NCBI GenBank assembly: GCA_016789025.1
Contig: JAEURC010000022.1
Coordinates: forward strand, 1 to 64,000
Length of the DNA: 64,000 nucleotides
Direction of reading: 5' to 3'
Source: Anaerolineales bacterium
GTDB lineage: Bacteria > Chloroflexota > Anaerolineae > Anaerolineales > Villigracilaceae
The position numbers and the translations under genes were made by a program. Shown here piece by piece: positions 1-64,000 of the stretch; the first letter of the stretch is position 1; each line of letters starts with the position of its first letter. The notes beneath the pieces were generated by a model that saw nothing but the letters and a program-made list of their open reading frames with translations, was not told where the DNA came from and searched no databases.

Positions 1-26
1 GCAACAGGTTAGGAAAAACTAAAAGT

Positions 27-114
27 CATGTCACCCTGAGCGATAGCGAAGGGTCTCTCCCGCCCAAACAAGAGACTCTTCGGTCGCAAACCCCGCTCCC
101 TCAGAGTGACATGA
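27..114. repeat. Inverted repeat, family A (CACCCTGAGCG type)
   Basis: The left arm begins ATGTCACCCTGAGCGATAGC and the right arm ends CTCAGAGTGACATGA, so the element can fold into a long imperfect hairpin. Related copies lie at 14092-14163 and 48505-48591. No gene is seen in positions 1-168. It is probably a non-autonomous dispersed repeat, since no transposase is nearby. Confidence 0.7.
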
Positions 115-126
115 TTTTTTGAAACT

Positions 127-162
127 GAGACTGGTCGTCCAGTCTCTAGTCTCCAATCTCTG
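127..162. repeat. Short tandem-type repeat (AGTCTCTAGTCTCCAATCTC)
   Basis: A low-complexity series of AGTCTCTAGTCTCC units directly precedes the first gene and leaves no room for a Shine-Dalgarno site. Similar strings occur at about 18208-18262, 42127-42150 and 58880-58920. Confidence 0.6.
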
Positions 163-168
163 AATTTT

Positions 169-1194
169 ATGTCCTTCACTTGGTCATCCCTCCTCTATCT
201 CTTATTGCTCGTTCCGTTATTGGTTTGGGTGTATCAACGAATCCAAAAACGGAAACGTGAATCCGCCGCGCGCCTGGGGAGTTTCGGCGTTTTGCACGAT
301 GCGTCTGGCGGCGCATCCGCGCGCCGTCAACTCCCAGCAATACTTTTTCTTATCGGAATCACAATTCTGATCCTCTCTCTGGCTCGTCCGCAAGCCGCGA
401 TTAGTTTGCCAAAAATCGAGGGCACGGTCATTCTCACGTTCGATGTGTCGGGCAGTATGTCGGCGGACGATCTCAAACCGAATCGCATGGAAGCCGCAAA
501 AGCCGCCGCGCTCGATTTCGTGGATAACCAGCCGACCAGCGTGAAGATCGGCGTGGTGGCGTTCAGCGACGGCGGGATCACGGTGCAAAACCCAACAGGC
601 GAACGCGCTGAAATTATTGACACCATCGAGCGGCTTGTGCCGCGTCGAGGCACCTCGGTTGGGAATGGGATCCTCGTGGCGCTCAACACGATCGTTGTGG
701 ATGCGGGCGATCCGGCGTTCTTGAGCCCGAACGCCATTCCCGATATTTCCCAACCGCAATCGGACACCGCGCCTCAATCGGATATTCTCGTTGAAGGTTG
801 GTATCCATCCTCGGCGATCGTTCTATTCTCGGATGGCGAGAACAATCAGGAACCGGACCCGGTCGCTGCGGCAGACCTCGCTGTAGACCTCGGCGTGCGA
901 ATTTACACAGTTGGAATCGGCACAGTGGAAGGCGCGACCATCACCGTGGAAGGTTTCACCGTCCACTCGCGGTTGGAAGAACCGATGCTGGAATATATTT
1001 CGACGACCACCGGCGGAGCCTATTACAATGCGGGCAATGAGGAAGACTTGCGCCGCATCTACAACGACCTTGAACCGAAATTAACCATCAAGCCTGAAGA
1101 AATGGAAGTCACATCTCTCTTTGCGGGGCTTGGGATGGCGCTCTTTATCGTCGGCGGCGCGCTCTCGCTCCTCTGGTTTGGACGCGTGCCATGA
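169..1194 (+). CDS. VWA domain membrane protein, BatA-like
   Basis: This is a 341-residue protein with hydrophobic segments near residues 7-22 and 55-72 and a C-terminal one near 316-338. Between them is a von Willebrand factor A domain with the MIDAS triad D92-x-S94-x-S96 (FDVSGSMS). Later metal-site elements are GTSVG and the Asp in LFSDGENN. BatA/BatB proteins are known to sit beside MoxR ATPases and DUF58 proteins in stress or protein-complex assembly loci. Any such partners would lie left of this window. The stop overlaps the start of the next VWA gene by 4 nt, so the two are translationally coupled. No Shine-Dalgarno is visible because a repeat fills the upstream region. Confidence 0.85.
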   Translation: MSFTWSSLLYLLLLVPLLVWVYQRIQKRKRESAARLGSFGVLHDASGGASARRQLPAILFLIGITILILSLARPQAAISLPKIEGTVILTFDVSGSMSADDLKPNRMEAAKAAALDFVDNQPTSVKIGVVAFSDGGITVQNPTGERAEIIDTIERLVPRRGTSVGNGILVALNTIVVDAGDPAFLSPNAIPDISQPQSDTAPQSDILVEGWYPSSAIVLFSDGENNQEPDPVAAADLAVDLGVRIYTVGIGTVEGATITVEGFTVHSRLEEPMLEYISTTTGGAYYNAGNEEDLRRIYNDLEPKLTIKPEEMEVTSLFAGLGMALFIVGGALSLLWFGRVP

Positions 1195-2240
1195 GCATGA
1201 TCTGGTCCAGCGCGTTGTATTTATTGCTCCTGCTTCCGCTGATCATAGCGGCGTATATCTGGGCGCTCAGGTGGCGCAGGCGATTCGTTATCCGCTACTC
1301 GAGTCTGTCGCTGGTGAGAGAAGCGGCGGCGCATCAATCCTGGTGGCGGAGGCATGTGCCGTTCATCCTGTTCTTGTTCGCGCTGGTGAGTCTCATCCTT
1401 GCCCTCGCTCGACCTACTGCGGAAATTGTCGTCCCTTCCAACCGTGCGACGATCATCCTCGCCATGGACGTGTCGCGCAGTATGTGTTCAACCGACATTC
1501 CGCCGAACCGTCTCATCGCCGCGCAAGAAGCCGCAACTGAGTTCGTGCAAACTCGGAACGAAGACGCGCAGATCGGAATCGTCGCCTTCGCCGGTTTTGC
1601 GGAACTTATCCAACCGCCCACGAAAGACAGCGATATGCTTGTGAGCGCCATTGAGAACCTTGTGCCTGCGCGTCGCACGGCGATCGGCAGCGCCATCCTC
1701 CGTTCCATTGACGCGATCGCCGAAATTGACAACCGCATCCCGCCGACGCAGTTGAACGCGAAGGAGACTCCCAATGGAGAATTCGCGCCGCACATCATTG
1801 TCCTTCTCACCGACGGGTCGAACAACGCGGGCCCTTCTCCATTTAACGCCGCAAATCAAGCGGCGGCGCGCGGCATCCGCGTGTATACAATTGGTTTCGG
1901 AACGGTCAATAACACATCCCCAATGAACTGCGGCGATGTGTTTTCGGAAAGTGATCAATTTGGCGGACCTGGCTTTGGGCTGGGTTTTGGCGGTGGTGGG
2001 GGTGGAGGTTTTCGCCGGGAACTGGATGAGGTGACATTGAAGCAGGTCGCCGATATGACCGGGGGAACATATTATGCGGCAACCAGTGCGCGTGAACTGC
2101 AAGATGTGTTCCGCAATCTTCCAACCTATCTTGTCGTCATGCGCGAAACGACCGAGGTCAGCGCCTTCTTCAACACGCTTGGCTTGTTGTTGATCCTACT
2201 TGCGATATTCCTGTCGTTGAGGTGGAATCCGGTCTTGTAA
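1191..2240 (+). CDS. VWA domain membrane protein, BatB/BatA-like, Gly-rich insert
   Basis: This is a paralogue of the preceding gene, 349 residues, with two N-terminal membrane segments, a VWA domain with MIDAS D93-x-S95-x-S97 (MDVSRSMC) and a C-terminal membrane helix near 325-345. It differs by a very glycine-rich insertion at about residues 258-274, just before the last VWA strands, which is probably an exposed flexible loop. It overlaps the upstream gene as ATGA. The pair probably forms a hetero-oligomer in the membrane with VWA domains facing the periplasm or cell exterior, which is an inference from the family. Confidence 0.83.
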   Translation: MSMIWSSALYLLLLLPLIIAAYIWALRWRRRFVIRYSSLSLVREAAAHQSWWRRHVPFILFLFALVSLILALARPTAEIVVPSNRATIILAMDVSRSMCSTDIPPNRLIAAQEAATEFVQTRNEDAQIGIVAFAGFAELIQPPTKDSDMLVSAIENLVPARRTAIGSAILRSIDAIAEIDNRIPPTQLNAKETPNGEFAPHIIVLLTDGSNNAGPSPFNAANQAAARGIRVYTIGFGTVNNTSPMNCGDVFSESDQFGGPGFGLGFGGGGGGGFRRELDEVTLKQVADMTGGTYYAATSARELQDVFRNLPTYLVVMRETTEVSAFFNTLGLLLILLAIFLSLRWNPVL

Positions 2241-2259
2241 GGGCGGGAAAATTCTCGGC

Positions 2260-2265
2260 TATACT
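2260..2265 (+). promoter_or_regulatory. -10 box TATACT, near-leaderless azlC promoter
   Basis: TATACT lies 8 nt before the ATG of the AzlC gene and no Shine-Dalgarno is present, which suggests a leaderless or nearly leaderless mRNA. No convincing -35 element is seen. Confidence 0.45.
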
Positions 2266-2273
2266 TTACGACT

Positions 2274-3014
2274 ATGAATGAACAACAAAAATATTTTTGG
2301 GAAGGAGTCCGCGCCGAAGTACCATTGTTGATCGGCGTCTTTCCATTCGGCATGATCTACGGCGCGCTCGCCATAGACGCCGGGCTATCTGACGTCGCCG
2401 CGCAGATGATGTCTTCGACGGTGTTTGCGGGTTCGGCGCAATTTATCACGGCGCAGCTGGTAAAGGATTCAACGCCAGGGTTTGTGATCGTGTTGACGAT
2501 TGCGGTAGTGAATCTGCGACACATGTTGTACTCCGCTTCGCTCGCCCCCTATCTTGCTTCCGTTTCGACGCGCTGGAAAATGTTGTTGAGTTATCTGCTT
2601 ACCGATGAGGCGTATGCTCCAAGCATTATTCAGTATGAAAATGAAGGCGTCAAACCATTCAGTCATTGGTTCTTGTTCGGCGCGGGAGCCGCGCTGTGGA
2701 TCATCTGGCAGGTCAGCACCGCGTTGGGAATCTTCCTCGGCGCGGCAATCCCCGATTCGTGGTCGCTGGATTTTGCGCTTCCGTTGACGTTCATCGCCAT
2801 GGTCGTGCCGGTGTTGAAGAATCGCCCGTCGGTTGCCGCGGCGTTATCGGCGGGTTGTGTCGCGCTGGCGGCGGGTTCGCTTCCGTATAAATTGGGTTTG
2901 ATCGTTGCCGCATTGGTTGGCATCGCCATTGGGATATTTTTGGAAAAGCGGATGAACGCGACCCCCGACGAGAAACCATCGATTCATGCTTTGCGCGAAT
3001 CTTTGGATGAGTAG
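2274..3014 (+). CDS. azlC: AzlC family branched-chain amino acid exporter, large subunit
   Basis: This 246-residue polytopic membrane protein shows the AzlC hallmark GVFPFGMIYGALA near residues 20-33 and a conserved FAGSAQF segment. AzlC works with the small membrane protein AzlD, whose gene follows directly, to export branched-chain amino acids or analogues such as 4-azaleucine. Length fits the family. The start is supported by the close upstream -10 box and by alignment of the N terminus with the family. Confidence 0.88.
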   Translation: MNEQQKYFWEGVRAEVPLLIGVFPFGMIYGALAIDAGLSDVAAQMMSSTVFAGSAQFITAQLVKDSTPGFVIVLTIAVVNLRHMLYSASLAPYLASVSTRWKMLLSYLLTDEAYAPSIIQYENEGVKPFSHWFLFGAGAALWIIWQVSTALGIFLGAAIPDSWSLDFALPLTFIAMVVPVLKNRPSVAAALSAGCVALAAGSLPYKLGLIVAALVGIAIGIFLEKRMNATPDEKPSIHALRESLDE

Positions 3015-3051
3015 TCATGCGGCGATTCCGTTTAAATCTCTGGGAGAAATA

Positions 3052-3369
3052 ATGAATATCTGGCTTGTGATGCTGGTGGGCGGGTTAATCACGTTCGGAA
3101 TGCGGTTTTCGCTTATCTACGCGTTCGGCAAGCTCCACATTCCCGAAACGATGCGCAAGGCGCTTCACTACGTTCCCCCGGCGGTGCTATCTGCCATTGT
3201 GTTTCCGGAGTTGTTCATCCGCTCCGGCCGTGTTGATGTTTCGCTGGATAACCATCGTCTGCTGGCTGGGCTATTCGCCGTGATCGTTGCATGGGCGAGC
3301 CGGAATACGTTGGTTACCATCCTGGCAGGGATGCTCGCGTTGTTTATCGTACAGACCGTTTTGAAGTAG
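3052..3369 (+). CDS. azlD: AzlD family branched-chain amino acid exporter, small subunit
   Basis: This is a 105-residue membrane protein of the AzlD family (N-terminal MNIWLVMLVGG, then LHIPETMRKALHYVPPAVLSA). The ATG at 3052 is chosen over an earlier in-frame start at 2986 because GGGAGAA lies 4-10 nt upstream and the extra residues would overlap azlC and match nothing in the family. It follows azlC closely and is probably cotranscribed. It ends 2 nt from the end of the convergent gene, so no room is left for a separate terminator. Confidence 0.85.
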   Translation: MNIWLVMLVGGLITFGMRFSLIYAFGKLHIPETMRKALHYVPPAVLSAIVFPELFIRSGRVDVSLDNHRLLAGLFAVIVAWASRNTLVTILAGMLALFIVQTVLK

Positions 3370-3371
3370 GT

Positions 3372-4283
3372 CTACACGTAGACAGTATAGATCTGGTTGT
3401 CTCCGGCGTGTTTGGCAAGGGCAAGCGCTTCGCGCGTATTATTCATCAACGCTTCGATCTCCGTGGAGGCGGTGATGCGCCCCGAAGAAACGATTCCCAC
3501 ACTCAAGTTGACCTTTAACTCGGTATCGTCCATCAAGGTTATTTTGGTGTTGGCAATGCCTTTGAGGATGCGCTCTGACACTTTTTCCGCCTCGGCGCCG
3601 ACCACACCCGGCAGGATGAGGATGAAGGTGTCGCCTTCATATCGTCCAAGCCCATCGTAGGGTCGGCTCTTATCGCGAATCCCTTGTGAGATCAGAGATA
3701 ATACATCATTACCTATGTTTTTGCCGTGCTGGTCAACGATGGCTTTGAAATTTTCAGCCTGAAAGGCGATCAGGCTGAGCGAAGCCTGGTTGCGACGGGC
3801 GCGTTCCAATTCGCCGCGCGCCAGGTTGATGAACGCCATCTGGTTCAAGGCGCCGGTCAGGTTGTCGAGCATGGCGGTGTGATCGAGAGTATCTTTCGCC
3901 TGCACAAGGCGATCGCCCAAGCTGAGAATGCGCTCGCCGATATTCACGCGCGATTTTAATTCCACCGGAACGATCGGCTTGCGCAGATAATCGTCCGCGC
4001 CCGTGCGCGGGGTGGTGACATCCGATTCCTGCACTTTTTGCGTAATGAGCAGGATGTAAATGTAATACGGAGGGCGCGCATCGCGCACCCGGCGGATAAA
4101 GCCCCGTTCATCAATGTCGGTGCCGATGCGGTCAGCGATAACAAAGCGAATCTCTTCGCTGTGCAGAAGTTTCCAAGCAGTGTCGCTATTTTCAGCGATA
4201 ACAACCTCATGACCATTCACTTGTAACACTTGTTGAATGACCGTTCGTTCCATAAGATCGTTGTTGATAACGAGAATTTTCAT
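3372..4283 (-). CDS. Receiver domain plus degenerate GGDEF domain protein
   Basis: Residues 1-120 form a response-regulator receiver domain with probable phosphoacceptor D51 and conserved K102 in YLRKP. Residues about 135-303 resemble a GGDEF domain, but the active-site loop reads YEGDT (215-219) and the usual Asp of the DxDxFK motif is Gln (FQAENFK). Cyclic-di-GMP synthesis is therefore unlikely, and a role as a GTP- or c-di-GMP-binding or purely regulatory output is more plausible. The acidic pair of the receiver is also altered (NND). AGGAG sits 6 nt before the ATG. The gene is monocistronic and convergent with azlCD. Confidence 0.75.
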   Translation of the reverse strand: MKILVINNDLMERTVIQQVLQVNGHEVVIAENSDTAWKLLHSEEIRFVIADRIGTDIDERGFIRRVRDARPPYYIYILLITQKVQESDVTTPRTGADDYLRKPIVPVELKSRVNIGERILSLGDRLVQAKDTLDHTAMLDNLTGALNQMAFINLARGELERARRNQASLSLIAFQAENFKAIVDQHGKNIGNDVLSLISQGIRDKSRPYDGLGRYEGDTFILILPGVVGAEAEKVSERILKGIANTKITLMDDTELKVNLSVGIVSSGRITASTEIEALMNNTREALALAKHAGDNQIYTVYV

Positions 4284-4339
4284 TCGGCTCCTGATTTCGA
4301 TTGATTATATCCCACTCCATTCGAAGATTCCCGCTCGTG

Positions 4340-4368
4340 TTGACAAACGTATCCTCCCATAGTAATAT
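4340..4368 (+). promoter_or_regulatory. Sigma-70-type promoter of the tRNA
   Basis: TTGACA at 4340-4345 and TAATAT at 4363-4368 are separated by exactly 17 nt and lie 18 nt before the tRNA. This is the best consensus promoter in the window and shows that the housekeeping sigma factor uses standard boxes. Confidence 0.8.
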
Positions 4369-4386
4369 TTGCGGCGCTCTCCCCCC

Positions 4387-4458
4387 GCCGAGGTAGCTCA
4401 GTGGTAGAGCAGGGGACTCATAAGCCCTTGGTCGGGAGTCCGAATCTCCCCCTCGGCA
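4387..4458 (+). tRNA. tRNA with CAU anticodon (Met, or Ile2 if modified)
   Basis: It folds as a 72-nt cloverleaf. The acceptor stem pairs GCCGAGG with CCTCGGC, the D stem GCTC with GAGC, the anticodon loop is CTCATAA and the T stem is GGGAG with CTCCC. CCA is not encoded. Two oddities are an A.G mismatch at the 31:39 position of the anticodon stem and a T loop of TCCGAAT, with C where nearly all tRNAs have U55. Elongator Met is the likeliest identity, because it lacks the three G-C pairs of an initiator anticodon stem. A decayed copy of its 3' half lies at 6022-6060. Confidence 0.85.
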
Positions 4459-4513
4459 CTACCGAAATACGGGACGTAATCCCAAACAGAACCCCAAGAT
4501 ATGGTGGTTTGCT

Positions 4514-4547
4514 AAAGGACTAAACAGTGGATTCTGTTTAGTCCTTT
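4514..4547. other. Perfect 14-bp hairpin downstream of the tRNA
   Basis: AAAGGACTAAACAG pairs perfectly with CTGTTTAGTCCTTT across a 6-nt loop. It lacks a good T tract on the plus strand. It could terminate the tRNA transcript, terminate the convergent transporter mRNA, or be a structural end of the inserted segment. Confidence 0.6.
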
Positions 4548-4593
4548 GGATTCCCGATCTACTGTATTAGTGTCTCGAGTCGATGGCTTGTGT

Positions 4594-5853
4594 TTAGAGC
4601 AAATCTAAAAAAATAAATGCCAAGACTGCCCCGACCACCGACATCGAAATTCCCCACAGCAACAGTTGCCTAAAGATCACAGATCTATCGACAGATGCTG
4701 GGAGCGCCGCCAAACATAACGCCCCAAGTGTGGATAAGGGACTCACGTCAACGAGATGCGAGCCGACATTGACCGCGACAACCATGTCAATGAGATCTCC
4801 GCCACCGAGCGCTTGAATCAGTCGAGGCAGGAGAGGAATAAAAGTTGGCATCACCACGCCTGATGAACTACTATAGATTGACACCATGCCTGTAATGAAA
4901 GCCAGCAGAGCATTCACAGTATTAGGAGTTGAATAGGAGGCTAGCACATTCGTTGCCAGATCTAGGCTACCGGTCGTTTCGAGCAGACCGACTAAAACAC
5001 TGATCCCTGCCACCAAAGAGATGACACCCCATGGCAAGTGCTGAAGACCCACTTCCACATCGCCGATTTTAAATAACGCTAACAAGCCCGCCAGCACAAA
5101 AGCGCCGACAACGACTGCTACGTTGAAGACAATAACGCCAATTACCAATGCCAAGATGGCGATCAAGGTAATGATGTGCTGTACATGAAAAGGTTGCGCC
5201 TGTGATGATGATTGAGCGACAGCACTAACCTCCGCGCTCCGTTGAATACGAAATCCCTGAAAGACAAAATATGCAACCAGCGCGCTTATTGATTGCAATG
5301 CAGCCACAAGGAGGAAAATCTGCAATGTAGTCGAGGGGTCATTAATGCCGATCTTGTTCATGAGCCCCACATTGACGATACCGGTCAGCGCTACCGGTGA
5401 AAACGCGCCAGCGTTTGCGCCAGTACAAATCATGATTGCCATCACGATCGGGCGAATGTTTGAGTTCAACGCGACTACCATTCCAATGGGCGCGATCAAA
5501 GCAACTGCCGCGATGTTGCCCGGGCCAATGGCTGAAAAGACAAAAGTGAGAAAGAAGAAGACGAAAGGAAGCAGAGCCGGGTTTCCGCGCGCGCTTCGTA
5601 TCGCGAATCCAGCCAGCCGATCCAGCGTGCCGTTTTGTTGTGCCATCCCAAACAGCAAAGTTATGCCAACAAGGGTCAATACGAGCTGTTCGGGTAAATA
5701 GGTGGATACTTCACTTACACTCAAACCCGCAAAATATACGCCAACGATGTACGCCAATGCCACAGCCAGAACACCTGTATTCAAATCTGTTCTGAAGGCG
5801 GAGATCGCGATCACAATAACAAGGGCAAGTAGGGCGAGAATGGCAAGAGACAT
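4594..5853 (-). CDS. MatC/SLC13-like dicarboxylate transporter
   Basis: This is a 419-residue integral membrane protein with about 11-12 hydrophobic segments. The N-terminal half carries MatC_N-like landmarks, namely TLVGITLLFGMAQQNGT, a GPGNIAAVALIAPIGM loop and a GANAGAFSPVALTG loop. The second half repeats the topology with a VSPLSTLGALCLA re-entrant-type motif. Members of this group are thought to carry malonate, other dicarboxylates or similar anions, but the substrate here is not established. The gene stands alone between an intact tRNA and a degraded tRNA 3' end, facing the tRNA, which suggests that it arrived as cargo of an integrated element. AGGAAG lies shortly before the ATG. Confidence 0.72.
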   Translation of the reverse strand: MSLAILALLALVIVIAISAFRTDLNTGVLAVALAYIVGVYFAGLSVSEVSTYLPEQLVLTLVGITLLFGMAQQNGTLDRLAGFAIRSARGNPALLPFVFFFLTFVFSAIGPGNIAAVALIAPIGMVVALNSNIRPIVMAIMICTGANAGAFSPVALTGIVNVGLMNKIGINDPSTTLQIFLLVAALQSISALVAYFVFQGFRIQRSAEVSAVAQSSSQAQPFHVQHIITLIAILALVIGVIVFNVAVVVGAFVLAGLLALFKIGDVEVGLQHLPWGVISLVAGISVLVGLLETTGSLDLATNVLASYSTPNTVNALLAFITGMVSIYSSSSGVVMPTFIPLLPRLIQALGGGDLIDMVVAVNVGSHLVDVSPLSTLGALCLAALPASVDRSVIFRQLLLWGISMSVVGAVLAFIFLDLL

Positions 5854-6021
5854 GATACAGTTGGCTTCCTGAACTGACCCAAGATTCTAATCGTATTTTG
5901 AATATTGTCTAGATAGACAGTATGCGGTATCAACGAGACGGTGATTCAAAGGAATATGACGTCTCAAAAGATTCTGAAAATATCTCTACTTGCTGAACAT
6001 GTCAATGTTGTGAATCTAATT

Positions 6022-6060
6022 CATAAGCCCCGGATGAGAGTTTAAATTTCCCCTCGGCAC
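6022..6060 (+). pseudogene. Decayed 3' half of the CAU tRNA (attR-like)
   Basis: Starting at the anticodon, CATAAGCCC and the terminal CCCCTCGGCAC are identical to the intact tRNA at 4387-4458. Most differences in the T arm are transitions, as expected of neutral decay. No 5' half is present. A terminator follows at once, so this looks like the original tRNA end displaced by an insertion. Confidence 0.72.
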
Positions 6061-6065
6061 GAACG

Positions 6066-6094
6066 AAGACCACGTCATGCGGTCTTTTTGTTTT
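6066..6094 (+). terminator. Rho-independent terminator after the tRNA remnant
   Basis: AAGACC and GGTCTT form a stem around a 9-nt loop and are followed by a T-rich run (TTTTGTTTT). It probably served the original tRNA gene. Confidence 0.65.
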
Positions 6095-6146
6095 ACGGAT
6101 AGAATATCAACAGGATTCAAACCACGCTTCACTTCGGACCTTCGGC

Positions 6147-7406
6147 ATGGATTCAGTTTTCTTCAACCTCACCCTCATTGACGGCTCCGGCCGCGACCCC
6201 ATCGCGGACGCGGTCATTGCAATTCGGGGCGAGAAAGTCCACTATGCTGGACTAGCCAGCGGGTGGAGAGACGCGGGAGGGAATTTCATCCAAGTTGACC
6301 TGCATGGCGGATATGTCCTCCCCGGGTTGATCGATGCGCATGTCCACTTATCCGGCTCCGGCGAAGCGGACAGCCAGTTCTACGCGCCGACGGGGCAGAT
6401 GGCGTTGAAGATTCTCTCGAACGCGCAAAAGAATCTCGCGGCGGGAATCACCACTGTGCGCGATCTTGGCGGCTGGAGCGAGCTCGAATTCGATGTGCGT
6501 CGTTCCATCCAGCGCGGTGATTTTGCGGGACCGCGCATGTGTTTGGCGGGCAGATTCATCTCCATCACCGAAGCGGGCGCGGATTATTACGCGGGCATGT
6601 ATCGCGTAGCTGACGGCGTGGATGAGGTGCGCAAGGCGGTGCGCGAACAAGTGAAGCATGGCGCGGATGTGATCAAGATGGGCGTGACCGGCGCGGTACT
6701 GGTGGAAAGCGGCGCGCCTGGCGTAACCCATTTCAATTCGGATGAAATTCAGGCTCTGGTGGACGAGGCAAAAAAATTTGGCAAACCAGTGGCGATGCAC
6801 GCGCACGGCATCGATGGGATTCGTAAAGCCGTGGAGGCGGGCGTGACCACGCTGGAGCACGGAACGTATTTGTATCGCGACCCGGGCGTGATCCGCTTGA
6901 TGGCGCAACGTGGGGTCTTTTTGGTGCCGACGTTGAAAGTGGGTTGGGATATTATTTTGGCAGAGAAGTCCAACGTTCCCGATTGGATCATGCAGAAGAA
7001 CAAAGATTCGCAGGGCGATGCGGCGAAAAGTTTGAAGATGGCGTACGAAGCGGGAGTCCCCATCGCAATGGGATCGGACGTTGGCACGCCGTTGAATTAT
7101 CACGGCGAGAACGCGCTCGAAGTCTATTGGATGGAACAGGCGGGCTTATCAAAAATGGACGCGCTTGTCGCGGCGACAGGCAACGCGGCAAAAGCCCTCG
7201 GCTGGGATTCGTGGCTCGGCACGCTCGAAGCCGGCAAGGTCGCCGATCTGATCGCGCACGAGAGAAATCCGCTGGAGGATTTGCGCTCGCTGGCGGATAA
7301 AGAGAGTTTGCGGTTGGTCATGAAGGATGGGGAAGTGGTGGCGAACCATGCGGGGAGTGTTTTGCCGAAAGAGGTGTTGGCAAAACAGGTGTTGATGATT
7401 CGTTAA
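6147..7406 (+). CDS. Metal-dependent amidohydrolase (imidazolonepropionase/prolidase-like)
   Basis: This is a 419-residue amidohydrolase-superfamily enzyme. Metal and catalytic residues visible are H65 and H67 (DAHVHL), K177 (VIKMG, the likely carboxylated lysine), H218/H220 (AMHAH), H238 (EHGTY) and D311 (MGSDVG). The beta-sandwich formed by both termini is present (residues 1-60 and the C-terminal GKVADLIAHE segment). This subgroup hydrolyses Xaa-Pro dipeptides, imidazolone-type rings or related cyclic amides, and the sequence alone does not fix the substrate. It lies on the strand opposite to the purine-type cluster, so any functional link to it is only contextual. No clear Shine-Dalgarno is seen. 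Confidence 0.8.
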   Translation: MDSVFFNLTLIDGSGRDPIADAVIAIRGEKVHYAGLASGWRDAGGNFIQVDLHGGYVLPGLIDAHVHLSGSGEADSQFYAPTGQMALKILSNAQKNLAAGITTVRDLGGWSELEFDVRRSIQRGDFAGPRMCLAGRFISITEAGADYYAGMYRVADGVDEVRKAVREQVKHGADVIKMGVTGAVLVESGAPGVTHFNSDEIQALVDEAKKFGKPVAMHAHGIDGIRKAVEAGVTTLEHGTYLYRDPGVIRLMAQRGVFLVPTLKVGWDIILAEKSNVPDWIMQKNKDSQGDAAKSLKMAYEAGVPIAMGSDVGTPLNYHGENALEVYWMEQAGLSKMDALVAATGNAAKALGWDSWLGTLEAGKVADLIAHERNPLEDLRSLADKESLRLVMKDGEVVANHAGSVLPKEVLAKQVLMIR

Positions 7407-7456
7407 ACGTTAACTGATGTATCTCGAGGCATACACATAGATCTAACCCTCCGGAA

Positions 7457-8500
7457 TCACACGATCCCCCGAATCAAATGCGGACCCAACATCCGCACGG
7501 CGAAGGCGGGCAATCGCTTCCACATCCAAATCGCAAACTGGAACTTCGGGCTTTTCTGATTCAATTCAGGGATGCCTCCGCCTTTCGGCAGGTAATACCA
7601 ATACGCCAGCGGAACCTTGCGCGGCTTCCATTTCATCTTGAAGGTCTCGTTGCCCGAGCCGTTCAGGCTTCGTCCCATGTCGCAGGTTTTGATCCCTTTT
7701 TGAATGTAATGTTCAAGAATATTCCAGTACAAACATTCGCCCGCATAGTCCGCGCGATAGTTGTGCAGGATGTTCGCGTGTAAATTTGTCGCGGTATCGC
7801 CATGATAAGCGAGTACCGCGCCACCGATGAGAGACTCTTTTTCATCTTTTATCACGACAAATTCGAGATTGTCGTCGAGCAGAGATGCCATCGTCCGCAA
7901 GTATTTTTTCGAGTGATACGGCGAGCCAAGTTCGTGCATACTCCGTTCGAGGGCTTCGTAGGTTTCATCCAGCAGTTCAAGGCGACCAAACTTAACCTTG
8001 AAGCCTTTCCTCAACGACTGCCGCGTGTGCTTGCGATGCTGGTGTCCGAATGTTTGCATCAAATCTTCGGGGTTGGATGGGATGTCAAGCAGATAGGTGG
8101 AGTAGATCGGGTTTTGAATCCACGGAGAGGGAGGCGCGTTATTATCTTCGATGAAACGAACAACGGCATAGTCAACCTTTAATTCATCGGCAAGTTTCCG
8201 CGCTTCGTTCAAGAGTGAGTCACGCGCTTCGCTGGACGAAAACGCAAATCCGCCGAAAGACCCGAACGGCGAGGTCGCTAGATAATTCCCAAAGATGGGA
8301 TGCTGAATATGAGTCAGAGCAAGGATGCCCGTCGCTTCATTATTCTGTGTCACTTCAAAGCGATGAGTCTCGTAGCCGTAAATTTCTTTTACCAGTCGAG
8401 TCCATGAATCAAGCGCGGTGAATGTCGCAGAAAACAAAAGAGACTCTGTTACGCGTAGAGGAGTTTCGGGAGACAACTTTCTGATTTGAAGATTTTTCAA
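7457..8500 (-). CDS. FemAB/GNAT-type acyltransferase
   Basis: This 347-residue protein has two GNAT-like folds in tandem, as in FemAB-related transferases. Recognisable parts are the N-terminal SPFGSFGGFAF segment and the C-terminal region with LHANILHNYRADYAGECLYW and CDMGRSLNGSGNETFKMKWK. Relatives modify cell-wall peptides or take part in exopolysaccharide loci. The next gene upstream is a polysaccharide deacetylase, 16 nt away, so the pair probably acts on a surface glycan. The reading frame begins with TTG (AGGTGAG just before it), because an in-frame stop lies directly upstream and no earlier Met is available. Confidence 0.75.
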   Translation of the reverse strand: MKNLQIRKLSPETPLRVTESLLFSATFTALDSWTRLVKEIYGYETHRFEVTQNNEATGILALTHIQHPIFGNYLATSPFGSFGGFAFSSSEARDSLLNEARKLADELKVDYAVVRFIEDNNAPPSPWIQNPIYSTYLLDIPSNPEDLMQTFGHQHRKHTRQSLRKGFKVKFGRLELLDETYEALERSMHELGSPYHSKKYLRTMASLLDDNLEFVVIKDEKESLIGGAVLAYHGDTATNLHANILHNYRADYAGECLYWNILEHYIQKGIKTCDMGRSLNGSGNETFKMKWKPRKVPLAYWYYLPKGGGIPELNQKSPKFQFAIWMWKRLPAFAVRMLGPHLIRGIV

Positions 8501-8513
8501 CGCTCACCTATGC

Positions 8514-8554
8514 CCGTCATTGCGAGCCACGAAGTGGCGAAGCAATCCCCGTCA
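8514..8554. repeat. Family B repeat (CGTCATTGCGAG) forming a gene end
   Basis: CCGTCATTGCGAGCCACG to CAATCCCCGTCAT is one arm of the family B repeat seen complete at 9432-9524. The last dozen codons and the stop of the polysaccharide deacetylase fall inside it. Confidence 0.7.
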
Positions 8555-9395
8555 TCGAATTGGAGAGCGTTTCATCAAGGTAGGTTTTCAACGATGAAGT
8601 AGGAAAACTCTTCAACAGGTCGCGCAAGAACGGAGACTTGTCCCAGAGAAAAGGGATGAGGTGCGGATTCCGAATCAGGTCACGCGTGAGGCGTGAGGAA
8701 GAGGCAGGCTTCACCAACTCGTAGGGGTGCATGATGATGACGGGGGAATGTCCGCGCTTGAGTTCTTCTTCGAGGATGGTGAGGATGCGGCGAGCGAGAA
8801 ATCCGATGCTGAAACTGGAGCCGTACGGAAATTCTCCGCCCAGCAAAAGCTTGAACGAGAAATCGCGCGGCGCGACGAGGTCTTCGTGCGCGTCGCGCGT
8901 CCGCCATGTGCTGACGGGAATCTCCCACAGGTTTCCTTTTTTCAACATCGTGCCCGCAGGCGCGTAAATGGACGAGCTGTATGTGAAGCCGAACGATTCG
9001 AGAAGCGGATACGCATCCTCGCTGATGCCGACCATCGGAGCGCGATAGCCCCGTACGTTGTATGGCTTGCGCCACGATTCCGAATCGCGCAGATCGTCGG
9101 CGAGTTGATTCACGTTCACCAGCGGACGATGGAATTGGCAATGCAATCCAAGTTCGTGACCCGCGTCAACGATCTTTTGCGGCACCTCGGGATACCACTC
9201 GGCGATCTCGCCGACGAGATAGATGCTGGCTTTTGCATCGCCAAGTTGGTCGAGGATCGAATCGATTGCGCGGGAGGTGAATCCGCCGTCCATGTCGCGG
9301 CGAAGCGCTTTGTCGCGGATGTGATCGTAATGACGGAACAACGCGAAGACGGGTTCGTAATCTATGCTAAGAAGAACTCTCGGAGAAATTGACAT
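8517..9395 (-). CDS. Polysaccharide deacetylase (NodB-like)
   Basis: This is a 292-residue carbohydrate esterase 4 type protein. Motif residues visible are D12 (SIDYEP), the metal-binding pair H85-xxx-H89 (GLHCQFHRPL), RGYRAP at 115-120 and a C-terminal MHPYEL with the catalytic-type His. It resembles the deacetylases of exopolysaccharide clusters and would remove N- or O-acetyl groups from a surface polymer. No signal peptide is present. ATG at 9395 is preferred over the TTG one codon earlier. The C-terminal residues (about 281-292) are encoded by a dispersed repeat, so the original end was probably different. It is likely cotranscribed with the FemAB-like gene. Confidence 0.83.
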   Translation of the reverse strand: MSISPRVLLSIDYEPVFALFRHYDHIRDKALRRDMDGGFTSRAIDSILDQLGDAKASIYLVGEIAEWYPEVPQKIVDAGHELGLHCQFHRPLVNVNQLADDLRDSESWRKPYNVRGYRAPMVGISEDAYPLLESFGFTYSSSIYAPAGTMLKKGNLWEIPVSTWRTRDAHEDLVAPRDFSFKLLLGGEFPYGSSFSIGFLARRILTILEEELKRGHSPVIIMHPYELVKPASSSRLTRDLIRNPHLIPFLWDKSPFLRDLLKSFPTSSLKTYLDETLSNSMTGIASPLRGSQ

Positions 9396-9431
9396 CAAAT
9401 GAATTCTACTTCACGATTCAAAAATAGTACT

Positions 9432-9524
9432 CCGTCATTGCGAGGAGCCCGAAGGGCGACGAAGCAATCTCCACCACGATGACGGGGATTGCTTCGTCGG
9501 GCGATGCCCTCCTCGCAATGACGG
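9432..9524. repeat. Complete family B inverted repeat
   Basis: The element starts CCGTCATTGCGAGGAGCCC and ends CCTCGCAATGACGG, with inner arms GAAGCAATC and GATTGCTTC, so it folds into a long hairpin. It separates the carbamate kinase gene from the deacetylase. Confidence 0.8.
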
Positions 9525-9540
9525 ATTTACGTCCACCCAA

Positions 9541-10494
9541 CTATTTAACTATCCACGTGCCTGTTTCACCTTTCAACGCCCGCCCGATATTTTCGGGGTT
9601 GGTGATGATCGCCGCGCCGCCGCCGTTTTCCAAATATCGAATCGCGGCTTGGACTTTCGGCGCCATCGAGCCTTTCGCAAAATGTTTGCCTTCATCGAGA
9701 TACGCCTGCGCTTCGGCGAGAGTCAATTTGTCGAGCCATTGCTGGTCGGGCTTGCCGAAGTTGATCGCCACTTTTTCAACGGCTGTCGCGATGATAAAAA
9801 TTTCGGCGTTGATCGAATTCGCAAGCAATGACGATGCAAAATCTTTATCAATCACTGCGGCAGTGCCGACGAGTTCGCCGTCGCCGCGATCCACCACGGG
9901 GATGCCCCCGCCCCCCACCGTGACGACAACCTGCCCCGCGGAAAGAAGCGTTCGCACCGCGTCCAACTCCACGATCTCTTTCGGCAACGGGGACGCGACG
10001 ACTCTTCTCCAGCCTCTGCCTGCGTCTTCCACCACAGACCAGCCCATCTCCTTTTCGCGCCGCTTCGCCTCGGCTTCCTCCATGAAACTTCCAATCGGCT
10101 TCGTCGGCTTTTTGAACGCGACATCTTCTTTATCAACCAACACTTGCGTGACAACCGTGCAGGCTTTTTTGTTGATGCCGCGTTTGAAAAATTCGTTACG
10201 CAGCGCTTGTTGCAATTCGTATCCGATCGCGCCCTGCGAATCCGCGCCGCAGACATCGAGCGGAACTTCGTGCATCCCTTCATATTTCGCGGCGATCTCG
10301 GAACGGCGCAGGATGAACCCGACTTGCGGACCGTTTCCGTGACCGATGGCGAGGTCCCAGCCCGCCTCGATCATATCCACGAGATGGACGGCTGTTTCGC
10401 GCAACGCGACTTCCTGATCTTCGACGGTGACGCGCTTGTCATCTTTAATGAGGGCGTTGCCGCCGATGGCGACGACGGCGAGTTTGTTTGGCAT
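9541..10494 (-). CDS. arcC: Carbamate kinase
   Basis: This is a 317-residue amino-acid-kinase family enzyme with the N-terminal GGNAL glycine loop (11-15), the GNGPQVG motif and the VTVGGGGIPV segment. It interconverts carbamoyl phosphate plus ADP with carbamate plus ATP. The start at 10494 is set by AAGGAGAA 5 nt upstream, and a longer frame reaches back into a tandem repeat and is not credible. It ends the YgeW-type cluster, like yqeA in Escherichia coli, so it probably makes ATP from carbamoyl phosphate released by the upstream carbamoyltransferase. Confidence 0.92.
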   Translation of the reverse strand: MPNKLAVVAIGGNALIKDDKRVTVEDQEVALRETAVHLVDMIEAGWDLAIGHGNGPQVGFILRRSEIAAKYEGMHEVPLDVCGADSQGAIGYELQQALRNEFFKRGINKKACTVVTQVLVDKEDVAFKKPTKPIGSFMEEAEAKRREKEMGWSVVEDAGRGWRRVVASPLPKEIVELDAVRTLLSAGQVVVTVGGGGIPVVDRGDGELVGTAAVIDKDFASSLLANSINAEIFIIATAVEKVAINFGKPDQQWLDKLTLAEAQAYLDEGKHFAKGSMAPKVQAAIRYLENGGGAAIITNPENIGRALKGETGTWIVK

Positions 10495-10509
10495 AAGTTC
10501 TCCTTGGGA

Positions 10510-10572
10510 GTACACACGTAGACAAGTGGACAGGTACACAGGTAAACAGGTACACACGTACAGAGGTGGACA
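10510..10572. repeat. Tandem ACAGGTAxACA-type repeat, family H
   Basis: Degenerate units such as ACAGGTACAC, AGGTAAACAGG and ACACGTAGAC follow one another without spacers. Copies occur at 11091-11130 and 52018-52060. The units are too short and uneven for a CRISPR array. Confidence 0.65.
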
Positions 10573-10575
10573 TGG

Positions 10576-11076
10576 CTAGAGAGTTTGATCTTTGCCGTTA
10601 TCGTCGAGGATCGTAAGATCGTAATCTGCTTGATCTTCGCGGACGGCTTTGTCACCGAATTCCTGCGAGCCAGCGCGTTGACGACGGACGTAGTTCATGT
10701 ATCCATTCAGGGTTTGTTCTGCTTGTCGAATCAATTTGTATAACTCTTCAAATTCTGGCTGTTGGATGTAACTCAAAACCCTCGCGTCAATCAATCGAGC
10801 AAGTGTTTCATTAAGTTCGCCGCGAGCAGTGGAGTAAAACCGCAGGCTGTCGAGATAGTGATAACGCCCGTAGCCCTCGCCGATATTTCCAGTCACGCCT
10901 TTGGCAGACCGACGAATCTGAGCGTAGAGATCAAACTTTTCATCGGGAGGCAGGGTTTTCGAGAAGGCGTGTACCTTCGCCATAACTTCCAGCGCGAGTT
11001 GATAACATTCCAGGTCTTCAAACCCGCGTTTACCTTTTTCGCCAGGCGATTGATACAAAGGCTTCCTCTCACTCAC
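10576..11076 (-). CDS. Four-helix bundle protein (23S rRNA IVP family)
   Basis: This 166-residue protein has the four-helix bundle family signature (FEDLECYQLALEVM near the N terminus, IRRSAKGVTGNIGEGYGRY in the middle). Such proteins were first noted inside 23S rRNA intervening sequences but are now found widely as free genes of unknown role. It starts with GTG, supported by GGAGG five nt upstream. Its position between the carbamoyltransferase and carbamate kinase genes interrupts an otherwise metabolic operon. The C-terminal 35 residues are acidic and probably disordered. Confidence 0.82.
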   Translation of the reverse strand: MSERKPLYQSPGEKGKRGFEDLECYQLALEVMAKVHAFSKTLPPDEKFDLYAQIRRSAKGVTGNIGEGYGRYHYLDSLRFYSTARGELNETLARLIDARVLSYIQQPEFEELYKLIRQAEQTLNGYMNYVRRQRAGSQEFGDKAVREDQADYDLTILDDNGKDQTL

Positions 11077-11090
11077 ACCTGCCTCCTTCC

Positions 11091-11130
11091 TTGTCCACGT
11101 GTCTACGTGTTTCCGTGTCTACCTGTCTAC
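11091..11130. repeat. Family H tandem repeat copy
   Basis: Units of the form GTCTACGTGTTTCC and GTCTACCTGTCTAC fill the gap between the four-helix gene and the carbamoyltransferase stop codon, which falls at the end of the repeat. Confidence 0.6.
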
Positions 11131-12107
11131 GACATAGTAAGCGCCATCACGGCTTTCTGCGCGTGGAGGCGGTTCTCGGCTTCATCGTAGACGACCGAAT
11201 GTTTGCCGTCGATCACGCCGTCGGTGACTTCGAGTCCGCGGTCGGCGGGGAGGCAGTGCATGTAAATGGAATCTTCTTTTGTGAGTCCCATGCGGCGTTC
11301 GTCGGTGATCCATGATTTGTATTTATCGATCAACGCTTTGCCTTCTTCTTTACCAGTCGTCGTGAGAAGCGGTCCCCAACTCTTGGGATACACAACATCC
11401 GCATCCTTGAAGGCTTCGTCCATGTTGTCGGTCACATCGAACCCAACGCCATATTTTTTCGCGTTGTCCTTCGCTTGTTGCATAATATCAGGCATGAGTT
11501 TGAACTCAGGCGGGTGAGCCAGCACCACGTCACAGCCGAAGCGGGTCATTTGCAGGATCAACGATTGCGGAACCGAGATCGGTTTGCTGTACGACGCGGC
11601 ATACGCCCATGAGACGACGACTTTCTTTTTCTTGAGGTCGCGTCCCTTCTTTTCGATGACGGTCATGATATCTGCTAGGCATTGAAACGGATGATACACA
11701 TCGCATTGCATGTTGAGAACAGGCACGCGAGATGCTTTGGCGACATCGTTGATGTATTGATTCCCGAACTGCCAGTCACATTGACGGATGGCGATGCCGT
11801 CGAAGTAACGACCGAAGATCTCGCCGATCTCTTTCGCCGTATCGCCGTGCGAAATTTGAGTCGTTTCGCTGTCAATGAACGCGGCATGACCTCCAAGCTG
11901 CGCCATGCCCGCCTCGAACGATCCGCGCGTGCGGGTGGACGTGAAGAAGAACAGCATGGCTAACACTTTGTCACGCAATAACGCGTGCGGTTCGCCCAAC
12001 GCGCGCTTGCGTTTCAAATCCCACGCCACGTCTAACACGGTTTCGACTTCTTCTTTGGTGAAATCCAAATCGCCAATGAAGTCGCGTCCTCTGAAATTGG
12101 TTTGCAT
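11127..12107 (-). CDS. ygeW: YgeW-type carbamoyltransferase
   Basis: This is a 326-residue aspartate/ornithine carbamoyltransferase superfamily member. Carbamoyl phosphate residues are STRTR (57-61), HPFQ (139-142) and HCLP (284-287). The sequence around FFFTSTRTRGSFEAG and HCLPADRG resembles the YgeW group rather than anabolic OTCase, and the neighbourhood (YgeY-like hydrolase, carbamate kinase, purine deaminases) is that of the YgeW cluster. In gut bacteria this cluster supports anaerobic breakdown of urate and related purines, with YgeW thought to release carbamoyl phosphate from a ureido intermediate. The exact substrate is unproven. AAGGAG lies 8 nt before the ATG. Confidence 0.82.
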   Translation of the reverse strand: MQTNFRGRDFIGDLDFTKEEVETVLDVAWDLKRKRALGEPHALLRDKVLAMLFFFTSTRTRGSFEAGMAQLGGHAAFIDSETTQISHGDTAKEIGEIFGRYFDGIAIRQCDWQFGNQYINDVAKASRVPVLNMQCDVYHPFQCLADIMTVIEKKGRDLKKKKVVVSWAYAASYSKPISVPQSLILQMTRFGCDVVLAHPPEFKLMPDIMQQAKDNAKKYGVGFDVTDNMDEAFKDADVVYPKSWGPLLTTTGKEEGKALIDKYKSWITDERRMGLTKEDSIYMHCLPADRGLEVTDGVIDGKHSVVYDEAENRLHAQKAVMALTMS

Positions 12108-12142
12108 AATATAGTCTCCTTGGTTTATATTTTCTTTTCAAG

Positions 12143-12260
12143 TGGTGGTTGAGTAGTCCCGCATGCTTTTCGCGGGACGTATCGAAACCACACCAACTGT
12201 ATTCATGTTACTGGTGGTTTCGATACGGGGCGGAATAGCACCGCCCCTACTCAACCACCA
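12143..12260. repeat. Family C palindromic repeat pair (GTGGTTGAGTAG)
   Basis: Two head-to-head copies are present. One runs from TGGTGGTTGAGTAGTCCCGC to CGTATCGAAACCACACC, and the other from GGTGGTTTCGATACGGGG to CCCCTACTCAACCACC. A diverged copy lies inside kynureninase at 51447-51494. Confidence 0.75.
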
Positions 12261-12271
12261 AAGTATGAAAG

Positions 12272-12796
12272 TTATTTTGATACTCGCAATATTTCACCCT
12301 CCACAAACTTCCCGTCATCCCAAAACAACCGAATCCCTTCGCAATATTCGAAATGCGAACCCCATTGGAAATGATCCGCATCAGGCAGACACGCCACCGC
12401 GCCCATCTCGACGACGCCTCCGTGATTGACAACGAGCGCGGCGCGTCCATCGGCGAGGAAGTTTGCGAGTTTTGTGTACAACTCCTTCAATTGATTCGCA
12501 TAACGCGCCGCCGCGCCGCCTCTGCTCACCGCATCCGCGTAGCCCGCGCACGAAAGCGGATACGGCGCTTCGCGTTCCACGCTGTCGCCATAGGTACTCA
12601 TCAACTCATTTTGTTCATCCACAGCAAAGCCCATCGCAATCGCGGTCTCGAATGCGCGCGGCAATGTGGATGTGACAACACGATCAAACGGACCGAGGTT
12701 CTGCCCCACCAGCCGCGCGAGGGTCACACCCTGTTGGTTGAGATGAACTCCAGGGTTTGAGCGAATCGAATGGCGGCGAATTTCGATGGTTTTCAT
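12272..12796 (-). CDS. Histidine phosphatase superfamily protein
   Basis: This is a 174-residue phosphoglycerate-mutase-like protein with the RHG-type motif as R8-H9-S10-I11-R12, the second arginine in LPRAFET (R47) and the second catalytic histidine in VVNHGG. Small members of this superfamily dephosphorylate metabolites or act as SixA-like protein phosphatases. The start at 12796 fits AGGA 6 nt upstream, and an alternative start lies two codons earlier. It is embedded between the YgeY- and YgeW-type genes and may act on a phosphorylated pathway intermediate, but there is no direct evidence. Confidence 0.8.
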   Translation of the reverse strand: MKTIEIRRHSIRSNPGVHLNQQGVTLARLVGQNLGPFDRVVTSTLPRAFETAIAMGFAVDEQNELMSTYGDSVEREAPYPLSCAGYADAVSRGGAAARYANQLKELYTKLANFLADGRAALVVNHGGVVEMGAVACLPDADHFQWGSHFEYCEGIRLFWDDGKFVEGEILRVSK

Positions 12797-12831
12797 ATTC
12801 ATTCCTAGGGCGATATCTTCTCGCCTCACAT

Positions 12832-12857
12832 TGGGCGGGGAGACCCCGCCCCTACGG
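12832..12857. repeat. GC-rich palindrome GGGCGGGGAGACCCCGCCC
   Basis: A perfect short hairpin followed by CTACGG covers the stop codon of the YgeY-like gene. It belongs to the same general class as the GTAGGGGC element at 60182-60241. Confidence 0.6.
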
Positions 12858-14051
12858 TATCAACGACGGCAATATCGCGTAGAACTCCGTCGCTTTGACC
12901 ATGTCTTCGAGCGAGACAGAATCGTTCACAGTGTGTGCGGTCTCTTCGTCGCCTGGACCGAATCCGATCGACGGGATGCCTGCTTTGCCCGCCCAGTAGA
13001 TTCCGTTCGTGGAGAAGTTCCACTTGCCGCTGGGGGCGGCGGGCAAGCCGATTTGTTCACGTGCCAGCTGTCCCGCGCGGACGAGCGGGTGGTTTTCCTC
13101 CAATGCCCACGCGGGGAAATATTTATCCACAGGGAAAACGAATCCAGTGTACGACGGCTCGTCATAAAAGAGTTCTTCGAGTTTGATGCTGTCTTTGTGC
13201 TCTTTGGGAATCAACGCTTCGACCTGCGCCCGAACCTGCTCCTTCGTTTCACCGAACGTCATGCGCCGATCAATGAAGATGACCGCCTCGTCAGGCACCG
13301 CGTTGATGGACGGCGTTTTCACGTGCATGTCGCTGACAGTGATCTTGCCATGTCCCAAAAATTCATGGTCGCCGAGTTGCGGTTCGAGATCGCGGATGCC
13401 CGCGATGATGGGAAGCAATTTGTAGATGGCATTATCGCCGAGATGATTCGACGCGGCGTGCGCACTTCGTCCCTTCGATGTGATCTTCATCTCAAGGCGA
13501 CCTTTGTGTCCGCGATACGTGAGCATCTTGGTCGGTTCGCCGATGACGACAAAATCGGGTTTGATTTTTGGATCAACCTCAACGAAGGTGTTGGGCGCGA
13601 TTCCGTCACACCATTCTTCCATGTTCCCGAAATAATACGCCGTCCATCCGTCGAGTAGACCGAGATCACGCGCCATCGCCAAACCATAGATCATCCCAGG
13701 CGTGGATGCTTTTTCGTCACATGCGCCGCGCGCATAGAGCACTCCATTTTCAATTTTGCCTTTGAATGGATCCCATCCCCACATGGACGGATCGCCCACA
13801 CCGACCGTGTCAATATGCGAATCATAGACGATGACGCGCTCCCCATTTCCGATTCGCCCGATGGTGTTGCCCATTTTATCGAAGCGGACTTCATCGAAGC
13901 CGAGTTTCTTCATCTCCGCCTGCACGCGCTCGCCGACGGGTCCGATCTTCGAATCCATGCTTGGAATCTCACAAATTTCGAGCATGAATTGAATTATTTC
14001 TTCTCGCGAGGCGTTGACTCGTTTTTGTATTTCTTGTAGTTGATTTATCAT
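12852..14051 (-). CDS. ygeY: YgeY-type M20 family hydrolase
   Basis: This is a 399-residue ArgE/DapE/M20-type metallohydrolase. Metal residues visible are H79 and D81 (SHIDTV), D112 (GACDEK) and the catalytic/metal E145-E146 (NMEEWCDG). The MWGWDPFKGKIENG and RGACDEKASTPGMIYG segments match the YgeY selenium-metabolism-linked group. In purine-fermenting gene sets this enzyme is thought to deacylate or de-ureidate an intermediate before the diaminopropionate step, but its reaction is not settled. AAGGATT precedes the ATG. It is followed by the histidine phosphatase and YgeW genes on the same strand. Confidence 0.82.
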   Translation of the reverse strand: MINQLQEIQKRVNASREEIIQFMLEICEIPSMDSKIGPVGERVQAEMKKLGFDEVRFDKMGNTIGRIGNGERVIVYDSHIDTVGVGDPSMWGWDPFKGKIENGVLYARGACDEKASTPGMIYGLAMARDLGLLDGWTAYYFGNMEEWCDGIAPNTFVEVDPKIKPDFVVIGEPTKMLTYRGHKGRLEMKITSKGRSAHAASNHLGDNAIYKLLPIIAGIRDLEPQLGDHEFLGHGKITVSDMHVKTPSINAVPDEAVIFIDRRMTFGETKEQVRAQVEALIPKEHKDSIKLEELFYDEPSYTGFVFPVDKYFPAWALEENHPLVRAGQLAREQIGLPAAPSGKWNFSTNGIYWAGKAGIPSIGFGPGDEETAHTVNDSVSLEDMVKATEFYAILPSLIP

Positions 14052-14091
14052 AGTTAATCCTTGTATCTGAAAAATTTCGCACTATTAGGAA

Positions 14092-14163
14092 TGTCACCCT
14101 GAGCGATAGCGAAGGGTCTCTTACATTGTGACAGGGATTCTTCGCTTCGCTCAGAATGACACT
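14092..14163. repeat. Family A inverted repeat, second copy
   Basis: TGTCACCCTGAGCGATAGCG at the left and CGCTTCGCTCAGAATGACA at the right pair into a hairpin, matching the element at 27-114. It splits the YgeY-like gene from the GntR gene. Confidence 0.75.
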
Positions 14164-14209
14164 CTGTGAAATCACTCATTAAATCTCATACTCTCTGTGC
14201 TCTCTATGG

Positions 14210-14926
14210 CTACGAACTTCCCACGCGCCGATTGACGTGGAAATGGAAATAGCCTGGAATAAAATAACTCACCGAAAAATCCACCACGTTGTTTTTGAGG
14301 TCGAACAACTGCGACTCGAATTTCAAAAGCACATCATCGCGCTGGATCTCTAGCGGTTTTGCCACATCGGCATGAGCGTTCGTCGCGCCGACGACCGCGC
14401 GCGAGATGCCGAGTTTGTCGCCGCGCGCGAGCAGAAAGTCAAGGACGGAGCCGCTGAAGTTGGAGGGCAAGTCCGACGGCTTGAGAAACGACTCGGGCAG
14501 GATATCCACCAAATAGGCGGCGGGGCGTCGGTCGGCGCGGATCACGCGTCGGATGCGCGTGAGGCGCGTCTTTTCGGCGACGCCGAGTCCTTTTGCCGAG
14601 TCTGCATCCGCATCAAATTGTTCGATGTTCAAATCGCTGATCGTGATCTCCAAATTCATGCGCCGCGCCATGGTCTCGATGCTTTCGAGTTTTTCAAGCC
14701 CCGCGTCAATGACGGGCACTTTGCCGACCACGTACGTGCCAGACCCCTGACGCCGCCGAATCACGCCTTGCGTTTCAAACGAACGCATCGCTTCGCGCAA
14801 CGTGGCGCGCGAAACGCCCATTTGTTTCGCAAGCTCAGGCTCCGAAATTAATCGCTGACCCGCGGGCGTCTTTGCAATGAGTTTTGCAAGATCGGCTTGC
14901 AGGCGTTGAAAGGGAAAATTTGCCAT
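14210..14926 (-). CDS. GntR family regulator with UTRA domain
   Basis: This 238-residue protein has an N-terminal winged helix (EPELAKQMGVSRATLREAMRSFETQG near 29-54, followed by the RRRQGSGTYV wing) and a C-terminal UTRA-like effector domain from about residue 90. UTRA domains bind small ligands that release the repressor from DNA. Its ATG overlaps the stop of adenine deaminase by one base (TGATG), with GGAG five nt upstream, so it is made from the same mRNA. It is the likely local regulator of the purine-type cluster, with a purine or degradation product as candidate inducer. Confidence 0.85.
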   Translation of the reverse strand: MANFPFQRLQADLAKLIAKTPAGQRLISEPELAKQMGVSRATLREAMRSFETQGVIRRRQGSGTYVVGKVPVIDAGLEKLESIETMARRMNLEITISDLNIEQFDADADSAKGLGVAEKTRLTRIRRVIRADRRPAAYLVDILPESFLKPSDLPSNFSGSVLDFLLARGDKLGISRAVVGATNAHADVAKPLEIQRDDVLLKFESQLFDLKNNVVDFSVSYFIPGYFHFHVNRRVGSS

Positions 14927-16713
14927 CACGACTCCAATACACTTATGAAATCAAACTTCGTCACATCCACCAAACCTTTATCCGAGATTCGCAATTCGGG
15001 GATGACCACCAACGCGAGCAAACTCAATTGCATGTTCGGGTTGTTCAACTCGCACCCGCACATTTTGAATCCCTCCAAAATGGATTCGGCTTTGCGCGCG
15101 ACGATGTCCGCTTTTTCGGTGGACATCAGCCCCGCGATCTTCAACTCGACTTGACCGATCACCTCGCCATTGCGGACGACAACCTGACCGCCTCCGCTTC
15201 GCGCCAAGGTGTTGCCTGCCACCGCCATAGACGCATCGTCGGTCCCCACGACGATCATGTGATGCGAGTCGTGCGCGACGGTTGAAGCGATGGCGCACTT
15301 CGCAGTGAACCCGAACCCGCTGACGAGTCCCAGCGTGATTCCGCCCGTGCCTCTGTGACGTTCGACGAGCGCGATCTTGGCGAGGTCGCGAGTGATGTCG
15401 GCTTTGATCTCGCCGTTGACGGGTTGAACATCAAATTTCAAATGTTTTGTGCCTGCGTGATTTTCGATGACGCCGATGACATTGGCTTTGACCTTCGACG
15501 TTTGACCTTTGACCAATAATTTAAAGTCTTCCGCTTTCAACTTTCTCTTCAACTTCACGGAATTTTTCACCCACGCGGGATAAGAAGATTTTGGCAGATT
15601 CACTTTCCACTTTCCACTCTCCGCGATTACCTTACCTTTTGCAATGACAACATCTGCCCCAAAGTTTTTCAAATCTTGCGCCAACACCACATCCGCCCAG
15701 CGACCTGGGGCGATCATGCCCATGTCTTTGCTCACGCCGAAATGCTCGGCGGCGTTGATGGTCATCATCTGAATCGCGGTGACGGGGTCGAGTCCCTGCT
15801 CGATGGCGTGACGCAAGACGCGATCCATGTGACCTTCGCCCGTCAACGTCCCTGCGTGCGAATCGTCGGTGACAAGGATGAAGTGACGCGAGTCTAATTT
15901 CTTTTCGGTGATGGCTTTGACTTGCGCCTCCACGTCGAACCACGCCGAGCCGTAACGGAGCATGGATTTCATTCCCTGCCGCACGCGCGCAACCGCGTCT
16001 TCGAGGCGCGTGCCTTCGTGGTCGTCCTCCGCGCCGCCTGCGACGTAACCATGAAATGGGATTCCCAAATCGGGCGAGGCGTAATGCCCGCCGATGGTTT
16101 TGCCCGCCGCATGAGTAAGCGACATTTCATCGAGCATCTTTTTGTCGCCCATGAACACGCCGGGGAAGTTCATCATCTCACCCAAGCCGATGATGCCCTT
16201 CCACTTCATCGCGGTCGCTACTTCTTTGGGACCAAGCGTTGCGCCGGGAGTTTCAAACCCGGGCGCGGACGGAACGCACGACGGCATCTGCACCCAAACA
16301 TGGATCGGTTGCTTCTGCGCTTCGTCCACCATCAACTTGACGCCGCGCAAGCCGAACACATTGGCGATCTCATGCGGATCAATGAACATGCCCGTCGTGC
16401 CGCGGACCGCCACCGCGCGAACAAATTCGGTGACAGTCACCATCCCTGACTCAACGTGCATGTGCGCGTCGAGCAAGCCGGGGACGAGGTATCGCCCGTT
16501 CGCTTCGATTACCTTTGTCTTTTTGCCGATGGCGTGACTCGCGTCATTTCCGACGTAGGCGACTCGCCCATCCTTGACGGCGATATCCGTCTTGGCAACG
16601 ATCTCGCCCGATTGCACGCTTACCCACTGACCGTCCCGAATCACAAGGTCGGCAGGGACGCGTCCCATGGCGGTGTCAACGAGTGCGCGGGTTAGTTTGG
16701 TGGAGGAGGGCAT
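14926..16713 (-). CDS. ade: Adenine deaminase
   Basis: This is a 595-residue amidohydrolase that converts adenine to hypoxanthine and ammonia. Metal residues are seen in LDAHMHVES (H84, H86), the IDPHEIANVFG segment, GHYASPDL and the VTDDSHAGTL region. Length and domain order match bacterial Ade. Two stretches near residues 364-371 and 399-409 are encoded by simple repeats (GTGGAAAGTGGAAAG and GGTCAAAGGTCAAACG types) and lie between the catalytic and C-terminal domains. CGGAG precedes the ATG. It is translationally coupled to the GntR regulator. Confidence 0.92.
   Translation of the reverse strand: MPSSTKLTRALVDTAMGRVPADLVIRDGQWVSVQSGEIVAKTDIAVKDGRVAYVGNDASHAIGKKTKVIEANGRYLVPGLLDAHMHVESGMVTVTEFVRAVAVRGTTGMFIDPHEIANVFGLRGVKLMVDEAQKQPIHVWVQMPSCVPSAPGFETPGATLGPKEVATAMKWKGIIGLGEMMNFPGVFMGDKKMLDEMSLTHAAGKTIGGHYASPDLGIPFHGYVAGGAEDDHEGTRLEDAVARVRQGMKSMLRYGSAWFDVEAQVKAITEKKLDSRHFILVTDDSHAGTLTGEGHMDRVLRHAIEQGLDPVTAIQMMTINAAEHFGVSKDMGMIAPGRWADVVLAQDLKNFGADVVIAKGKVIAESGKWKVNLPKSSYPAWVKNSVKLKRKLKAEDFKLLVKGQTSKVKANVIGVIENHAGTKHLKFDVQPVNGEIKADITRDLAKIALVERHRGTGGITLGLVSGFGFTAKCAIASTVAHDSHHMIVVGTDDASMAVAGNTLARSGGGQVVVRNGEVIGQVELKIAGLMSTEKADIVARKAESILEGFKMCGCELNNPNMQLSLLALVVIPELRISDKGLVDVTKFDFISVLES
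15487..15519. repeat. TTTGACC-type tandem repeat inside ade
   Basis: TTTGACCTTCGACGTTTGACC and an adjoining TTTGACC unit are tandem copies of a heptamer-like string. The same string recurs in an M20 peptidase gene at 61299-61332. Here it adds about 11 in-frame residues (KGQTSKVKA). Confidence 0.6.
15601..15622. repeat. CACTTTCCACTTTCCAC repeat inside ade
   Basis: Two CACTTTCCA units in tandem give the in-frame residues GKWKVNL. A related TACTTTCCAC string lies in the GMC oxidoreductase gene at 52931-52970. Confidence 0.55.
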
Positions 16714-16772
16714 GTGTACTCCGTAGTTCGTATTGCGTATGCGGATGGTTGAGCGATTTGTTCTCTACTTCG

Positions 16773-16799
16773 TTCTCTCGCAGTTCAACTGCGAGAGAA
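16773..16799. repeat. Perfect 13-bp hairpin (CGCAGTT/AACTGCG)
   Basis: TTCTCTCGCAGTT and AACTGCGAGAGAA pair perfectly around one base between the 8-oxoguanine and adenine deaminase genes. A degraded relative lies at about 36768-36806. Confidence 0.65.
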
Positions 16800-16816
16800 A
16801 CGGAATTGCGAGAATG

Positions 16817-18193
16817 CTAGGCAAGCAATCTCTTCGCCGCTTTATTGTGCTTCTCGATCAATTTGCGTTCGTCCACAGTGACGAGTTGACCTTCTTTGAC
16901 GATGAACTTTCCGCCGACTACGTTGTAATCCACGCGGACGGGTTGACCGAAGACAATTGCCGAGACGGGATCGTGCATCCCTGCGAATTCGATGCGATTC
17001 AAATTCACGGCGAAGAAGTCGGCGCATTTGCCAACTTCGAGTGAGCCAATATCTTTTCTGCCTAACACCGCCGCCCCACCGCGCGTTCCTAGATATAACG
17101 CTTCGCGGGCGGTCATAAGTTTTCTATTTGGATCATCAGATAGTGAATACCCAGTAATCCCCTCTTTCACACGAGACAACAACGTTGCGTTGCGGACTTC
17201 GGCTAACAAGTGCGAGCCGTCATTGGATGCGGAGCCGTCCACGCCCAAACCGACGTTGACGCCAGCCGCGCGATATTCTTTGATGGGAGCGATGCCTGAG
17301 GCGAGTCGCATGTTGGATGTTGGACAGTGCGCCACTCCGCAGTTGTGCTTGGCGAAAACTTTTATCTCTTCGTCGTTCACCCACACGGCATGAGCGAACC
17401 AAACGTCGCCGCCGACCCAATCCACTTCTTGCATGTACCCGACGGGACGATGACCGAATTTTTCCAAACAAAATTGTTCTTCGTCTTCGGTCTCGGCGAG
17501 ATGCGTGTGGAGATGCACTCCATATTCACGCGCAAGTTTTGCGGATTGTTTCATCAAATCAGATGTCACACTGAACGGCGAACACGGCGCAAGGACGATC
17601 TGCACCATTGAGCCTGACTTCGCGTCGTGATATTTTTGGATGAGACGTTGCGAATCTTTGAGGATGGACTCTTCATCGTCTACCACGCTGTCGGGCGGGA
17701 GTCCGCCTTTCGATTCGCCCAGCGACATCGAGCCGCGCGAGGCGTGGAGGCGGAGTCCAACCTGCGCGGCTGCGGCAATCTCATCGTCGAGTTTTGAACC
17801 GTTTGGGTAGAGGTAGAGATGGTCCGACGCGGCCGTGCATCCTGAAAGGGCGAGCTCGGCTAACGCGGTGGAAGTCGAAATAAAAATGTCTTCGGGGTTG
17901 ATGCGCGCCCAAATGGGATAGAGCGTTTTGAGCCAGTTGAAGAGGTTGGCGTCTTGCGCGGCAGGGACGGCGCGGGTGAGGGTTTGGTAGAAGTGATGAT
18001 GCGTGTTGACGAGGCCGGGGAGGAGGACGTGACCTTTGAGATCAAGAACCTCGTCAGCCGTAATTGGTAATTGGTAATTGGCTCCGACTTGTTCAATAAA
18101 TCCATCGCGGATAAAAATAGCGCCGTTTGGGATTTCGGTTTGGCTGTCGTCCATGGTGAGGATGTGGGCGTTTTTGATGAGGAGGGTGGGCAT
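16817..18193 (-). CDS. 8-oxoguanine deaminase / SsnA-like amidohydrolase
   Basis: This is a 458-residue amidohydrolase close to the 8-oxoguanine deaminase group (VNTHHHFYQTLTRAVPAAQD, NLFNWLKTLYPIWAR), which converts 8-oxoguanine to urate. The metal site is seen as H65-H67, HTHLAETEDE and the later DGSASNDG aspartate. Related SsnA proteins belong to urate-degradation clusters, so either reaction fits here. The start at 18193 matches family N termini. An upstream extension is repeat-derived, and no Shine-Dalgarno precedes the ATG. Residues 38-45 (ANYQLPIT) are encoded by three tandem TAATTGG units. It heads the minus-strand purine run. Confidence 0.83.
   Translation of the reverse strand: MPTLLIKNAHILTMDDSQTEIPNGAIFIRDGFIEQVGANYQLPITADEVLDLKGHVLLPGLVNTHHHFYQTLTRAVPAAQDANLFNWLKTLYPIWARINPEDIFISTSTALAELALSGCTAASDHLYLYPNGSKLDDEIAAAAQVGLRLHASRGSMSLGESKGGLPPDSVVDDEESILKDSQRLIQKYHDAKSGSMVQIVLAPCSPFSVTSDLMKQSAKLAREYGVHLHTHLAETEDEEQFCLEKFGHRPVGYMQEVDWVGGDVWFAHAVWVNDEEIKVFAKHNCGVAHCPTSNMRLASGIAPIKEYRAAGVNVGLGVDGSASNDGSHLLAEVRNATLLSRVKEGITGYSLSDDPNRKLMTAREALYLGTRGGAAVLGRKDIGSLEVGKCADFFAVNLNRIEFAGMHDPVSAIVFGQPVRVDYNVVGGKFIVKEGQLVTVDERKLIEKHNKAAKRLLA
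18061..18081. repeat. (TAATTGG)3 inside the 8-oxoguanine deaminase gene
   Basis: Three exact 7-nt tandem copies read in frame as ANYQLPIT between the first strands of the beta-sandwich domain. A 7-nt unit times three keeps the frame. Confidence 0.7.
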
Positions 18194-18243
18194 GGGGAGG
18201 AAAAGAGAATTAGAGGAGTGGAGAATTGAGGGTGGAGACTGGA

Positions 18244-18353
18244 GATTAGAGACTGGAGATTGTTTGGTTACAAATGGACTAGACGAAAGTTGTCTGACAA
18301 ATTGGAGTGTAGCGGAAAGTGAGGAGGATGTCAACTTGGTAAAAGTTTATAAT
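18244..18353. repeat. Diverged direct repeat, left copy (flanks SRPBCC gene)
   Basis: A stretch containing GGAGATTGTTTG, TTGTCTGACAAATTGGAG and TAGCGGAAAG is matched in order by a second stretch at 18849-18950. It carries the -10 box of the SRPBCC gene at its end. Confidence 0.55.
18348..18353 (+). promoter_or_regulatory. -10 box TATAAT, leaderless-type promoter
   Basis: TATAAT lies 7 nt before the ATG of the SRPBCC gene and no Shine-Dalgarno intervenes. Transcription would start at or next to the start codon. Confidence 0.5.
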
Positions 18354-18360
18354 CAAACCC

Positions 18361-18822
18361 ATGACAACAATAATCCGTTCCGTTCAAATCCTCGTAAACA
18401 CAAATCTACAAACCGCCTTTGAGTACGTCGCTGATCTGACCAAACATTCCGAATGGAGCGTGGGGGAATTGAAAATCGAAGCCGTTTCGCCCGAGCCGAT
18501 TCAAGTAGGGAAGGAATATGTCTCTAAAGGTGAGTTCGCAATCCAAAAGGAAAGACCGAACAAGTTAAAGGTCACCGAATTCGAGCCTCCACAAAAATTC
18601 GGCTTTGTAGCAAATGACCCAACGATCGGGGATGTGTTCCACACATTTACATTCGTTGAAAAGGAAAACAAGGTCTTGGTCACCCGCACCATGAGATTGG
18701 AACTCAACCCGTTCATGGCGTTCGGATTTGCACTCTTTGTGTATCCACTCACTGGCAACCCGTCCATGAAAAGAGCGTTTGATAAGCTCAAAGCCATATC
18801 GGAGAATTCGAAGAATAGATAG
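18361..18822 (+). CDS. SRPBCC (START/polyketide cyclase-like) protein
   Basis: This is a 153-residue protein with the SRPBCC pattern. It has an N-terminal strand with FEYVADLTKHSEWS, a curved sheet (GFVANDPTIGDVFHTFTF) and a long C-terminal helix (PSMKRAFDKLKAISEN). These helix-grip proteins bind hydrophobic ligands, and the specific ligand is unknown. It is a single gene bracketed by the two halves of a direct repeat. Confidence 0.75.
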   Translation: MTTIIRSVQILVNTNLQTAFEYVADLTKHSEWSVGELKIEAVSPEPIQVGKEYVSKGEFAIQKERPNKLKVTEFEPPQKFGFVANDPTIGDVFHTFTFVEKENKVLVTRTMRLELNPFMAFGFALFVYPLTGNPSMKRAFDKLKAISENSKNR

Positions 18823-18848
18823 ACGGCTTGAACTGGTTTTGTGAGAGA

Positions 18849-18950
18849 GACGGGAGATTGTTTGATGGCAATAGGGTAGTTGAAAATTGCCTGACCAATT
18901 GAAATTTAGCGGAAAGCAAGGACGGTGGCAATTATAGATTACGGAGATAT
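18849..18950. repeat. Diverged direct repeat, right copy
   Basis: GGAGATTGTTTG, TTGCCTGACCAATTG and TAGCGGAAAG occur in the same order and spacing as in 18244-18353. Confidence 0.55.
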
Positions 18951-18964
18951 GATTGCTGTTGGGT

Positions 18965-20200
18965 TTACCCTGTAGCGCCCATAGCGCATCCCGCGATCCA
19001 GCCGGTCGTCCACGAGGCTTGAAAATTAAATCCACCGGTGACGCCATCGATATCCAGGATTTCGCCCGCAAAGAACAAACCCTTCACGATGCGGCTTTGC
19101 ATCGTTTTAAAATCTACTTCGTTCAACGCCACTCCGCCACAGGTGACAAACTCTTCTTTGAAGATTCCTTTGCCATGAATTGTAAATGTTCCCGTAGTTA
19201 ATTCTTTGGCAAGTTTTCGCAATTCCTCTTTGGATACATCTGCCCAGTTTTTGTCGCCGATGAATTCAACCAGTTTTTTCCACAACCGCAGGGGAATTTG
19301 CGAGAACGCGGCATGTGATGAAAGTTTTTTACGGGCATTATCTTTCCACGCTTTGTTTCGTTGTAACACATCGAGAGCCTTCTCGAATGAATACTCGTCC
19401 AGCCAGTTGATGGTTATTTCGGCGCGGTAGTTTTTTTCATATAATTCGCGCGCGCCCCATGCTGAAAGCCGTAATACGGCTGGACCGCTCAACCCCCAGT
19501 GCGTGATCAGTAAAGCGCCGTGGGTGGAAAGCGAATCCATGGTCAATGAAACTGACGCCACGGATACGCCTTCCAAGCCTTTGATGCGCTCGTCTTGAAC
19601 GTTGAAGGTAAACAAGGATGGCACGAGATCGATGATGGTGTGCCCAAACGACTTGGTTATCTCAAGAGTCTTGCGATCACTGCCTGTTGCGAGCAGTAGT
19701 TGTCCAGCACGAAGATGCATGAAAACATCCCGATGCATTTGTACGGTAAGCTGGAAACTTCCGTCCTGATTTCGATCCACTTTACCGAGACGGACATGTT
19801 CCCAAACCTCCACACCGGCAGACGTGGCCGCGCTGCGCAGGCAATCTGCAATTGTGTTCGAATCGTCGGTAGCGGGGAAGATGCGCCCATCGGCTTCAGT
19901 CTTCAACTTTACCCCGCGCATCTCGAACCACTCTACTGTGTCTCGCGGTTGGAAGCGTGTGAATGCCCCGCGTAGTTCATTGGCTCCGCGTGGATAGAAC
20001 GTAACCAATCGCGCCGGGTCAAAACAGGCATGGGTCACATTACACCGTCCGCCGCCGGAAACGATCACCTTGCTCAAGGTTTGTTTTGCTTTTTCGAGGA
20101 TCAAAACTTTGAGGTTCGGATTCAATTCGGCGCAGCGTATGGCGGCGTAGAACCCCGCAGGACCGCCGCCGGCAACGATGATATCCCAGTCGGTTTTCAT
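18965..20200 (-). CDS. HI0933/YhiN-like FAD-dependent oxidoreductase
   Basis: This is a 411-residue flavoprotein with an N-terminal dinucleotide-binding fold (IIVAGGGPAGFYAAIRC, residues 8-24), the family motif SGGGRCNVTH, and a C-terminal GGVALNEVDFKTMQS and GFNFQASWTTGWIAG region that completes the FAD site. The physiological substrate of this widespread family is not known, although BaiN members reduce bile-acid-like enones. The start overlaps the RecQ stop as ATGA, so the two genes are translationally coupled. Confidence 0.85.
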   Translation of the reverse strand: MKTDWDIIVAGGGPAGFYAAIRCAELNPNLKVLILEKAKQTLSKVIVSGGGRCNVTHACFDPARLVTFYPRGANELRGAFTRFQPRDTVEWFEMRGVKLKTEADGRIFPATDDSNTIADCLRSAATSAGVEVWEHVRLGKVDRNQDGSFQLTVQMHRDVFMHLRAGQLLLATGSDRKTLEITKSFGHTIIDLVPSLFTFNVQDERIKGLEGVSVASVSLTMDSLSTHGALLITHWGLSGPAVLRLSAWGARELYEKNYRAEITINWLDEYSFEKALDVLQRNKAWKDNARKKLSSHAAFSQIPLRLWKKLVEFIGDKNWADVSKEELRKLAKELTTGTFTIHGKGIFKEEFVTCGGVALNEVDFKTMQSRIVKGLFFAGEILDIDGVTGGFNFQASWTTGWIAGCAMGATG

Positions 20201-22401
20201 GGCGCGGCATTGCCTTGCTGATATATCAAATACAACAACCTCAGAATCTTCAACTCATCGTAATTCAACGCGCCGTTCAACTTGTCGAATACTGGCTTGA
20301 GGTACATCGTCCCCGATTCATCGAAGACGGCGAAGGTTGCTTGCTGTTGTTCAGGCGTGGCAGATGTTGCCTCATGCAAATCACCGCCGTTGCGGAGTTT
20401 GTTTCCCGCCATTGCATACCTCGTCAGGTGATCGAGGATCGTTCCCTTCGTCACGCCTTGTCGTTCCATTAAGTCTTGGATCGTCGCGCCATCGTTGAAC
20501 GATTCGCCAACGATGCGCGTGCGTTCGCCGATTGACTCCCCTCTCCCACTAGGAGATCGCGAAGCATCCCGTAGGGAAGGGCTGGGGGTGAGGGCGCTCT
20601 CTTGTAACCCATGCTTTTCGCAAAACGGCTTGATCACACCCAAAAACGCATCGCCATATTGACTTAACTTCACCTGCCCCACGCCCGCGATCTTCAACAA
20701 ACTCTCGCGCGATTGCGGATAATACGCCGCCATCTCCGTCAGTGTTCTATCGGAGAAAATTACATACGGCGGGACCCCATCCGCATCTGCCATCTCTTTT
20801 CTTTTTTGACGAAGAATGGCAAACAACGCATGGTTGTACTCGATGCCCACTTTCCTCTTTCCATCTTTCTTTGTCCTCTCCGCTTCTTGCACGACGCCGA
20901 AGACTGTCTCTCTTTTCTTCAGCGACTCCAACGCCCGCGCCGTGAGACTCAGCGTGTGATATTCGCCCTCCTGTTTGAGATAACCCATGCTCAACAATTG
21001 ACGGGCGATGTGCATCCATTGTTTCTTCGTTAATTCGCCGCCGATTCCGTACGTGGACAATTTGTCATGCTCCCACCGCATGACCTTCTCGTTCTTCGAA
21101 CCGAGCAGAATATCCACGATGTGACCCGCGCCAAATTTTTCGTCGGCGCGTTTGACGCAGGAGAGGAACTTCTGCGCGTATACGGTGATGTCGGCGAGGG
21201 GAGTCGGGGCGGAGGTGCAGTTGTCGCAGTTGGAGCAGTTGTCGGCTTCGTATGATTCGCCGAAGTAGTTGAGGAGCGGCTTGCGTCGGCATGTCCGCTC
21301 ATCTTCCGCAAAACGGACAATCGCATCCAAATGTTGAATCGCGACGCGTTTCTCGTCGCCTTCTTTTTGGTCAATGAAATAGTTGATCTTGGCGACGTCC
21401 GAATAGCTGTAGAGCAACGTGCAGAACGCGGGCAAGCCGTCGCGTCCCGCGCGACCGATCTCTTGATAATAACTTTCAACGCTTTTCGGCAGATCGAAGT
21501 GAATGACGAAGCGCACGTTGGGTTTGTTGATGCCCATGCCGAACGCGATGGTGGCGACGATGATCTGCGCGTCATCGCGGATGAACGCCTCTTGATTTTT
21601 TCTTCGGTCTGAATCTTCCAGCCCCGCATGATACGGACGGACGGAATATTTTTTGGAAGCGAGATACGCGGCGAGTTCGTCCACTTGCTTGCGCGAGAAA
21701 CAATAGATGATGCCCGATTGATCTTTGTAACGGTCGAGCAGTTCGATCACCTGACCGACTGGCTCGCGCTTGCGGACGACTTCGATGTATAGATTCTCGC
21801 GGTTGAAACTGGCGACAAATTCGTTCGTGGTCGAGAATTTGAGCGTGTTGCGAATATCCTGCCGCACGCGCGATGTGGCGGTGGCAGTTAAAGCTAGACA
21901 AACCGCTTTCGGAAATCTTTTTCTCACCTCAACGAGTTGACGATATTCAGGGCGGAAGTCGTGTCCCCACTCCGAGATGCAGTGCGCTTCGTCAATGGTG
22001 AGGCAATCCACCTGAACCGAATCGAGAAGCGAGAGGATGCGTTGAGTGAGAAGCGTTTCAGGCGCGACGTACAACAACTTCACTTCGCCACGCCGCACAT
22101 GATCCATGCTCTTCTGATATGCCTGCGGCGACAACGTGCTGTTGATGAACAGCGACGGCACGCCGAACGCGCGCAACTGCTCCACTTGATCTTTCATCAA
22201 CGAGATCAGCGGAGAAACAACAACCGTAAGTCCGTCAAATACCAACGAGGGGATCTGATAACAAAGCGATTTGCCTCCGCCCGTCGGCATGACCGCAAGC
22301 GTATCTTTGCGCGCCAGCACATTTTGAATCACTTCTTGTTGAAGCGGACGAAATGTATCGTAGCCGAAGGTTTGTTTGAGGATGTCCGCTGGGGAGGTCA
22401 T
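20197..22401 (-). CDS. recQ: ATP-dependent DNA helicase RecQ
   Basis: This 734-residue helicase has a superfamily 2 core (Walker A MPTGGGKS at 38-45, DEAH box in TIDEAHCISEWGHDFR and motif VI in QEIGRAGRDG), a zinc-binding region with clustered cysteines (NCSNCDNC), a winged-helix RQC part, an HRDC domain (about 530-600) and a C-terminal HTH-like tail. It unwinds recombination and stalled-fork intermediates 3'-5'. Residues about 603-622 (LTPSPSLRDASRSPSGRGE) are encoded by a dispersed repeat placed in the linker after HRDC. The near-leaderless promoter is described separately. Confidence 0.93.
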   Translation of the reverse strand: MTSPADILKQTFGYDTFRPLQQEVIQNVLARKDTLAVMPTGGGKSLCYQIPSLVFDGLTVVVSPLISLMKDQVEQLRAFGVPSLFINSTLSPQAYQKSMDHVRRGEVKLLYVAPETLLTQRILSLLDSVQVDCLTIDEAHCISEWGHDFRPEYRQLVEVRKRFPKAVCLALTATATSRVRQDIRNTLKFSTTNEFVASFNRENLYIEVVRKREPVGQVIELLDRYKDQSGIIYCFSRKQVDELAAYLASKKYSVRPYHAGLEDSDRRKNQEAFIRDDAQIIVATIAFGMGINKPNVRFVIHFDLPKSVESYYQEIGRAGRDGLPAFCTLLYSYSDVAKINYFIDQKEGDEKRVAIQHLDAIVRFAEDERTCRRKPLLNYFGESYEADNCSNCDNCTSAPTPLADITVYAQKFLSCVKRADEKFGAGHIVDILLGSKNEKVMRWEHDKLSTYGIGGELTKKQWMHIARQLLSMGYLKQEGEYHTLSLTARALESLKKRETVFGVVQEAERTKKDGKRKVGIEYNHALFAILRQKRKEMADADGVPPYVIFSDRTLTEMAAYYPQSRESLLKIAGVGQVKLSQYGDAFLGVIKPFCEKHGLQESALTPSPSLRDASRSPSGRGESIGERTRIVGESFNDGATIQDLMERQGVTKGTILDHLTRYAMAGNKLRNGGDLHEATSATPEQQQATFAVFDESGTMYLKPVFDKLNGALNYDELKILRLLYLIYQQGNAAP
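20537..20594. repeat. CCCTCTCCC...GGGGGTGAGGG repeat inside recQ
   Basis: A roughly 58-nt element from CCCCTCTCCCACTAGG to GGGCTGGGGGTGAGGG sits in frame in the interdomain linker. The peptide it gives is rich in Pro, Ser, Gly and Arg. Confidence 0.65.
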
Positions 22402-22407
22402 GAGCGA

Positions 22408-22413
22408 AGTATA
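22408..22413 (-). promoter_or_regulatory. recQ: -10 box TATACT, near-leaderless recQ promoter
   Basis: On the minus strand TATACT ends 6 nt before the recQ ATG, with no Shine-Dalgarno between. Confidence 0.45.
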
Positions 22414-22492
22414 CCCGTGATGGGTGTTCTCTAAAACAAAAACAGTTAAGGTTTTCTGGCGCGTCCAAGTTAACTCCTCGCCTTACGCGAAA

Positions 22493-22546
22493 CGTCCCGA
22501 AGGTTCTCGTAAGATAAGTCTGCTCATCGTCCAAACCTTCGGGACG
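22493..22546. repeat. Inverted repeat CGTCCCGAAGGTT, family E
   Basis: CGTCCCGAAGGTT (22493-22505) pairs perfectly with AACCTTCGGGACG (22534-22546). Flanking GTTAAC-containing strings (near 22470 and 22555) also recur near 7404-7420. The 311-nt gap 22402-22712 holds this element and no gene. Confidence 0.7.
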
Positions 22547-22712
22547 GTGCGTAACATCAGTTAACGATTTTGAAGGGCGGCGCATGCGCTTTTTTACATC
22601 CAGTTAATAAACGGATTACACTGGTCACGGAAAATAGAGGGAAAGCATGACTTGGGATACTCACTCCCGTCGCCCGCCATCCGTACAATCAGTTCAAAAG
22701 GAGAAAAATCTC

Positions 22713-23789
22713 ATGAATACCCTCAAACGAACCTCCCTTGTCTTTGCCGTTCTCGCGTTTGCACTCGTGGCGTGCGGGTTACCTGCCGCGCCAACGACTC
22801 AGCCCTCGGTAACGGCTGCCGAACCCGTCGAGACCCAGCCCGCCGAAGCCGCGACCAGCCTGCCCGTCGAAAACGAAGCGGGCGGAGCCGTCCTGCTCTT
22901 CGATATCGGAATGCACATCGAGCCGATGGGCGAAACCGTGCAAGGATTTCAAAGTGGCAAGAACGATTATCACAACCCGCAGTTCTTCGAGAGACAGGTG
23001 GAGGATATTCGCTTTCTGACTCAAATGATCGAAGCGCACGGCGGACGCATGACCATTCAGGCGCAGAGTCCGTTTACGACGGTGGCGATTGAATCGGGCA
23101 ATACCATCCTCGCCGACCTCGCCGCGCGCGGACATGAACTCGCCCTGCACTTCCACGAAGACGCGCATCTCGGGAAAAATCCCGAACCGCTTTCCGTTCA
23201 GCAATGGTGCGACGTGATGAAGGAAGAACTCGGTTACATCATGCAGGCGGGCGGCGTGAGCGACGTCCGCTATTGGAGCGGCGGCAATTTATACGTCAAC
23301 TTGTACGAAGCCGCCGAATGCGCGGGCTTGGATGTGAACAGCGATTGGAAGAGTCCCGACACGCAGTCCACCGATATGTCGCTGATCGGCGTGAACCCTT
23401 GGCGACCCGCAGGCGGCACCGACGGCTCTGACTTCACGCTCTTTACGCAACACGATCCCAACGGCGCAATCGTCTTCCTGCCCGAAGGTCAATACGATAA
23501 AGAAAATTTCGCGTCCATGCGCCGAAGCGAAGACTCGGGCGGGAACGAAGCCTATTTTGAATATCTCAAAGAGAGTCTCTATGCCTCGCTTTCAGCCGCG
23601 CAGGCGGGCAAGGTCAACGTCTTTCATTTCACCGTTCACCCTGGCGAATTTCGCGGCGACCCGCAAGACCCCTTCGGCGTGATCGAACGCTTCCTCACCG
23701 AAGTCGTTGATCCCCTCGTCGCTAGCGGGCAACTGCAATGGGCGACTTATTCCGAGATGGCGGATGCGTATGCCGCGACAGAGCCGTAA
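22713..23789 (+). CDS. Secreted lipoprotein, polysaccharide-deacetylase-like
   Basis: This is a 358-residue protein with a lipoprotein signal peptide (lipobox LVAC at about residues 18-21) followed by a Pro/Thr/Glu-rich linker. The globular domain resembles a NodB-type beta/alpha barrel, with LLFDIGMHIEP as a candidate metal-Asp strand, GHELALHFHED as the HxxxH-like strand and FHFTVHPGEF as the C-terminal His strand. It is probably a surface-anchored esterase or deacetylase, though the family match is distant. The start at 22713 is fixed by AAGGAGAAA and the signal peptide. Confidence 0.65.
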   Translation: MNTLKRTSLVFAVLAFALVACGLPAAPTTQPSVTAAEPVETQPAEAATSLPVENEAGGAVLLFDIGMHIEPMGETVQGFQSGKNDYHNPQFFERQVEDIRFLTQMIEAHGGRMTIQAQSPFTTVAIESGNTILADLAARGHELALHFHEDAHLGKNPEPLSVQQWCDVMKEELGYIMQAGGVSDVRYWSGGNLYVNLYEAAECAGLDVNSDWKSPDTQSTDMSLIGVNPWRPAGGTDGSDFTLFTQHDPNGAIVFLPEGQYDKENFASMRRSEDSGGNEAYFEYLKESLYASLSAAQAGKVNVFHFTVHPGEFRGDPQDPFGVIERFLTEVVDPLVASGQLQWATYSEMADAYAATEP

Positions 23790-23933
23790 CGCAAAATTTA
23801 TTTTGCGCCTTGCAATGGCAAATTGAAATTTGCCGTACAAAAAATAATGTGCCGCAAAGTTTACTTTGCGATTTATCAGCGGCTGGATATTTTTCAGATA
23901 CACATGCAGGCAAAGTGAACTTTGCCGTACAGG
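23790..23933. repeat. Cluster of four palindromes (GGCAAAnTnAAnTTTGCC)
   Basis: Four small palindromes occur at 23790-23807, 23817-23839, 23853-23870 and 23909-23933. Two end in GCCGTACA. The same unit, GGCGAACTTAAGTTCGCC plus GTACAGG, lies inside narG at 31820-31845. The last copy places AGGAG before the next gene. Confidence 0.8.
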
Positions 23934-23941
23934 AGCGTTCG

Positions 23942-24913
23942 ATGAAACGAATAACTTTCTTTATCGCGTTATTGATGATTACTTCGCTGGCGTGCAGTTT
24001 TGCGAGTCAGCCGTCAGCGGCGACTCAGCCCGCAGAAACAGCGACCAGCCCTGAGCTTGCCCTGAGCGAAGTCGAAGGGTCGCAAAGCGAGGCGGGGACT
24101 TCATCCGCTCAATTCGATTCATCCAAACTTGGGACGGTCGATAACGACGTCACGTATTGCACGATGGATGGAGTCGCGTTGAAGATGGATGTGTATTATC
24201 CATCCGAAAACAGCGGACGATTTGCCGTTACGATGTATGTGCATGGCGGCGGCTGGAGTTCGGGTGACAAGGCGAAAGGCGCGGGGGCGGTGGAATTTCC
24301 CGAATTGCAGAAGGCTGGTTTTTTGGTTGTGTCGGTCAATTATCGACTCGCGCCGGAGTATCAATTCCCCGCGATGATCGAGGACGTGAAATGCGCCGTG
24401 CGTTATTTACGCGCTCATGCAGATCAGTACAACCTCGACTCGAATCGGATCGGCGTGTTTGGCGGAAGCGCGGGCGGGCATTTGGTTTCGATGCTCGGCG
24501 TGACGGATGAAAGCGCGGGCTTCGATGTGGGCGAGTATTTGGAATATTCCAGCCGCGTACAAGCGGTGGTGGATATGTTCGGTCCCGCCGATTTGACGGT
24601 TGATTTTGAAGGCGGCGGCGAAACGGTTCGCCGCGCATTCGGGGATTTTGACCTCGCCCTCGCCAGCCCGGTGACGTATGCGAGCGCGGACGATCCTCCG
24701 TTATTGATTTTACATGGAGAGGAGGATGCGCTCGTGCCTATCGAGCAATCGGAGGAGTTGCTCGCCAAGTTGCAAGCGGCGGGCGTTCAGGCGGAACTTG
24801 TGCCTGTTGCCAACGCGGGACACGGCTTCAAGCCAGTTGGCGGAGAGATCAGCCCTTCGCGCGAGGAGATTTCGCAGATGATTGTGAGTTTTTTTGAAGA
24901 ACGGTTGAGGTGA
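23942..24913 (+). CDS. Secreted lipoprotein esterase, alpha/beta hydrolase fold
   Basis: This 323-residue protein has a lipoprotein signal (lipobox SLAC, about residues 15-18) and a hydrolase domain of the HSL/BD-FAE type. The oxyanion motif HGGGWS starts near residue 101, the nucleophile serine is in GGSAGG (about 174-179), and the acid and base lie in GEEDALVP and NAGHGF. It probably cleaves short-chain or sugar-linked esters outside the membrane. Residues about 36-47 (LALSEVEG) of the linker come from a dispersed repeat. AGGAG lies 6 nt before the ATG. It may be cotranscribed with the deacetylase-like lipoprotein, 152 nt upstream. Confidence 0.82.
   Translation: MKRITFFIALLMITSLACSFASQPSAATQPAETATSPELALSEVEGSQSEAGTSSAQFDSSKLGTVDNDVTYCTMDGVALKMDVYYPSENSGRFAVTMYVHGGGWSSGDKAKGAGAVEFPELQKAGFLVVSVNYRLAPEYQFPAMIEDVKCAVRYLRAHADQYNLDSNRIGVFGGSAGGHLVSMLGVTDESAGFDVGEYLEYSSRVQAVVDMFGPADLTVDFEGGGETVRRAFGDFDLALASPVTYASADDPPLLILHGEEDALVPIEQSEELLAKLQAAGVQAELVPVANAGHGFKPVGGEISPSREEISQMIVSFFEERLR
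24049..24080. repeat. GAGCGAAGTCGAAGGG repeat inside esterase gene
   Basis: The string CTTGCCCTGAGCGAAGTCGA is read in frame as LALSEVEG. Copies are at 42971-43002 (other orientation relative to the gene) and 47675-47703. Confidence 0.75.
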
Positions 24914-25195
24914 GGCGTTTTAGTGATGACCTTATACTTGATCTCTTGCAAAAGTCATTTTTGCCACACCGTTCGTGCCGCGAGTGGCGCCCTGCGCCAC
25001 GAGACGGCAGAGATCACAGAGAAAAAGAGAATTTTTCAAAGGTCTCTGTGGACTCTGTGGCTGAGCAAGAGACACTTATGCAAGAGGTCTACTTTCAATA
25101 GGTAGGGTAATCAAAGCGTTTTATATTTTTTTGCCGCTTCCAAGTTGAAACGGAGGATAGCCTCATTAAGCAGAATGTTATAATCGGATCGTCCT
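24914..25195. other. Gap with repeats and no gene
   Basis: The 282-nt gap holds GTGGCGCCCTGCGCCAC (24984-25000, a perfect hairpin). It also holds an outer imperfect pair, CTCTTGCAAAAGTC with TATGCAAGAGGTC, and AGAGATCACAGAG/TCTCTGTGGACTCTGTGG strings related to those near 14180 and 42105. No convincing ORF is seen. Confidence 0.6.
25179..25184 (+). promoter_or_regulatory. -10 box TATAAT before the sensor kinase
   Basis: TATAAT ends 11 nt before the ATG of the histidine kinase, so the leader would be only a few nucleotides long. There is no Shine-Dalgarno. Confidence 0.5.
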
Positions 25196-26749
25196 ATGCT
25201 AAAACGTCCGCATGTTCAATTGGTTATCCTGTTAGTTGCGCTTGTTCTGCTCGTGCTCGCCTCTGTCGGTATCGCAGCCTGGGAAGCGATGACTGCCGCC
25301 TCGCAACAAGGATTGGATGACGCGACGCAAACGGTAAATTATCTTCGCGTCGTTCAAATCATCTTATTGCTTTGCGCATTGATGTTGCTGGCAAGAGTCG
25401 CATGGGTTGCGCGCCGTTCGTTGTGGAAGCCGCTTCAAGCATTAGGCGCGGCGGCAAAAAGAATCGGGGAGAATCAACTGGACGAGCCGATTCAGGTCGA
25501 AGGTCCGGAAGAGATGCGGACGTTGTCGCAAACGTTTGATGAAATGCGAATCCGTCTTCAATCTGCGCAAGCAGAACTCATCCAATTGAATGACACCGTG
25601 GAAGAACGAATTGCGCAACGCACGCGCGAACTCGAAACGTTGAATGAGGTCAGCCGTGAAATTTCTTCGCGGCTCGATGTGCAACAGGTGCTGAACTCTG
25701 TCACCGAAAAAGCGCGCACACTGCTCGGCGGCGAAGTCGCGTCGCTTTGTCTTGTGGATGAATCACAGCATTGGTTGAAACTTCAAACATTGAGCGGACC
25801 CAAACGCGCGGTGGTCGGCAACACGATGCGCGCCGACAATGGATTTGCCGACGCGGTATTGACGGGCGAAAACACGATGCTCTGCGGAGTGGATTCGTGC
25901 CGCGGCGGATGCCGCATGTTGTCGGATGAATTTCGCGTCAGTCATTTGGCGGCGCCGCTTCGCATTGGCGACCGCGTTATCGGCGCGTTGTGTGTCGGAA
26001 GCCCCGCGCAGAATCAATTCGTGGCAGAGTCGGCGAACATGTTGACCAAGTTGGCGAACGTCGCCGCGATCGCGTTGGAGAACGCGCGTTTGTTCGCGCA
26101 AGCCGAACGCGCGGCAACCATGGAGGAACGCCGCCGCGTCGCCGCAGAAATGCACGATGGCTTGGGGCAAACGTTGAGTTATCTCGGGTTGATGACCGAT
26201 CAGGTTGTTGAATTTCTTTCAGATGGGCAGGAAGGCGCGGCGCTGGATCGCTTAAGCAAAACGCGCGAGACCATCGGCAAAGCCACAAGCGATGTGCGCC
26301 GCGCCATCAATGCGTTGATGGATGACTCGCCCGCAAAAAAGGATCTCTGGACTCGTCTGCATGATTCGGCGGACGAGATCGCTTCACAACACGACCTCAA
26401 ACTGGTCTGGCTTTCGGACGCCGACTCTACGCCTGAGGCTTCTCCGCAAACGGCGGAACAGATCTATAACATCACGCGCGAAGCGTTTGTCAACGCGGCG
26501 CGTCATGCAAACGCAAAACAGATCAATGTGCATGCGGGGCGCAGCGATGAAAACTATTTCGTGACCATCGCGGACGACGGCAAGGGATTCGACACCTCCC
26601 AACCCGCGCCAGACGGACACTTTGGCTTGCAGATCATGCAAGCCCGCGCCGATCACATCGGCGGACGGATCGAATTCCAGTCCGAGTTGGGGCGGGGCGC
26701 GCGCGTCACCTTGATATGGTCCCCTGAGGAGAAAGAGTCAATGAGATGA
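25196..26749 (+). CDS. NarX/LiaS-type sensor histidine kinase with Cys-rich GAF domain
   Basis: This 517-residue protein has two membrane helices (about 8-28 and 54-72), a HAMP linker (73-125), a coiled coil, a GAF domain (about 160-300), a HisKA_3 dimerisation domain with the phospho-accepting H320 (AEMHDGLGQ) and an HATPase domain (N433 in FVNAARHANA, DDGKGF at 460-465). The GAF domain contains C185, C230, C235, C239 and C266. C230, C235 and C239 form a tight CGVDSCRGGC motif that could bind metal, iron-sulfur or heme, or act as a redox switch. The periplasmic loop is very short, so sensing is probably intracellular. It is coupled (ATGA) to the response regulator and precedes the nar genes. 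Confidence 0.88.
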   Translation: MLKRPHVQLVILLVALVLLVLASVGIAAWEAMTAASQQGLDDATQTVNYLRVVQIILLLCALMLLARVAWVARRSLWKPLQALGAAAKRIGENQLDEPIQVEGPEEMRTLSQTFDEMRIRLQSAQAELIQLNDTVEERIAQRTRELETLNEVSREISSRLDVQQVLNSVTEKARTLLGGEVASLCLVDESQHWLKLQTLSGPKRAVVGNTMRADNGFADAVLTGENTMLCGVDSCRGGCRMLSDEFRVSHLAAPLRIGDRVIGALCVGSPAQNQFVAESANMLTKLANVAAIALENARLFAQAERAATMEERRRVAAEMHDGLGQTLSYLGLMTDQVVEFLSDGQEGAALDRLSKTRETIGKATSDVRRAINALMDDSPAKKDLWTRLHDSADEIASQHDLKLVWLSDADSTPEASPQTAEQIYNITREAFVNAARHANAKQINVHAGRSDENYFVTIADDGKGFDTSQPAPDGHFGLQIMQARADHIGGRIEFQSELGRGARVTLIWSPEEKESMR

Positions 26750-27393
26750 AACAAGTCCGCGTATTACTGGCTGACGATCACGCCCTCTTCCGCGAGGGGC
26801 TGGCTGGAATCATCAACTCACAACCAGACCTGAAAGTGGTAGGCGAAGCAAATGACGGTCTCGAAGCCCTTGTCAAGGCGCGGGAACTCAAGCCCGACCT
26901 TATCCTCATGGATGTGCAGATGCCCGGCATGGATGGGGTTGAGGCGGCGCGACAAATAAAACAAACCCTGCCTGAAACGATCATCGTGATGCTCACGGTT
27001 CGCGGCGAGGACGAGATCCTCTTTGAAGCCCTCAAACACGGCGCGCAGGGTTATTTGTTGAAAGAAATCCGTTCGCAGGATTTACTGGAAATGTTGCGCG
27101 GCGCGAAGCGAGGCGAGGCGGCTCTTTCTCCGACGTTGGCTGGGCATGTGTTGGCGGAATTTCGACGGATGAGCAAGTATGGCGCGGTGTATGCAAGCGA
27201 CGATGGTCTAACTGAGCGCGAACTTCAGGTATTGATAAAAGTATCGCAGGGCGCGACCGACAAGGAAATTGCCGATGCCTTGACGATCAGTCTTAATACG
27301 GTCAAGACCCATATTCGAAATATCTTATCGAAGTTACATGTGTCTACGCGGCGCGAGGCGGCAAGGGTGGCGAAGACCAAAGGGCTGATGTAG
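26746..27393 (+). CDS. NarL/LuxR-family response regulator
   Basis: This 215-residue protein has a receiver domain (acidic D10-D11, phosphoacceptor D56 in ILMDVQMPGMDG, conserved K near 105 in YLLKEI) and a LuxR-type HTH (LTERELQVLIKVSQGATDKEIAD, then SLNTVKTHIRNILSKLHVSTR). It is the cognate partner of the upstream kinase, with a 4-nt overlap. Its position close to narGHJI suggests control of nitrate respiration, which is an inference from context. No binding site was identified. Confidence 0.92.
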   Translation: MKQVRVLLADDHALFREGLAGIINSQPDLKVVGEANDGLEALVKARELKPDLILMDVQMPGMDGVEAARQIKQTLPETIIVMLTVRGEDEILFEALKHGAQGYLLKEIRSQDLLEMLRGAKRGEAALSPTLAGHVLAEFRRMSKYGAVYASDDGLTERELQVLIKVSQGATDKEIADALTISLNTVKTHIRNILSKLHVSTRREAARVAKTKGLM

Positions 27394-27470
27394 GCTTACA
27401 CGGTACGGGGTTTGTTTACCTTGCCCAATCTTTTGGATGCGGAATAACGCCGACTCCGCTAATTGACGGG

Positions 27471-28460
27471 TCAAGGAGTTGCCGTAGCGCTGGGGACGCG
27501 CGTCTCACATAACCCCGGCTCGTTGCCTGTTGGTATGAAACCAACCGCCATGCGGCAGGTGTTATCCAGTTCAAATACTGCCTGAATCGGATAGAAGACT
27601 GGGAACTCGGGATCAGCCGCGCCCGCTTGTTCGTGGGTGTAATGATCGCTAAAATCGAATAGGGCTGGGTTGAGGCAACTTCGTCCTGTCCACATGTTGA
27701 CCAAATACTCCGGCGTATTTTCCATCAGGGAGCGCTTCATGGCTAGTTCGACGATATTCGCATCCAGCGGCGATACGCGGATCCATGCCGAATCCGGGTC
27801 GTTGCCAATGCCCTGATCAAAGACCAGTGCCTCGAACCCGTTTCCGTCTGCCGCATTTGCATCGGTCATCACCGGGGTCATATTGCCCACATCGCCGTTG
27901 GTGTCGAAGTACACCTGAACGCCTTTTGTAGTCCAATCGGTGGAGGATGGGTTATCCGCGATCACCAACCAATCGCCTTTGCCGTCCAAGGTGATATCCA
28001 ACTGCATGGCAAAGCGGAACGGCGATCCATTTGCCGCGGCGCGATTCACCACTTGAATGGTGCCGTATACCCACGTGTCGTCTTGATAGACAAAGGTGTC
28101 AATGATATCCAACTCGGGAAAATAGGTCTCCATTGTCATGCCGTTGAACGGGCGTTCAAACCGCTCGAAGGTGAAGCGATCTCCGCCGTTAGCCATTTTC
28201 TGAGTTGCCGTGGTAGAAGAATTTTGATCTCCCGCGTGACTACTGCGATCTGGAGGCAGGGATGCGGGAATAGTTTGATGCTGGATTGGAGTTTCAGTGG
28301 GCGGGGGAGCAGGCGCCGTATCAATGGCCACAGTTAATTCTGTTGCAGGCGGTTGTGTTGGGGGTGGCGGAGTCGTTTGTGGTGTCCCTAGATTGCACGC
28401 GAGCATGGCCGCAATGAGGAACGTCAAAGCCAATACTTTATGCGTTTTTAGTTCGTGCAT
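27471..28460 (-). CDS. Lipoprotein of unknown function
   Basis: This 329-residue protein has a lipoprotein signal (lipobox MLAC at about residues 18-21) and a Pro/Thr-rich linker to about residue 65. The globular domain includes FPELDIIDTFVYQDDTWVYG, LDITLDGKGDWL and VYFDTNGDVGNMTP. The DGKGD and DTNGD strings look like calcium-binding loops of surface beta-rich domains. No enzyme motif is recognised. GGGAGAAG six nt before the ATG at 28460 sets the start. It reads away from the nar operon, but lies between it and the two-component genes. Confidence 0.7.
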   Translation of the reverse strand: MHELKTHKVLALTFLIAAMLACNLGTPQTTPPPPTQPPATELTVAIDTAPAPPPTETPIQHQTIPASLPPDRSSHAGDQNSSTTATQKMANGGDRFTFERFERPFNGMTMETYFPELDIIDTFVYQDDTWVYGTIQVVNRAAANGSPFRFAMQLDITLDGKGDWLVIADNPSSTDWTTKGVQVYFDTNGDVGNMTPVMTDANAADGNGFEALVFDQGIGNDPDSAWIRVSPLDANIVELAMKRSLMENTPEYLVNMWTGRSCLNPALFDFSDHYTHEQAGAADPEFPVFYPIQAVFELDNTCRMAVGFIPTGNEPGLCETRVPSATATP

Positions 28461-28826
28461 AAACAACTTCTCCCAGGTGGCGAAACGCGCAAGGCTCTAC
28501 ACTGTATTTGCACAACACATGAATATGATTATCGTTACTGAGCCTGCCGGAGCGGAAATTTCATAGAACGATCAAGAATTAGCGAGCATGAAAAAGTCGG
28601 TGGTTGTGATACCGTTCTTTTTTTCATTCCTCCATTTTGCTGTTCTTGTTTCGCGGGGATTTGGCGGGTTGATGAAGACATGGAGCGAAGAACTAATCCT
28701 TTTAAAAAAAAGAGTGATTCTTAATCACTCTTTTTTCATTCCAAAGGCAGGGTAGGGGAGGATAGGATTACTTCGCAAATTCAAGTACGCTTAAGGCAAG
28801 TTTTGTTCTATTGACCTTGCATAATC
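28461..28826. other. Divergent gap upstream of the nar operon
   Basis: This 366-nt gap lies between divergent genes, yet contains a strong bidirectional hairpin terminator at 28705-28737. No ORF of interest or clear FNR-type TTGAT-N4-ATCAA site was seen. The terminator implies either an attenuated leader for the operon at 28827 or a small transcript ending there. Confidence 0.55.
28705..28737. terminator. Bidirectional intrinsic terminator
   Basis: AGAGTGATT and AATCACTCT form a 9-bp stem with a 3-nt loop, flanked by an A run on the left and a T run on the right, so it works in both directions. It lies 90 nt before the first gene of the nar operon. Confidence 0.8.
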
Positions 28827-29216
28827 ATGCCAAAACCACGCGTCTTATTGCTCTGTTCCCAGTATCTCTTCGGCGAAAGCATGGAGGCGATCTTGCGTTC
28901 TGAGGAAGAAGTGGAACTAATCGGTCCATGGAATTTGGGCGATCAGGATATTGTCGAGCGGCTGGTTGAAGCGCGCCCGTCTGTCGTCGTCATTGCCGAT
29001 GAGCGCCTACAGAACGAGAAAGCCGCTGAATTGACAACCACCATCATCGAAAAGCATCCGGAAATATCCATGATTCGTACTGCGTTGAGCGAGAATGTTA
29101 TTCGAATTGTTTCCACACACACCCTGCCTGCCCGCGGCGATAACCTGCTTGAAACGATCCACAGTTGTATCGCCCAAGCCCGGGCGGCAGACAAGTCTGA
29201 TGATTCAGAAATATAG
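28827..29216 (+). CDS. Pseudo-receiver-like protein at head of nar operon
   Basis: This 129-residue protein looks like a receiver domain. The first strand is RVLLLCSQYLF, the helix FGESMEAILRSEEEVELIG follows, and the third strand VVVIADER has D58 at the phosphoacceptor position. The acidic pair normally found after strand 1 is missing and the region with the conserved Lys is not obvious, so phosphorylation is doubtful. There is no output domain. It ends 19 nt before the cytochrome c gene and probably starts the nar transcript. Its function is unknown. It may modulate the NarXL-like pair or bind another regulator. Confidence 0.6.
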   Translation: MPKPRVLLLCSQYLFGESMEAILRSEEEVELIGPWNLGDQDIVERLVEARPSVVVIADERLQNEKAAELTTTIIEKHPEISMIRTALSENVIRIVSTHTLPARGDNLLETIHSCIAQARAADKSDDSEI

Positions 29217-29235
29217 TAAGGAGTTTGCGAAACCC

Positions 29236-29810
29236 ATGAATACTAGAAGCGGTACGTTTGCAAAACGAAGACCCCTCGCGGTCATTTCAACCCTTGTGTT
29301 CTTACTTTTCGGATGCGCGCCCATAGCTCAGCAGGAGCCCCCGCAACCGGCTTCTGTTCAAGCCATTGCGGAAGGGAATATTGAAAACGGACGGAAGTTG
29401 TTCATGGGCTATGCTCATTTTGAAAATGAGGGACCGCCTTGTATGGGGTGCCATAACGTAGGCACAAATGGACTTCTCGGCGGCGGCGCGTTGGGTCCCG
29501 ACCTGACGAATGTATCAACCGAACGGACCGACATCGAACTTGCTTCGGTGCTCTCCAACAACCGCTGGACAAAATCGCCTGTGATGGAACCCATCTACAA
29601 CCAACATCCGCTCACGGAGAGCGAACAGGCGGATCTGATCGCTTTTATGAAATCATCAGTGGGCGAGCCTGAAACGGATAAAGAGTTGTTGGTGCTGGGC
29701 GTCAGCATCCTTGCGACCATCGGCGCCGCTGTTGTGCTTGGGTTCATATATCGCAATCGTTTGCGGAGCGTGCGCGCGGCGATGGTGAAAGAAGCGGAAA
29801 AGGAGTTGTT

Positions 29811-29814
<4 letters not shown>
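29236..29814 (+). CDS. Membrane-anchored monoheme cytochrome c (NarC-like position)
   Basis: This 192-residue protein has a lipoprotein-type signal (lipobox LFGC at about residues 24-27), one heme c motif CMGCH (about 74-78), an LGPDLTNV segment typical of class I cytochromes, and a C-terminal membrane helix (about 150-172) with a basic tail. The heme domain would lie outside the membrane. Thermus nar operons and some nitrite oxidoreductase operons also begin with a cytochrome c gene, so it probably exchanges electrons with, or helps assemble, the NarGHI complex. The start at 29236 is chosen by the signal peptide, since the longer frame overlaps the upstream gene. It overlaps narG as ATGA. 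Confidence 0.83.
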
Positions 29815-33443
<3,629 letters not shown>

Positions 33444-33449
33444 CAGATT

Positions 33450-33548
33450 AAACCTGACAGGTTTTATCAAGGTGTCTGCCTGCTCGGTAGATTGGGTTGG
33501 CAAGATACACGATAAACGAAGTCATCACGGAAACCTGTCAGGTTTTTT
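33450..33548. repeat. Two AAACCTGxCAGGTTT palindromes between narG and narH
   Basis: AAACCTGACAGGTTTT at the left and AAACCTGTCAGGTTTTTT at the right bracket the 122-nt narG-narH gap. The right copy ends in a T run and could act as a weak terminator. Other nar genes in the operon overlap or nearly touch. Confidence 0.7.
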
Positions 33549-33565
33549 AGAAAAGGATGTGAAAA

Positions 33566-35068
33566 ATGAAAGTACGCTCGCAAGTTTCAATGGTATTTCA
33601 TCTCGATAAATGTATCGGTTGTCACACGTGCAGTATCGCCTGCAAAAATATTTGGACCGACCGCCCAGGCGCGGAATACATGTGGTGGAACAACGTCGAG
33701 ACAAAACCTGGCGTCGGCTTCCCCACCCAATGGGAAGATCAGGAAAAATATCACGGCGGCTGGGAACTTGAGGACAAGCCGAAGAACCCCGAACTGAAAT
33801 TAAAACTGCAAAACCGTTTGCAGACGTTCGGCAATCTATTTTCCAACCCCGCCATGCCCACCATGGACGATTACTATGAGCCGTGGACGTACAACTACAA
33901 CGACCTGTTCAACTCGCCGCTCGGTCCCGACCAGCCGACCGCGCGTCCCATCTCGCGCGTGGACGGCAACCCGATTGACATCAAAGCAGGTCCCAACTGG
34001 GACGACGATCTAGGCGGCTCCAACATCTACGCGGTGAAAGATCCGTTGCTGGCAGATATGGATCCCGAGGATCGTCAGCGTCTCTTTTCCATCGAGCAAC
34101 TTTTTTACTTCTACATGCCGCGCATCTGTAACCATTGTTTGAATGCGGCTTGCGTGGGCGCGTGTCCATCGGGTGCAATTTACAAACGCGCCGAAGACGG
34201 CGTGGTGCTCATCAATCAAGATAAATGCCGCGGCTGGCGCATGTGTGTCTCTGCCTGCCCGTACAAGAAAACATATTACAACTGGTCAACGGGCAAATCG
34301 GAAAAATGTATCCTCTGCTACCCGCGCCTCGAAACGGGACAAGCCCCCGCCTGCTTCCATTCATGCGTTGGGCGCATCCGCTATTTGGGCGTGCTTCTGT
34401 ATGATGCGGATCAAATTCCCGACGCGCTCAAAGTTCCTGATGAGCAACTCGTTCAGCGTCAACGGGAGATGATCCTCGATCCGTTCGACCCGAAAGTTGT
34501 CGCGGCTGCGAAAGAAAGCGGCGTCCCCGACGGCGTGATCGCGGCGGCGCAAAATTCTCCCGTCTATCGCTACGTCAAAGAATGGGAGTTGGCTCTGCCC
34601 CTGCATCCCGAATATCGCACACTGCCGATGTTGTTCTACGTCCCGCCGCTTCTGCCTGTGCTCAATGCGACTCAAGAGAACGGCGCGCAACGCGTCGAAA
34701 CGGATTTGTTCACATCGTTGGAAAAAGCCCGCGTGCCTGTGCGTTATATGTCGCGTACGCTTTCGGCTGGCAACGATGAACTCGTCATCAAAGCCTATCA
34801 AAAGATGATCGCGGTCCGCATTTACAAACGCCGTGAAACGGTCGGCGATGTGACCGAAGAGGAAGCGAATGCCGCGCTGGCAAAAGCAGGCATGAGCGCG
34901 GAAGAAGCGGAAGCGATCTATCGCCTCACATCCATCCCCACGTATCAAGAACGCTTCGTCGTCCCGCCCTACAGCCGCGAAGGCGACATCGAAGAAGTGT
35001 ACGATCCGCAACAACGCAAAGCCGAGACAGGCTTCGGCAAGCGGCAGGCTCCGCAGAGAGGCTTGTAG
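33566..35068 (+). CDS. narH: Respiratory nitrate reductase beta subunit
   Basis: This 500-residue iron-sulfur subunit has four cluster motifs. They are CIGCHTCSIAC (C16, C19, C22, C26), CNHCLNAACVGACP, CRGWRMCVSACP (Trp in place of one Cys, the [3Fe-4S] site as in Escherichia coli NarH) and CILCYPRLETGQAPACFHSC. It wires electrons from the NarI hemes to NarG. AAAGGATG precedes the ATG. It is followed by narJ after 3 nt. Length and motif order are normal. Confidence 0.95.
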   Translation: MKVRSQVSMVFHLDKCIGCHTCSIACKNIWTDRPGAEYMWWNNVETKPGVGFPTQWEDQEKYHGGWELEDKPKNPELKLKLQNRLQTFGNLFSNPAMPTMDDYYEPWTYNYNDLFNSPLGPDQPTARPISRVDGNPIDIKAGPNWDDDLGGSNIYAVKDPLLADMDPEDRQRLFSIEQLFYFYMPRICNHCLNAACVGACPSGAIYKRAEDGVVLINQDKCRGWRMCVSACPYKKTYYNWSTGKSEKCILCYPRLETGQAPACFHSCVGRIRYLGVLLYDADQIPDALKVPDEQLVQRQREMILDPFDPKVVAAAKESGVPDGVIAAAQNSPVYRYVKEWELALPLHPEYRTLPMLFYVPPLLPVLNATQENGAQRVETDLFTSLEKARVPVRYMSRTLSAGNDELVIKAYQKMIAVRIYKRRETVGDVTEEEANAALAKAGMSAEEAEAIYRLTSIPTYQERFVVPPYSREGDIEEVYDPQQRKAETGFGKRQAPQRGL

Positions 35069-35071
35069 TTT

Positions 35072-35626
35072 ATGTACAAGGATACGACCGCCTCATTGTT
35101 CGACTCGTTCGCCGCGCTGTTGGAATATCCCGTTTCGGATATGACAGAACAGGCTGAGCGATTGCTCGAGGGATTGACGCCGCTCTTCCCCGAATCGGCT
35201 GAGGCGTTGAAAAAAATCGTTGGTGGGCGCGACCAGCTATCCCTGAGTAAGATGCGTGAACTGTTCACCACAACATTCGACATGCAACCCGTGTGCTATC
35301 CATACATTGGATTTCATTTGTATGGCGAAAGTTATAAGCGCGGCGCGTTCATGGCGCAATTGAACGAAGCCTATCATGCCATCGGGTATTCAGCCGAACA
35401 GGAATTACCCGACAATCTTTCGGTGATCCTGCGCTTCATCGGATTCGATTCGGAGAATCGTACCCGCGAGTTCTCGCAAGCATTGCTCAGCGACGGCGTA
35501 TTGCCCGCGCTGGAAAAAATGCTCAAGGTCTTTGGCGAGGGATCGGAGAATCCATATTTCGCAATTCTCTCCGCGCTGAATTTGTTCGCTGCCAACACGT
35601 TAGAAAAGGAATTGAGCCATGACTGA
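35072..35626 (+). CDS. narJ: Nitrate reductase assembly chaperone NarJ
   Basis: This 184-residue, mostly helical TorD/NarJ-family chaperone has the typical MRELFTTTFDMQPVCYPYIG and GESYKRGAFMAQLNEAY segments. NarJ binds NarG, helps insert the molybdenum cofactor and FS0 cluster, and is not part of the final complex. It overlaps narI by 8 nt. Confidence 0.9.
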   Translation: MYKDTTASLFDSFAALLEYPVSDMTEQAERLLEGLTPLFPESAEALKKIVGGRDQLSLSKMRELFTTTFDMQPVCYPYIGFHLYGESYKRGAFMAQLNEAYHAIGYSAEQELPDNLSVILRFIGFDSENRTREFSQALLSDGVLPALEKMLKVFGEGSENPYFAILSALNLFAANTLEKELSHD

Positions 35627-36293
35627 CATCCTGCTCTTTGTCGTCTTCCCGTATGTGGCGCTCGCCATCGGGATCGTCGGGACGATCTATCGTTACCTGA
35701 CCAATCAATATTCGTTCACCAGTTTGTCGTCGCAGTTTCTCGAAAACGACTTGCAGTTTTGGGGCTCCACGCTCTGGCATTACGGAATCCTGCCGACCAC
35801 GCTCATTCACATCGCGGGGTTTACTATCCCTAAAGTTATGGCGGCGGCGCACGGCACGCCTGAATTGCTGTATCTCTCCGAGTTGGCTGGAAAAATTCTG
35901 GGGATCATGGCGTTGGTCGGCGCGGGCATCCTGCTCTATCGGCGGCTGACTTCTTCTAAAATTCGCGCGATCACCACGCCTGTAGACTGGGTCATATTAA
36001 GTTTATTATTTGCTCAGGTCTTCTTCGGGCTGATCCTTGCCTTCGCCTATCGCTGGGGCGCCGCCTGGTTTATTTTTACCGCCACACCCTGGATGGACTC
36101 GCTGGCTTTATTTCAGCCTGCGCCGCAATTCGTCACTGCCCTGCCTTTGGCGCACAAAGTTCACTTCCTCACCGGCTTCCTGTTGTTTGCCCTCATGCCG
36201 TTCAGCCGCTTGGTGCACATCGTAACGTTCCCGCTCTCGTATGCATGGCGGAGTTTCCAACTTGTTATTTGGACGCGGAGAAAGGTCGTCTAG
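35619..36293 (+). CDS. narI: Respiratory nitrate reductase gamma subunit
   Basis: This 224-residue cytochrome b subunit has five membrane helices. Histidines in the second helix (WHYGILPTTLIHIAGF) and in the last (LAHKVHFLTGFLLFA, FSRLVHIVTFP) are the expected ligands of the two b hemes. It oxidises quinol and anchors NarGH. It completes the narGHJI set, and no terminator is obvious in the 98 nt that follow. Confidence 0.93.
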   Translation: MTDILLFVVFPYVALAIGIVGTIYRYLTNQYSFTSLSSQFLENDLQFWGSTLWHYGILPTTLIHIAGFTIPKVMAAAHGTPELLYLSELAGKILGIMALVGAGILLYRRLTSSKIRAITTPVDWVILSLLFAQVFFGLILAFAYRWGAAWFIFTATPWMDSLALFQPAPQFVTALPLAHKVHFLTGFLLFALMPFSRLVHIVTFPLSYAWRSFQLVIWTRRKVV

Positions 36294-36391
36294 GAACGCG
36301 CAAATTCATGATTCTCTGATAACCGTATTGGATTCAATGGAGGCGCGGTCTTCATTGATAATTCGGCTGGATCAGATTGCATCTTGTTATC

Positions 36392-36763
36392 TCATGAAGA
36401 TATCCCGTCTTTCATGAATCGCTCAAAGCCCTTCTTGGTTAGCGCGGCGAGTTCTTTGAACAGAATCGGCTCGACCTGCTTGAAGTTGAAACACGATTTT
36501 CCCTGCATGTGTTTTTTCAACGCGGGACTGATCTCTTTCACCAGATCGGGATACATGTAGACTGGCATAAGATAGAAGGAAACATAATTCTTCTTGATGT
36601 GAGCGGATGCGAAGTACAGTTCCTTCTTCCATTTCTGGCTGTACGGTCCGTCGAGATAGAACACGTTCTGGTTATCCATTTTTATGGTGAGTTTGGGCGC
36701 GTAGGGTTTGAGTATCTTTTTTAGGTGTTCAAAGACGGTGGGGAAGTCGGTTCGCGGGGGCAT
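36392..36763 (-). CDS. DUF1801-like small protein
   Basis: This is a 123-residue protein with KKILKPYAPKLTIKMDNQN, a strand-rich centre (SAHIKKNYVSFYLMPVYMYP) and a C-terminal MQGKSCFNFKQVEPILFKELA segment, as seen in DUF1801/YdhG-type proteins. The fold is thought to bind small ligands or iron, and the role is unknown. The ATG at 36763 is chosen because GGGAGAG lies just upstream. A longer frame to 37120 only runs antisense-like sequence through the next gene and is rejected. Confidence 0.68.
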   Translation of the reverse strand: MPPRTDFPTVFEHLKKILKPYAPKLTIKMDNQNVFYLDGPYSQKWKKELYFASAHIKKNYVSFYLMPVYMYPDLVKEISPALKKHMQGKSCFNFKQVEPILFKELAALTKKGFERFMKDGISS

Positions 36764-36861
36764 ATGTTCTCTCCCGTTCTTCCCGCAGTTGAACTGAGAG
36801 AAGAACATAATGGCATTTTGATGATGCGTCGGCGGTTTGATCGCTGACGCGTCACTTTTTT

Positions 36862-37419
36862 TCACGGCGCAACAACATTCACACGGATATAGATCGGGTC
36901 GCCAAAGGCGAGGCCGTTGGGGTCGAATGCCTGCCATGCGGATTCGTACTCGCCGTCGGTGAATGGCGCGGTGAAGATGATTTGGATGATGGCGTGCGTG
37001 CCTGCGCGAGCGGGGAAGAGTGAAACTTCCACCTGTTGCGCGCCCAGGTCCGCGCCGCCGATGTGGATGAAGCGGTAGTCTCTGTTCCAGTCGCAGGTGC
37101 CGCTGTTTTGCACGAGCCATTGCTTATCGATGGTTGCGCCATAGGTGACGAAAGAGTTGTCGGGTATGGTTAAGTCTTCGATGTAGGTGAGGTCGTTGAC
37201 ACAGGTTTCCGCCTCTGATGTGGGCATGATGGTTGGCAACGGTGTGGACTGCGCCGTTACGATAGTTTGTGTGGGTTTGATGATGAACGTGGGCTCGATG
37301 AGCAAGGATTGGGATGTCGGCGGAATGAACGGGGTGGGCGTCTCTGCGGGCGAGCAGGCTGAGGCGAGGAAAACGCCGGGGAGGAGAAGCAAGATGAATT
37401 TCGATGTGAAGCGGAGCAT
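36862..37419 (-). CDS. Lipoprotein with NBR1-type Ig-like domain
   Basis: This 185-residue protein has a lipoprotein signal (lipobox ASAC near residues 19-22), a Pro/Thr-rich linker to about residue 70, and a C-terminal Ig-like domain of the type first named in human NBR1. Hallmarks are IPDNSFVTYGATIDKQWLVQNSGTCDWNRDYRF and the final GEYESAWQAFDPNGLAFGDPIYIRV strands, given here in part. Such domains are common on Anaerolineae surface lipoproteins and probably mediate binding. It lies downstream of recA behind a terminator. Confidence 0.8.
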   Translation of the reverse strand: MLRFTSKFILLLLPGVFLASACSPAETPTPFIPPTSQSLLIEPTFIIKPTQTIVTAQSTPLPTIMPTSEAETCVNDLTYIEDLTIPDNSFVTYGATIDKQWLVQNSGTCDWNRDYRFIHIGGADLGAQQVEVSLFPARAGTHAIIQIIFTAPFTDGEYESAWQAFDPNGLAFGDPIYIRVNVVAP

Positions 37420-37421
37420 GT

Positions 37422-37457
37422 CAAAAATAAAAAGGGCGGACTGGTGTGTCCGCCCTT
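37422..37457 (-). terminator. Intrinsic terminator of recA
   Basis: On the minus strand AAGGGCGGAC pairs with GTCCGCCCTT around a 6-nt loop and is followed by a T-rich run (TTTATTTTT). It lies 7 nt after the recA stop and directly before the lipoprotein start. Confidence 0.88.
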
Positions 37458-37463
37458 CGATGT

Positions 37464-38573
37464 TTAAGCTTCTTCGTCGGATCCGCCGCCATCATCGCCG
37501 CCGCCGATTTCCAGCGGCATGGCGATCTCTCCGCTTAAGGCTTTTTGGCGGATGACGCCGTCGATCTCAGCCATGAGCGCGGGGTTCGAGCGGAGGAAAT
37601 CTTTCGCGTTTTCGCGCCCCTGACCGAGGCGTTGATCGCCATAGGAGAAGAATGCGCCGCGTTTCTGGACGATCTCGAACTTGGTCGCCAGGTCGAGGAT
37701 GTCGCCGGCGCGCGAGATGCCTTCGTTGAACATGATGTCGAATTCGGCGGTACGGAATGGAGGCGCAACTTTGTTTTTGACCACTTTGACGCGCGTGCGG
37801 TTGCCGATCACTTCTTCGCCGACTTTGATGGCTTGGATGCGGCGCACGTCGAGGCGCACGGAGGCGTAGAACTTGAGGGCGTTGCCGCCTGTGGTGGTTT
37901 CAGGGTTGCCGAACATCACCCCGATCTTCGAGCGGAGTTGGTTGGTGAAAACGACGGCGGTTTTGGTCTGGTTGATGGCGCCGGAGAGTTTGCGGAGCGC
38001 CTGCGACATGAGGCGGGCTTGCACGCCCATGGTAGCATCGCCCATGTCGCCTTCGATTTCGGAACGAGGCACGAGCGCGGCGACCGAGTCTACGACGACA
38101 ATATCCACACCGCCAGAACGCACGAGGGTTTCGGTGATCTCGAGGGCTTGTTCGCCGGTATCGGGTTGTGAAACGAGCAGGTTGTCGATATCCACACCCA
38201 CGCGCGCGGCATAGACCGGGTCGAGGGCGTGTTCCATGTCAATGAAGGCGGCGGTGCCGCCCAGTTTTTGCACTTCGGCGATGATGTGCTGGCAGATGGT
38301 GGTTTTACCGGACGATTCAGGTCCGTAGATTTCGATCACGCGTCCACGCGGGATGCCGCCCACGCCGAGGGCAATGTCAAGGGAGAGCGAGCCGGTGGGG
38401 AAGGTCTCGGTCTGCATGTGTTGTGCTTCACCGAGGCGGATGATGGAACCGTCGCCGTAGCGTTTGAGGATATCGCCGAGCGCTTTGTCGAGCACGGCGC
38501 GTTTGGCGCCATCCACGTTGCGGGAGGGTTGTTCCTGTTCTTCAACAGCGGCTTTGGATTTTCGAGGGGACAT
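37464..38573 (-). CDS. recA: Recombinase RecA
   Basis: This 369-residue strand-exchange ATPase has Walker [10 protein letters not shown], Walker B strand VVVDSVAAL, loop L2 near [14 protein letters not shown] and [14 protein letters not shown], and an acidic Gly-rich tail. It drives homologous recombination and, where a LexA exists, stimulates its self-cleavage. ATG at 38573 is used because GGAG is placed nine nt upstream. The TTG start five codons earlier would itself overlap this Shine-Dalgarno. The gene has its own promoter with a palindromic operator and a terminator, so it is monocistronic. Confidence 0.97.
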
Positions 38574-38622
38574 GGTTTGTTTCTCCAATACAGTGTAAGA
38601 GTCTTAATTGTGTGTAGCCGAG

Positions 38623-38650
38623 AGTATAGCACAGATGTTCTGTGCGTCAA
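38623..38650 (-). promoter_or_regulatory. recA promoter with palindromic operator
   Basis: On the minus strand TTGACG (38645-38650) and TATACT (38623-38628) are 16 nt apart. The spacer is almost exactly filled by the perfect inverted repeat GCACAGA-n3-TCTGTGC (38629-38645). A repressor bound there would block RNA polymerase, so this is a strong candidate SOS operator. The -35 box overlaps the stop codon of the upstream peptidase gene. Confidence 0.75.
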
Positions 38651-39786
38651 GGTGTGGCTGTCGCCGTGCCCGGCAGGAAATTCAGCGTGGGCACGGGCGG
38701 CGGGGTCAGTTGAAACCCATCCTTGTCTGTAAATGTGAAATACGTTACCTGCCCCGGGAAAATCTCCACAAAGAATTGCATATCCTTATCCTTGTATTTC
38801 ATCAGGATTTTATACACCCCCGCCGGCAGGTCGCTCAAAACCAAATTTTCCTGATAATACGGATCGCCGTTGACCGAACCTTCAGCGTACGTGAGGACTT
38901 TTCGCAACGGAACTTCGGATGGCAACGGACGCGCCTCAACGGAATATTGATTCAGCAACTTACCTTTTTCGTCCGTGAGGCGACCCACCAATACGCCCCA
39001 ACCTTGAGGCGGAGCCATCCACAATTCGGGATTGAACGTGTTGTAAAACGAGTTTTTTCCCAAGCGGATCTCAAAATGCAAGTGCGGACCAGTCGTCGCG
39101 CCGGTATCGCCGACCAAGCCGATCACATCGCCGGTTTCCACATGCTGACCTTCTACCGCTGTGATCGCGCTCATGTGCGCGTAGATCGTGAACAAAGATT
39201 GACCCTTGTAGCCAAAATCGTGACGGATCACCACCGCCAACCCATACGGGTCAGATTCGTTACCGGGCACTTCGGTATACAAGCCCCAGCCCGCCGAAAC
39301 AACCGTACCCGCGCCCGCCGCAAGGATAGGCGCGCCTTCCGCCGCGTCGATGTCTACCCCCGTATGCACGATATTCGGCGCGAAGAACACGCCTCCGTAG
39401 CGATATTCCGCCAGAGGCCAGTTGACGTTATCCGCCGCGATGGGGCGGGCGAAGTAAAAATGATCGTACGGCGAAACAGACCAGGGGATCGGGTAGAGAG
39501 GCGGACGCCAGCCTGAGACCGGCTCCGAGCCGGGCGTCGGCAGGATGAATCGAAACGGTTCGATCGTTGGACGCGGCGTCGCCTTCGACTCGCTAGGTAG
39601 TTGACTCGCCTCCCCGGCGACCACCGCCGTGGGGGTTTGGCTCGCGTTACCCGGCATAGCGGGGGCACAAGAGGCGAGCAAACTTAGCATCGCCAAGCCG
39701 AACATCAAGCCCATGCTCCTGCTCATGCAGAAACGGAAGCGGAACAAGCGCAACCGCGCCAACCCTACATTCAAATACATTCTCAT
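38647..39786 (-). CDS. M23 family metallopeptidase, lipoprotein
   Basis: This 379-residue protein has a lipoprotein signal after a basic N terminus (lipobox LASC near residues 37-40) and a LytM/M23 peptidase domain. Zinc ligands appear in HTGVDID (H and D) and in the HLHFE motif, and the AHMSAI segment carries the other catalytic His. A C-terminal beta-rich domain from about residue 265 has no known match. It probably cuts or remodels peptidoglycan or another surface peptide. Its start overlaps the stop of the beta-propeller gene as ATGA, so the two are coupled. Confidence 0.85.
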   Translation of the reverse strand: MRMYLNVGLARLRLFRFRFCMSRSMGLMFGLAMLSLLASCAPAMPGNASQTPTAVVAGEASQLPSESKATPRPTIEPFRFILPTPGSEPVSGWRPPLYPIPWSVSPYDHFYFARPIAADNVNWPLAEYRYGGVFFAPNIVHTGVDIDAAEGAPILAAGAGTVVSAGWGLYTEVPGNESDPYGLAVVIRHDFGYKGQSLFTIYAHMSAITAVEGQHVETGDVIGLVGDTGATTGPHLHFEIRLGKNSFYNTFNPELWMAPPQGWGVLVGRLTDEKGKLLNQYSVEARPLPSEVPLRKVLTYAEGSVNGDPYYQENLVLSDLPAGVYKILMKYKDKDMQFFVEIFPGQVTYFTFTDKDGFQLTPPPVPTLNFLPGTATATP

Positions 39787-41633
39787 GGAATGATTGTCGG
39801 CGGCGTGACCGTTGGCGCTACCGTGTTCGTTGGAATCGGCGTGGTCGTTGGCACGGGGGTGCGGGTGATCGTCGGCGTCAACGAGGCGGTCAGCGTGATG
39901 CGTGGCGTGCGCGTCAATGTGATGGTCGGCGTGAACGTGGATGTGACCGTCGGCGTGAACGTGGGCGGGAGCAAACGCGTGGGCGTGAGCAACACATCAG
40001 CAGGATATAGTTGCAGAAGCGCCGAATAAAAATCAAGCCCATCCGTGAGCGCGAATTCAGTGAAGCGCGCGCCTCGATAAAACGTCCGCCAGTTGGGGAG
40101 CGCCGGGACGCGCTCCCAGCCGTACTGGAGGGCGAGCGAGGTCACATCCACCCAATACCCCGCAGGCGCCGCGCTGTACTTGCCGCCTTGTTCGTACACT
40201 TTCGGGTCGAGGTTATACCGCGCCGAGAGGTCCCACGGGTTCGAACGGAGAGGCTCGCCGAGCGAACCATCCTGCGCCTGCGCGCGGATGTACAACCGCC
40301 AATACGTTTGCGCGCCGAAATCTTCGCGCACGGCAACCATCCAGCCGGCGTTGGTCATCAATGAATTGATGGCAAAGGCGCGCCCGGTGTACAACCACGA
40401 TTCCTCGAAGCCCGGGTCGAGCGCTGTGGTGATCGGAACATACGCGTTCTCAAGGCTGGCGAGCGCGTCCCAGCCCGATTCGAGAATGACGCGATCGCGC
40501 AAGGCGTTGAACGCCTCGTCCACCCGGTCGCTCAATTGCGGATATGGCGCTTGCACATTGCTCAAACTTACAAGTGAATCGCGTCCCGCGCCTTCGGATG
40601 ACGATGCAATGTTCGACACCCAAAGCGGGGAGGGGGTAAGTCCCGCATTTTGTTGAACGATTGCCGGCAAAGGCTCTGCCAGGCTCAGGCTTGCCCAGTC
40701 GAATCCTCGCAGCGAACCGGGGAATGCTGCCAACGGTTCGAGCAGGTTTCCATCCAGCGAATAATTCGCCAGATAGGTTTCATTCGGCGTGTTGAACGTG
40801 GTGATGAAATTCTCCCCCGACGGATTCCATGCGGGATAATCTCCATCGGCAACCCAAACTGCGGGCGCGTTGCGTGTTGAATCCCAGATGTAAATGCCGC
40901 TTCTCCCCACATTCTGGCTGGATGCCGCCCACATCAGCCGAGTCCCATCCGGCGACCAGACCGGGCGCGATTCCGCCGCGTCTGCTGTGTTGCTCAAATT
41001 GGCGTAACGCGTGTCGTCGGTTTTATCCAGATCGGCGAGGATGATCTCGCCATCCGACACAAAAACGATCTGCCTCCCGCCCGGCGACCACGCCGGCGAA
41101 TGGTCTGCGGTTGCGGAGGAGGTCAACAAAATGGCGCCCTCTCGCGGATTCTCTGCGGGCCCAATCACAACCTCAAGGCTATCCTCGAGGTAGGCTTCGA
41201 AAGCGAGGAATGAGCCGTCCGGCGACCATGTTGGCGCGCCCTCATATTCCGGAGAGTCAGTGAGCTGGGTTACCTCCCCGGTGGAGGCGTCGAAGAGGTA
41301 GAGATCCCAGTACCCACTGCGGTTGGATGCGAACGCGATCCGCTGTCCATCCGGGCTGATTGCGGGCGTGATGTCATCCCACGTATCGCCGGTCAAACGC
41401 GTGAGCGGCATCTGATTCGGAATGAACGCGAAGAGATGGGCGTAGCCGTCTTCCTCGATCGAAAAGACAATCACCTCCCGCGCCGCGGCAGAAACCGCCG
41501 GCGCAGAATCCGCTGTGGAGGTGAGTTGCGGAAACGTCTGCGGAGTGGATGAATCCTCGATGGGTTGCAAGCACGATGAAAGAAGCAAGAGGAGGGAGAA
41601 AAGGAAAATTGATCTAGAGGAATGTTTGCGCAT
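39783..41633 (-). CDS. TolB-like beta-propeller lipoprotein
   Basis: This 616-residue protein has a lipoprotein signal (lipobox SSC near residues 19-21). PD40/TolB-like repeats follow between about residues 50 and 300, each ending like SPDGQRIAFASNRSG or SPDGTRLMWA. A middle domain (about 340-545) has no named match. The final 60 residues are Thr/Pro-rich (TPTVTSTFTPT), probably an extended or glycosylated stalk. The DNA encoding the tail is a GT-biased imperfect tandem repeat. It likely works on the cell surface with the coupled M23 peptidase. Confidence 0.8.
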   Translation of the reverse strand: MRKHSSRSIFLFSLLLLLSSCLQPIEDSSTPQTFPQLTSTADSAPAVSAAAREVIVFSIEEDGYAHLFAFIPNQMPLTRLTGDTWDDITPAISPDGQRIAFASNRSGYWDLYLFDASTGEVTQLTDSPEYEGAPTWSPDGSFLAFEAYLEDSLEVVIGPAENPREGAILLTSSATADHSPAWSPGGRQIVFVSDGEIILADLDKTDDTRYANLSNTADAAESRPVWSPDGTRLMWAASSQNVGRSGIYIWDSTRNAPAVWVADGDYPAWNPSGENFITTFNTPNETYLANYSLDGNLLEPLAAFPGSLRGFDWASLSLAEPLPAIVQQNAGLTPSPLWVSNIASSSEGAGRDSLVSLSNVQAPYPQLSDRVDEAFNALRDRVILESGWDALASLENAYVPITTALDPGFEESWLYTGRAFAINSLMTNAGWMVAVREDFGAQTYWRLYIRAQAQDGSLGEPLRSNPWDLSARYNLDPKVYEQGGKYSAAPAGYWVDVTSLALQYGWERVPALPNWRTFYRGARFTEFALTDGLDFYSALLQLYPADVLLTPTRLLPPTFTPTVTSTFTPTITLTRTPRITLTASLTPTITRTPVPTTTPIPTNTVAPTVTPPTIIP

Positions 41634-41645
41634 TGAAAATGTCGA

Positions 41646-42008
41646 TTAACCAGAATCGGGCTGAGGCGGTTTTACCTCGAAGGAAAATGTGACCGGTTCC
41701 CGCGCGGGACCGTCGGGATAATATAACTTTGCTTCCAGCGTGTAGGGGTTCTTCAACTCTTCATCGCGGATGTGCAGGGTGAATTCGAGCTTCCATCCCA
41801 GCGGCTCGACGATGCTCGTGGAGGCGACATCATCGTTGTTTGCATCTTTCAACACAACTTCGATGTGCGGTCTCTTTTGAAAGGGCGTAATCTCGATGTT
41901 GACTCGCAAACGATACCCATCCGGGTACGGCTCCGCCCTAAGCGACGTGATCCGCGTTTCCTCGGGCGTCATGCGTTTTAAATTATCTTCAGCAAAAAAG
42001 AAATCCAT
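41646..42008 (-). CDS. Conserved-looking hypothetical protein, beta-rich
   Basis: This is a 120-residue soluble protein with no signal peptide. Alternating strands (YRLRVNIEITPFQKRP, HIEVVLKDANNDDVAST, WKLEFTLHIRDEEL, TLEAKLYYPDG) suggest an Ig-like or C2-like sandwich. The family is not recognised. It lies 12 nt upstream of the beta-propeller gene on the same strand and is probably in the same operon. Confidence 0.6.
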   Translation of the reverse strand: MDFFFAEDNLKRMTPEETRITSLRAEPYPDGYRLRVNIEITPFQKRPHIEVVLKDANNDDVASTSIVEPLGWKLEFTLHIRDEELKNPYTLEAKLYYPDGPAREPVTFSFEVKPPQPDSG

Positions 42009-42153
42009 GGTTTAGTTTGGTAGTTCTGTAGTTGAATAGTTGAATGGTTGAATAGCGCGATGGTCAAGGAGAGTCGTCAAAGTTTATAAACCAAAACTCA
42101 ATGCTCTCCGTGTTTTCTGTGGCAACAAGTCTCTACTCTCTAATCTCTAGTTT
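42009..42153. repeat. Gap with AGTTGAATAGTTGAATGG and CTCTCCGTG repeats
   Basis: Tandem TAGTTGAA units occur at 42029-42053. CTCTCCGTGTTTTCTGTGGC and CTCTACTCTCTAATCTCTAG strings follow. No gene is seen. Confidence 0.55.
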
Positions 42154-43008
42154 TCACTCATCAAACAAAAACGTCGCCTCGGCGTACAAACGCACGCCCT
42201 TCTTCATGACGCGCTCATCCACCCACTTCTTGAGATATTCGCGCTTGTATTCAATGGGCTTGCCGCTCGACAACTCGTGCAACGGATAATTCAAATGCAG
42301 CGTGCGCGGCGAAACGGTGAAGCGCGTGATGCCGGTGGGCAGGACGATCTTTCGCCCCGCAAGTTTAAGCAGGGTGCGAATCTTGAAACGTGGAAAGACG
42401 ATCAACGCGGTCAAGTCTTTGTGAACTTCGCGAAACGGCTCGATCAACGTTTGGCTGGTGCGGTCGAGCGATGCGGAGGTTTTGTACGCGTTCACAATCG
42501 CGTGCAGCGTGGCGATATGGTTCGCAAGATCGGTGGGCTCTTCCAGGAGTAAATACAATTTCCCGTCGGGCAGGCGCGCATTGACAGGCGCGTACTTGGG
42601 CGCGTCCACCGATTTATGCGTGTCGACTTTCACAACATCCACGCCTTTGAGTTTGCGAAGTTCGCTCATCAACGACTTCGCGCTCATTCCCCAGACAACA
42701 TGATTCCACGTTTGTAAATTTACGTTTTGATCGTCCGCTTCCACCACCTGCGCCACCAGGTGCGGAAAGTCCAACTCATGCAACGACGTGACTCGGTTCG
42801 CGCCATCCAGCACCATGTATCGTTCCGTGCCGTCCGTCAGCGGCATCACGATCGGAGGGTTTCGCAAAACGCCCGCGGCGCGCAATTTTTCGATCAGCGG
42901 GGCGCTCCTTTGCGCGTCGTGGTCTTCATGCAAGATCAAACTTTCGATGGGCAGAATATCGAGGCGGGGCAAACCTGTCCTAAGCGAAGTCGAAGGGTTT
43001 GGAATCAT
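42154..43008 (-). CDS. ParB/Srx-fold protein (SerK/SbnI-like)
   Basis: This 284-residue protein has an N-terminal ParB/sulfiredoxin-like domain (LPIESLILHEDHDAQR near 16-31, NPPIVMPL, then MVLDGANRVTSLHELDF), where DGANR matches the nucleotide-binding DGxxR motif. In archaeal SerK and staphylococcal SbnI this fold phosphorylates free serine, whereas ParB uses it for CTP. The C-terminal 190 residues have no HTH, which argues against a plasmid-type ParB. Residues 4-12 (NPSTSLRTG) come from a dispersed repeat that has provided or displaced the N terminus. A TATCCT box 7 nt before the ATG suggests a leaderless mRNA. Confidence 0.7.
   Translation of the reverse strand: MIPNPSTSLRTGLPRLDILPIESLILHEDHDAQRSAPLIEKLRAAGVLRNPPIVMPLTDGTERYMVLDGANRVTSLHELDFPHLVAQVVEADDQNVNLQTWNHVVWGMSAKSLMSELRKLKGVDVVKVDTHKSVDAPKYAPVNARLPDGKLYLLLEEPTDLANHIATLHAIVNAYKTSASLDRTSQTLIEPFREVHKDLTALIVFPRFKIRTLLKLAGRKIVLPTGITRFTVSPRTLHLNYPLHELSSGKPIEYKREYLKKWVDERVMKKGVRLYAEATFLFDE
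42971..43002. repeat. TAAGCGAAGTCGAAGGG repeat at gene start
   Basis: Same family as 24049-24080, but read on the other strand, giving PSTSLRTG at residues 5-12 of the ParB-like protein. Confidence 0.72.
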
Positions 43009-43046
43009 CGGGCGAAGGATACCACAGGAAGCGTAGCGCGTTCAAC

Positions 43047-43688
43047 TTACAAAAGTTTCAACGCGGTGGCAAAATCTTGCGGATACTCCGCTGTGAACGT
43101 GAGTCTTTCGTGAGTGTTTGGATGCGTGAATGTCAACGACAACGCATGCAACGCGGGACGCGCAATAATTTTCGATTCCGCCGCGCCATACAGGACATCC
43201 CCCACAAGCGGATATCCCAACGCCTTCGCATGGACTCGCACCTGATGCGTTCGTCCCGTCTTCGGCATCGCTTCGATCAACGCCGCGGCTTGATACAGTT
43301 CCCTCAGCCTGAATCGCGTCTCCGACGGCTTCCCGTTCCTGTCGTCCACGGCTGTTCGATGTTTATGCCCCACATTGACTCGCAACGGATGCCTCGCAAC
43401 CTTCTCCTCCCACTTCGGATTCCCCTCCACGATGGCGTGATAGATCTTCTCCACCTCGTGATTCTCGAACTGCATATTCAACGCGCGGTGACTCTCCGCA
43501 TCCCGCGCGAAGACCATCACGCCGCTGGTGATCTTGTCCAGCCGATGAACGACAAATATTTTTCCGTATTCATCCTCTAACAACTTCACCAAATACGGCG
43601 AATCCTTCTCCCACCCGTCAGGCAGGACGGGAATCCCTGCGGGTTTGTTGAGGACGAGGATGTGTTCATCCACATGTATAATCTGCAT
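43047..43688 (-). CDS. RluA family pseudouridine synthase
   Basis: This 213-residue protein has the RluA-type catalytic motif HRLDKITSG with the essential Asp, the N-terminal VLNKPAGIPV motif, and RTHQVRVHAKALGYPLVGD near the C terminus. It isomerises uridine to pseudouridine in rRNA or tRNA. There is no S4 domain, so it is a short RluA/TruC-like form and the target is not determined. Confidence 0.88.
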   Translation of the reverse strand: MQIIHVDEHILVLNKPAGIPVLPDGWEKDSPYLVKLLEDEYGKIFVVHRLDKITSGVMVFARDAESHRALNMQFENHEVEKIYHAIVEGNPKWEEKVARHPLRVNVGHKHRTAVDDRNGKPSETRFRLRELYQAAALIEAMPKTGRTHQVRVHAKALGYPLVGDVLYGAAESKIIARPALHALSLTFTHPNTHERLTFTAEYPQDFATALKLL

Positions 43689-43789
43689 AGGCGTATTTTA
43701 CTTTGGCGTAACCGAGTTTGCGCTGAGTATTTTTCTCGGTTTCATCCGTGCTAAAATCAGTGATGTCGCCCTCACAAAAGGAGTGAACT

Positions 43790-44029
43790 ATGGACTGGAA
43801 ACAAAAAATCATCGTTGACCCAAAAATCCTGGTTGGCAAGCCTGTCATCAAAGGAACCAGACTCGCAGTCGAATTTATCGTCGAACTGCTCGGGCAGGGC
43901 TGGGATGAAAGCGAAATCATACGCAATTACCCAGGTATCACGCATGAGGATATTGCCGCTTGCTTGATGTATGCATCCAATATTCTCAAAGCCGAGAAGG
44001 TCTATCCGCTCGAACTATCACAGGCTTGA
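43790..44029 (+). CDS. DUF433 antitoxin-like protein
   Basis: This 79-residue DUF433 protein has the family pattern DPKILVGKPVIKGTRLAVEFIVELLGQG and YPGITHEDIAACLMYA, given here in part. It has a small HTH fold that probably binds the promoter and neutralises the partner toxin. AAAGGAG is well placed before the ATG, and TGCTAAAAT upstream (43749-43757) is a possible extended -10 box. The PIN-like gene begins 2 nt after its stop. Confidence 0.85.
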   Translation: MDWKQKIIVDPKILVGKPVIKGTRLAVEFIVELLGQGWDESEIIRNYPGITHEDIAACLMYASNILKAEKVYPLELSQA

Positions 44030-44031
44030 CC

Positions 44032-44382
44032 ATGCGCCTGTTGGCAAACGAAAACTTCCCCTTGGAAGCCGTCGAAGCCTTGCGCGAAGCAGGGCACGAT
44101 GTTTCGTGGATTCGGGAAGACTCACGCGGAATGGCAGACGATAGAATACTCCTCCGCGCGCAAGAGGAAAATCGCATTGTTGTGACGTTTGATAAGGATT
44201 TCGGTGAACTGGCCTTTCGCGCAAAACTTCCATCACAAAGCGGAGTAATCTTATTCCGAATCACTCCAAAATCTCCGCAATATGTTGCTCAAGTTGCTGT
44301 GCAAGCGCTCGCTAGCCGCGATAATTGGGCGGGACATTTCTCTGTTATCGAGGATAACCGAATTCGGATGACATCCTTGTAG
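44032..44382 (+). CDS. DUF5615 PIN-like toxin
   Basis: This 116-residue protein starts MRLLANENFPLEAVEALREAG. It shows the PIN-like acidic residues in LLANENFP, DSRGMADDRILLRAQEEN and FDKDFGEL. DUF5615 proteins pair with DUF433 proteins as type II toxin-antitoxin modules and are predicted ribonucleases. The start at 44032 is used because a longer frame would overlap the antitoxin by 70 nt. Confidence 0.83.
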   Translation: MRLLANENFPLEAVEALREAGHDVSWIREDSRGMADDRILLRAQEENRIVVTFDKDFGELAFRAKLPSQSGVILFRITPKSPQYVAQVAVQALASRDNWAGHFSVIEDNRIRMTSL

Positions 44383-44395
44383 ATGTAAATCAAGC

Positions 44396-45217
44396 ATGAA
44401 CGAACCCTCCGCCAACAACCCCTTCCTCGTTGATTCCCTGAACCATCCCCTTGCAGGACCTATTCGCAAACTACTCACGCGCGAGGGACGCCGCGAACTC
44501 AACCAGATCATTATTGACGATGAGGAAAATATCCTGCAAGCCCTCGAAGCGGGGATCGAGATTGAATCCGTATATTTCTCAGGCGACGACAAAGTTTCCG
44601 ATTTGTTGAGAGAAAAACTTACCGCGGGCGCGACCATCCATGAAGTGGCGAAACGAACGACGAAAAAGTTGTTCGAGAACGATAAACTCTCGCGCATCTT
44701 TGCGATTGCGGAAACGCCGAAGCCAATCGGGTTGGAGAAATTAAATTCCATCACAAAAGACGTGGTTGTGTTGGAAGATGTGAGCATTTCAGGGAACATC
44801 GGCAACATCATCCGCACATCGCTGGCGCTGGGGGTGGGAGGGATGATCCTGCTGAACATGGACCCGCTCGACATTTATGATCGCAGGTTGATCCGCGCGA
44901 GCAGGGGCTATCTGTTCTCATTACCAGTGATGACCGCGACCACGAGTCAATTGATCGAGTATTGCAAGCAAAACAACCAATCGTTGCTGGTCACGTCTGC
45001 GGATGCGGAAAAAACTGTGGATGAAATTGCATCCATCAATGAACGTCTGTTGATCGTCTTTGGCAGTGAAAAAGAGGGATGCTCGCCTGAGATCGAGAAT
45101 GCCGCGAGTTTGAAGGCGCGGATTCCCATCAACGAAAAAGTGGAGTCGTTGAACGTCTCTGCCGCGGCGGGGATCACGCTGTTTGCGCGGAAGAATTTCA
45201 ATCAATTGGTCGTATGA
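44396..45217 (+). CDS. Thiostrepton-resistance-type 23S rRNA 2'-O-methyltransferase
   Basis: This 273-residue SPOUT methyltransferase aligns well by eye with the Streptomyces Tsr/NshR proteins. It shares DVVVLEDVSISGNIGNIIRTS, with the knot residues SLALGVGGMILL, DRRLIRASRGYLFSLPV, LIVFGSEKEG and VESLNVSAAAGI. Tsr methylates A1067 of 23S rRNA and blocks thiopeptide binding. Housekeeping TrmH/RlmB proteins share the knot but not the whole pattern around DRRLxRASRGYxFSLPV. It lies 13 nt after the toxin gene on the same strand, with no clear Shine-Dalgarno. Its function as thiopeptide resistance is inferred. Confidence 0.82.
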   Translation: MNEPSANNPFLVDSLNHPLAGPIRKLLTREGRRELNQIIIDDEENILQALEAGIEIESVYFSGDDKVSDLLREKLTAGATIHEVAKRTTKKLFENDKLSRIFAIAETPKPIGLEKLNSITKDVVVLEDVSISGNIGNIIRTSLALGVGGMILLNMDPLDIYDRRLIRASRGYLFSLPVMTATTSQLIEYCKQNNQSLLVTSADAEKTVDEIASINERLLIVFGSEKEGCSPEIENAASLKARIPINEKVESLNVSAAAGITLFARKNFNQLVV

Positions 45218-45279
45218 AACAACGGGAACTTATTGAATGGAGATTCGTCTATTCAGTAACAATACTTTTGGAGATGATA

Positions 45280-45690
45280 ATGAAAAAGATTTTTGTGTTA
45301 CTTTCTGTGATGGCAATCGCTCTTGCCGCATGTTCCCCCGCGAAACCCGCTTCGATCGCTGGCGAGTGGACTCTCGAATCCTACGGCGACCCAGCCAACC
45401 CAACACCCTCCGCGCCCGATGTGGAAACATCCATTATTTTTGGAGACGACGGTCAAGTCAATGGGACGGTGGGATGCAACGGCTTCGGCGGCGATTACAA
45501 AGTAGGCGATGGCACGATCACATTCGGCGCCCTGTTTTCAACGTTGATGTTCTGCGAAGGCGCGGCAGGCGAGCAAGAGCAAATTGTCCTCGGGACGTTT
45601 GTTGAAACCACATCCTATACCTTGAACGGCAACACATTGACTGTTACTTCGGCGGATGGAAGTTCGGTGGTTGTGCTTGTGAAGAAATAG
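45280..45690 (+). CDS. META/HslJ domain lipoprotein
   Basis: This 136-residue protein has a lipoprotein signal (lipobox LAAC near residues 13-16) and a META domain (AGEWTLESYGDP, ETSIIFGDDGQVNGTVGCNGFGG in part, EQIVLGTFVETTSYTLNGNTL). The domain is found in heat-inducible HslJ and in surface proteins, and its function is poorly known. GGAG six nt upstream supports the ATG at 45280. A terminator follows at 45748. Confidence 0.85.
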   Translation: MKKIFVLLSVMAIALAACSPAKPASIAGEWTLESYGDPANPTPSAPDVETSIIFGDDGQVNGTVGCNGFGGDYKVGDGTITFGALFSTLMFCEGAAGEQEQIVLGTFVETTSYTLNGNTLTVTSADGSSVVVLVKK

Positions 45691-45747
45691 AACCATTTAT
45701 ATATGCGCGCTAGAGAGCGCGCTCTACACAAACATCGATTGCAGAAG

Positions 45748-45779
45748 TAAGGCGAGACTAATCTCGCCTTACGTTTTTA
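45748..45779 (+). terminator. Intrinsic terminator after the META gene
   Basis: GTAAGGCGAGA pairs with TCTCGCCTTAC (11 bp, loop CTAA) and is followed by GTTTTT. It ends against the stop codon of the convergent ABC permease. A further palindrome, GCGCGCT...AGCGCGC, lies at about 45705-45720. Confidence 0.85.
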
Positions 45780-46562
45780 ACTGCTTGCGCCGCTGTACTG
45801 CTTCAATCCCCTCTTCCAAACCTGTGACGCGACGATGAAACTGGCGATCCCGATCGCAAAGAACATGATGATCCGCCATCCCTCCAGATCGCCGCGCAGG
45901 GCTTGGAGGGGAACTGTCGTTGCAACCGCGATGGGGATCAGGAACGTGACGATGATCTGCAACCAAATGGGATATACGGTTGAGGGGTAGCGTCCCGCGT
46001 CGATCAGCGCGTGGAGGATGGTCACGTTGTTGTCGAATTTAGTGAACCAAAACGTGAGGGCGATGAGGACGATCCACAAACTGTAGATGATGACCACGCC
46101 TGAGAAGGCGAGTAAGATGAAGTGTGCGATGCTGAGTGGGGTGACCAGATCTCCTGAAATGTTGATGCCAACGGTGATCAACACGATGGCAAGGATCAGA
46201 TCCCAGATGCGCCAGATGGTGATGCGTGAAAATGTGACGAGGAACATGCTGTTGACGGGTTGCAGGATGGTGTAGTCCATCGAGCCGTCGCGGATGGATT
46301 GGTTGAATTTTTCGGTGTTGGGCCAGATCAGCGCGACCATCATCGTGTTGATGAGACGGAACACACCGAGCAGGGCGATCAATTCGCCGAAGCCCCATCC
46401 GCTGATGGTTTGGGTGTTGCTGAAAATGATGCTGAGCGTGAGCAGTTCCCAGCCGAGCCACATCAAGTTGAGGAGGATGTTGACAACGGTGTCGGCGCGA
46501 TACGCGACTGCCATTTGGATGTTTATCTTGATAAAGGTGGAGATTAGTTTGAATGAGTGCAT
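45777..46562 (-). CDS. ABC-2 family transporter permease (second)
   Basis: This 261-residue protein has six predicted membrane helices and the ABC-2 permease pattern of the viologen-exporter-like group (WGFGELIALLGVFRLINTMM, the SIRDGSMDYTILQPV motif near residue 95). It would dimerise with the other permease encoded just upstream. The substrate is unknown, with drugs, lipids or glycans possible. Confidence 0.8.
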   Translation of the reverse strand: MHSFKLISTFIKINIQMAVAYRADTVVNILLNLMWLGWELLTLSIIFSNTQTISGWGFGELIALLGVFRLINTMMVALIWPNTEKFNQSIRDGSMDYTILQPVNSMFLVTFSRITIWRIWDLILAIVLITVGINISGDLVTPLSIAHFILLAFSGVVIIYSLWIVLIALTFWFTKFDNNVTILHALIDAGRYPSTVYPIWLQIIVTFLIPIAVATTVPLQALRGDLEGWRIIMFFAIGIASFIVASQVWKRGLKQYSGASS

Positions 46563-46563
46563 G

Positions 46564-47361
46564 TTACGCTCCCACCGCGGAGTATTGTTTGACTCCCCTG
46601 CGCCAGACGATTCGGAATCCGATCAGCGCGGCGATGAACCAGAGGATGCCTGTCACATATCCTTGCGTGATCTCCTGCGCCGAAAGATTCCCTTGGATGA
46701 TTTGAATCGGCAGATACATGAACAATTGAAACGGCAGAACGCGGGCGATGTTTTGAATTACAGCGGGCATTAATTGCAACGGCACGAACTGTCCCGCAAA
46801 CAACATGATCAGCGCGTAATAAAACTCATGGATGGAATACACGCGCGTCGTCCAGAAGGCGAGGGAGGTGATGATGCCCGAGAGTAAAAAGTTGATGGCG
46901 TATCCCAACGCGATGGCGGGAATCGCAAGGGCGATTCCGCCCAAAGAAACTGAATCAAATTGAGGCTTGAAGAGAAGCGTTAGTCCGATCCAGATCGGAA
47001 TCAACAGCATCATGTTCAGCGTCTTGAAAGCGATGTCGTTCACGAGCGTGTTCGTCAGCATCGGATGGATCGGTTTGATAAGTTCGCCCGAGAGCGAGCC
47101 GTCTTGCACTTTGTATCCGAAGATGTGGATGATGATGTTGCTGGTGAGTTGATCCACGATCAGCAGGATCATGTAATAGGTGATGAAGTCGTTGGCGGTC
47201 AGCCCGTTCACGTCGCCGTTGGCGGTGGCGATGCTCGTCCACACCGAGAGATAAATGATCGGCGAAACGAGCCAGTATAAAATATACATGGCGAGGTTGG
47301 CGCGGTATTGCCATTGCTCCGCCCAGTTCACTTGCCAGAGTCGTTTGAAGATGTTGAACAT
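46564..47361 (-). CDS. ABC-2 family transporter permease (first)
   Basis: This 265-residue paralogue of the next permease has six membrane helices and the related motif VQDGSLSGELIKPIHP. Its stop lies 1 nt before the start of the second permease gene. Together with the ATPase at 47476-48480 it forms a complete exporter of type ATPase-permease-permease. Confidence 0.8.
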   Translation of the reverse strand: MFNIFKRLWQVNWAEQWQYRANLAMYILYWLVSPIIYLSVWTSIATANGDVNGLTANDFITYYMILLIVDQLTSNIIIHIFGYKVQDGSLSGELIKPIHPMLTNTLVNDIAFKTLNMMLLIPIWIGLTLLFKPQFDSVSLGGIALAIPAIALGYAINFLLSGIITSLAFWTTRVYSIHEFYYALIMLFAGQFVPLQLMPAVIQNIARVLPFQLFMYLPIQIIQGNLSAQEITQGYVTGILWFIAALIGFRIVWRRGVKQYSAVGA

Positions 47362-47475
47362 GATTTACCTTTTTCGTGCTGAGCGGAGCGTAGCGAAGTC
47401 GAAGCGCATATTGGCATGATACCTGCCCTTCGTCTGCGTTCCTCGCTCCGCTCGTCACTCCGCTCAGGGCGGAAG

Positions 47476-48480
47476 CTATTCGTTAAACGCCCTCTCGATC
47501 ACATCCTCAATTGGCGGATCGGCAATCGTGATGTCGTGGATGGGAAGTTCGGACAACATGCGCGATGTGACTTTGGTGACATCCTCCGCTTTCACGCGCA
47601 CGTAGACTTTCTCCGCGTCTTCCTCATTTTGAACTGGGTCACCATACTTCGACAGGTCGCGCCCGTTTGAATCTCCAAGCCCTTCGTCTTCGCTCAGGGC
47701 AAGTCGCACGCCGATCAACTTGAACGGCGCGATGCGGCGTGAGAGGTTGGCGATGCCGCCGTCATATTTGAGTTGACCGTGATGGATGATGATGATCCGC
47801 TCGCACAACGCGGTCACGTCTGCCATGTAATGACTCGTGAGCAGGATCGTCGCGCCCGTGCGTTTGTTGTACTCGCGCAAAAATTCGCGGATCTTTACCT
47901 GCCCTGAGATGTCGAGCCCGATGGTTGGCTCGTCGAGGAACAACACTTTGGGACGATGCAGCAATCCCGCCGCGATCTCCACTTTCATCCGTTCGCCCAG
48001 CGAAAGATTGCGGACGGGTTTCTTCATCAACGGTTCGAGTTCGAGCAGTTCGTCGAGTTCTTTGTATGTTTTCTTGTAATCATCGTCCGAGAGGCGATAG
48101 ATGGCTTGCGCGAGCAAATACGAATCCGCCGCGGGGATGTCCCATGCGAGGCGGTTGCGTTGTCCCATCACGAGGGTCATCGAGCGCAGGTAATCGGGTT
48201 TGAGTTCCCAGGGTGTGAAGCCCAAAACGTTGGCTGTCCCGCCAGTGGGGTGGAGCAAGCCAGAGAGCATTTTGAGCGTGGTCGTCTTGCCCGCGCCGTT
48301 CGGTCCGAGAAAGCCGACGATCTCTCCCTGCTCGATCTTGAAGTTGACTTCCTGCACGGCTTTCACGTCTTTGTATTTGCGTTTGAAAAAGCCGCGCACC
48401 GCCGCGCCGAACCCACCTTCGCGCTCGGGCACTTGATAGGTTTTGCTGAGTTGTTCAACGATAATGGATTCTGAAGACAC
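47476..48480 (-). CDS. ABC transporter ATP-binding protein
   Basis: This 334-residue ATPase has Walker A GPNGAGKTT, a Q-loop in MTLVMGQRN, signature LSLGERMKVE, Walker B VLFLDEP and a C-terminal extension with a small alpha/beta domain as in DrrA-type exporters. It powers the two permeases encoded downstream. Residues about 260-268 (LALSEDEGL) come from a dispersed repeat inserted in the C-terminal domain and keep the frame. Confidence 0.88.
   Translation of the reverse strand: MSSESIIVEQLSKTYQVPEREGGFGAAVRGFFKRKYKDVKAVQEVNFKIEQGEIVGFLGPNGAGKTTTLKMLSGLLHPTGGTANVLGFTPWELKPDYLRSMTLVMGQRNRLAWDIPAADSYLLAQAIYRLSDDDYKKTYKELDELLELEPLMKKPVRNLSLGERMKVEIAAGLLHRPKVLFLDEPTIGLDISGQVKIREFLREYNKRTGATILLTSHYMADVTALCERIIIIHHGQLKYDGGIANLSRRIAPFKLIGVRLALSEDEGLGDSNGRDLSKYGDPVQNEEDAEKVYVRVKAEDVTKVTSRMLSELPIHDITIADPPIEDVIERAFNE
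47675..47703. repeat. GAGCGAAGACGAAGGG repeat inside ABC ATPase gene
   Basis: Same family as 24049-24080, reading LALSEDEG on the coding strand. The insertion lies in the non-catalytic C-terminal domain. Confidence 0.72.
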
Positions 48481-48504
48481 CTAAATTGCTACCTTCCTCT
48501 TGGC

Positions 48505-48591
48505 ATGTCATGCTGAGCCGCTTTTGGCGAAGCATCTCTGACACCGCATGAAGAGACCCTTCGGTCGCTATCGCTCCCTCAGGGCGACATG
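48505..48591. repeat. Family A inverted repeat, third copy
   Basis: ATGTCATGCTGAGCCGC at the left and CTCCCTCAGGGCGACAT at the right pair imperfectly. Together with the next repeat it fills the 310-nt gap 48481-48790, in which no gene is seen. Confidence 0.65.
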
Positions 48592-48641
48592 AATGAAGGG
48601 CGATTTTATCATTGCTAGAACAAAAGTGCTAGTCGTAAATT

Positions 48642-48789
48642 TCGTCATTGCGAGCGAAGAGAAGCAATCTCCTCGGCGTGCAGGGGATTGTGTCGCCACG
48701 GCGCCACGCGTCGCTTCGTCGGGCTACGCTTCGTCTTCGTTCGCCTATCGGCTCACTCCGCTCAGCGCGAACCATCCTCGCAATGACGA
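48642..48789. repeat. Family B inverted repeat with larger centre
   Basis: TCGTCATTGCGAGCGAAGAG at the left and CCTCGCAATGACGA at the right enclose about 115 nt that also contain CGCTTCGTCGGGCTACG-type strings. It abuts the stop codon of the SIMPL gene. Confidence 0.7.
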
Positions 48790-48790
48790 A

Positions 48791-49438
48791 TCAGAGCGCG
48801 GACACGCGATACCAAATCTCCACGTTGACGTTGACAGTTTTGCTGTGCTGAATGTCCATGCCGAGGCTGGGTTCGGGGGTGATGCCCACAGAGCGTTTCA
48901 TTGGCGCCGCTTGCATCGCCGCGAATTGCGGATACGGCATCTCTTCATCGAAATTATTTTCGATCAGATCGTACACCCCCAAAATTTTCACACCCATTGT
49001 CTTCGCAACTTTGTCCGCTTTGCTTTTCGCTTTTTCGAGCGCGGCGAGCAGACCGCGTTCGCGCGCCTCGTCTTCATTGTATTTCCACGCGATTCGCTCC
49101 AGCGTCGCGTTCTTTTGTTCCGAGATGATATCGAGTAGTTCGGCGAGTGAATCCAATTTTTCGCATTGGATCTTCAGACGATACGTCGCGCTGGATGACT
49201 TGAGCAACGCTCCGCTCGACGTTTTGATGTGGACTCCCTGCAAGTGGATCGCTTCGGACTCCACCCCGAGGCTGGTCACTGCTTCGACGAGTTGATTCAC
49301 CTCTTTGGCTTTTTTCATCGCCGCGTCCCCGCTGACCAGCGACGAGCCTTTGACGGTCACGTACAAATCCGCGCGGTTGGCGGAAATCTCTTCTTTGTGC
49401 GTGGCAGATACTTTGATCGTGTCGGGTTTGGATTCCAT
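48791..49438 (-). CDS. SIMPL domain (DUF541) protein
   Basis: This 215-residue protein matches the SIMPL/DUF541 pattern, with an N-terminal strand IKVSATHKEEISANRADLYV, a central LKIQCEKLDSLAELLDIISEQ and the C-terminal conserved ALEKAKSKADKVAKTMGV plus KTVNVNVEIWYRV. Unlike most members it has no signal peptide. The function is unknown, although BP26-type relatives form channel-like oligomers. Confidence 0.85.
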   Translation of the reverse strand: MESKPDTIKVSATHKEEISANRADLYVTVKGSSLVSGDAAMKKAKEVNQLVEAVTSLGVESEAIHLQGVHIKTSSGALLKSSSATYRLKIQCEKLDSLAELLDIISEQKNATLERIAWKYNEDEARERGLLAALEKAKSKADKVAKTMGVKILGVYDLIENNFDEEMPYPQFAAMQAAPMKRSVGITPEPSLGMDIQHSKTVNVNVEIWYRVSAL

Positions 49439-49452
49439 GTAAACACTCCTTT

Positions 49453-49601
49453 GTAAATAATCCCGAAGGGATGTAAAGATTCTAGCACGGGGATAGATAA
49501 TTCTAAATCCCGAAGGGATGGCATATTTTATGTCACCCCTTCGGGGTTCGGGAACATTGTTGATTCAAGTCTATAAAAATTACACCCCTTCGGGGTTTTG
49601 T
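49453..49601. repeat. AATCCCGAAGGGATG repeat cluster, family F
   Basis: Two direct copies of TCCCGAAGGGATG and two copies of CACCCCTTCGGGGTT in the 190-nt gap make several alternative hairpins. No gene is seen. Confidence 0.7.
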
Positions 49602-49629
49602 AAGCAGTAAATTTTGTTTCGAATATTTC

Positions 49630-50613
49630 TCACTTTGCCGATTTCCCGAGAGTTTTTGCTTCAAAAGCCAGCCAGCGGAGCGCCAGCCAGTGATGCGAAT
49701 CGGGTCGCGCCCATGGGTGATGTTCGCGAACTCGCGCCAGCGCCTCTTCGGCGTTGAGCCTCTCCAAAAGAATCAATACGGCGCAGCAAATTGTAACTGA
49801 ACGGTTCATCCCTGCCACGCAGTGGACAAGGACGCGCTGATCGTTCCATAATCGCTCGATCACCCAGCCCGCCTCCTTGCGTATCTGTCCCACCGTCATT
49901 CCCTGCGATCCCTCGCCGTGTTCGATTGCGCGATCGTTGAGGTGTAAATCTTTTTCCGACTTGACCCAGCGGCTGGATTCTTCTCCAAGATTGAGAACTG
50001 CATCCACGTGCGGACGTGACCTGGGCTGGATATCCACTCCGCCGATGAAAAGTCTCCGATGTGTTTCATCGCCATTTATATTGATGCTGATTGGGTCGCC
50101 GCCGTATGTTTTATAGAGCGACTTCGATGTTGGGACCAATCGGTTCGTCATTGGCGGCGCGGGCGACCAATCGCGTTCGATGATAAAAGATTTCTGAACG
50201 GCACGGCTGATCTTGCAAGTTACCTTTCGCGCCAAAAATGACATGTCTGCGCCAACGGGGAGGCGTAGACCAAACATGTAGAATACAGCCTGCTTATTGG
50301 GTTGGTGCCACGAGTACATGTAGGCGATGGTCCGTGAGGTATCGTCCATGCCGTATTTATCGAGGTTGACGAAAAACGTGTCCCGTTTCAGTTTCGAGAT
50401 TTTTGAGAAAGTCAATTCTAGCGGAACAAACTTTGCTTTGACGCGTTCGATAATTTTCCCATCCTTGCGAATCAATTTGGAAGATAAAGGCTGGAAGCCT
50501 TGAACATGTAAGACGGTTTCGTGTTTGGTCTCGGAGTAGGAATCAAGACGAGCTCCTTGCAGGAGCGTCGCAAAGGGATGTTCTATGATTCGCGTGCGAG
50601 GTTTGGCTGACAT
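49630..50613 (-). CDS. Dual-specificity protein phosphatase with novel N-terminal region
   Basis: This 327-residue protein has, in its C-terminal 150 residues, a cysteine phosphatase domain with the signature HCVAGMNRS and a plausible general-acid Asp in the preceding loop. The N-terminal 170 residues have no recognised family. Its start overlaps the kynureninase stop by one base (TGATG). A role in dephosphorylating proteins or small phosphoesters is possible, but the coupling to a tryptophan-catabolic gene is unexplained. Confidence 0.75.
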   Translation of the reverse strand: MSAKPRTRIIEHPFATLLQGARLDSYSETKHETVLHVQGFQPLSSKLIRKDGKIIERVKAKFVPLELTFSKISKLKRDTFFVNLDKYGMDDTSRTIAYMYSWHQPNKQAVFYMFGLRLPVGADMSFLARKVTCKISRAVQKSFIIERDWSPAPPMTNRLVPTSKSLYKTYGGDPISININGDETHRRLFIGGVDIQPRSRPHVDAVLNLGEESSRWVKSEKDLHLNDRAIEHGEGSQGMTVGQIRKEAGWVIERLWNDQRVLVHCVAGMNRSVTICCAVLILLERLNAEEALARVREHHPWARPDSHHWLALRWLAFEAKTLGKSAK

Positions 50614-51929
50614 CAGGTGACGGTCAACTTTTGTTTCGGATATTTCTCATGTCGTTTTTCTTCGATCACTCGTTTGATTCTATCAAAGCCTTGCCAGATT
50701 TCGGCGAAGGAGGTATAGAGCGATGAAAAGCCGAGGCGGATGTTGTCGGGTGCGCGGAAGTCGGGGATGACGTTCATCTCTTCGATGAGGGCGCGGTTGA
50801 TGCGGTAGCCGTCGGTGTGGCGGATGGAGATGTGGGAGCCGCGCATGGCAGAGTCACGCGGGGAGCCGAGAGAAAAGCCGAGAGGGGCGAGCCAGCTATC
50901 CGTCAGGAAAGAAGCGTAGTCTGTCATCAGAATCGATTTGGCGCGGATGGCATCCATGCCCGCTTGTAGAGTCGGTTCGATGCCTGCTTCCATCGTGAGG
51001 AGGGAGATCATCGGTTGCGTACCTGCTAAGAATCGCGTTGCGCCTGCGGCGGGTTCGTAGTCGAGACCGAAGTCGAACGGATTCTTTTGTCCCCACCAAC
51101 CCCAGATGGGCGAGGTGAGTTTGTCTTGAATCTTTTTGTTGACATAGAGGAACGCGGGCGCGCCTGGACCGCCGTTGAGATATTTGTAGGTGCAGCCGAT
51201 GGCGAGGTCGGCGTTGCAGTTGTCGAGTTGGATGGGGACGGAGCCGACGGAGTGACTCAGATCCCAGAGGACGAGCGCGCCTTTGTTGTGGGCGAGTTCG
51301 GTGATGTGTTGCATGTCGTAGGTGTAGCCGCTTTTGAAGACGACGTGCGAGAGGGTGACGAGGGCGGTGTTTTCGTTGATGGCGGATTCGAGTTTGGCGA
51401 TGTTGGGGGTGATGTCGTTGTCGGAGGAGGTGATGCGGATGATTTCGTGGTCTCGATACGCCCCGCCACGATCATGCGGGGCTACTCGACCGCCGTATGA
51501 AAGTAGATTTTTTATACCTTGAAGGATGTAAAGATCAGAAGGAAAGTTGAATGTGTCGGTGATGATGCGTTTGCGATTCGGTTGATGTGTGAGCGCGGCG
51601 GTGGCGAGTTTGAAGAGGTTGTTTGACACGGTGTCGGTAACGATCACTTGACCTGCTTCCGCGCCGATGAGTTTGCCGATCTTGTCGCCGACGCGATGCG
51701 GGGCCTCCCACCAGCCTTTATTCCAGCCGCGGATGAGGTCGGAGCCCCACTCTTCATCTATCACTTGCTTGGCGCGTTCTGCCGCAACTTTGGGCATTCG
51801 TCCGAGTGAGTTGCCGTCGAGGTAGATGAGGTCGGGGTCGGTGATGATGAATTGGTCGCGGTAGGAGGCGAGGGGGTCTTGCGAGTCGAGTTGTTGGGCG
51901 AAGGCGAGGGAGGGGGAGAAGGTTGTCAT
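50613..51929 (-). CDS. kynU: Kynureninase
   Basis: This 438-residue PLP enzyme of fold type I has IYLDGNSLGRMPK near the N terminus, the substrate-site WDLSHSVGSVP, the PLP lysine in GCTYKYLNGGPGAPAF, and GWWGQKNPFDF. It cleaves kynurenine or 3-hydroxykynurenine to (hydroxy)anthranilate and alanine. The ATG at 51929 matches family N termini, and the longer frame is rejected. Residues about 146-161 (RVAPHDRGGAYRD) are an in-frame repeat absent from the usual alignment. No other kynurenine-pathway gene is in the window. Confidence 0.9.
   Translation of the reverse strand: MTTFSPSLAFAQQLDSQDPLASYRDQFIITDPDLIYLDGNSLGRMPKVAAERAKQVIDEEWGSDLIRGWNKGWWEAPHRVGDKIGKLIGAEAGQVIVTDTVSNNLFKLATAALTHQPNRKRIITDTFNFPSDLYILQGIKNLLSYGGRVAPHDRGGAYRDHEIIRITSSDNDITPNIAKLESAINENTALVTLSHVVFKSGYTYDMQHITELAHNKGALVLWDLSHSVGSVPIQLDNCNADLAIGCTYKYLNGGPGAPAFLYVNKKIQDKLTSPIWGWWGQKNPFDFGLDYEPAAGATRFLAGTQPMISLLTMEAGIEPTLQAGMDAIRAKSILMTDYASFLTDSWLAPLGFSLGSPRDSAMRGSHISIRHTDGYRINRALIEEMNVIPDFRAPDNIRLGFSSLYTSFAEIWQGFDRIKRVIEEKRHEKYPKQKLTVT
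51447..51494. repeat. Family C repeat inside kynU
   Basis: GTGGTCTCGATACGCCCCGC to GCGGGGCTACTCGACCGCC has the same layout as the intergenic copies at 12143-12260. Exactly 48 nt, a multiple of three, is inserted. Confidence 0.75.
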
Positions 51930-52017
51930 AAATTCTTTTTTACCACAAAGTGTCACAAAGGAGCACAAAGGAAAACAAAGAAGGAAGAGGAAAGATGCGA
52001 GATACGAGATACGAGTT

Positions 52018-52060
52018 ACGTGTTTCCTTGTGTACGTGTCTACCTGTTTCCGTGTTTACT
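52018..52060. repeat. Family H tandem repeat forming the GMC gene end
   Basis: GTGTCTACCTGTTTCCGTG and neighbours match 10510-10572 and 11091-11130. The last six codons and the stop of the GMC oxidoreductase fall within it. Confidence 0.62.
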
Positions 52061-53653
52061 TTGAATTCGACTCATCGCATATTCCGCCAATGCAGTAATC
52101 GTCAATGACGGATTCACTCCAGGATTCGCGGGCATGATCGAGCCGTCTATGATGTACATGCCTTCGTAGTTGTGGACTTGGAAGTTTTCGTCCACAACAC
52201 CCTCTTCAGTATTTCGTCCCATCGGCGCGCCGCCGAGGATGTGCGCGGTGGTGGGGAGGTTGAAGGCGTTCTCGGTGATTGATCCCATCGCCGCGCCGTT
52301 GATGCGTTTGGCGAATGCTCGCGCCACATCGTGACCCGCATCCACCCGTGCGTGGATCTGGTGATCCGCGTCGGGTTGGGCTACCAAGCCGCGTCGGAAC
52401 AGCGTGAGCGGACTTCGCCCGATGCGAAATTTCATGTGGTTGTCCACGTTTTGCATGATGAGCAGGATGGTCATGTTGTGCGCCCAGTTGGGGAAGACCA
52501 TCGCGCGGAGATAGTCAATGGGGTGGCGGAGAATCCACGCGAGCGAGCGGACGAGACGCGCGGGGACATTCGTCACATCGGAGACGAGCGGCGCGCCGAG
52601 AAAGCGCATGAGCGAGGAGCCGTTCGGGTAGCGGACAGGTTCGACGCGCGTCACTTCATCCGCGTTGAAGATAGATGTGATTGAAACGCCTTGTGAAAAA
52701 TCCACAGTGGACTGGCGCGCGATCGAGCCGAGCAATGCTTCGGAGTTTGTGCGGATCATGTCGCCGAGACGCGGTGAAAGATTCGGCAGAGACTTTTTCA
52801 CGTCGCGCAGATTCAACAACAGTTTCATCGTCCCCATCACGCCTGCGGAGAAGATCACATTTTTGGCATACGCTTTTTTTGTTTGCTTGAAGAACTTTGT
52901 TGAATCTTTATACGTAATCTCAAAGCGCGCACTGTTTACTGATAACTGATCACTACTTTCTACTTTCCACTCTTTCACATCTACAACTTCCACTTCTGCT
53001 TTTACTTCCGCCCCATTCTTCTCCGCAAAATACAAATAATTTTTCGGGAGGGTGTTCTTGGCATTGTGACGACATCCGACCATGCACCCGCCGCAGTGGA
53101 TGCATCCCGCGCGGGCGGGACCGTCGCCGCCGAAAAAAGGATCGGGGACAGTGACCCCAGCCTCCCCGAAGAATGAACCGACATCCGTCGCGCGGAAGGT
53201 GTGTCCCATGCCGCGCTCATCCGCGATCTGCTTGAGGACCTCATCCGCTTTCCATAATTTTGGATTACGCGCCACGCCGAGCATTTTCTTTGCGGTCGCA
53301 TAATGCGGACGCAACGCGTCGCCCCATTTGACGTTTTGATTCCACGCGGGCGTTGTGAACGTCTCATCGCTCGGAACTTCGAGCACATTGGCGTATCCCA
53401 AACTTCCGCCGCCCACGCCCGCGCCGTGCAGGATCATCGCGCCTTTGAGAATGCTGATCTGCAAAATGCCATGCGCGCGGAGGGCGGGAAGCCAGAGGTA
53501 TTTCCAGAATTGCCAGTTGGTCTTGGCGAAATCTTTATCGTCGTAGCGTTTGCCTTTTTCGAGAACGAGAACGGAATATCCTTTTTCGGCGAGGCGCATG
53601 GCGGAGACACTTCCCCCGAAGCCAGAGCCGATGATGATGAAGTCGTAGATCAT
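52040..53653 (-). CDS. GMC oxidoreductase with ferredoxin-like Cys motif
   Basis: This 537-residue flavoprotein has an N-terminal FAD motif IIIGSGFGGSVSAMRLAEKG and a C-terminal GMC signature region (HILGGAPMGRN, then NPGVNPSLTITALAEYA), closest by layout to cholesterol-oxidase-like GMC enzymes. Near residue 190 it carries CIHCGGCMVGC, a C-x2-C-x2-C-x3-C pattern like a [4Fe-4S] ferredoxin site, which suggests electron transfer to a carrier rather than to oxygen. Residues about 228-241 and the last six come from repeats. The substrate is probably an alcohol or sterol, but is unknown. Confidence 0.85.
   Translation of the reverse strand: MIYDFIIIGSGFGGSVSAMRLAEKGYSVLVLEKGKRYDDKDFAKTNWQFWKYLWLPALRAHGILQISILKGAMILHGAGVGGGSLGYANVLEVPSDETFTTPAWNQNVKWGDALRPHYATAKKMLGVARNPKLWKADEVLKQIADERGMGHTFRATDVGSFFGEAGVTVPDPFFGGDGPARAGCIHCGGCMVGCRHNAKNTLPKNYLYFAEKNGAEVKAEVEVVDVKEWKVESSDQLSVNSARFEITYKDSTKFFKQTKKAYAKNVIFSAGVMGTMKLLLNLRDVKKSLPNLSPRLGDMIRTNSEALLGSIARQSTVDFSQGVSITSIFNADEVTRVEPVRYPNGSSLMRFLGAPLVSDVTNVPARLVRSLAWILRHPIDYLRAMVFPNWAHNMTILLIMQNVDNHMKFRIGRSPLTLFRRGLVAQPDADHQIHARVDAGHDVARAFAKRINGAAMGSITENAFNLPTTAHILGGAPMGRNTEEGVVDENFQVHNYEGMYIIDGSIMPANPGVNPSLTITALAEYAMSRIQSKHGNR
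52931..52970. repeat. ACTGATAACTGATCACT repeat inside the GMC gene
   Basis: A short element of ACTGTTTACTGATAACTGAT plus TACTTTCTACTTTCCAC is read in frame as WKVESSDQLSVNS. It lies outside the FAD and Cys motifs. Confidence 0.65.
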
Positions 53654-53845
53654 TTAGAAAGGATGAAGGATGAATTATGAAGGTTTGCGTTGACGGTTCG
53701 TCTTTCGCTCATCGTGTCGAAACGATGAAAGAAGAAAGATGTTACTCGATACGAGTTGAGGGTTCTCTTTCTGTGTGCCTAACTAGGCGCTCATCTCATA
53801 ATTTTCTTTTCTCAAATGATCCGTCAAACTCTATAATAAATCCCT

Positions 53846-54220
53846 TTATCGAGGCGCAAGTTTAATGGTTGTGGCTCGCGGACCCGACTCTGTCATGTGA
53901 CTAGCGATGCTGGCATAGTGACGATACTTTGTTTTGTAGGCTTCATCTATCTGGTTGTTGATATTTGAATCGGTTTCTTCTGTGAAGGTAACATCCTTGT
54001 CAATTCCGCCAACTCGAACATGACCTTCATAACGATCCTGAACGCCGCGAAACCAAGACGCCGTGCTTCCGTTCGTGGAGCGGACGTAAACGTCGTTGTC
54101 CACGCGCACAACCCAAACGGTCACAGGTTTTCGCAATGAGCCATCCTTTCGCAAGGAAGAGATTTGCAGCTCCTCTGATTTTTCGATTTTATTAAGTTCG
54201 TCGTTTGTCCATGTAGTCAT
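53846..54220 (-). CDS. DUF2255 family protein
   Basis: This 124-residue protein of the DUF2255 family has WTNDELNKIEKSEELQISSLRKDGS, in part, at the N terminus, then VTVWVVRVDNDVYVRS and the central SWFRGVQDRYEGHVRVGG. The fold is nitroreductase/F420-binding-like (split barrel) and the function is unknown. GAGG before the ATG at 54220 sets the start. It is the last gene of a five-gene operon with SDR, alcohol dehydrogenase, carboxymuconolactone decarboxylase-like and cupin genes. Confidence 0.82.
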   Translation of the reverse strand: MTTWTNDELNKIEKSEELQISSLRKDGSLRKPVTVWVVRVDNDVYVRSTNGSTASWFRGVQDRYEGHVRVGGIDKDVTFTEETDSNINNQIDEAYKTKYRHYASIASHMTESGPRATTIKLAPR

Positions 54221-54243
54221 GAAGCACCTCACTTATTAATATA

Positions 54244-55086
54244 TTAACGGCGAGCGAGAGCGCCAAATCGCATAGAAGCAACCACGCCGCCATCCATCAG
54301 AAAATCACTACCCGTGATAAAAGCTCCATCGAGACCCATTAGAAGAGCAGCCACAGCGCCAACCTCATCAGGCGTGCCGCCACGACGAACGGCACAGAGT
54401 TCAATCATCCTTTGGTATCCCGCAGCGTTGGGTCCTGTCATTTCATCTTTTGCTAATGGAGTGTAGATGATGCCAGGACTAATTGCATTGACTCGCGCTC
54501 CACGTTCGCCCCATTGAACTGCCGCTGACTGAACACGTAACGAGTTTGCGCGCTTGGAAATTCCGTACGCTCGCGCCGAGTCAGATATTTGATCGGGTTG
54601 AAGCATTGGCAGAGATAACAGTTCATCTGTAGGAGTTTGTGCGAGCGCTGCATCTTGTTCCGCGCCAAGCGCTGGCAACATGTGTCCCGCCATACTCGCA
54701 ATAACGATACCCGATCCGCCTTGAGCAATTACCTGACCAAATTCTTCAAGCACAAGCGCAGTTCCGTATAAGTCAACTTTGAGAATGGCTTCTGGTGAAG
54801 CTTGTGTAGGGGATAGTCCCGCAGTATGAATCACGCCTGTTACATTACCTATATTGGCGGCGGCGGTTGCCAATGAATGGACGGATTCCCGAGATGACAC
54901 ATCCACAAGTTGTGTGCTGACTTGATATCCCATTGATGACATACCGTCGCTTGCCGCTTTGGCATTGGACTCGCGCACATCTGCCAAAAGCAAATGTTTG
55001 CCCGAAGCGACGCGTCGCGCAATCGCTTGACCAATCGCTCCAGCGCCGATCAAAACGATGACTTCAGTATTTTGCGGTGTATCCAT
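54244..55086 (-). CDS. SDR family oxidoreductase
   Basis: This 280-residue short-chain dehydrogenase has the nucleotide motif LIGAGAIGQAIARRV (residues 12-26), catalytic Ser in IASMAGHM, a YGISKRAN Tyr-x3-Lys motif and an SPGIIYTP segment. It uses NAD(P)H to reduce or oxidise a carbonyl or alcohol. AAGGAG is well placed before the ATG. It belongs to the cupin-CMD-ADH-SDR-DUF2255 operon. Confidence 0.88.
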   Translation of the reverse strand: MDTPQNTEVIVLIGAGAIGQAIARRVASGKHLLLADVRESNAKAASDGMSSMGYQVSTQLVDVSSRESVHSLATAAANIGNVTGVIHTAGLSPTQASPEAILKVDLYGTALVLEEFGQVIAQGGSGIVIASMAGHMLPALGAEQDAALAQTPTDELLSLPMLQPDQISDSARAYGISKRANSLRVQSAAVQWGERGARVNAISPGIIYTPLAKDEMTGPNAAGYQRMIELCAVRRGGTPDEVGAVAALLMGLDGAFITGSDFLMDGGVVASMRFGALARR

Positions 55087-55100
55087 TTCTAGACTCCTTC

Positions 55101-56135
55101 TTAAAACTCAATGATGGCTTTAATGGCTTCGCGGTTGTTCATCGCTCGATAGCCATCTGGAACTTGATCCAAGGCGCCAACAAAGTCAAATACTTTGCCT
55201 GGTTGAATGCTGCCATCAAGGACATCAACAAGCAACTCATTCATATACGCCCGAGCAGGCGCAGGACCGCCAGCAATTGTGACGTTTCCATAGAATGTCG
55301 GTCTCGCAATCGGCATCTCTTCTCCTTGCGGAACGCCAACACGCCCAACCGCGCCTCCTGCGCGCGCAATGCTCAACGCGGTGCGAGTCGATTCTTCATA
55401 GCCCACGCACTCCAGAACGGAATGCGCTCCAAGTCCTTTGGTAATTTCACGCACCCGTGCAATGGCTTCATCGCCGCGTTCAGTGACAATATCTGTCGCG
55501 CCAAATTCCTTTGCAAGATTGATGCGATCCGCATGACGGTCTAAAAAGATAATTTGCTCTGCGCCGAGGCGCTTTGCCGCGATGACGCCGCATAAACCAA
55601 CTGCTCCGCCTCCAACAACTGCGGCGATTTTGCCCGCGCTAACTTTCGCCGCCACCGCCGCATGATGTCCAGTTGCCATGACGTCGGTCAGAGTAAGAAG
55701 CGAGGGCATTAATTCATGGTCTTTGCCAACGGGAATAGGAACGAGAGTCCCATCTGCTTGTGGAACACGAACCGCCTCACCCTGACCTCCATCCAGTTCG
55801 GTGCCACCCCACCAGCCTCCATGCAGACAAGAAGTTTGCAATCCCTGCTGACAGAATTCACAAGTTCCATCAGACCAAGCAAAAGGAGCCGCGACGAAAT
55901 CGCCAACTTTGATCGTGCGAACATCCTTCCCAATGGCTTCCACAACGCCGATAAATTCGTGCCCCATGCGGCTACCGACATCACTGGGTTTCATTCCTTT
56001 ATAGGGCCAAAGATCGCTGCCGCAAATCCCTGCGCGAGTGACAACAACCAATGCGTCCGTGGATTCTTTTAGTTGCGCATCGGGAACATTCTCAACACGA
56101 ACGTCCCCCGCTCCATACATTAAAGTTGCGCGCAT
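55101..56135 (-). CDS. Zinc-dependent alcohol dehydrogenase family protein
   Basis: This 344-residue medium-chain dehydrogenase shows catalytic zinc ligands in GICGSDLWPY and GHEFIGVVE, the structural zinc cysteines only in part (CEFCQQGLQTSC), and a Rossmann motif AAVVGGGAVGLCGVIAAKRLG. It oxidises an alcohol or reduces a carbonyl with NAD(P). It lies 14 nt upstream of the SDR gene in the same operon. Confidence 0.9.
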   Translation of the reverse strand: MRATLMYGAGDVRVENVPDAQLKESTDALVVVTRAGICGSDLWPYKGMKPSDVGSRMGHEFIGVVEAIGKDVRTIKVGDFVAAPFAWSDGTCEFCQQGLQTSCLHGGWWGGTELDGGQGEAVRVPQADGTLVPIPVGKDHELMPSLLTLTDVMATGHHAAVAAKVSAGKIAAVVGGGAVGLCGVIAAKRLGAEQIIFLDRHADRINLAKEFGATDIVTERGDEAIARVREITKGLGAHSVLECVGYEESTRTALSIARAGGAVGRVGVPQGEEMPIARPTFYGNVTIAGGPAPARAYMNELLVDVLDGSIQPGKVFDFVGALDQVPDGYRAMNNREAIKAIIEF

Positions 56136-56162
56136 AATATGCTCCAGTGATTTGATTTGATA

Positions 56163-56495
56163 TTATCCATCGCTGTCTTCGCTATACACTTCTTTTGCCA
56201 TAGGAAAAACAGCCCATGCGTTTGGCCAGCCCGCGTAGAAGGCGGCGTGCGTAATGATTTCCGCCATTTCTTCCGCTGTGACGCCGTTGTTCTTTGCGTT
56301 GGTGATATGGTACTTCAAAGAATTATCGAAGATCCCCTTGGTCATTAGAACCGTGATTGTAATGATGCTTCGGTCGCGGAGTGAAAGCTTATCTTCTCTC
56401 GACCAGACTTCCCCGAATAAAACGTCGTCGTTCAGCTCGGCAAACTTTGGCGCAAAATCGCCAAGGGCATTTCTTCCCGCCGTTTGTTTTTTCAT
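56163..56495 (-). CDS. Carboxymuconolactone decarboxylase family protein
   Basis: This 110-residue CMD/AhpD-like protein has an EVWSREDKLSLRDRSIITI segment and HITNAKNNGVTAEEMAEIITHAAFYAGWP. It lacks the Cys-x2-Cys redox pair of AhpD, so peroxidase activity is unlikely. In such operons it may isomerise or decarboxylate a small acid or lactone. Confidence 0.88.
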   Translation of the reverse strand: MKKQTAGRNALGDFAPKFAELNDDVLFGEVWSREDKLSLRDRSIITITVLMTKGIFDNSLKYHITNAKNNGVTAEEMAEIITHAAFYAGWPNAWAVFPMAKEVYSEDSDG

Positions 56496-56525
56496 GACGA
56501 AACTCGCTTTCTTAATAGGGATTCT

Positions 56526-56960
56526 CTATTGCAACTTACTATACTCCTCATCGTTAACAGCCTCAAGCCATTCATTGTTGGTATTTTCTCCTGGAACTTC
56601 AATGGCTACATGAGAAAACCAACTATCAGCCTTTGCGCCATGCCAATGCTTTAATCCTGCGGGGATATGAATAAACGAACCTTCTGAAAGACTGATCGGT
56701 TCTTTGCCTTCTGCCTGATACCAGCCCTCTCCCGCGGTGCATAGCAGAATCTGCCCGCCGCCGCTGGTAGCGTGATGGATATGCCAGTTATTGCGACAAC
56801 CTGGCGCAAAGGTGACATTTGCCAACATGGGCTTCTCTTCGGGTTTTGTCAACCTATTGAGAAAGGAATCGCCAATAAAATATTTTGCATACGCCTCGTT
56901 GGGCGCGCCAGTCCCGAACATATTTGCTTTTTCAAACTCTTGTTTATTCATATATTTCAT
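56526..56960 (-). CDS. Cupin domain protein
   Basis: This 144-residue single-domain cupin has metal-binding histidines in CRNNWHIHHATSGGGQILL and in the second motif near AGLKHWHGAK. It is the first gene of the five-gene operon and resembles cupins that accompany CMD-family proteins in carbohydrate or aldehyde metabolism. GAGG lies 9 nt before the ATG. Confidence 0.88.
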   Translation of the reverse strand: MKYMNKQEFEKANMFGTGAPNEAYAKYFIGDSFLNRLTKPEEKPMLANVTFAPGCRNNWHIHHATSGGGQILLCTAGEGWYQAEGKEPISLSEGSFIHIPAGLKHWHGAKADSWFSHVAIEVPGENTNNEWLEAVNDEEYSKLQ

Positions 56961-57088
56961 GGCTTTTCACCTCACGAATAAAAATTGTTTTCTGCCTGCG
57001 ATTCGATCGGAATAACATTGAAAGCATTGCTACCTGTAGACTGCGAATCGCTTCATCTGCTTTTGAATTATATCGCACTGATTACTCT

Positions 57089-57123
57089 CTCCTCCCCTTC
57101 GTCACAATCCGAATCGGCGTTCC
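57089..57123. repeat. 35-bp direct repeat, left copy
   Basis: CTCCTCCCCTTCGTCACAAT through CGGCGTTCC is identical to 58949-58983. On the minus strand it encodes the C-terminal residues [13 protein letters not shown] and a stop, without an upstream start, so it is a truncated copy of the small ORF at 58942-59031. Confidence 0.75.
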
Positions 57124-57234
57124 TAAAAACCCATATTATTCCCTGATTTGATTTTCTAAATAACGTAAGTACGTGAAGTGCATCAACTTCGAATCATTGA
57201 CATAGATCATAAACATCGGCAGACCGATCCGCAC

Positions 57235-58656
57235 TTACCTGAACGGACACACATCCGCTGGCACATAGATGTGACTTTGCGCCCCGTGATAATCGCTCCC
57301 CAGCGGAATCAAAATTTCGGGATGTTCCGCCGCATATTTGATCGCCGCCGCGCAACCATCGTACATCTTGTGCGCGGACTGGTACGCCTCCCAAAATGCG
57401 GATGCCATTTCCACGTAGGGATGGGCGTATGGGTCGTTGCTGAATGTTTCTTGCAGGGTTTGATAAGTCGTGAGGGCTTCTGACTCATTTCCCTGAACAA
57501 AATGAAGGAGCATAATGCGATAGTAGGCATATGCGGCGAGACGAGGGTATTCAGTGGTGTCTTCCAATGGTTCAGGAGGAGAAGTAGGTTTTGCTGGATC
57601 GTAATTATCAACAAGCAATCGAATTTCGTATTCTCTACGAACTTTCGACCACCATTTTAGTTCTTTGCTAAATATTACGTCGTCATAAAGCTCCAATGCC
57701 TTTTCAAAATCCGCATCTAAAGCCATCCAGTCTGCATCTTGAATTGCCTGAAACCGATATTCAGGCGTAGAAAATTCAGGGTGGGAAAGTGCAAAGTTAG
57801 TTCCATCCCAGTAGTAAATATCTTTTTGCCCACGCAATGGGACATAGTCTACATAACCTCCTATGCTTGGAAATGGTCCCTCAATGACTAACTCTAGAAT
57901 CTTATCGTTGTTTACATCTATGACTTTCTTGTCTAAAGATGTAACTGTTTGCCATTCACCTAACAAATTTTGAAATTCATGCCCATCCCACTCAAAGATT
58001 GAAATATCAAAGCAATTTCCTGAACAATATGTAATGCCCGCGACAATTTCAGGTATACCATTTTGATTCATATCCCTTATATCAACGATGGATGCAGGTT
58101 CTCCTACAACCCCATTCAGATTTAGGGATAATTCGTAAGAACCATTTTTACAAGAGTATATTCCAAACCCCGGTAATATTTTGATAATAAAATCTTTCAC
58201 ACCATCATTTGTCAAATCAAATTCATCGATTGTGCCCAAAGCACGCCCGTATTTATTGCTATTTGATAATTCGGCATTTGCATTTTCCCAAGAACCACCC
58301 ATATTGAGATAATCAAGAATGGATTTGAATATCTGATCATCAAACAATTTTTCTTTATGTCCAGAAAAAGAAGTTGTATCTAATTCCGTGTCGGGGTTGA
58401 TTTGTGGGCAAACATGGGCCATCGCAGGCGTGACCGTGACAATCGTCGAAACATCAAATGTCGGCGTGAAGGTGGGGATGGTGGGCAGAGGCGTGATGGA
58501 TGCGGTTGGTGTTGCTGATGGAAGGAGAGTCGCGGTGCTGGTTGGTGTCAACGATGAAGTTGATATTGCATCGTCAACGACAGGGGCGGGAGCAGGTTGT
58601 CCGCAGGCGGAGAGGAGAAAAATCATGGCAAGCAAAGTAAACGCAAGTTTTTTCAT
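57235..58656 (-). CDS. Lipoprotein with FG-GAP/VCBS-like repeats
   Basis: This 473-residue protein has a lipoprotein signal (lipobox LSAC near residues 15-18) and a Thr/Pro linker to about residue 65. It also has three calcium-loop-like strings, DLTNDGVKDF, DMNQNGIPEI and DVNNDKILEL, typical of integrin-like FG-GAP blades. The C-terminal 130 residues are helical and TPR-like (AYAYYRIMLLHFVQGNESEALTTY). GGGAGGA six nt before the ATG sets the start. The middle is visibly more AT-rich than its neighbours. It lies between two identical 35-bp direct repeats. Confidence 0.72.
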   Translation of the reverse strand: MKKLAFTLLAMIFLLSACGQPAPAPVVDDAISTSSLTPTSTATLLPSATPTASITPLPTIPTFTPTFDVSTIVTVTPAMAHVCPQINPDTELDTTSFSGHKEKLFDDQIFKSILDYLNMGGSWENANAELSNSNKYGRALGTIDEFDLTNDGVKDFIIKILPGFGIYSCKNGSYELSLNLNGVVGEPASIVDIRDMNQNGIPEIVAGITYCSGNCFDISIFEWDGHEFQNLLGEWQTVTSLDKKVIDVNNDKILELVIEGPFPSIGGYVDYVPLRGQKDIYYWDGTNFALSHPEFSTPEYRFQAIQDADWMALDADFEKALELYDDVIFSKELKWWSKVRREYEIRLLVDNYDPAKPTSPPEPLEDTTEYPRLAAYAYYRIMLLHFVQGNESEALTTYQTLQETFSNDPYAHPYVEMASAFWEAYQSAHKMYDGCAAAIKYAAEHPEILIPLGSDYHGAQSHIYVPADVCPFR

Positions 58657-58690
58657 GGGAGTCCTCCCGATATTATTCATAGCGCTTTAA

Positions 58691-60241
<1,551 letters not shown>

Positions 60242-60264
60242 GCAATTAATCATACGGAAAAACA

Positions 60265-61062
60265 ATGACCCTCTTCCACGCCCTCCTCCTCGGCATCATT
60301 CAGGGATTGACCGAATTCATCCCTGTTTCATCCACTGCCCATTTGTTGATCGGGCAAAAACTATTGGGCATCCCCGCCGATGACGCGATGTTTTCATTCC
60401 TCGTCATCGTTCAACTTGGGACGCTGGTCTCCCTGTTTGCGTTTTACTGGAAGGATTTGATCTCCATCGCCAAAGCGACCATCAACTTTCGACATGCGAC
60501 TTTTGACCGCAACCTTGGTTTTTACATCATCATCGCCACCGTCCCCGCGTTGCTTGCTGGCTATCTCTTGAAGGACGCGGTCGAAGCGATGTTCAAACAG
60601 CCCATGCTTCAAGCGTCAATTCGCCTATTAACTGCGGCAGTTTTGCTTACTCTCGCTGAATGGCTCACAAAAAAGAATCGGACACTGGACTCCATGACTT
60701 GGCTGGATGCGTTGATCGTTGGCTTGTTTCAGATCATCGCCGTCTTCCCCGGCGCCTCTCGAAGCGGGACGACCATCAGCGGCGGTATGTTCCGCGGATT
60801 CGACCGTCCGTCCGCGGCGCGGTTTGCGTTTTTGATGTCGGTGCCTGTGATGCTTGCGGCGGGCGGATACGAATTGCTGGATGTGATTCAAATGCCGAAT
60901 CTCGCCGAGCTCCTGCCTCTGCTCGCGGTGGGATTCGTCACTGCCGCAGTTGTTGGCTGGTTCGCCATAAAATGGCTGATCCATTACTTGAGTCACCGTT
61001 CGTTGTATGTGTTTGCTGTCTATTGCGCGGTTGTAGGTGCTATCACACTTTCAATGTCCTAG
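60265..61062 (+). CDS. uppP: Undecaprenyl-diphosphate phosphatase
   Basis: This 265-residue membrane protein of the BacA/UppP family has the two active-site regions GLTEFIPVSSTAH (residues 13-25) and PGASRSGTTISGG. It dephosphorylates undecaprenyl diphosphate, to recycle the lipid carrier of cell-wall and glycan synthesis. Eight membrane helices and a normal length are seen. Confidence 0.95.
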   Translation: MTLFHALLLGIIQGLTEFIPVSSTAHLLIGQKLLGIPADDAMFSFLVIVQLGTLVSLFAFYWKDLISIAKATINFRHATFDRNLGFYIIIATVPALLAGYLLKDAVEAMFKQPMLQASIRLLTAAVLLTLAEWLTKKNRTLDSMTWLDALIVGLFQIIAVFPGASRSGTTISGGMFRGFDRPSAARFAFLMSVPVMLAAGGYELLDVIQMPNLAELLPLLAVGFVTAAVVGWFAIKWLIHYLSHRSLYVFAVYCAVVGAITLSMS

Positions 61063-61066
61063 CCTG

Positions 61067-61108
61067 TATTACTGCGTATTGCGTACTACCTAATACGCAG
61101 TATGCAAT
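61067..61108. repeat. ACTGCGTATTGCGTA inverted repeat
   Basis: ATTACTGCGTATTGCGTA and TACGCAGTATGCAAT are near-complementary. A related GTATTGCGTATGCGG string lies near 16730. Confidence 0.6.
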
Positions 61109-61117
61109 AAGGAAACC

Positions 61118-62224
61118 ATGAAACCAACCCAACTCCTCAAACTCCTCGTTGAAACTGAATCACCGTCACATGACAAAGCCGCAGTGGATCGTGTCGGCGC
61201 TATCGTCGCTGAAGAAGCGCGCAAACTTGGTGGACAAGTTGAAGTCATCCCCAACAAGGAAACTGGGAACCATGTTTTAGTTCGTTTCTCACCAGCCCGA
61301 CCTTCGACCTTTGACCTTCAACCTTCAATTTTGATTCTCTGCCACATGGACACGGTCTTCCCTCTCGGCACGATTCAAAAAACTCCCTATCGTGAAGAGA
61401 GCGGGAAAATTTTCGGTCCCGGCACGCTGGATATGAAGGCTGGGATTGTCATTGCGCTTGCCGCTGTTGAATCCGCTCAAAGGTCCGAGTTGAAGCGTGC
61501 GGTCACGTTGTTGTGCACATCCGATGAAGAGATCGGCAGTCATACATCGCGCGGATTGATCGAGTCGCTGGCGAAGGAGTCCGCGTTGGTGTTGGTGATG
61601 GAAGGCGCGCTGCTCGACGGCTCGCTCAAAACGTGGCGCAAAGGCACAGGCGGATTTTCGGTGACGGTTCACGGACGCGCGGCGCACGCGGGCGGCGATC
61701 ATCAAGCGGGGCGCAACGCGATTGAAGAGATGTCGCATCAGGTGATCGCGATTCAAAAATTGACGGATTATGAAAAACAAACAACGGTGAATGTTGGCGT
61801 GATTCACGGCGGAACGGTCTCGAATGTTGTGCCAGAGGAGGCGCGCATCGAAGTGGATGTGCGCGTGATGCAAGCGGGCGAATGGGAACGACTCGAAAGT
61901 GAAATGAAAAAACTTGCGCCTGTTCTCGATGGTACGCGCATCGAAGTCACGGGCGGATTGAATCGTCCGCCGATGCCGTTCGATGATCTGATGAAGTCCA
62001 CGTTTGAAAAAGCAAAAGCAATCGCCGCGCCGCTCGGCATGAATCTCACCGCGGGCGGCACGGGCGGCGCATCGGATGGAAATTTTGTCGCGCCGCTCGG
62101 CGTCCCGTTGCTCGACGGCATGGGCGCGGTGGGCGAGGGCTATCACTCGGAACGCGAATTTATTTTTTCCAACAGCCTCGAACAAAAAGCAAAGTTGATC
62201 GCGGAGTTGATTAAGCAATGGTGA
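61118..62224 (+). CDS. M20 family metallopeptidase (CPG2-like)
   Basis: This 368-residue glutamate carboxypeptidase-type enzyme has ILCHMDTVFPLGT (metal His and Asp near residues 75-80), GPGTLDMKAG, the catalytic TSDEEIGS Glu pair and a dimerisation domain starting at GFSVTVHGRAAHAGGDHQ. It removes C-terminal Glu or related residues from peptides or folates, but the substrate is not determined. Residues about 61-72 (ARPSTFDLQPSI) are encoded by a CGACCTT-type tandem repeat just before the active-site strand. It overlaps the next gene by 7 nt. Confidence 0.85.
   Translation: MKPTQLLKLLVETESPSHDKAAVDRVGAIVAEEARKLGGQVEVIPNKETGNHVLVRFSPARPSTFDLQPSILILCHMDTVFPLGTIQKTPYREESGKIFGPGTLDMKAGIVIALAAVESAQRSELKRAVTLLCTSDEEIGSHTSRGLIESLAKESALVLVMEGALLDGSLKTWRKGTGGFSVTVHGRAAHAGGDHQAGRNAIEEMSHQVIAIQKLTDYEKQTTVNVGVIHGGTVSNVVPEEARIEVDVRVMQAGEWERLESEMKKLAPVLDGTRIEVTGGLNRPPMPFDDLMKSTFEKAKAIAAPLGMNLTAGGTGGASDGNFVAPLGVPLLDGMGAVGEGYHSEREFIFSNSLEQKAKLIAELIKQW
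61299..61332. repeat. CGACCTTTGACCTTCAACC tandem repeat inside M20 gene
   Basis: Four heptamer-like CCTT(C/T)(A/G)A units form a short tandem array related to 15487-15519 in ade, and are in frame. Confidence 0.62.
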
Positions 62225-62913
62225 TTCGTGGCGCGGGATGGTATCCCGCAATTTCACGTAGCGGATTACCAATCCGCTCCACGATTCTTGTCATCTTTCT
62301 TCTTTCCTCTTTCCTCTTATTCTCCTGCTCGACGAAAACGCCTCAGACCCCGCCTCAAGTTGTCTCTGTCTATTCGACCTCTGCCGCCGAGCCGTGGCTA
62401 ACCGACCTCTACGCCTGCGCGGACTCTGTCGCGGCGCTCGTCCGTGTGGACGACTCGAACTCGGCTGACATCTCGTTGCAAATTGGCGAGCCTGATTTTT
62501 TATCTTCGTTTGCGTATCAGATCGGCGAAGAAGAAATATTGGTCGCTGTGAATCGTCAAAGCCCGATACAAAATTTGACCCTCGACGATGCGCGCGTCTT
62601 GTTCATGGGACTTGGCGACCCATCTGTTCAGTTGCGGGTGTACGCGTCAGACGCGGATGTGCAAAAAGTGTTTGACCAGTTCGTAATGGAGGGACGAAGC
62701 GTTTCGTCGTCGGCGTTGATCGCGGTTAGTCCAGGGCAGATGTCGGATGAATTATTGAGTCAGCCGAATGCGGTTGGCATCCTGCCGCGGCGTTTGATGG
62801 CTGATGACTTGCGCGAAGTTTATTTGGTTGCAACCGCGCCTGCGCTTGCGTTGACGAAATCCGAGCCGCAAGGTGTGGTCAATCAATTGATCGGATGTTT
62901 GCAAGAGAAATAG
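62218..62913 (+). CDS. PstS-like substrate-binding lipoprotein
   Basis: This 231-residue protein has an unusual N terminus, then a lipoprotein signal (lipobox LFSC near residues 34-37) and a periplasmic-binding-like fold (SVYSTSAAEPWLTDLYAC, EEEILVAVNRQSPIQNLTLDD, NAVGILPRRL). It resembles phosphate-binding-like domains used as sensors, without a transporter nearby. Residues about 5-20 come from a double palindrome, and no other start codon exists before the signal peptide, so the gene appears to have gained its start from the repeat and the end of the M20 gene. Confidence 0.7.
   Translation: MVIRGAGWYPAISRSGLPIRSTILVIFLLSSFLLFSCSTKTPQTPPQVVSVYSTSAAEPWLTDLYACADSVAALVRVDDSNSADISLQIGEPDFLSSFAYQIGEEEILVAVNRQSPIQNLTLDDARVLFMGLGDPSVQLRVYASDADVQKVFDQFVMEGRSVSSSALIAVSPGQMSDELLSQPNAVGILPRRLMADDLREVYLVATAPALALTKSEPQGVVNQLIGCLQEK
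62233..62277. repeat. Double palindrome GCGGGATGGTATCCCGC + GCGGATTACCAATCCGC
   Basis: Two perfect 7-bp-arm hairpins 11 nt apart lie within the first 20 codons of the PstS-like gene, just before its signal peptide. Confidence 0.78.
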
Positions 62914-62940
62914 TCATATAATGATGGGGAGGAGATGAAC

Positions 62941-64000
62941 ATGCGAACTCCATTGTGGATTCCATCAGAACAACGCAAACGAGACGCGAACATCACGCGC
63001 TTCATGGACGTGGTGAACGCGCGGCGCAAGTTGAATCTCAATTCGTATTCGGATTTGTACACATGGTCGGTTAAAAACATTTCCGATTTTTGGGCGGAGG
63101 TGTGGGACTTCGTCGAGACCAAAGCCTCAACGCGATACGATTCCGTAGTGACGAATTTATCCGTCTTCCCCGGCGCGAAGTGGTTCCCCGGCTCGAAGTT
63201 GAACTTTGCCGAGAATCTTTTGCGCTATCGCGATGATCATGCGGCATTCGTTTTCATCGGCGAGACGCAAACCTCCAAACGTATGACCTATGCTGAGTTG
63301 TACGACGAAGTGGCGCGGCTGGCGCATTCATTGAAAGAGTCGGGCGTCGGCGCTGGGGATCGGGTCGTTGGGTATATGCCGAATCTCATCGAGACGGTCG
63401 TCTGTATGTTGGCGGCGGCGAGCCTCGGTGCGACGTGGGCTTCGTGCGCCACAGACATTGGTCCCGGCGCGGCAATCGAACGGCTGGGACAGGTCGCGCC
63501 AAAAGCGATGATCACCGCGGATGGATATTTCTACAAGGGCAAAGCGTTCGACACGCTGGCTCACGCGGCGGAGGTGGCGCGCGGAATTCCATCGTTGCAA
63601 AAAGTGATCGTCGTTTCGTATACGCGCGAGAAGCCCGACATTTCCCAGATCCCCAATTCGGTTCATTACGACGATTTTCTCGCCAAAGAAAAGAATCTTG
63701 AAATTCAATTCGAGCAATTGCCGTTCGATCATCCGCACTACATTATGTTTTCGTCGGGGACGACGGGCAAGCCGAAGTGTTTGGTGCAGGGAGCGGGCGG
63801 AGTGCTGATCAATCATCTCAAGGAATTATTTCTCCACACTGATTTAAAGCGCAGTGACAAGATTTTTTACATCACATCATGCAGTTGGATGATGTGGAAC
63901 TGGCTGGTCAGTTCGCTGGCGGTCGGCGCGACGATCGTTCTTTATGATGGCAATCCGAATTATCCCGATGCGGGCGCGATGTGGAAATTGATCCAAGACG
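62941..64000 (+). CDS. Acetoacetyl-CoA synthetase (partial, runs off window)
   Basis: The first 353 codons of an AMP-forming acyl-CoA synthetase are present. They include an ACAS_N-like N terminus (MRTPLWIPSEQRKRDANIT), WFPGSKLNFAENLL, and the P-loop-like motif IMFSSGTTGKPKCLVQG near residues 267-283, followed by the TSCSWMMWNWLVSSL segment typical of acetoacetate-CoA ligase. It activates acetoacetate for ketone-body or polyhydroxyalkanoate metabolism. The ATG at 62941 fits GGAGGAG six nt upstream, and another ATG lies two codons before it. The 3' end is outside the window. Confidence 0.9.
   Translation, partial: MRTPLWIPSEQRKRDANITRFMDVVNARRKLNLNSYSDLYTWSVKNISDFWAEVWDFVETKASTRYDSVVTNLSVFPGAKWFPGSKLNFAENLLRYRDDHAAFVFIGETQTSKRMTYAELYDEVARLAHSLKESGVGAGDRVVGYMPNLIETVVCMLAAASLGATWASCATDIGPGAAIERLGQVAPKAMITADGYFYKGKAFDTLAHAAEVARGIPSLQKVIVVSYTREKPDISQIPNSVHYDDFLAKEKNLEIQFEQLPFDHPHYIMFSSGTTGKPKCLVQGAGGVLINHLKELFLHTDLKRSDKIFYITSCSWMMWNWLVSSLAVGATIVLYDGNPNYPDAGAMWKLIQD

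Follow-up and report, generated by a model that had tools for sequence, protein, structure and literature searches.

A 1.6-kb insert behind a tRNA(CAU) gene of an Anaerolineales bacterium, very probably a tRNA island reduced to its ends and one transporter gene

The 1.6-kb insert that follows a tRNA(CAU) gene in this genome is very probably an old tRNA island, reduced by deletion to its two ends and one gene. This reading is carried by an empty site in a relative, by sites occupied by integrase-bearing elements in other relatives, by element-type sequence at both inner ends of the insert, and by the decay of the displaced half of the tRNA gene. The insert is a clear example of an already known kind, namely the relic of a family of integrating elements whose members in related Anaerolineales still sit at this tRNA, integrase included. 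In a group of Anaerolineales, one tRNA gene thereby displays several stages of the island cycle: empty, with the integrase intact, with the integrase broken, and reduced to ends plus a single gene. It offers a compact case of one gene being kept while the mobile part is lost, and leaves the general picture unchanged.

The tRNA gene, its decayed copy and the ends of the insert

The window, that is, the whole stretch of DNA analysed, comprises bases 1-64000 of contig C22 of a 3.41-Mb assembly in 103 contigs. Its features at this locus are listed below.

4340-4368, plus strand: sigma-70-type promoter of the tRNA gene (TTGACA-17-TAATAT), from a consensus scan and an arrangement conserved in relatives
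4387-4459, plus strand: complete tRNA(CAU) gene, serving as attL (ARAGORN; Rfam RF00005, 66.2 bits)
4418-4427, plus strand: TCATAAGCCC, anticodon-loop core, exact in both attL and the remnant
4460-4549, plus strand: inner left end of the lost element, by homology with the left end of the element in G005
4514-4527 and 4534-4547: arms (14 bp each) of a hairpin inside the left end, fold z -6.1
4594-5853, minus strand: MatC-type (CitMHS) transporter gene, 419 aa, intact, the sole gene left in the insert (Pfam)
5977-6005, minus strand: possible promoter of the transporter gene (TTGACA-17-TATTTT), a consensus match only
6009-6019, plus strand: TGTGAATCTAA, inner right end of the lost element (junction motif; similarity to G011)
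6020-6060, plus strand: decayed tRNA 3' half, the attR remnant and displaced original 3' half
6066-6094, plus strand: probable terminator that first belonged to the tRNA gene and is now separated from it by the insert (alignment with G011; own fold weak)

The intact CAU tRNA that an earlier note had placed at one end of the insert is called by both ARAGORN and Rfam. It is the single full copy in the genome, and one second CAU tRNA gene is found among the tRNA loci read from that genome. ARAGORN labels the gene tRNA-Met, although elongator Met and Ile2 are not separable on sequence alone. The TTGACA-17-TAATAT arrangement is also present upstream of the tRNA in the relatives compared. By the usual mechanism of such integrations, the 5' half of the gene would be chromosomal and its 3' half supplied by the element. 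Elsewhere in the window, ARAGORN gives a tRNA-like match with a two-base anticodon (23118-23212, minus strand); Rfam lends it no support and it is probably false.

At the far end, positions 6020-6060 align with the tRNA from the anticodon loop to the 3' end, with 32 of 43 columns identical and a local alignment score of 40, compared with a maximum of 25 over 2000 shuffles. This bears out the proposal that a decayed 3' half of the same tRNA lies there. No trace of a tRNA 5' half precedes the remnant (score 8, equalled by 95% of shuffles). The 10-mer TCATAAGCCC occurs in the window only in attL and the remnant, where 0.04 occurrences are expected, and this anticodon-loop core is the probable crossover region.

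The remnant differs from the tRNA by 8 transitions, 1 transversion and 2 single-base gaps, so that 9 of the 41 aligned bases are substituted. The synonymous distance between the window and G012, a close relative with matching flank genes, is mostly 0.35-0.85 per gene. Half of a typical value is about 0.2-0.4, so the substitutions in the remnant agree with neutral decay that has lasted about as long as the separation from G012. The earlier suggestion that transitions had accumulated as in neutral decay holds in this respect, but part of the T-arm differences may not be decay, as the remnant is, with 34 identities, a slightly closer fit to the TTCAAAT type of T loop than to the TCCGAAT type of the current tRNA (32 identities). 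Judged from the sequences, such a fit would be compatible with an element-supplied 3' half in the current gene, a case weakened by the smallness of the difference and by a tract of exchange that reaches the vicinity of the tRNA. In this tract (2274-4283), azlC, azlD and a response regulator gene show a dS of 0.01-0.22 to G012, compared with 0.35-0.84 for the other genes compared; it is likely a recent homologous exchange ending near the tRNA.

The left inner end (4460-4549) and the sequence behind the same tRNA in G005 share 79% identity over 91 bp (E 2.8e-15), with a score of 86 against a shuffle maximum of 25. In a search of 152 family genomes it was matched only by itself and by G005, and it has no similarity above chance to the integrase-bearing type of left end.

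On the right, TGTGAATCTAA stands directly before the remnant and fits the motif TGTGNNTCTAA, which adjoins the displaced half in G010, G011, G015 and G019. The motif has a single site in the window's genome and the reversed control pattern has none; since TGTGNNTCTAA was written with the window's TGTGAATCTAA in view, this count is not an independent test. A better measure, though a short one, is the comparison with G011 at the same offset, in which 11 of 12 positions of the TGTGAATCTAA region are identical. Across elements, the common right-end sequence spans 12 bp, with 10-11 identical, and this shortness counts against the reading of the insert as a reduced island. Positions 6008-6100 align at 82% identity across 96 bp with the corresponding stretch of G011, where the terminator falls on the sequence that immediately follows the displaced half. 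The terminator claimed after the remnant is plausible from this alignment; it is not a strong call, given that its fold z is -1.15 and the consensus scan missed it.

Empty and occupied sites at the same tRNA gene

The earlier note had proposed looking in relatives for an empty site, with the tRNA directly followed by the terminator. Such a site is seen in G012, where the tRNA, 80 bp with a terminator-like sequence, and an amidohydrolase gene follow one another on one contig with no insert. The tRNA of G012 lies in a 95-bp overlap of two contigs, and contig C78 on its own contains the complete tRNA with 26 bp in front of it and the right flank behind. The left flank of the window is 88.7% identical to that of G012 over 4.16 kb, and the right flank 83-91%. 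Given that both flanks are collinear with G012, an assembly misjoin in the window is unlikely. In G014, G006 and G016, too, a terminator-like sequence directly follows the tRNA. No relative was seen to hold the transporter at this tRNA without the remnant, and there is no sign of a once-complete tandem tRNA.

A search for the tRNA in relatives returned, in many of them, one complete tRNA and, apart from it, a fragment beginning at the anticodon loop. In the genus members G011, G013, G015 and G017, an intact tyrosine integrase of 312 aa lies behind the same tRNA, those of the latter three being 89-98% identical to that of G011. Between the tRNA and the start codon of the integrase lie 60 bp in G011, G017 and G013, as against 59 bp in G015 and G010; the integrase of G010 is broken, with parts 4-72 and 275-312 remaining. 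Among public genomes, the tRNA stands just upstream in 11 of 13 loci of the 312-aa integrase; at the remaining 2, the match is without the N-terminus and the locus holds no tRNA. The integrase had no match in viral contigs. An exact 43-bp displaced 3' half of the tRNA is found 31 kb downstream in G011 and 27 kb downstream in G015, and G010, G017 and G008 likewise have exact copies of the 3' half, there on other contigs. For the occupied sites of G015 and G010, the matching empty site is that of G002, with right flanks that are 96.6% and 90% identical, respectively, over about 470 bp.

The insert shares with the elements of G011, G013, G015 and G017 the tRNA occupied and, where the far end is seen, the boundary of the displaced half at the anticodon loop; with those of G011 and G015, it also shares the right junction motif. 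Unlike the insert, these four elements are 27-31 kb long where traced, have an intact integrase and, where examined (G011 and G015), carry AbiE or restriction-modification genes, and their left inner end is of a different type from that of the window. The left end of the window is instead of the type found in G005, whose element at the same tRNA carries, unlike the insert, an AAA_25 protein and type I restriction-modification genes; it has no integrase next to the tRNA. The right end of the G005 element was not found, contigs C48 and C36 having no overlap. That the window's left end is closest to an element of this sort counts against the reduced-island reading as well.

Several further observations concern these elements. 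The full-size elements of G011 (L093/L094, G011:C1:838000-876000) and G015 (L081/L082, G015:C2:1030000-1068000) hold AbiE-like and type I or IIG restriction-modification genes, and have in common a right-end block of ATPase-like and other genes, of which those tested gave few matches or none in Pfam and PADLOC. Within the subset of element proteins tested, none was recognised as the product of a relaxase or conjugation gene. Two types of tyrosine recombinase lie close together at contig starts in G005 (L145, G005:C36:1-9000) and G008 (L146, G008:C36:1-9000), with a primase-polymerase gene near those of G005. In G015 (L081), the right flank beyond the displaced half resembles the left end of another element since lost, as does the flank beyond the tRNA in G002 (L080); this suggests that integration and decay have taken place repeatedly at these sites.

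The statement that no recombinase is left in the insert was confirmed, as a tblastn search of its two spacers with eight related integrases detected no integrase relic. Between the tRNA and the remnant there are no integration or transfer genes, the transporter gene standing alone. No integrase of the tRNA(CAU) element family is encoded in the window's genome either, where the best match is 31% identical and lies on another contig.

Origin of the insert and of its transporter gene

The earlier view of the insert as the footprint of a tRNA-targeting element is supported by the empty site of G012 together with the integrase-bearing elements that occupy this tRNA in relatives, their exact displaced halves and the element-type inner ends. 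The course of events that we infer is as follows. An integrative element would have entered the anticodon-loop region of the tRNA(CAU) gene by tyrosine-integrase recombination, supplying a 3' half of its own that made the tRNA complete again, and pushing the original 3' half and terminator to the far end. Later deletions would have removed the integrase and nearly all else, leaving both outer ends and the transporter gene, which was under selection. The displaced 3' half, no longer needed, would then have decayed, while the tRNA was kept intact because it is in use.

The transporter gene is as the earlier note described it, alone between tRNA and remnant. Its product belongs to the MatC/CitMHS family, with both Pfam profiles above the curated cut-off (MatC_N, 9.8e-34, 117 bits, cut-off 23; CitMHS, 1.5e-20, 74 bits, cut-off 31.9). 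Compared with the homologue of G011, it shows a dN of 0.14 and a dS of 1.85, and hence purifying selection. Of 301 genomes of the order, 8 have homologues at E <= 1e-60, a count that includes the genome of the window itself. A sequence search at E 0.01 returned no solved structure, and no match was found in viral contigs. A tie of the transporter to mobile elements elsewhere was rejected, all plasmid and phage matches being below 60% identity and below 80% coverage. The composition of the gene, which had been put forward as a check, proved only mildly unusual: with a GC3 of 0.53, where the mean is 0.63, it has rank 6 among 52 ORFs and a z of -1.3. We rejected this as too weak to prove a foreign origin; acquisition by transfer is possible, judging from the sequence. 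The transporter may have come in with the element as its original cargo.

Homologues of the transporter in G011, G018, G302 and G277 have no tRNA found near them, and a separate entry into the site is therefore possible. The element might have been reduced first, with the transporter entering the relic site later as a separate event. Also in keeping with this is the absence of a MatC transporter among the proteins of full-size elements examined. We nevertheless consider it the less likely course, as the transporter sits between both element ends, and a search that left target duplications aside found no transposase or other sign of a second insertion.

The earlier note had left the choice between an old island reduced to its cargo, which is favoured here, and a satellite mobilised in trans. 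As a minimal satellite, the insert would never have had an integrase and, carrying the transporter, would still be moved through its two att sites by the integrases of the tRNA(CAU) elements of the genus. Such integrases do exist in the genus, both ends of the insert resemble element ends, and the 10-bp core is identical at both sites. However, the attR half is only 74% identical with two deletions, whereas the displaced halves of integrase-bearing elements are exact copies, and the window's genome lacks an integrase of the family. A second copy of window-type ends with transporter cargo was not found either, in 152 family genomes searched for the left end and 60 relatives searched for the cargo. 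Given that one att site has decayed and that there is no such second copy, a satellite is very improbable.

Tandem duplication of the tRNA, with the second copy having lost its 5' half, is less credible still and was rejected: in other genomes, e.g. G025, the 3' end of the tRNA is indeed repeated in tandem behind the gene, but the 5' half has left no trace before the remnant, element-type sequence lies on both inner sides, and relatives carry inserts of 27-31 kb with an integrase between tRNA and half. At the G025 locus (L099, G025:C1, locus positions ~16240-16510), the 3' end of the tRNA and a terminator-like sequence are present behind the gene as two tandem copies with a spacing of 72 bp.

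Relation to known islands

Tyrosine integrases that target tRNA genes split the gene on integration, after which the element makes the gene whole again and the fragment that it displaced is left as a marker of the far end (PMC4383910). The Islander paper counts 2083 islands with an anticodon-centred site (PMC4383910). Read as a reduced island, the insert resembles these tDNA islands in having a regenerated, complete tRNA at one end, a displaced 3' fragment in the same orientation at the other, and an anticodon-loop subsite. It differs from them in that Islander requires an integrase gene inside and intact att sites (PMC4383910), whereas the insert has no integrase and its fragment has decayed.

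A CIME (cis-mobilizable element) is defined by the loss of integration and transfer genes with its ends kept (PMC5704250), and the insert likewise lacks such genes. Of its two ends, attL is intact; attR is recognisable and has an intact 10-bp core, but is so strongly decayed overall that mobilisation of the insert is doubtful. Unlike a CIME, it has no accreted partner, and its parent is not shown to be conjugative or mobilizable. With attR decayed and descent from an ICE or IME not demonstrated, we call the insert CIME-like rather than a confirmed member of the class.
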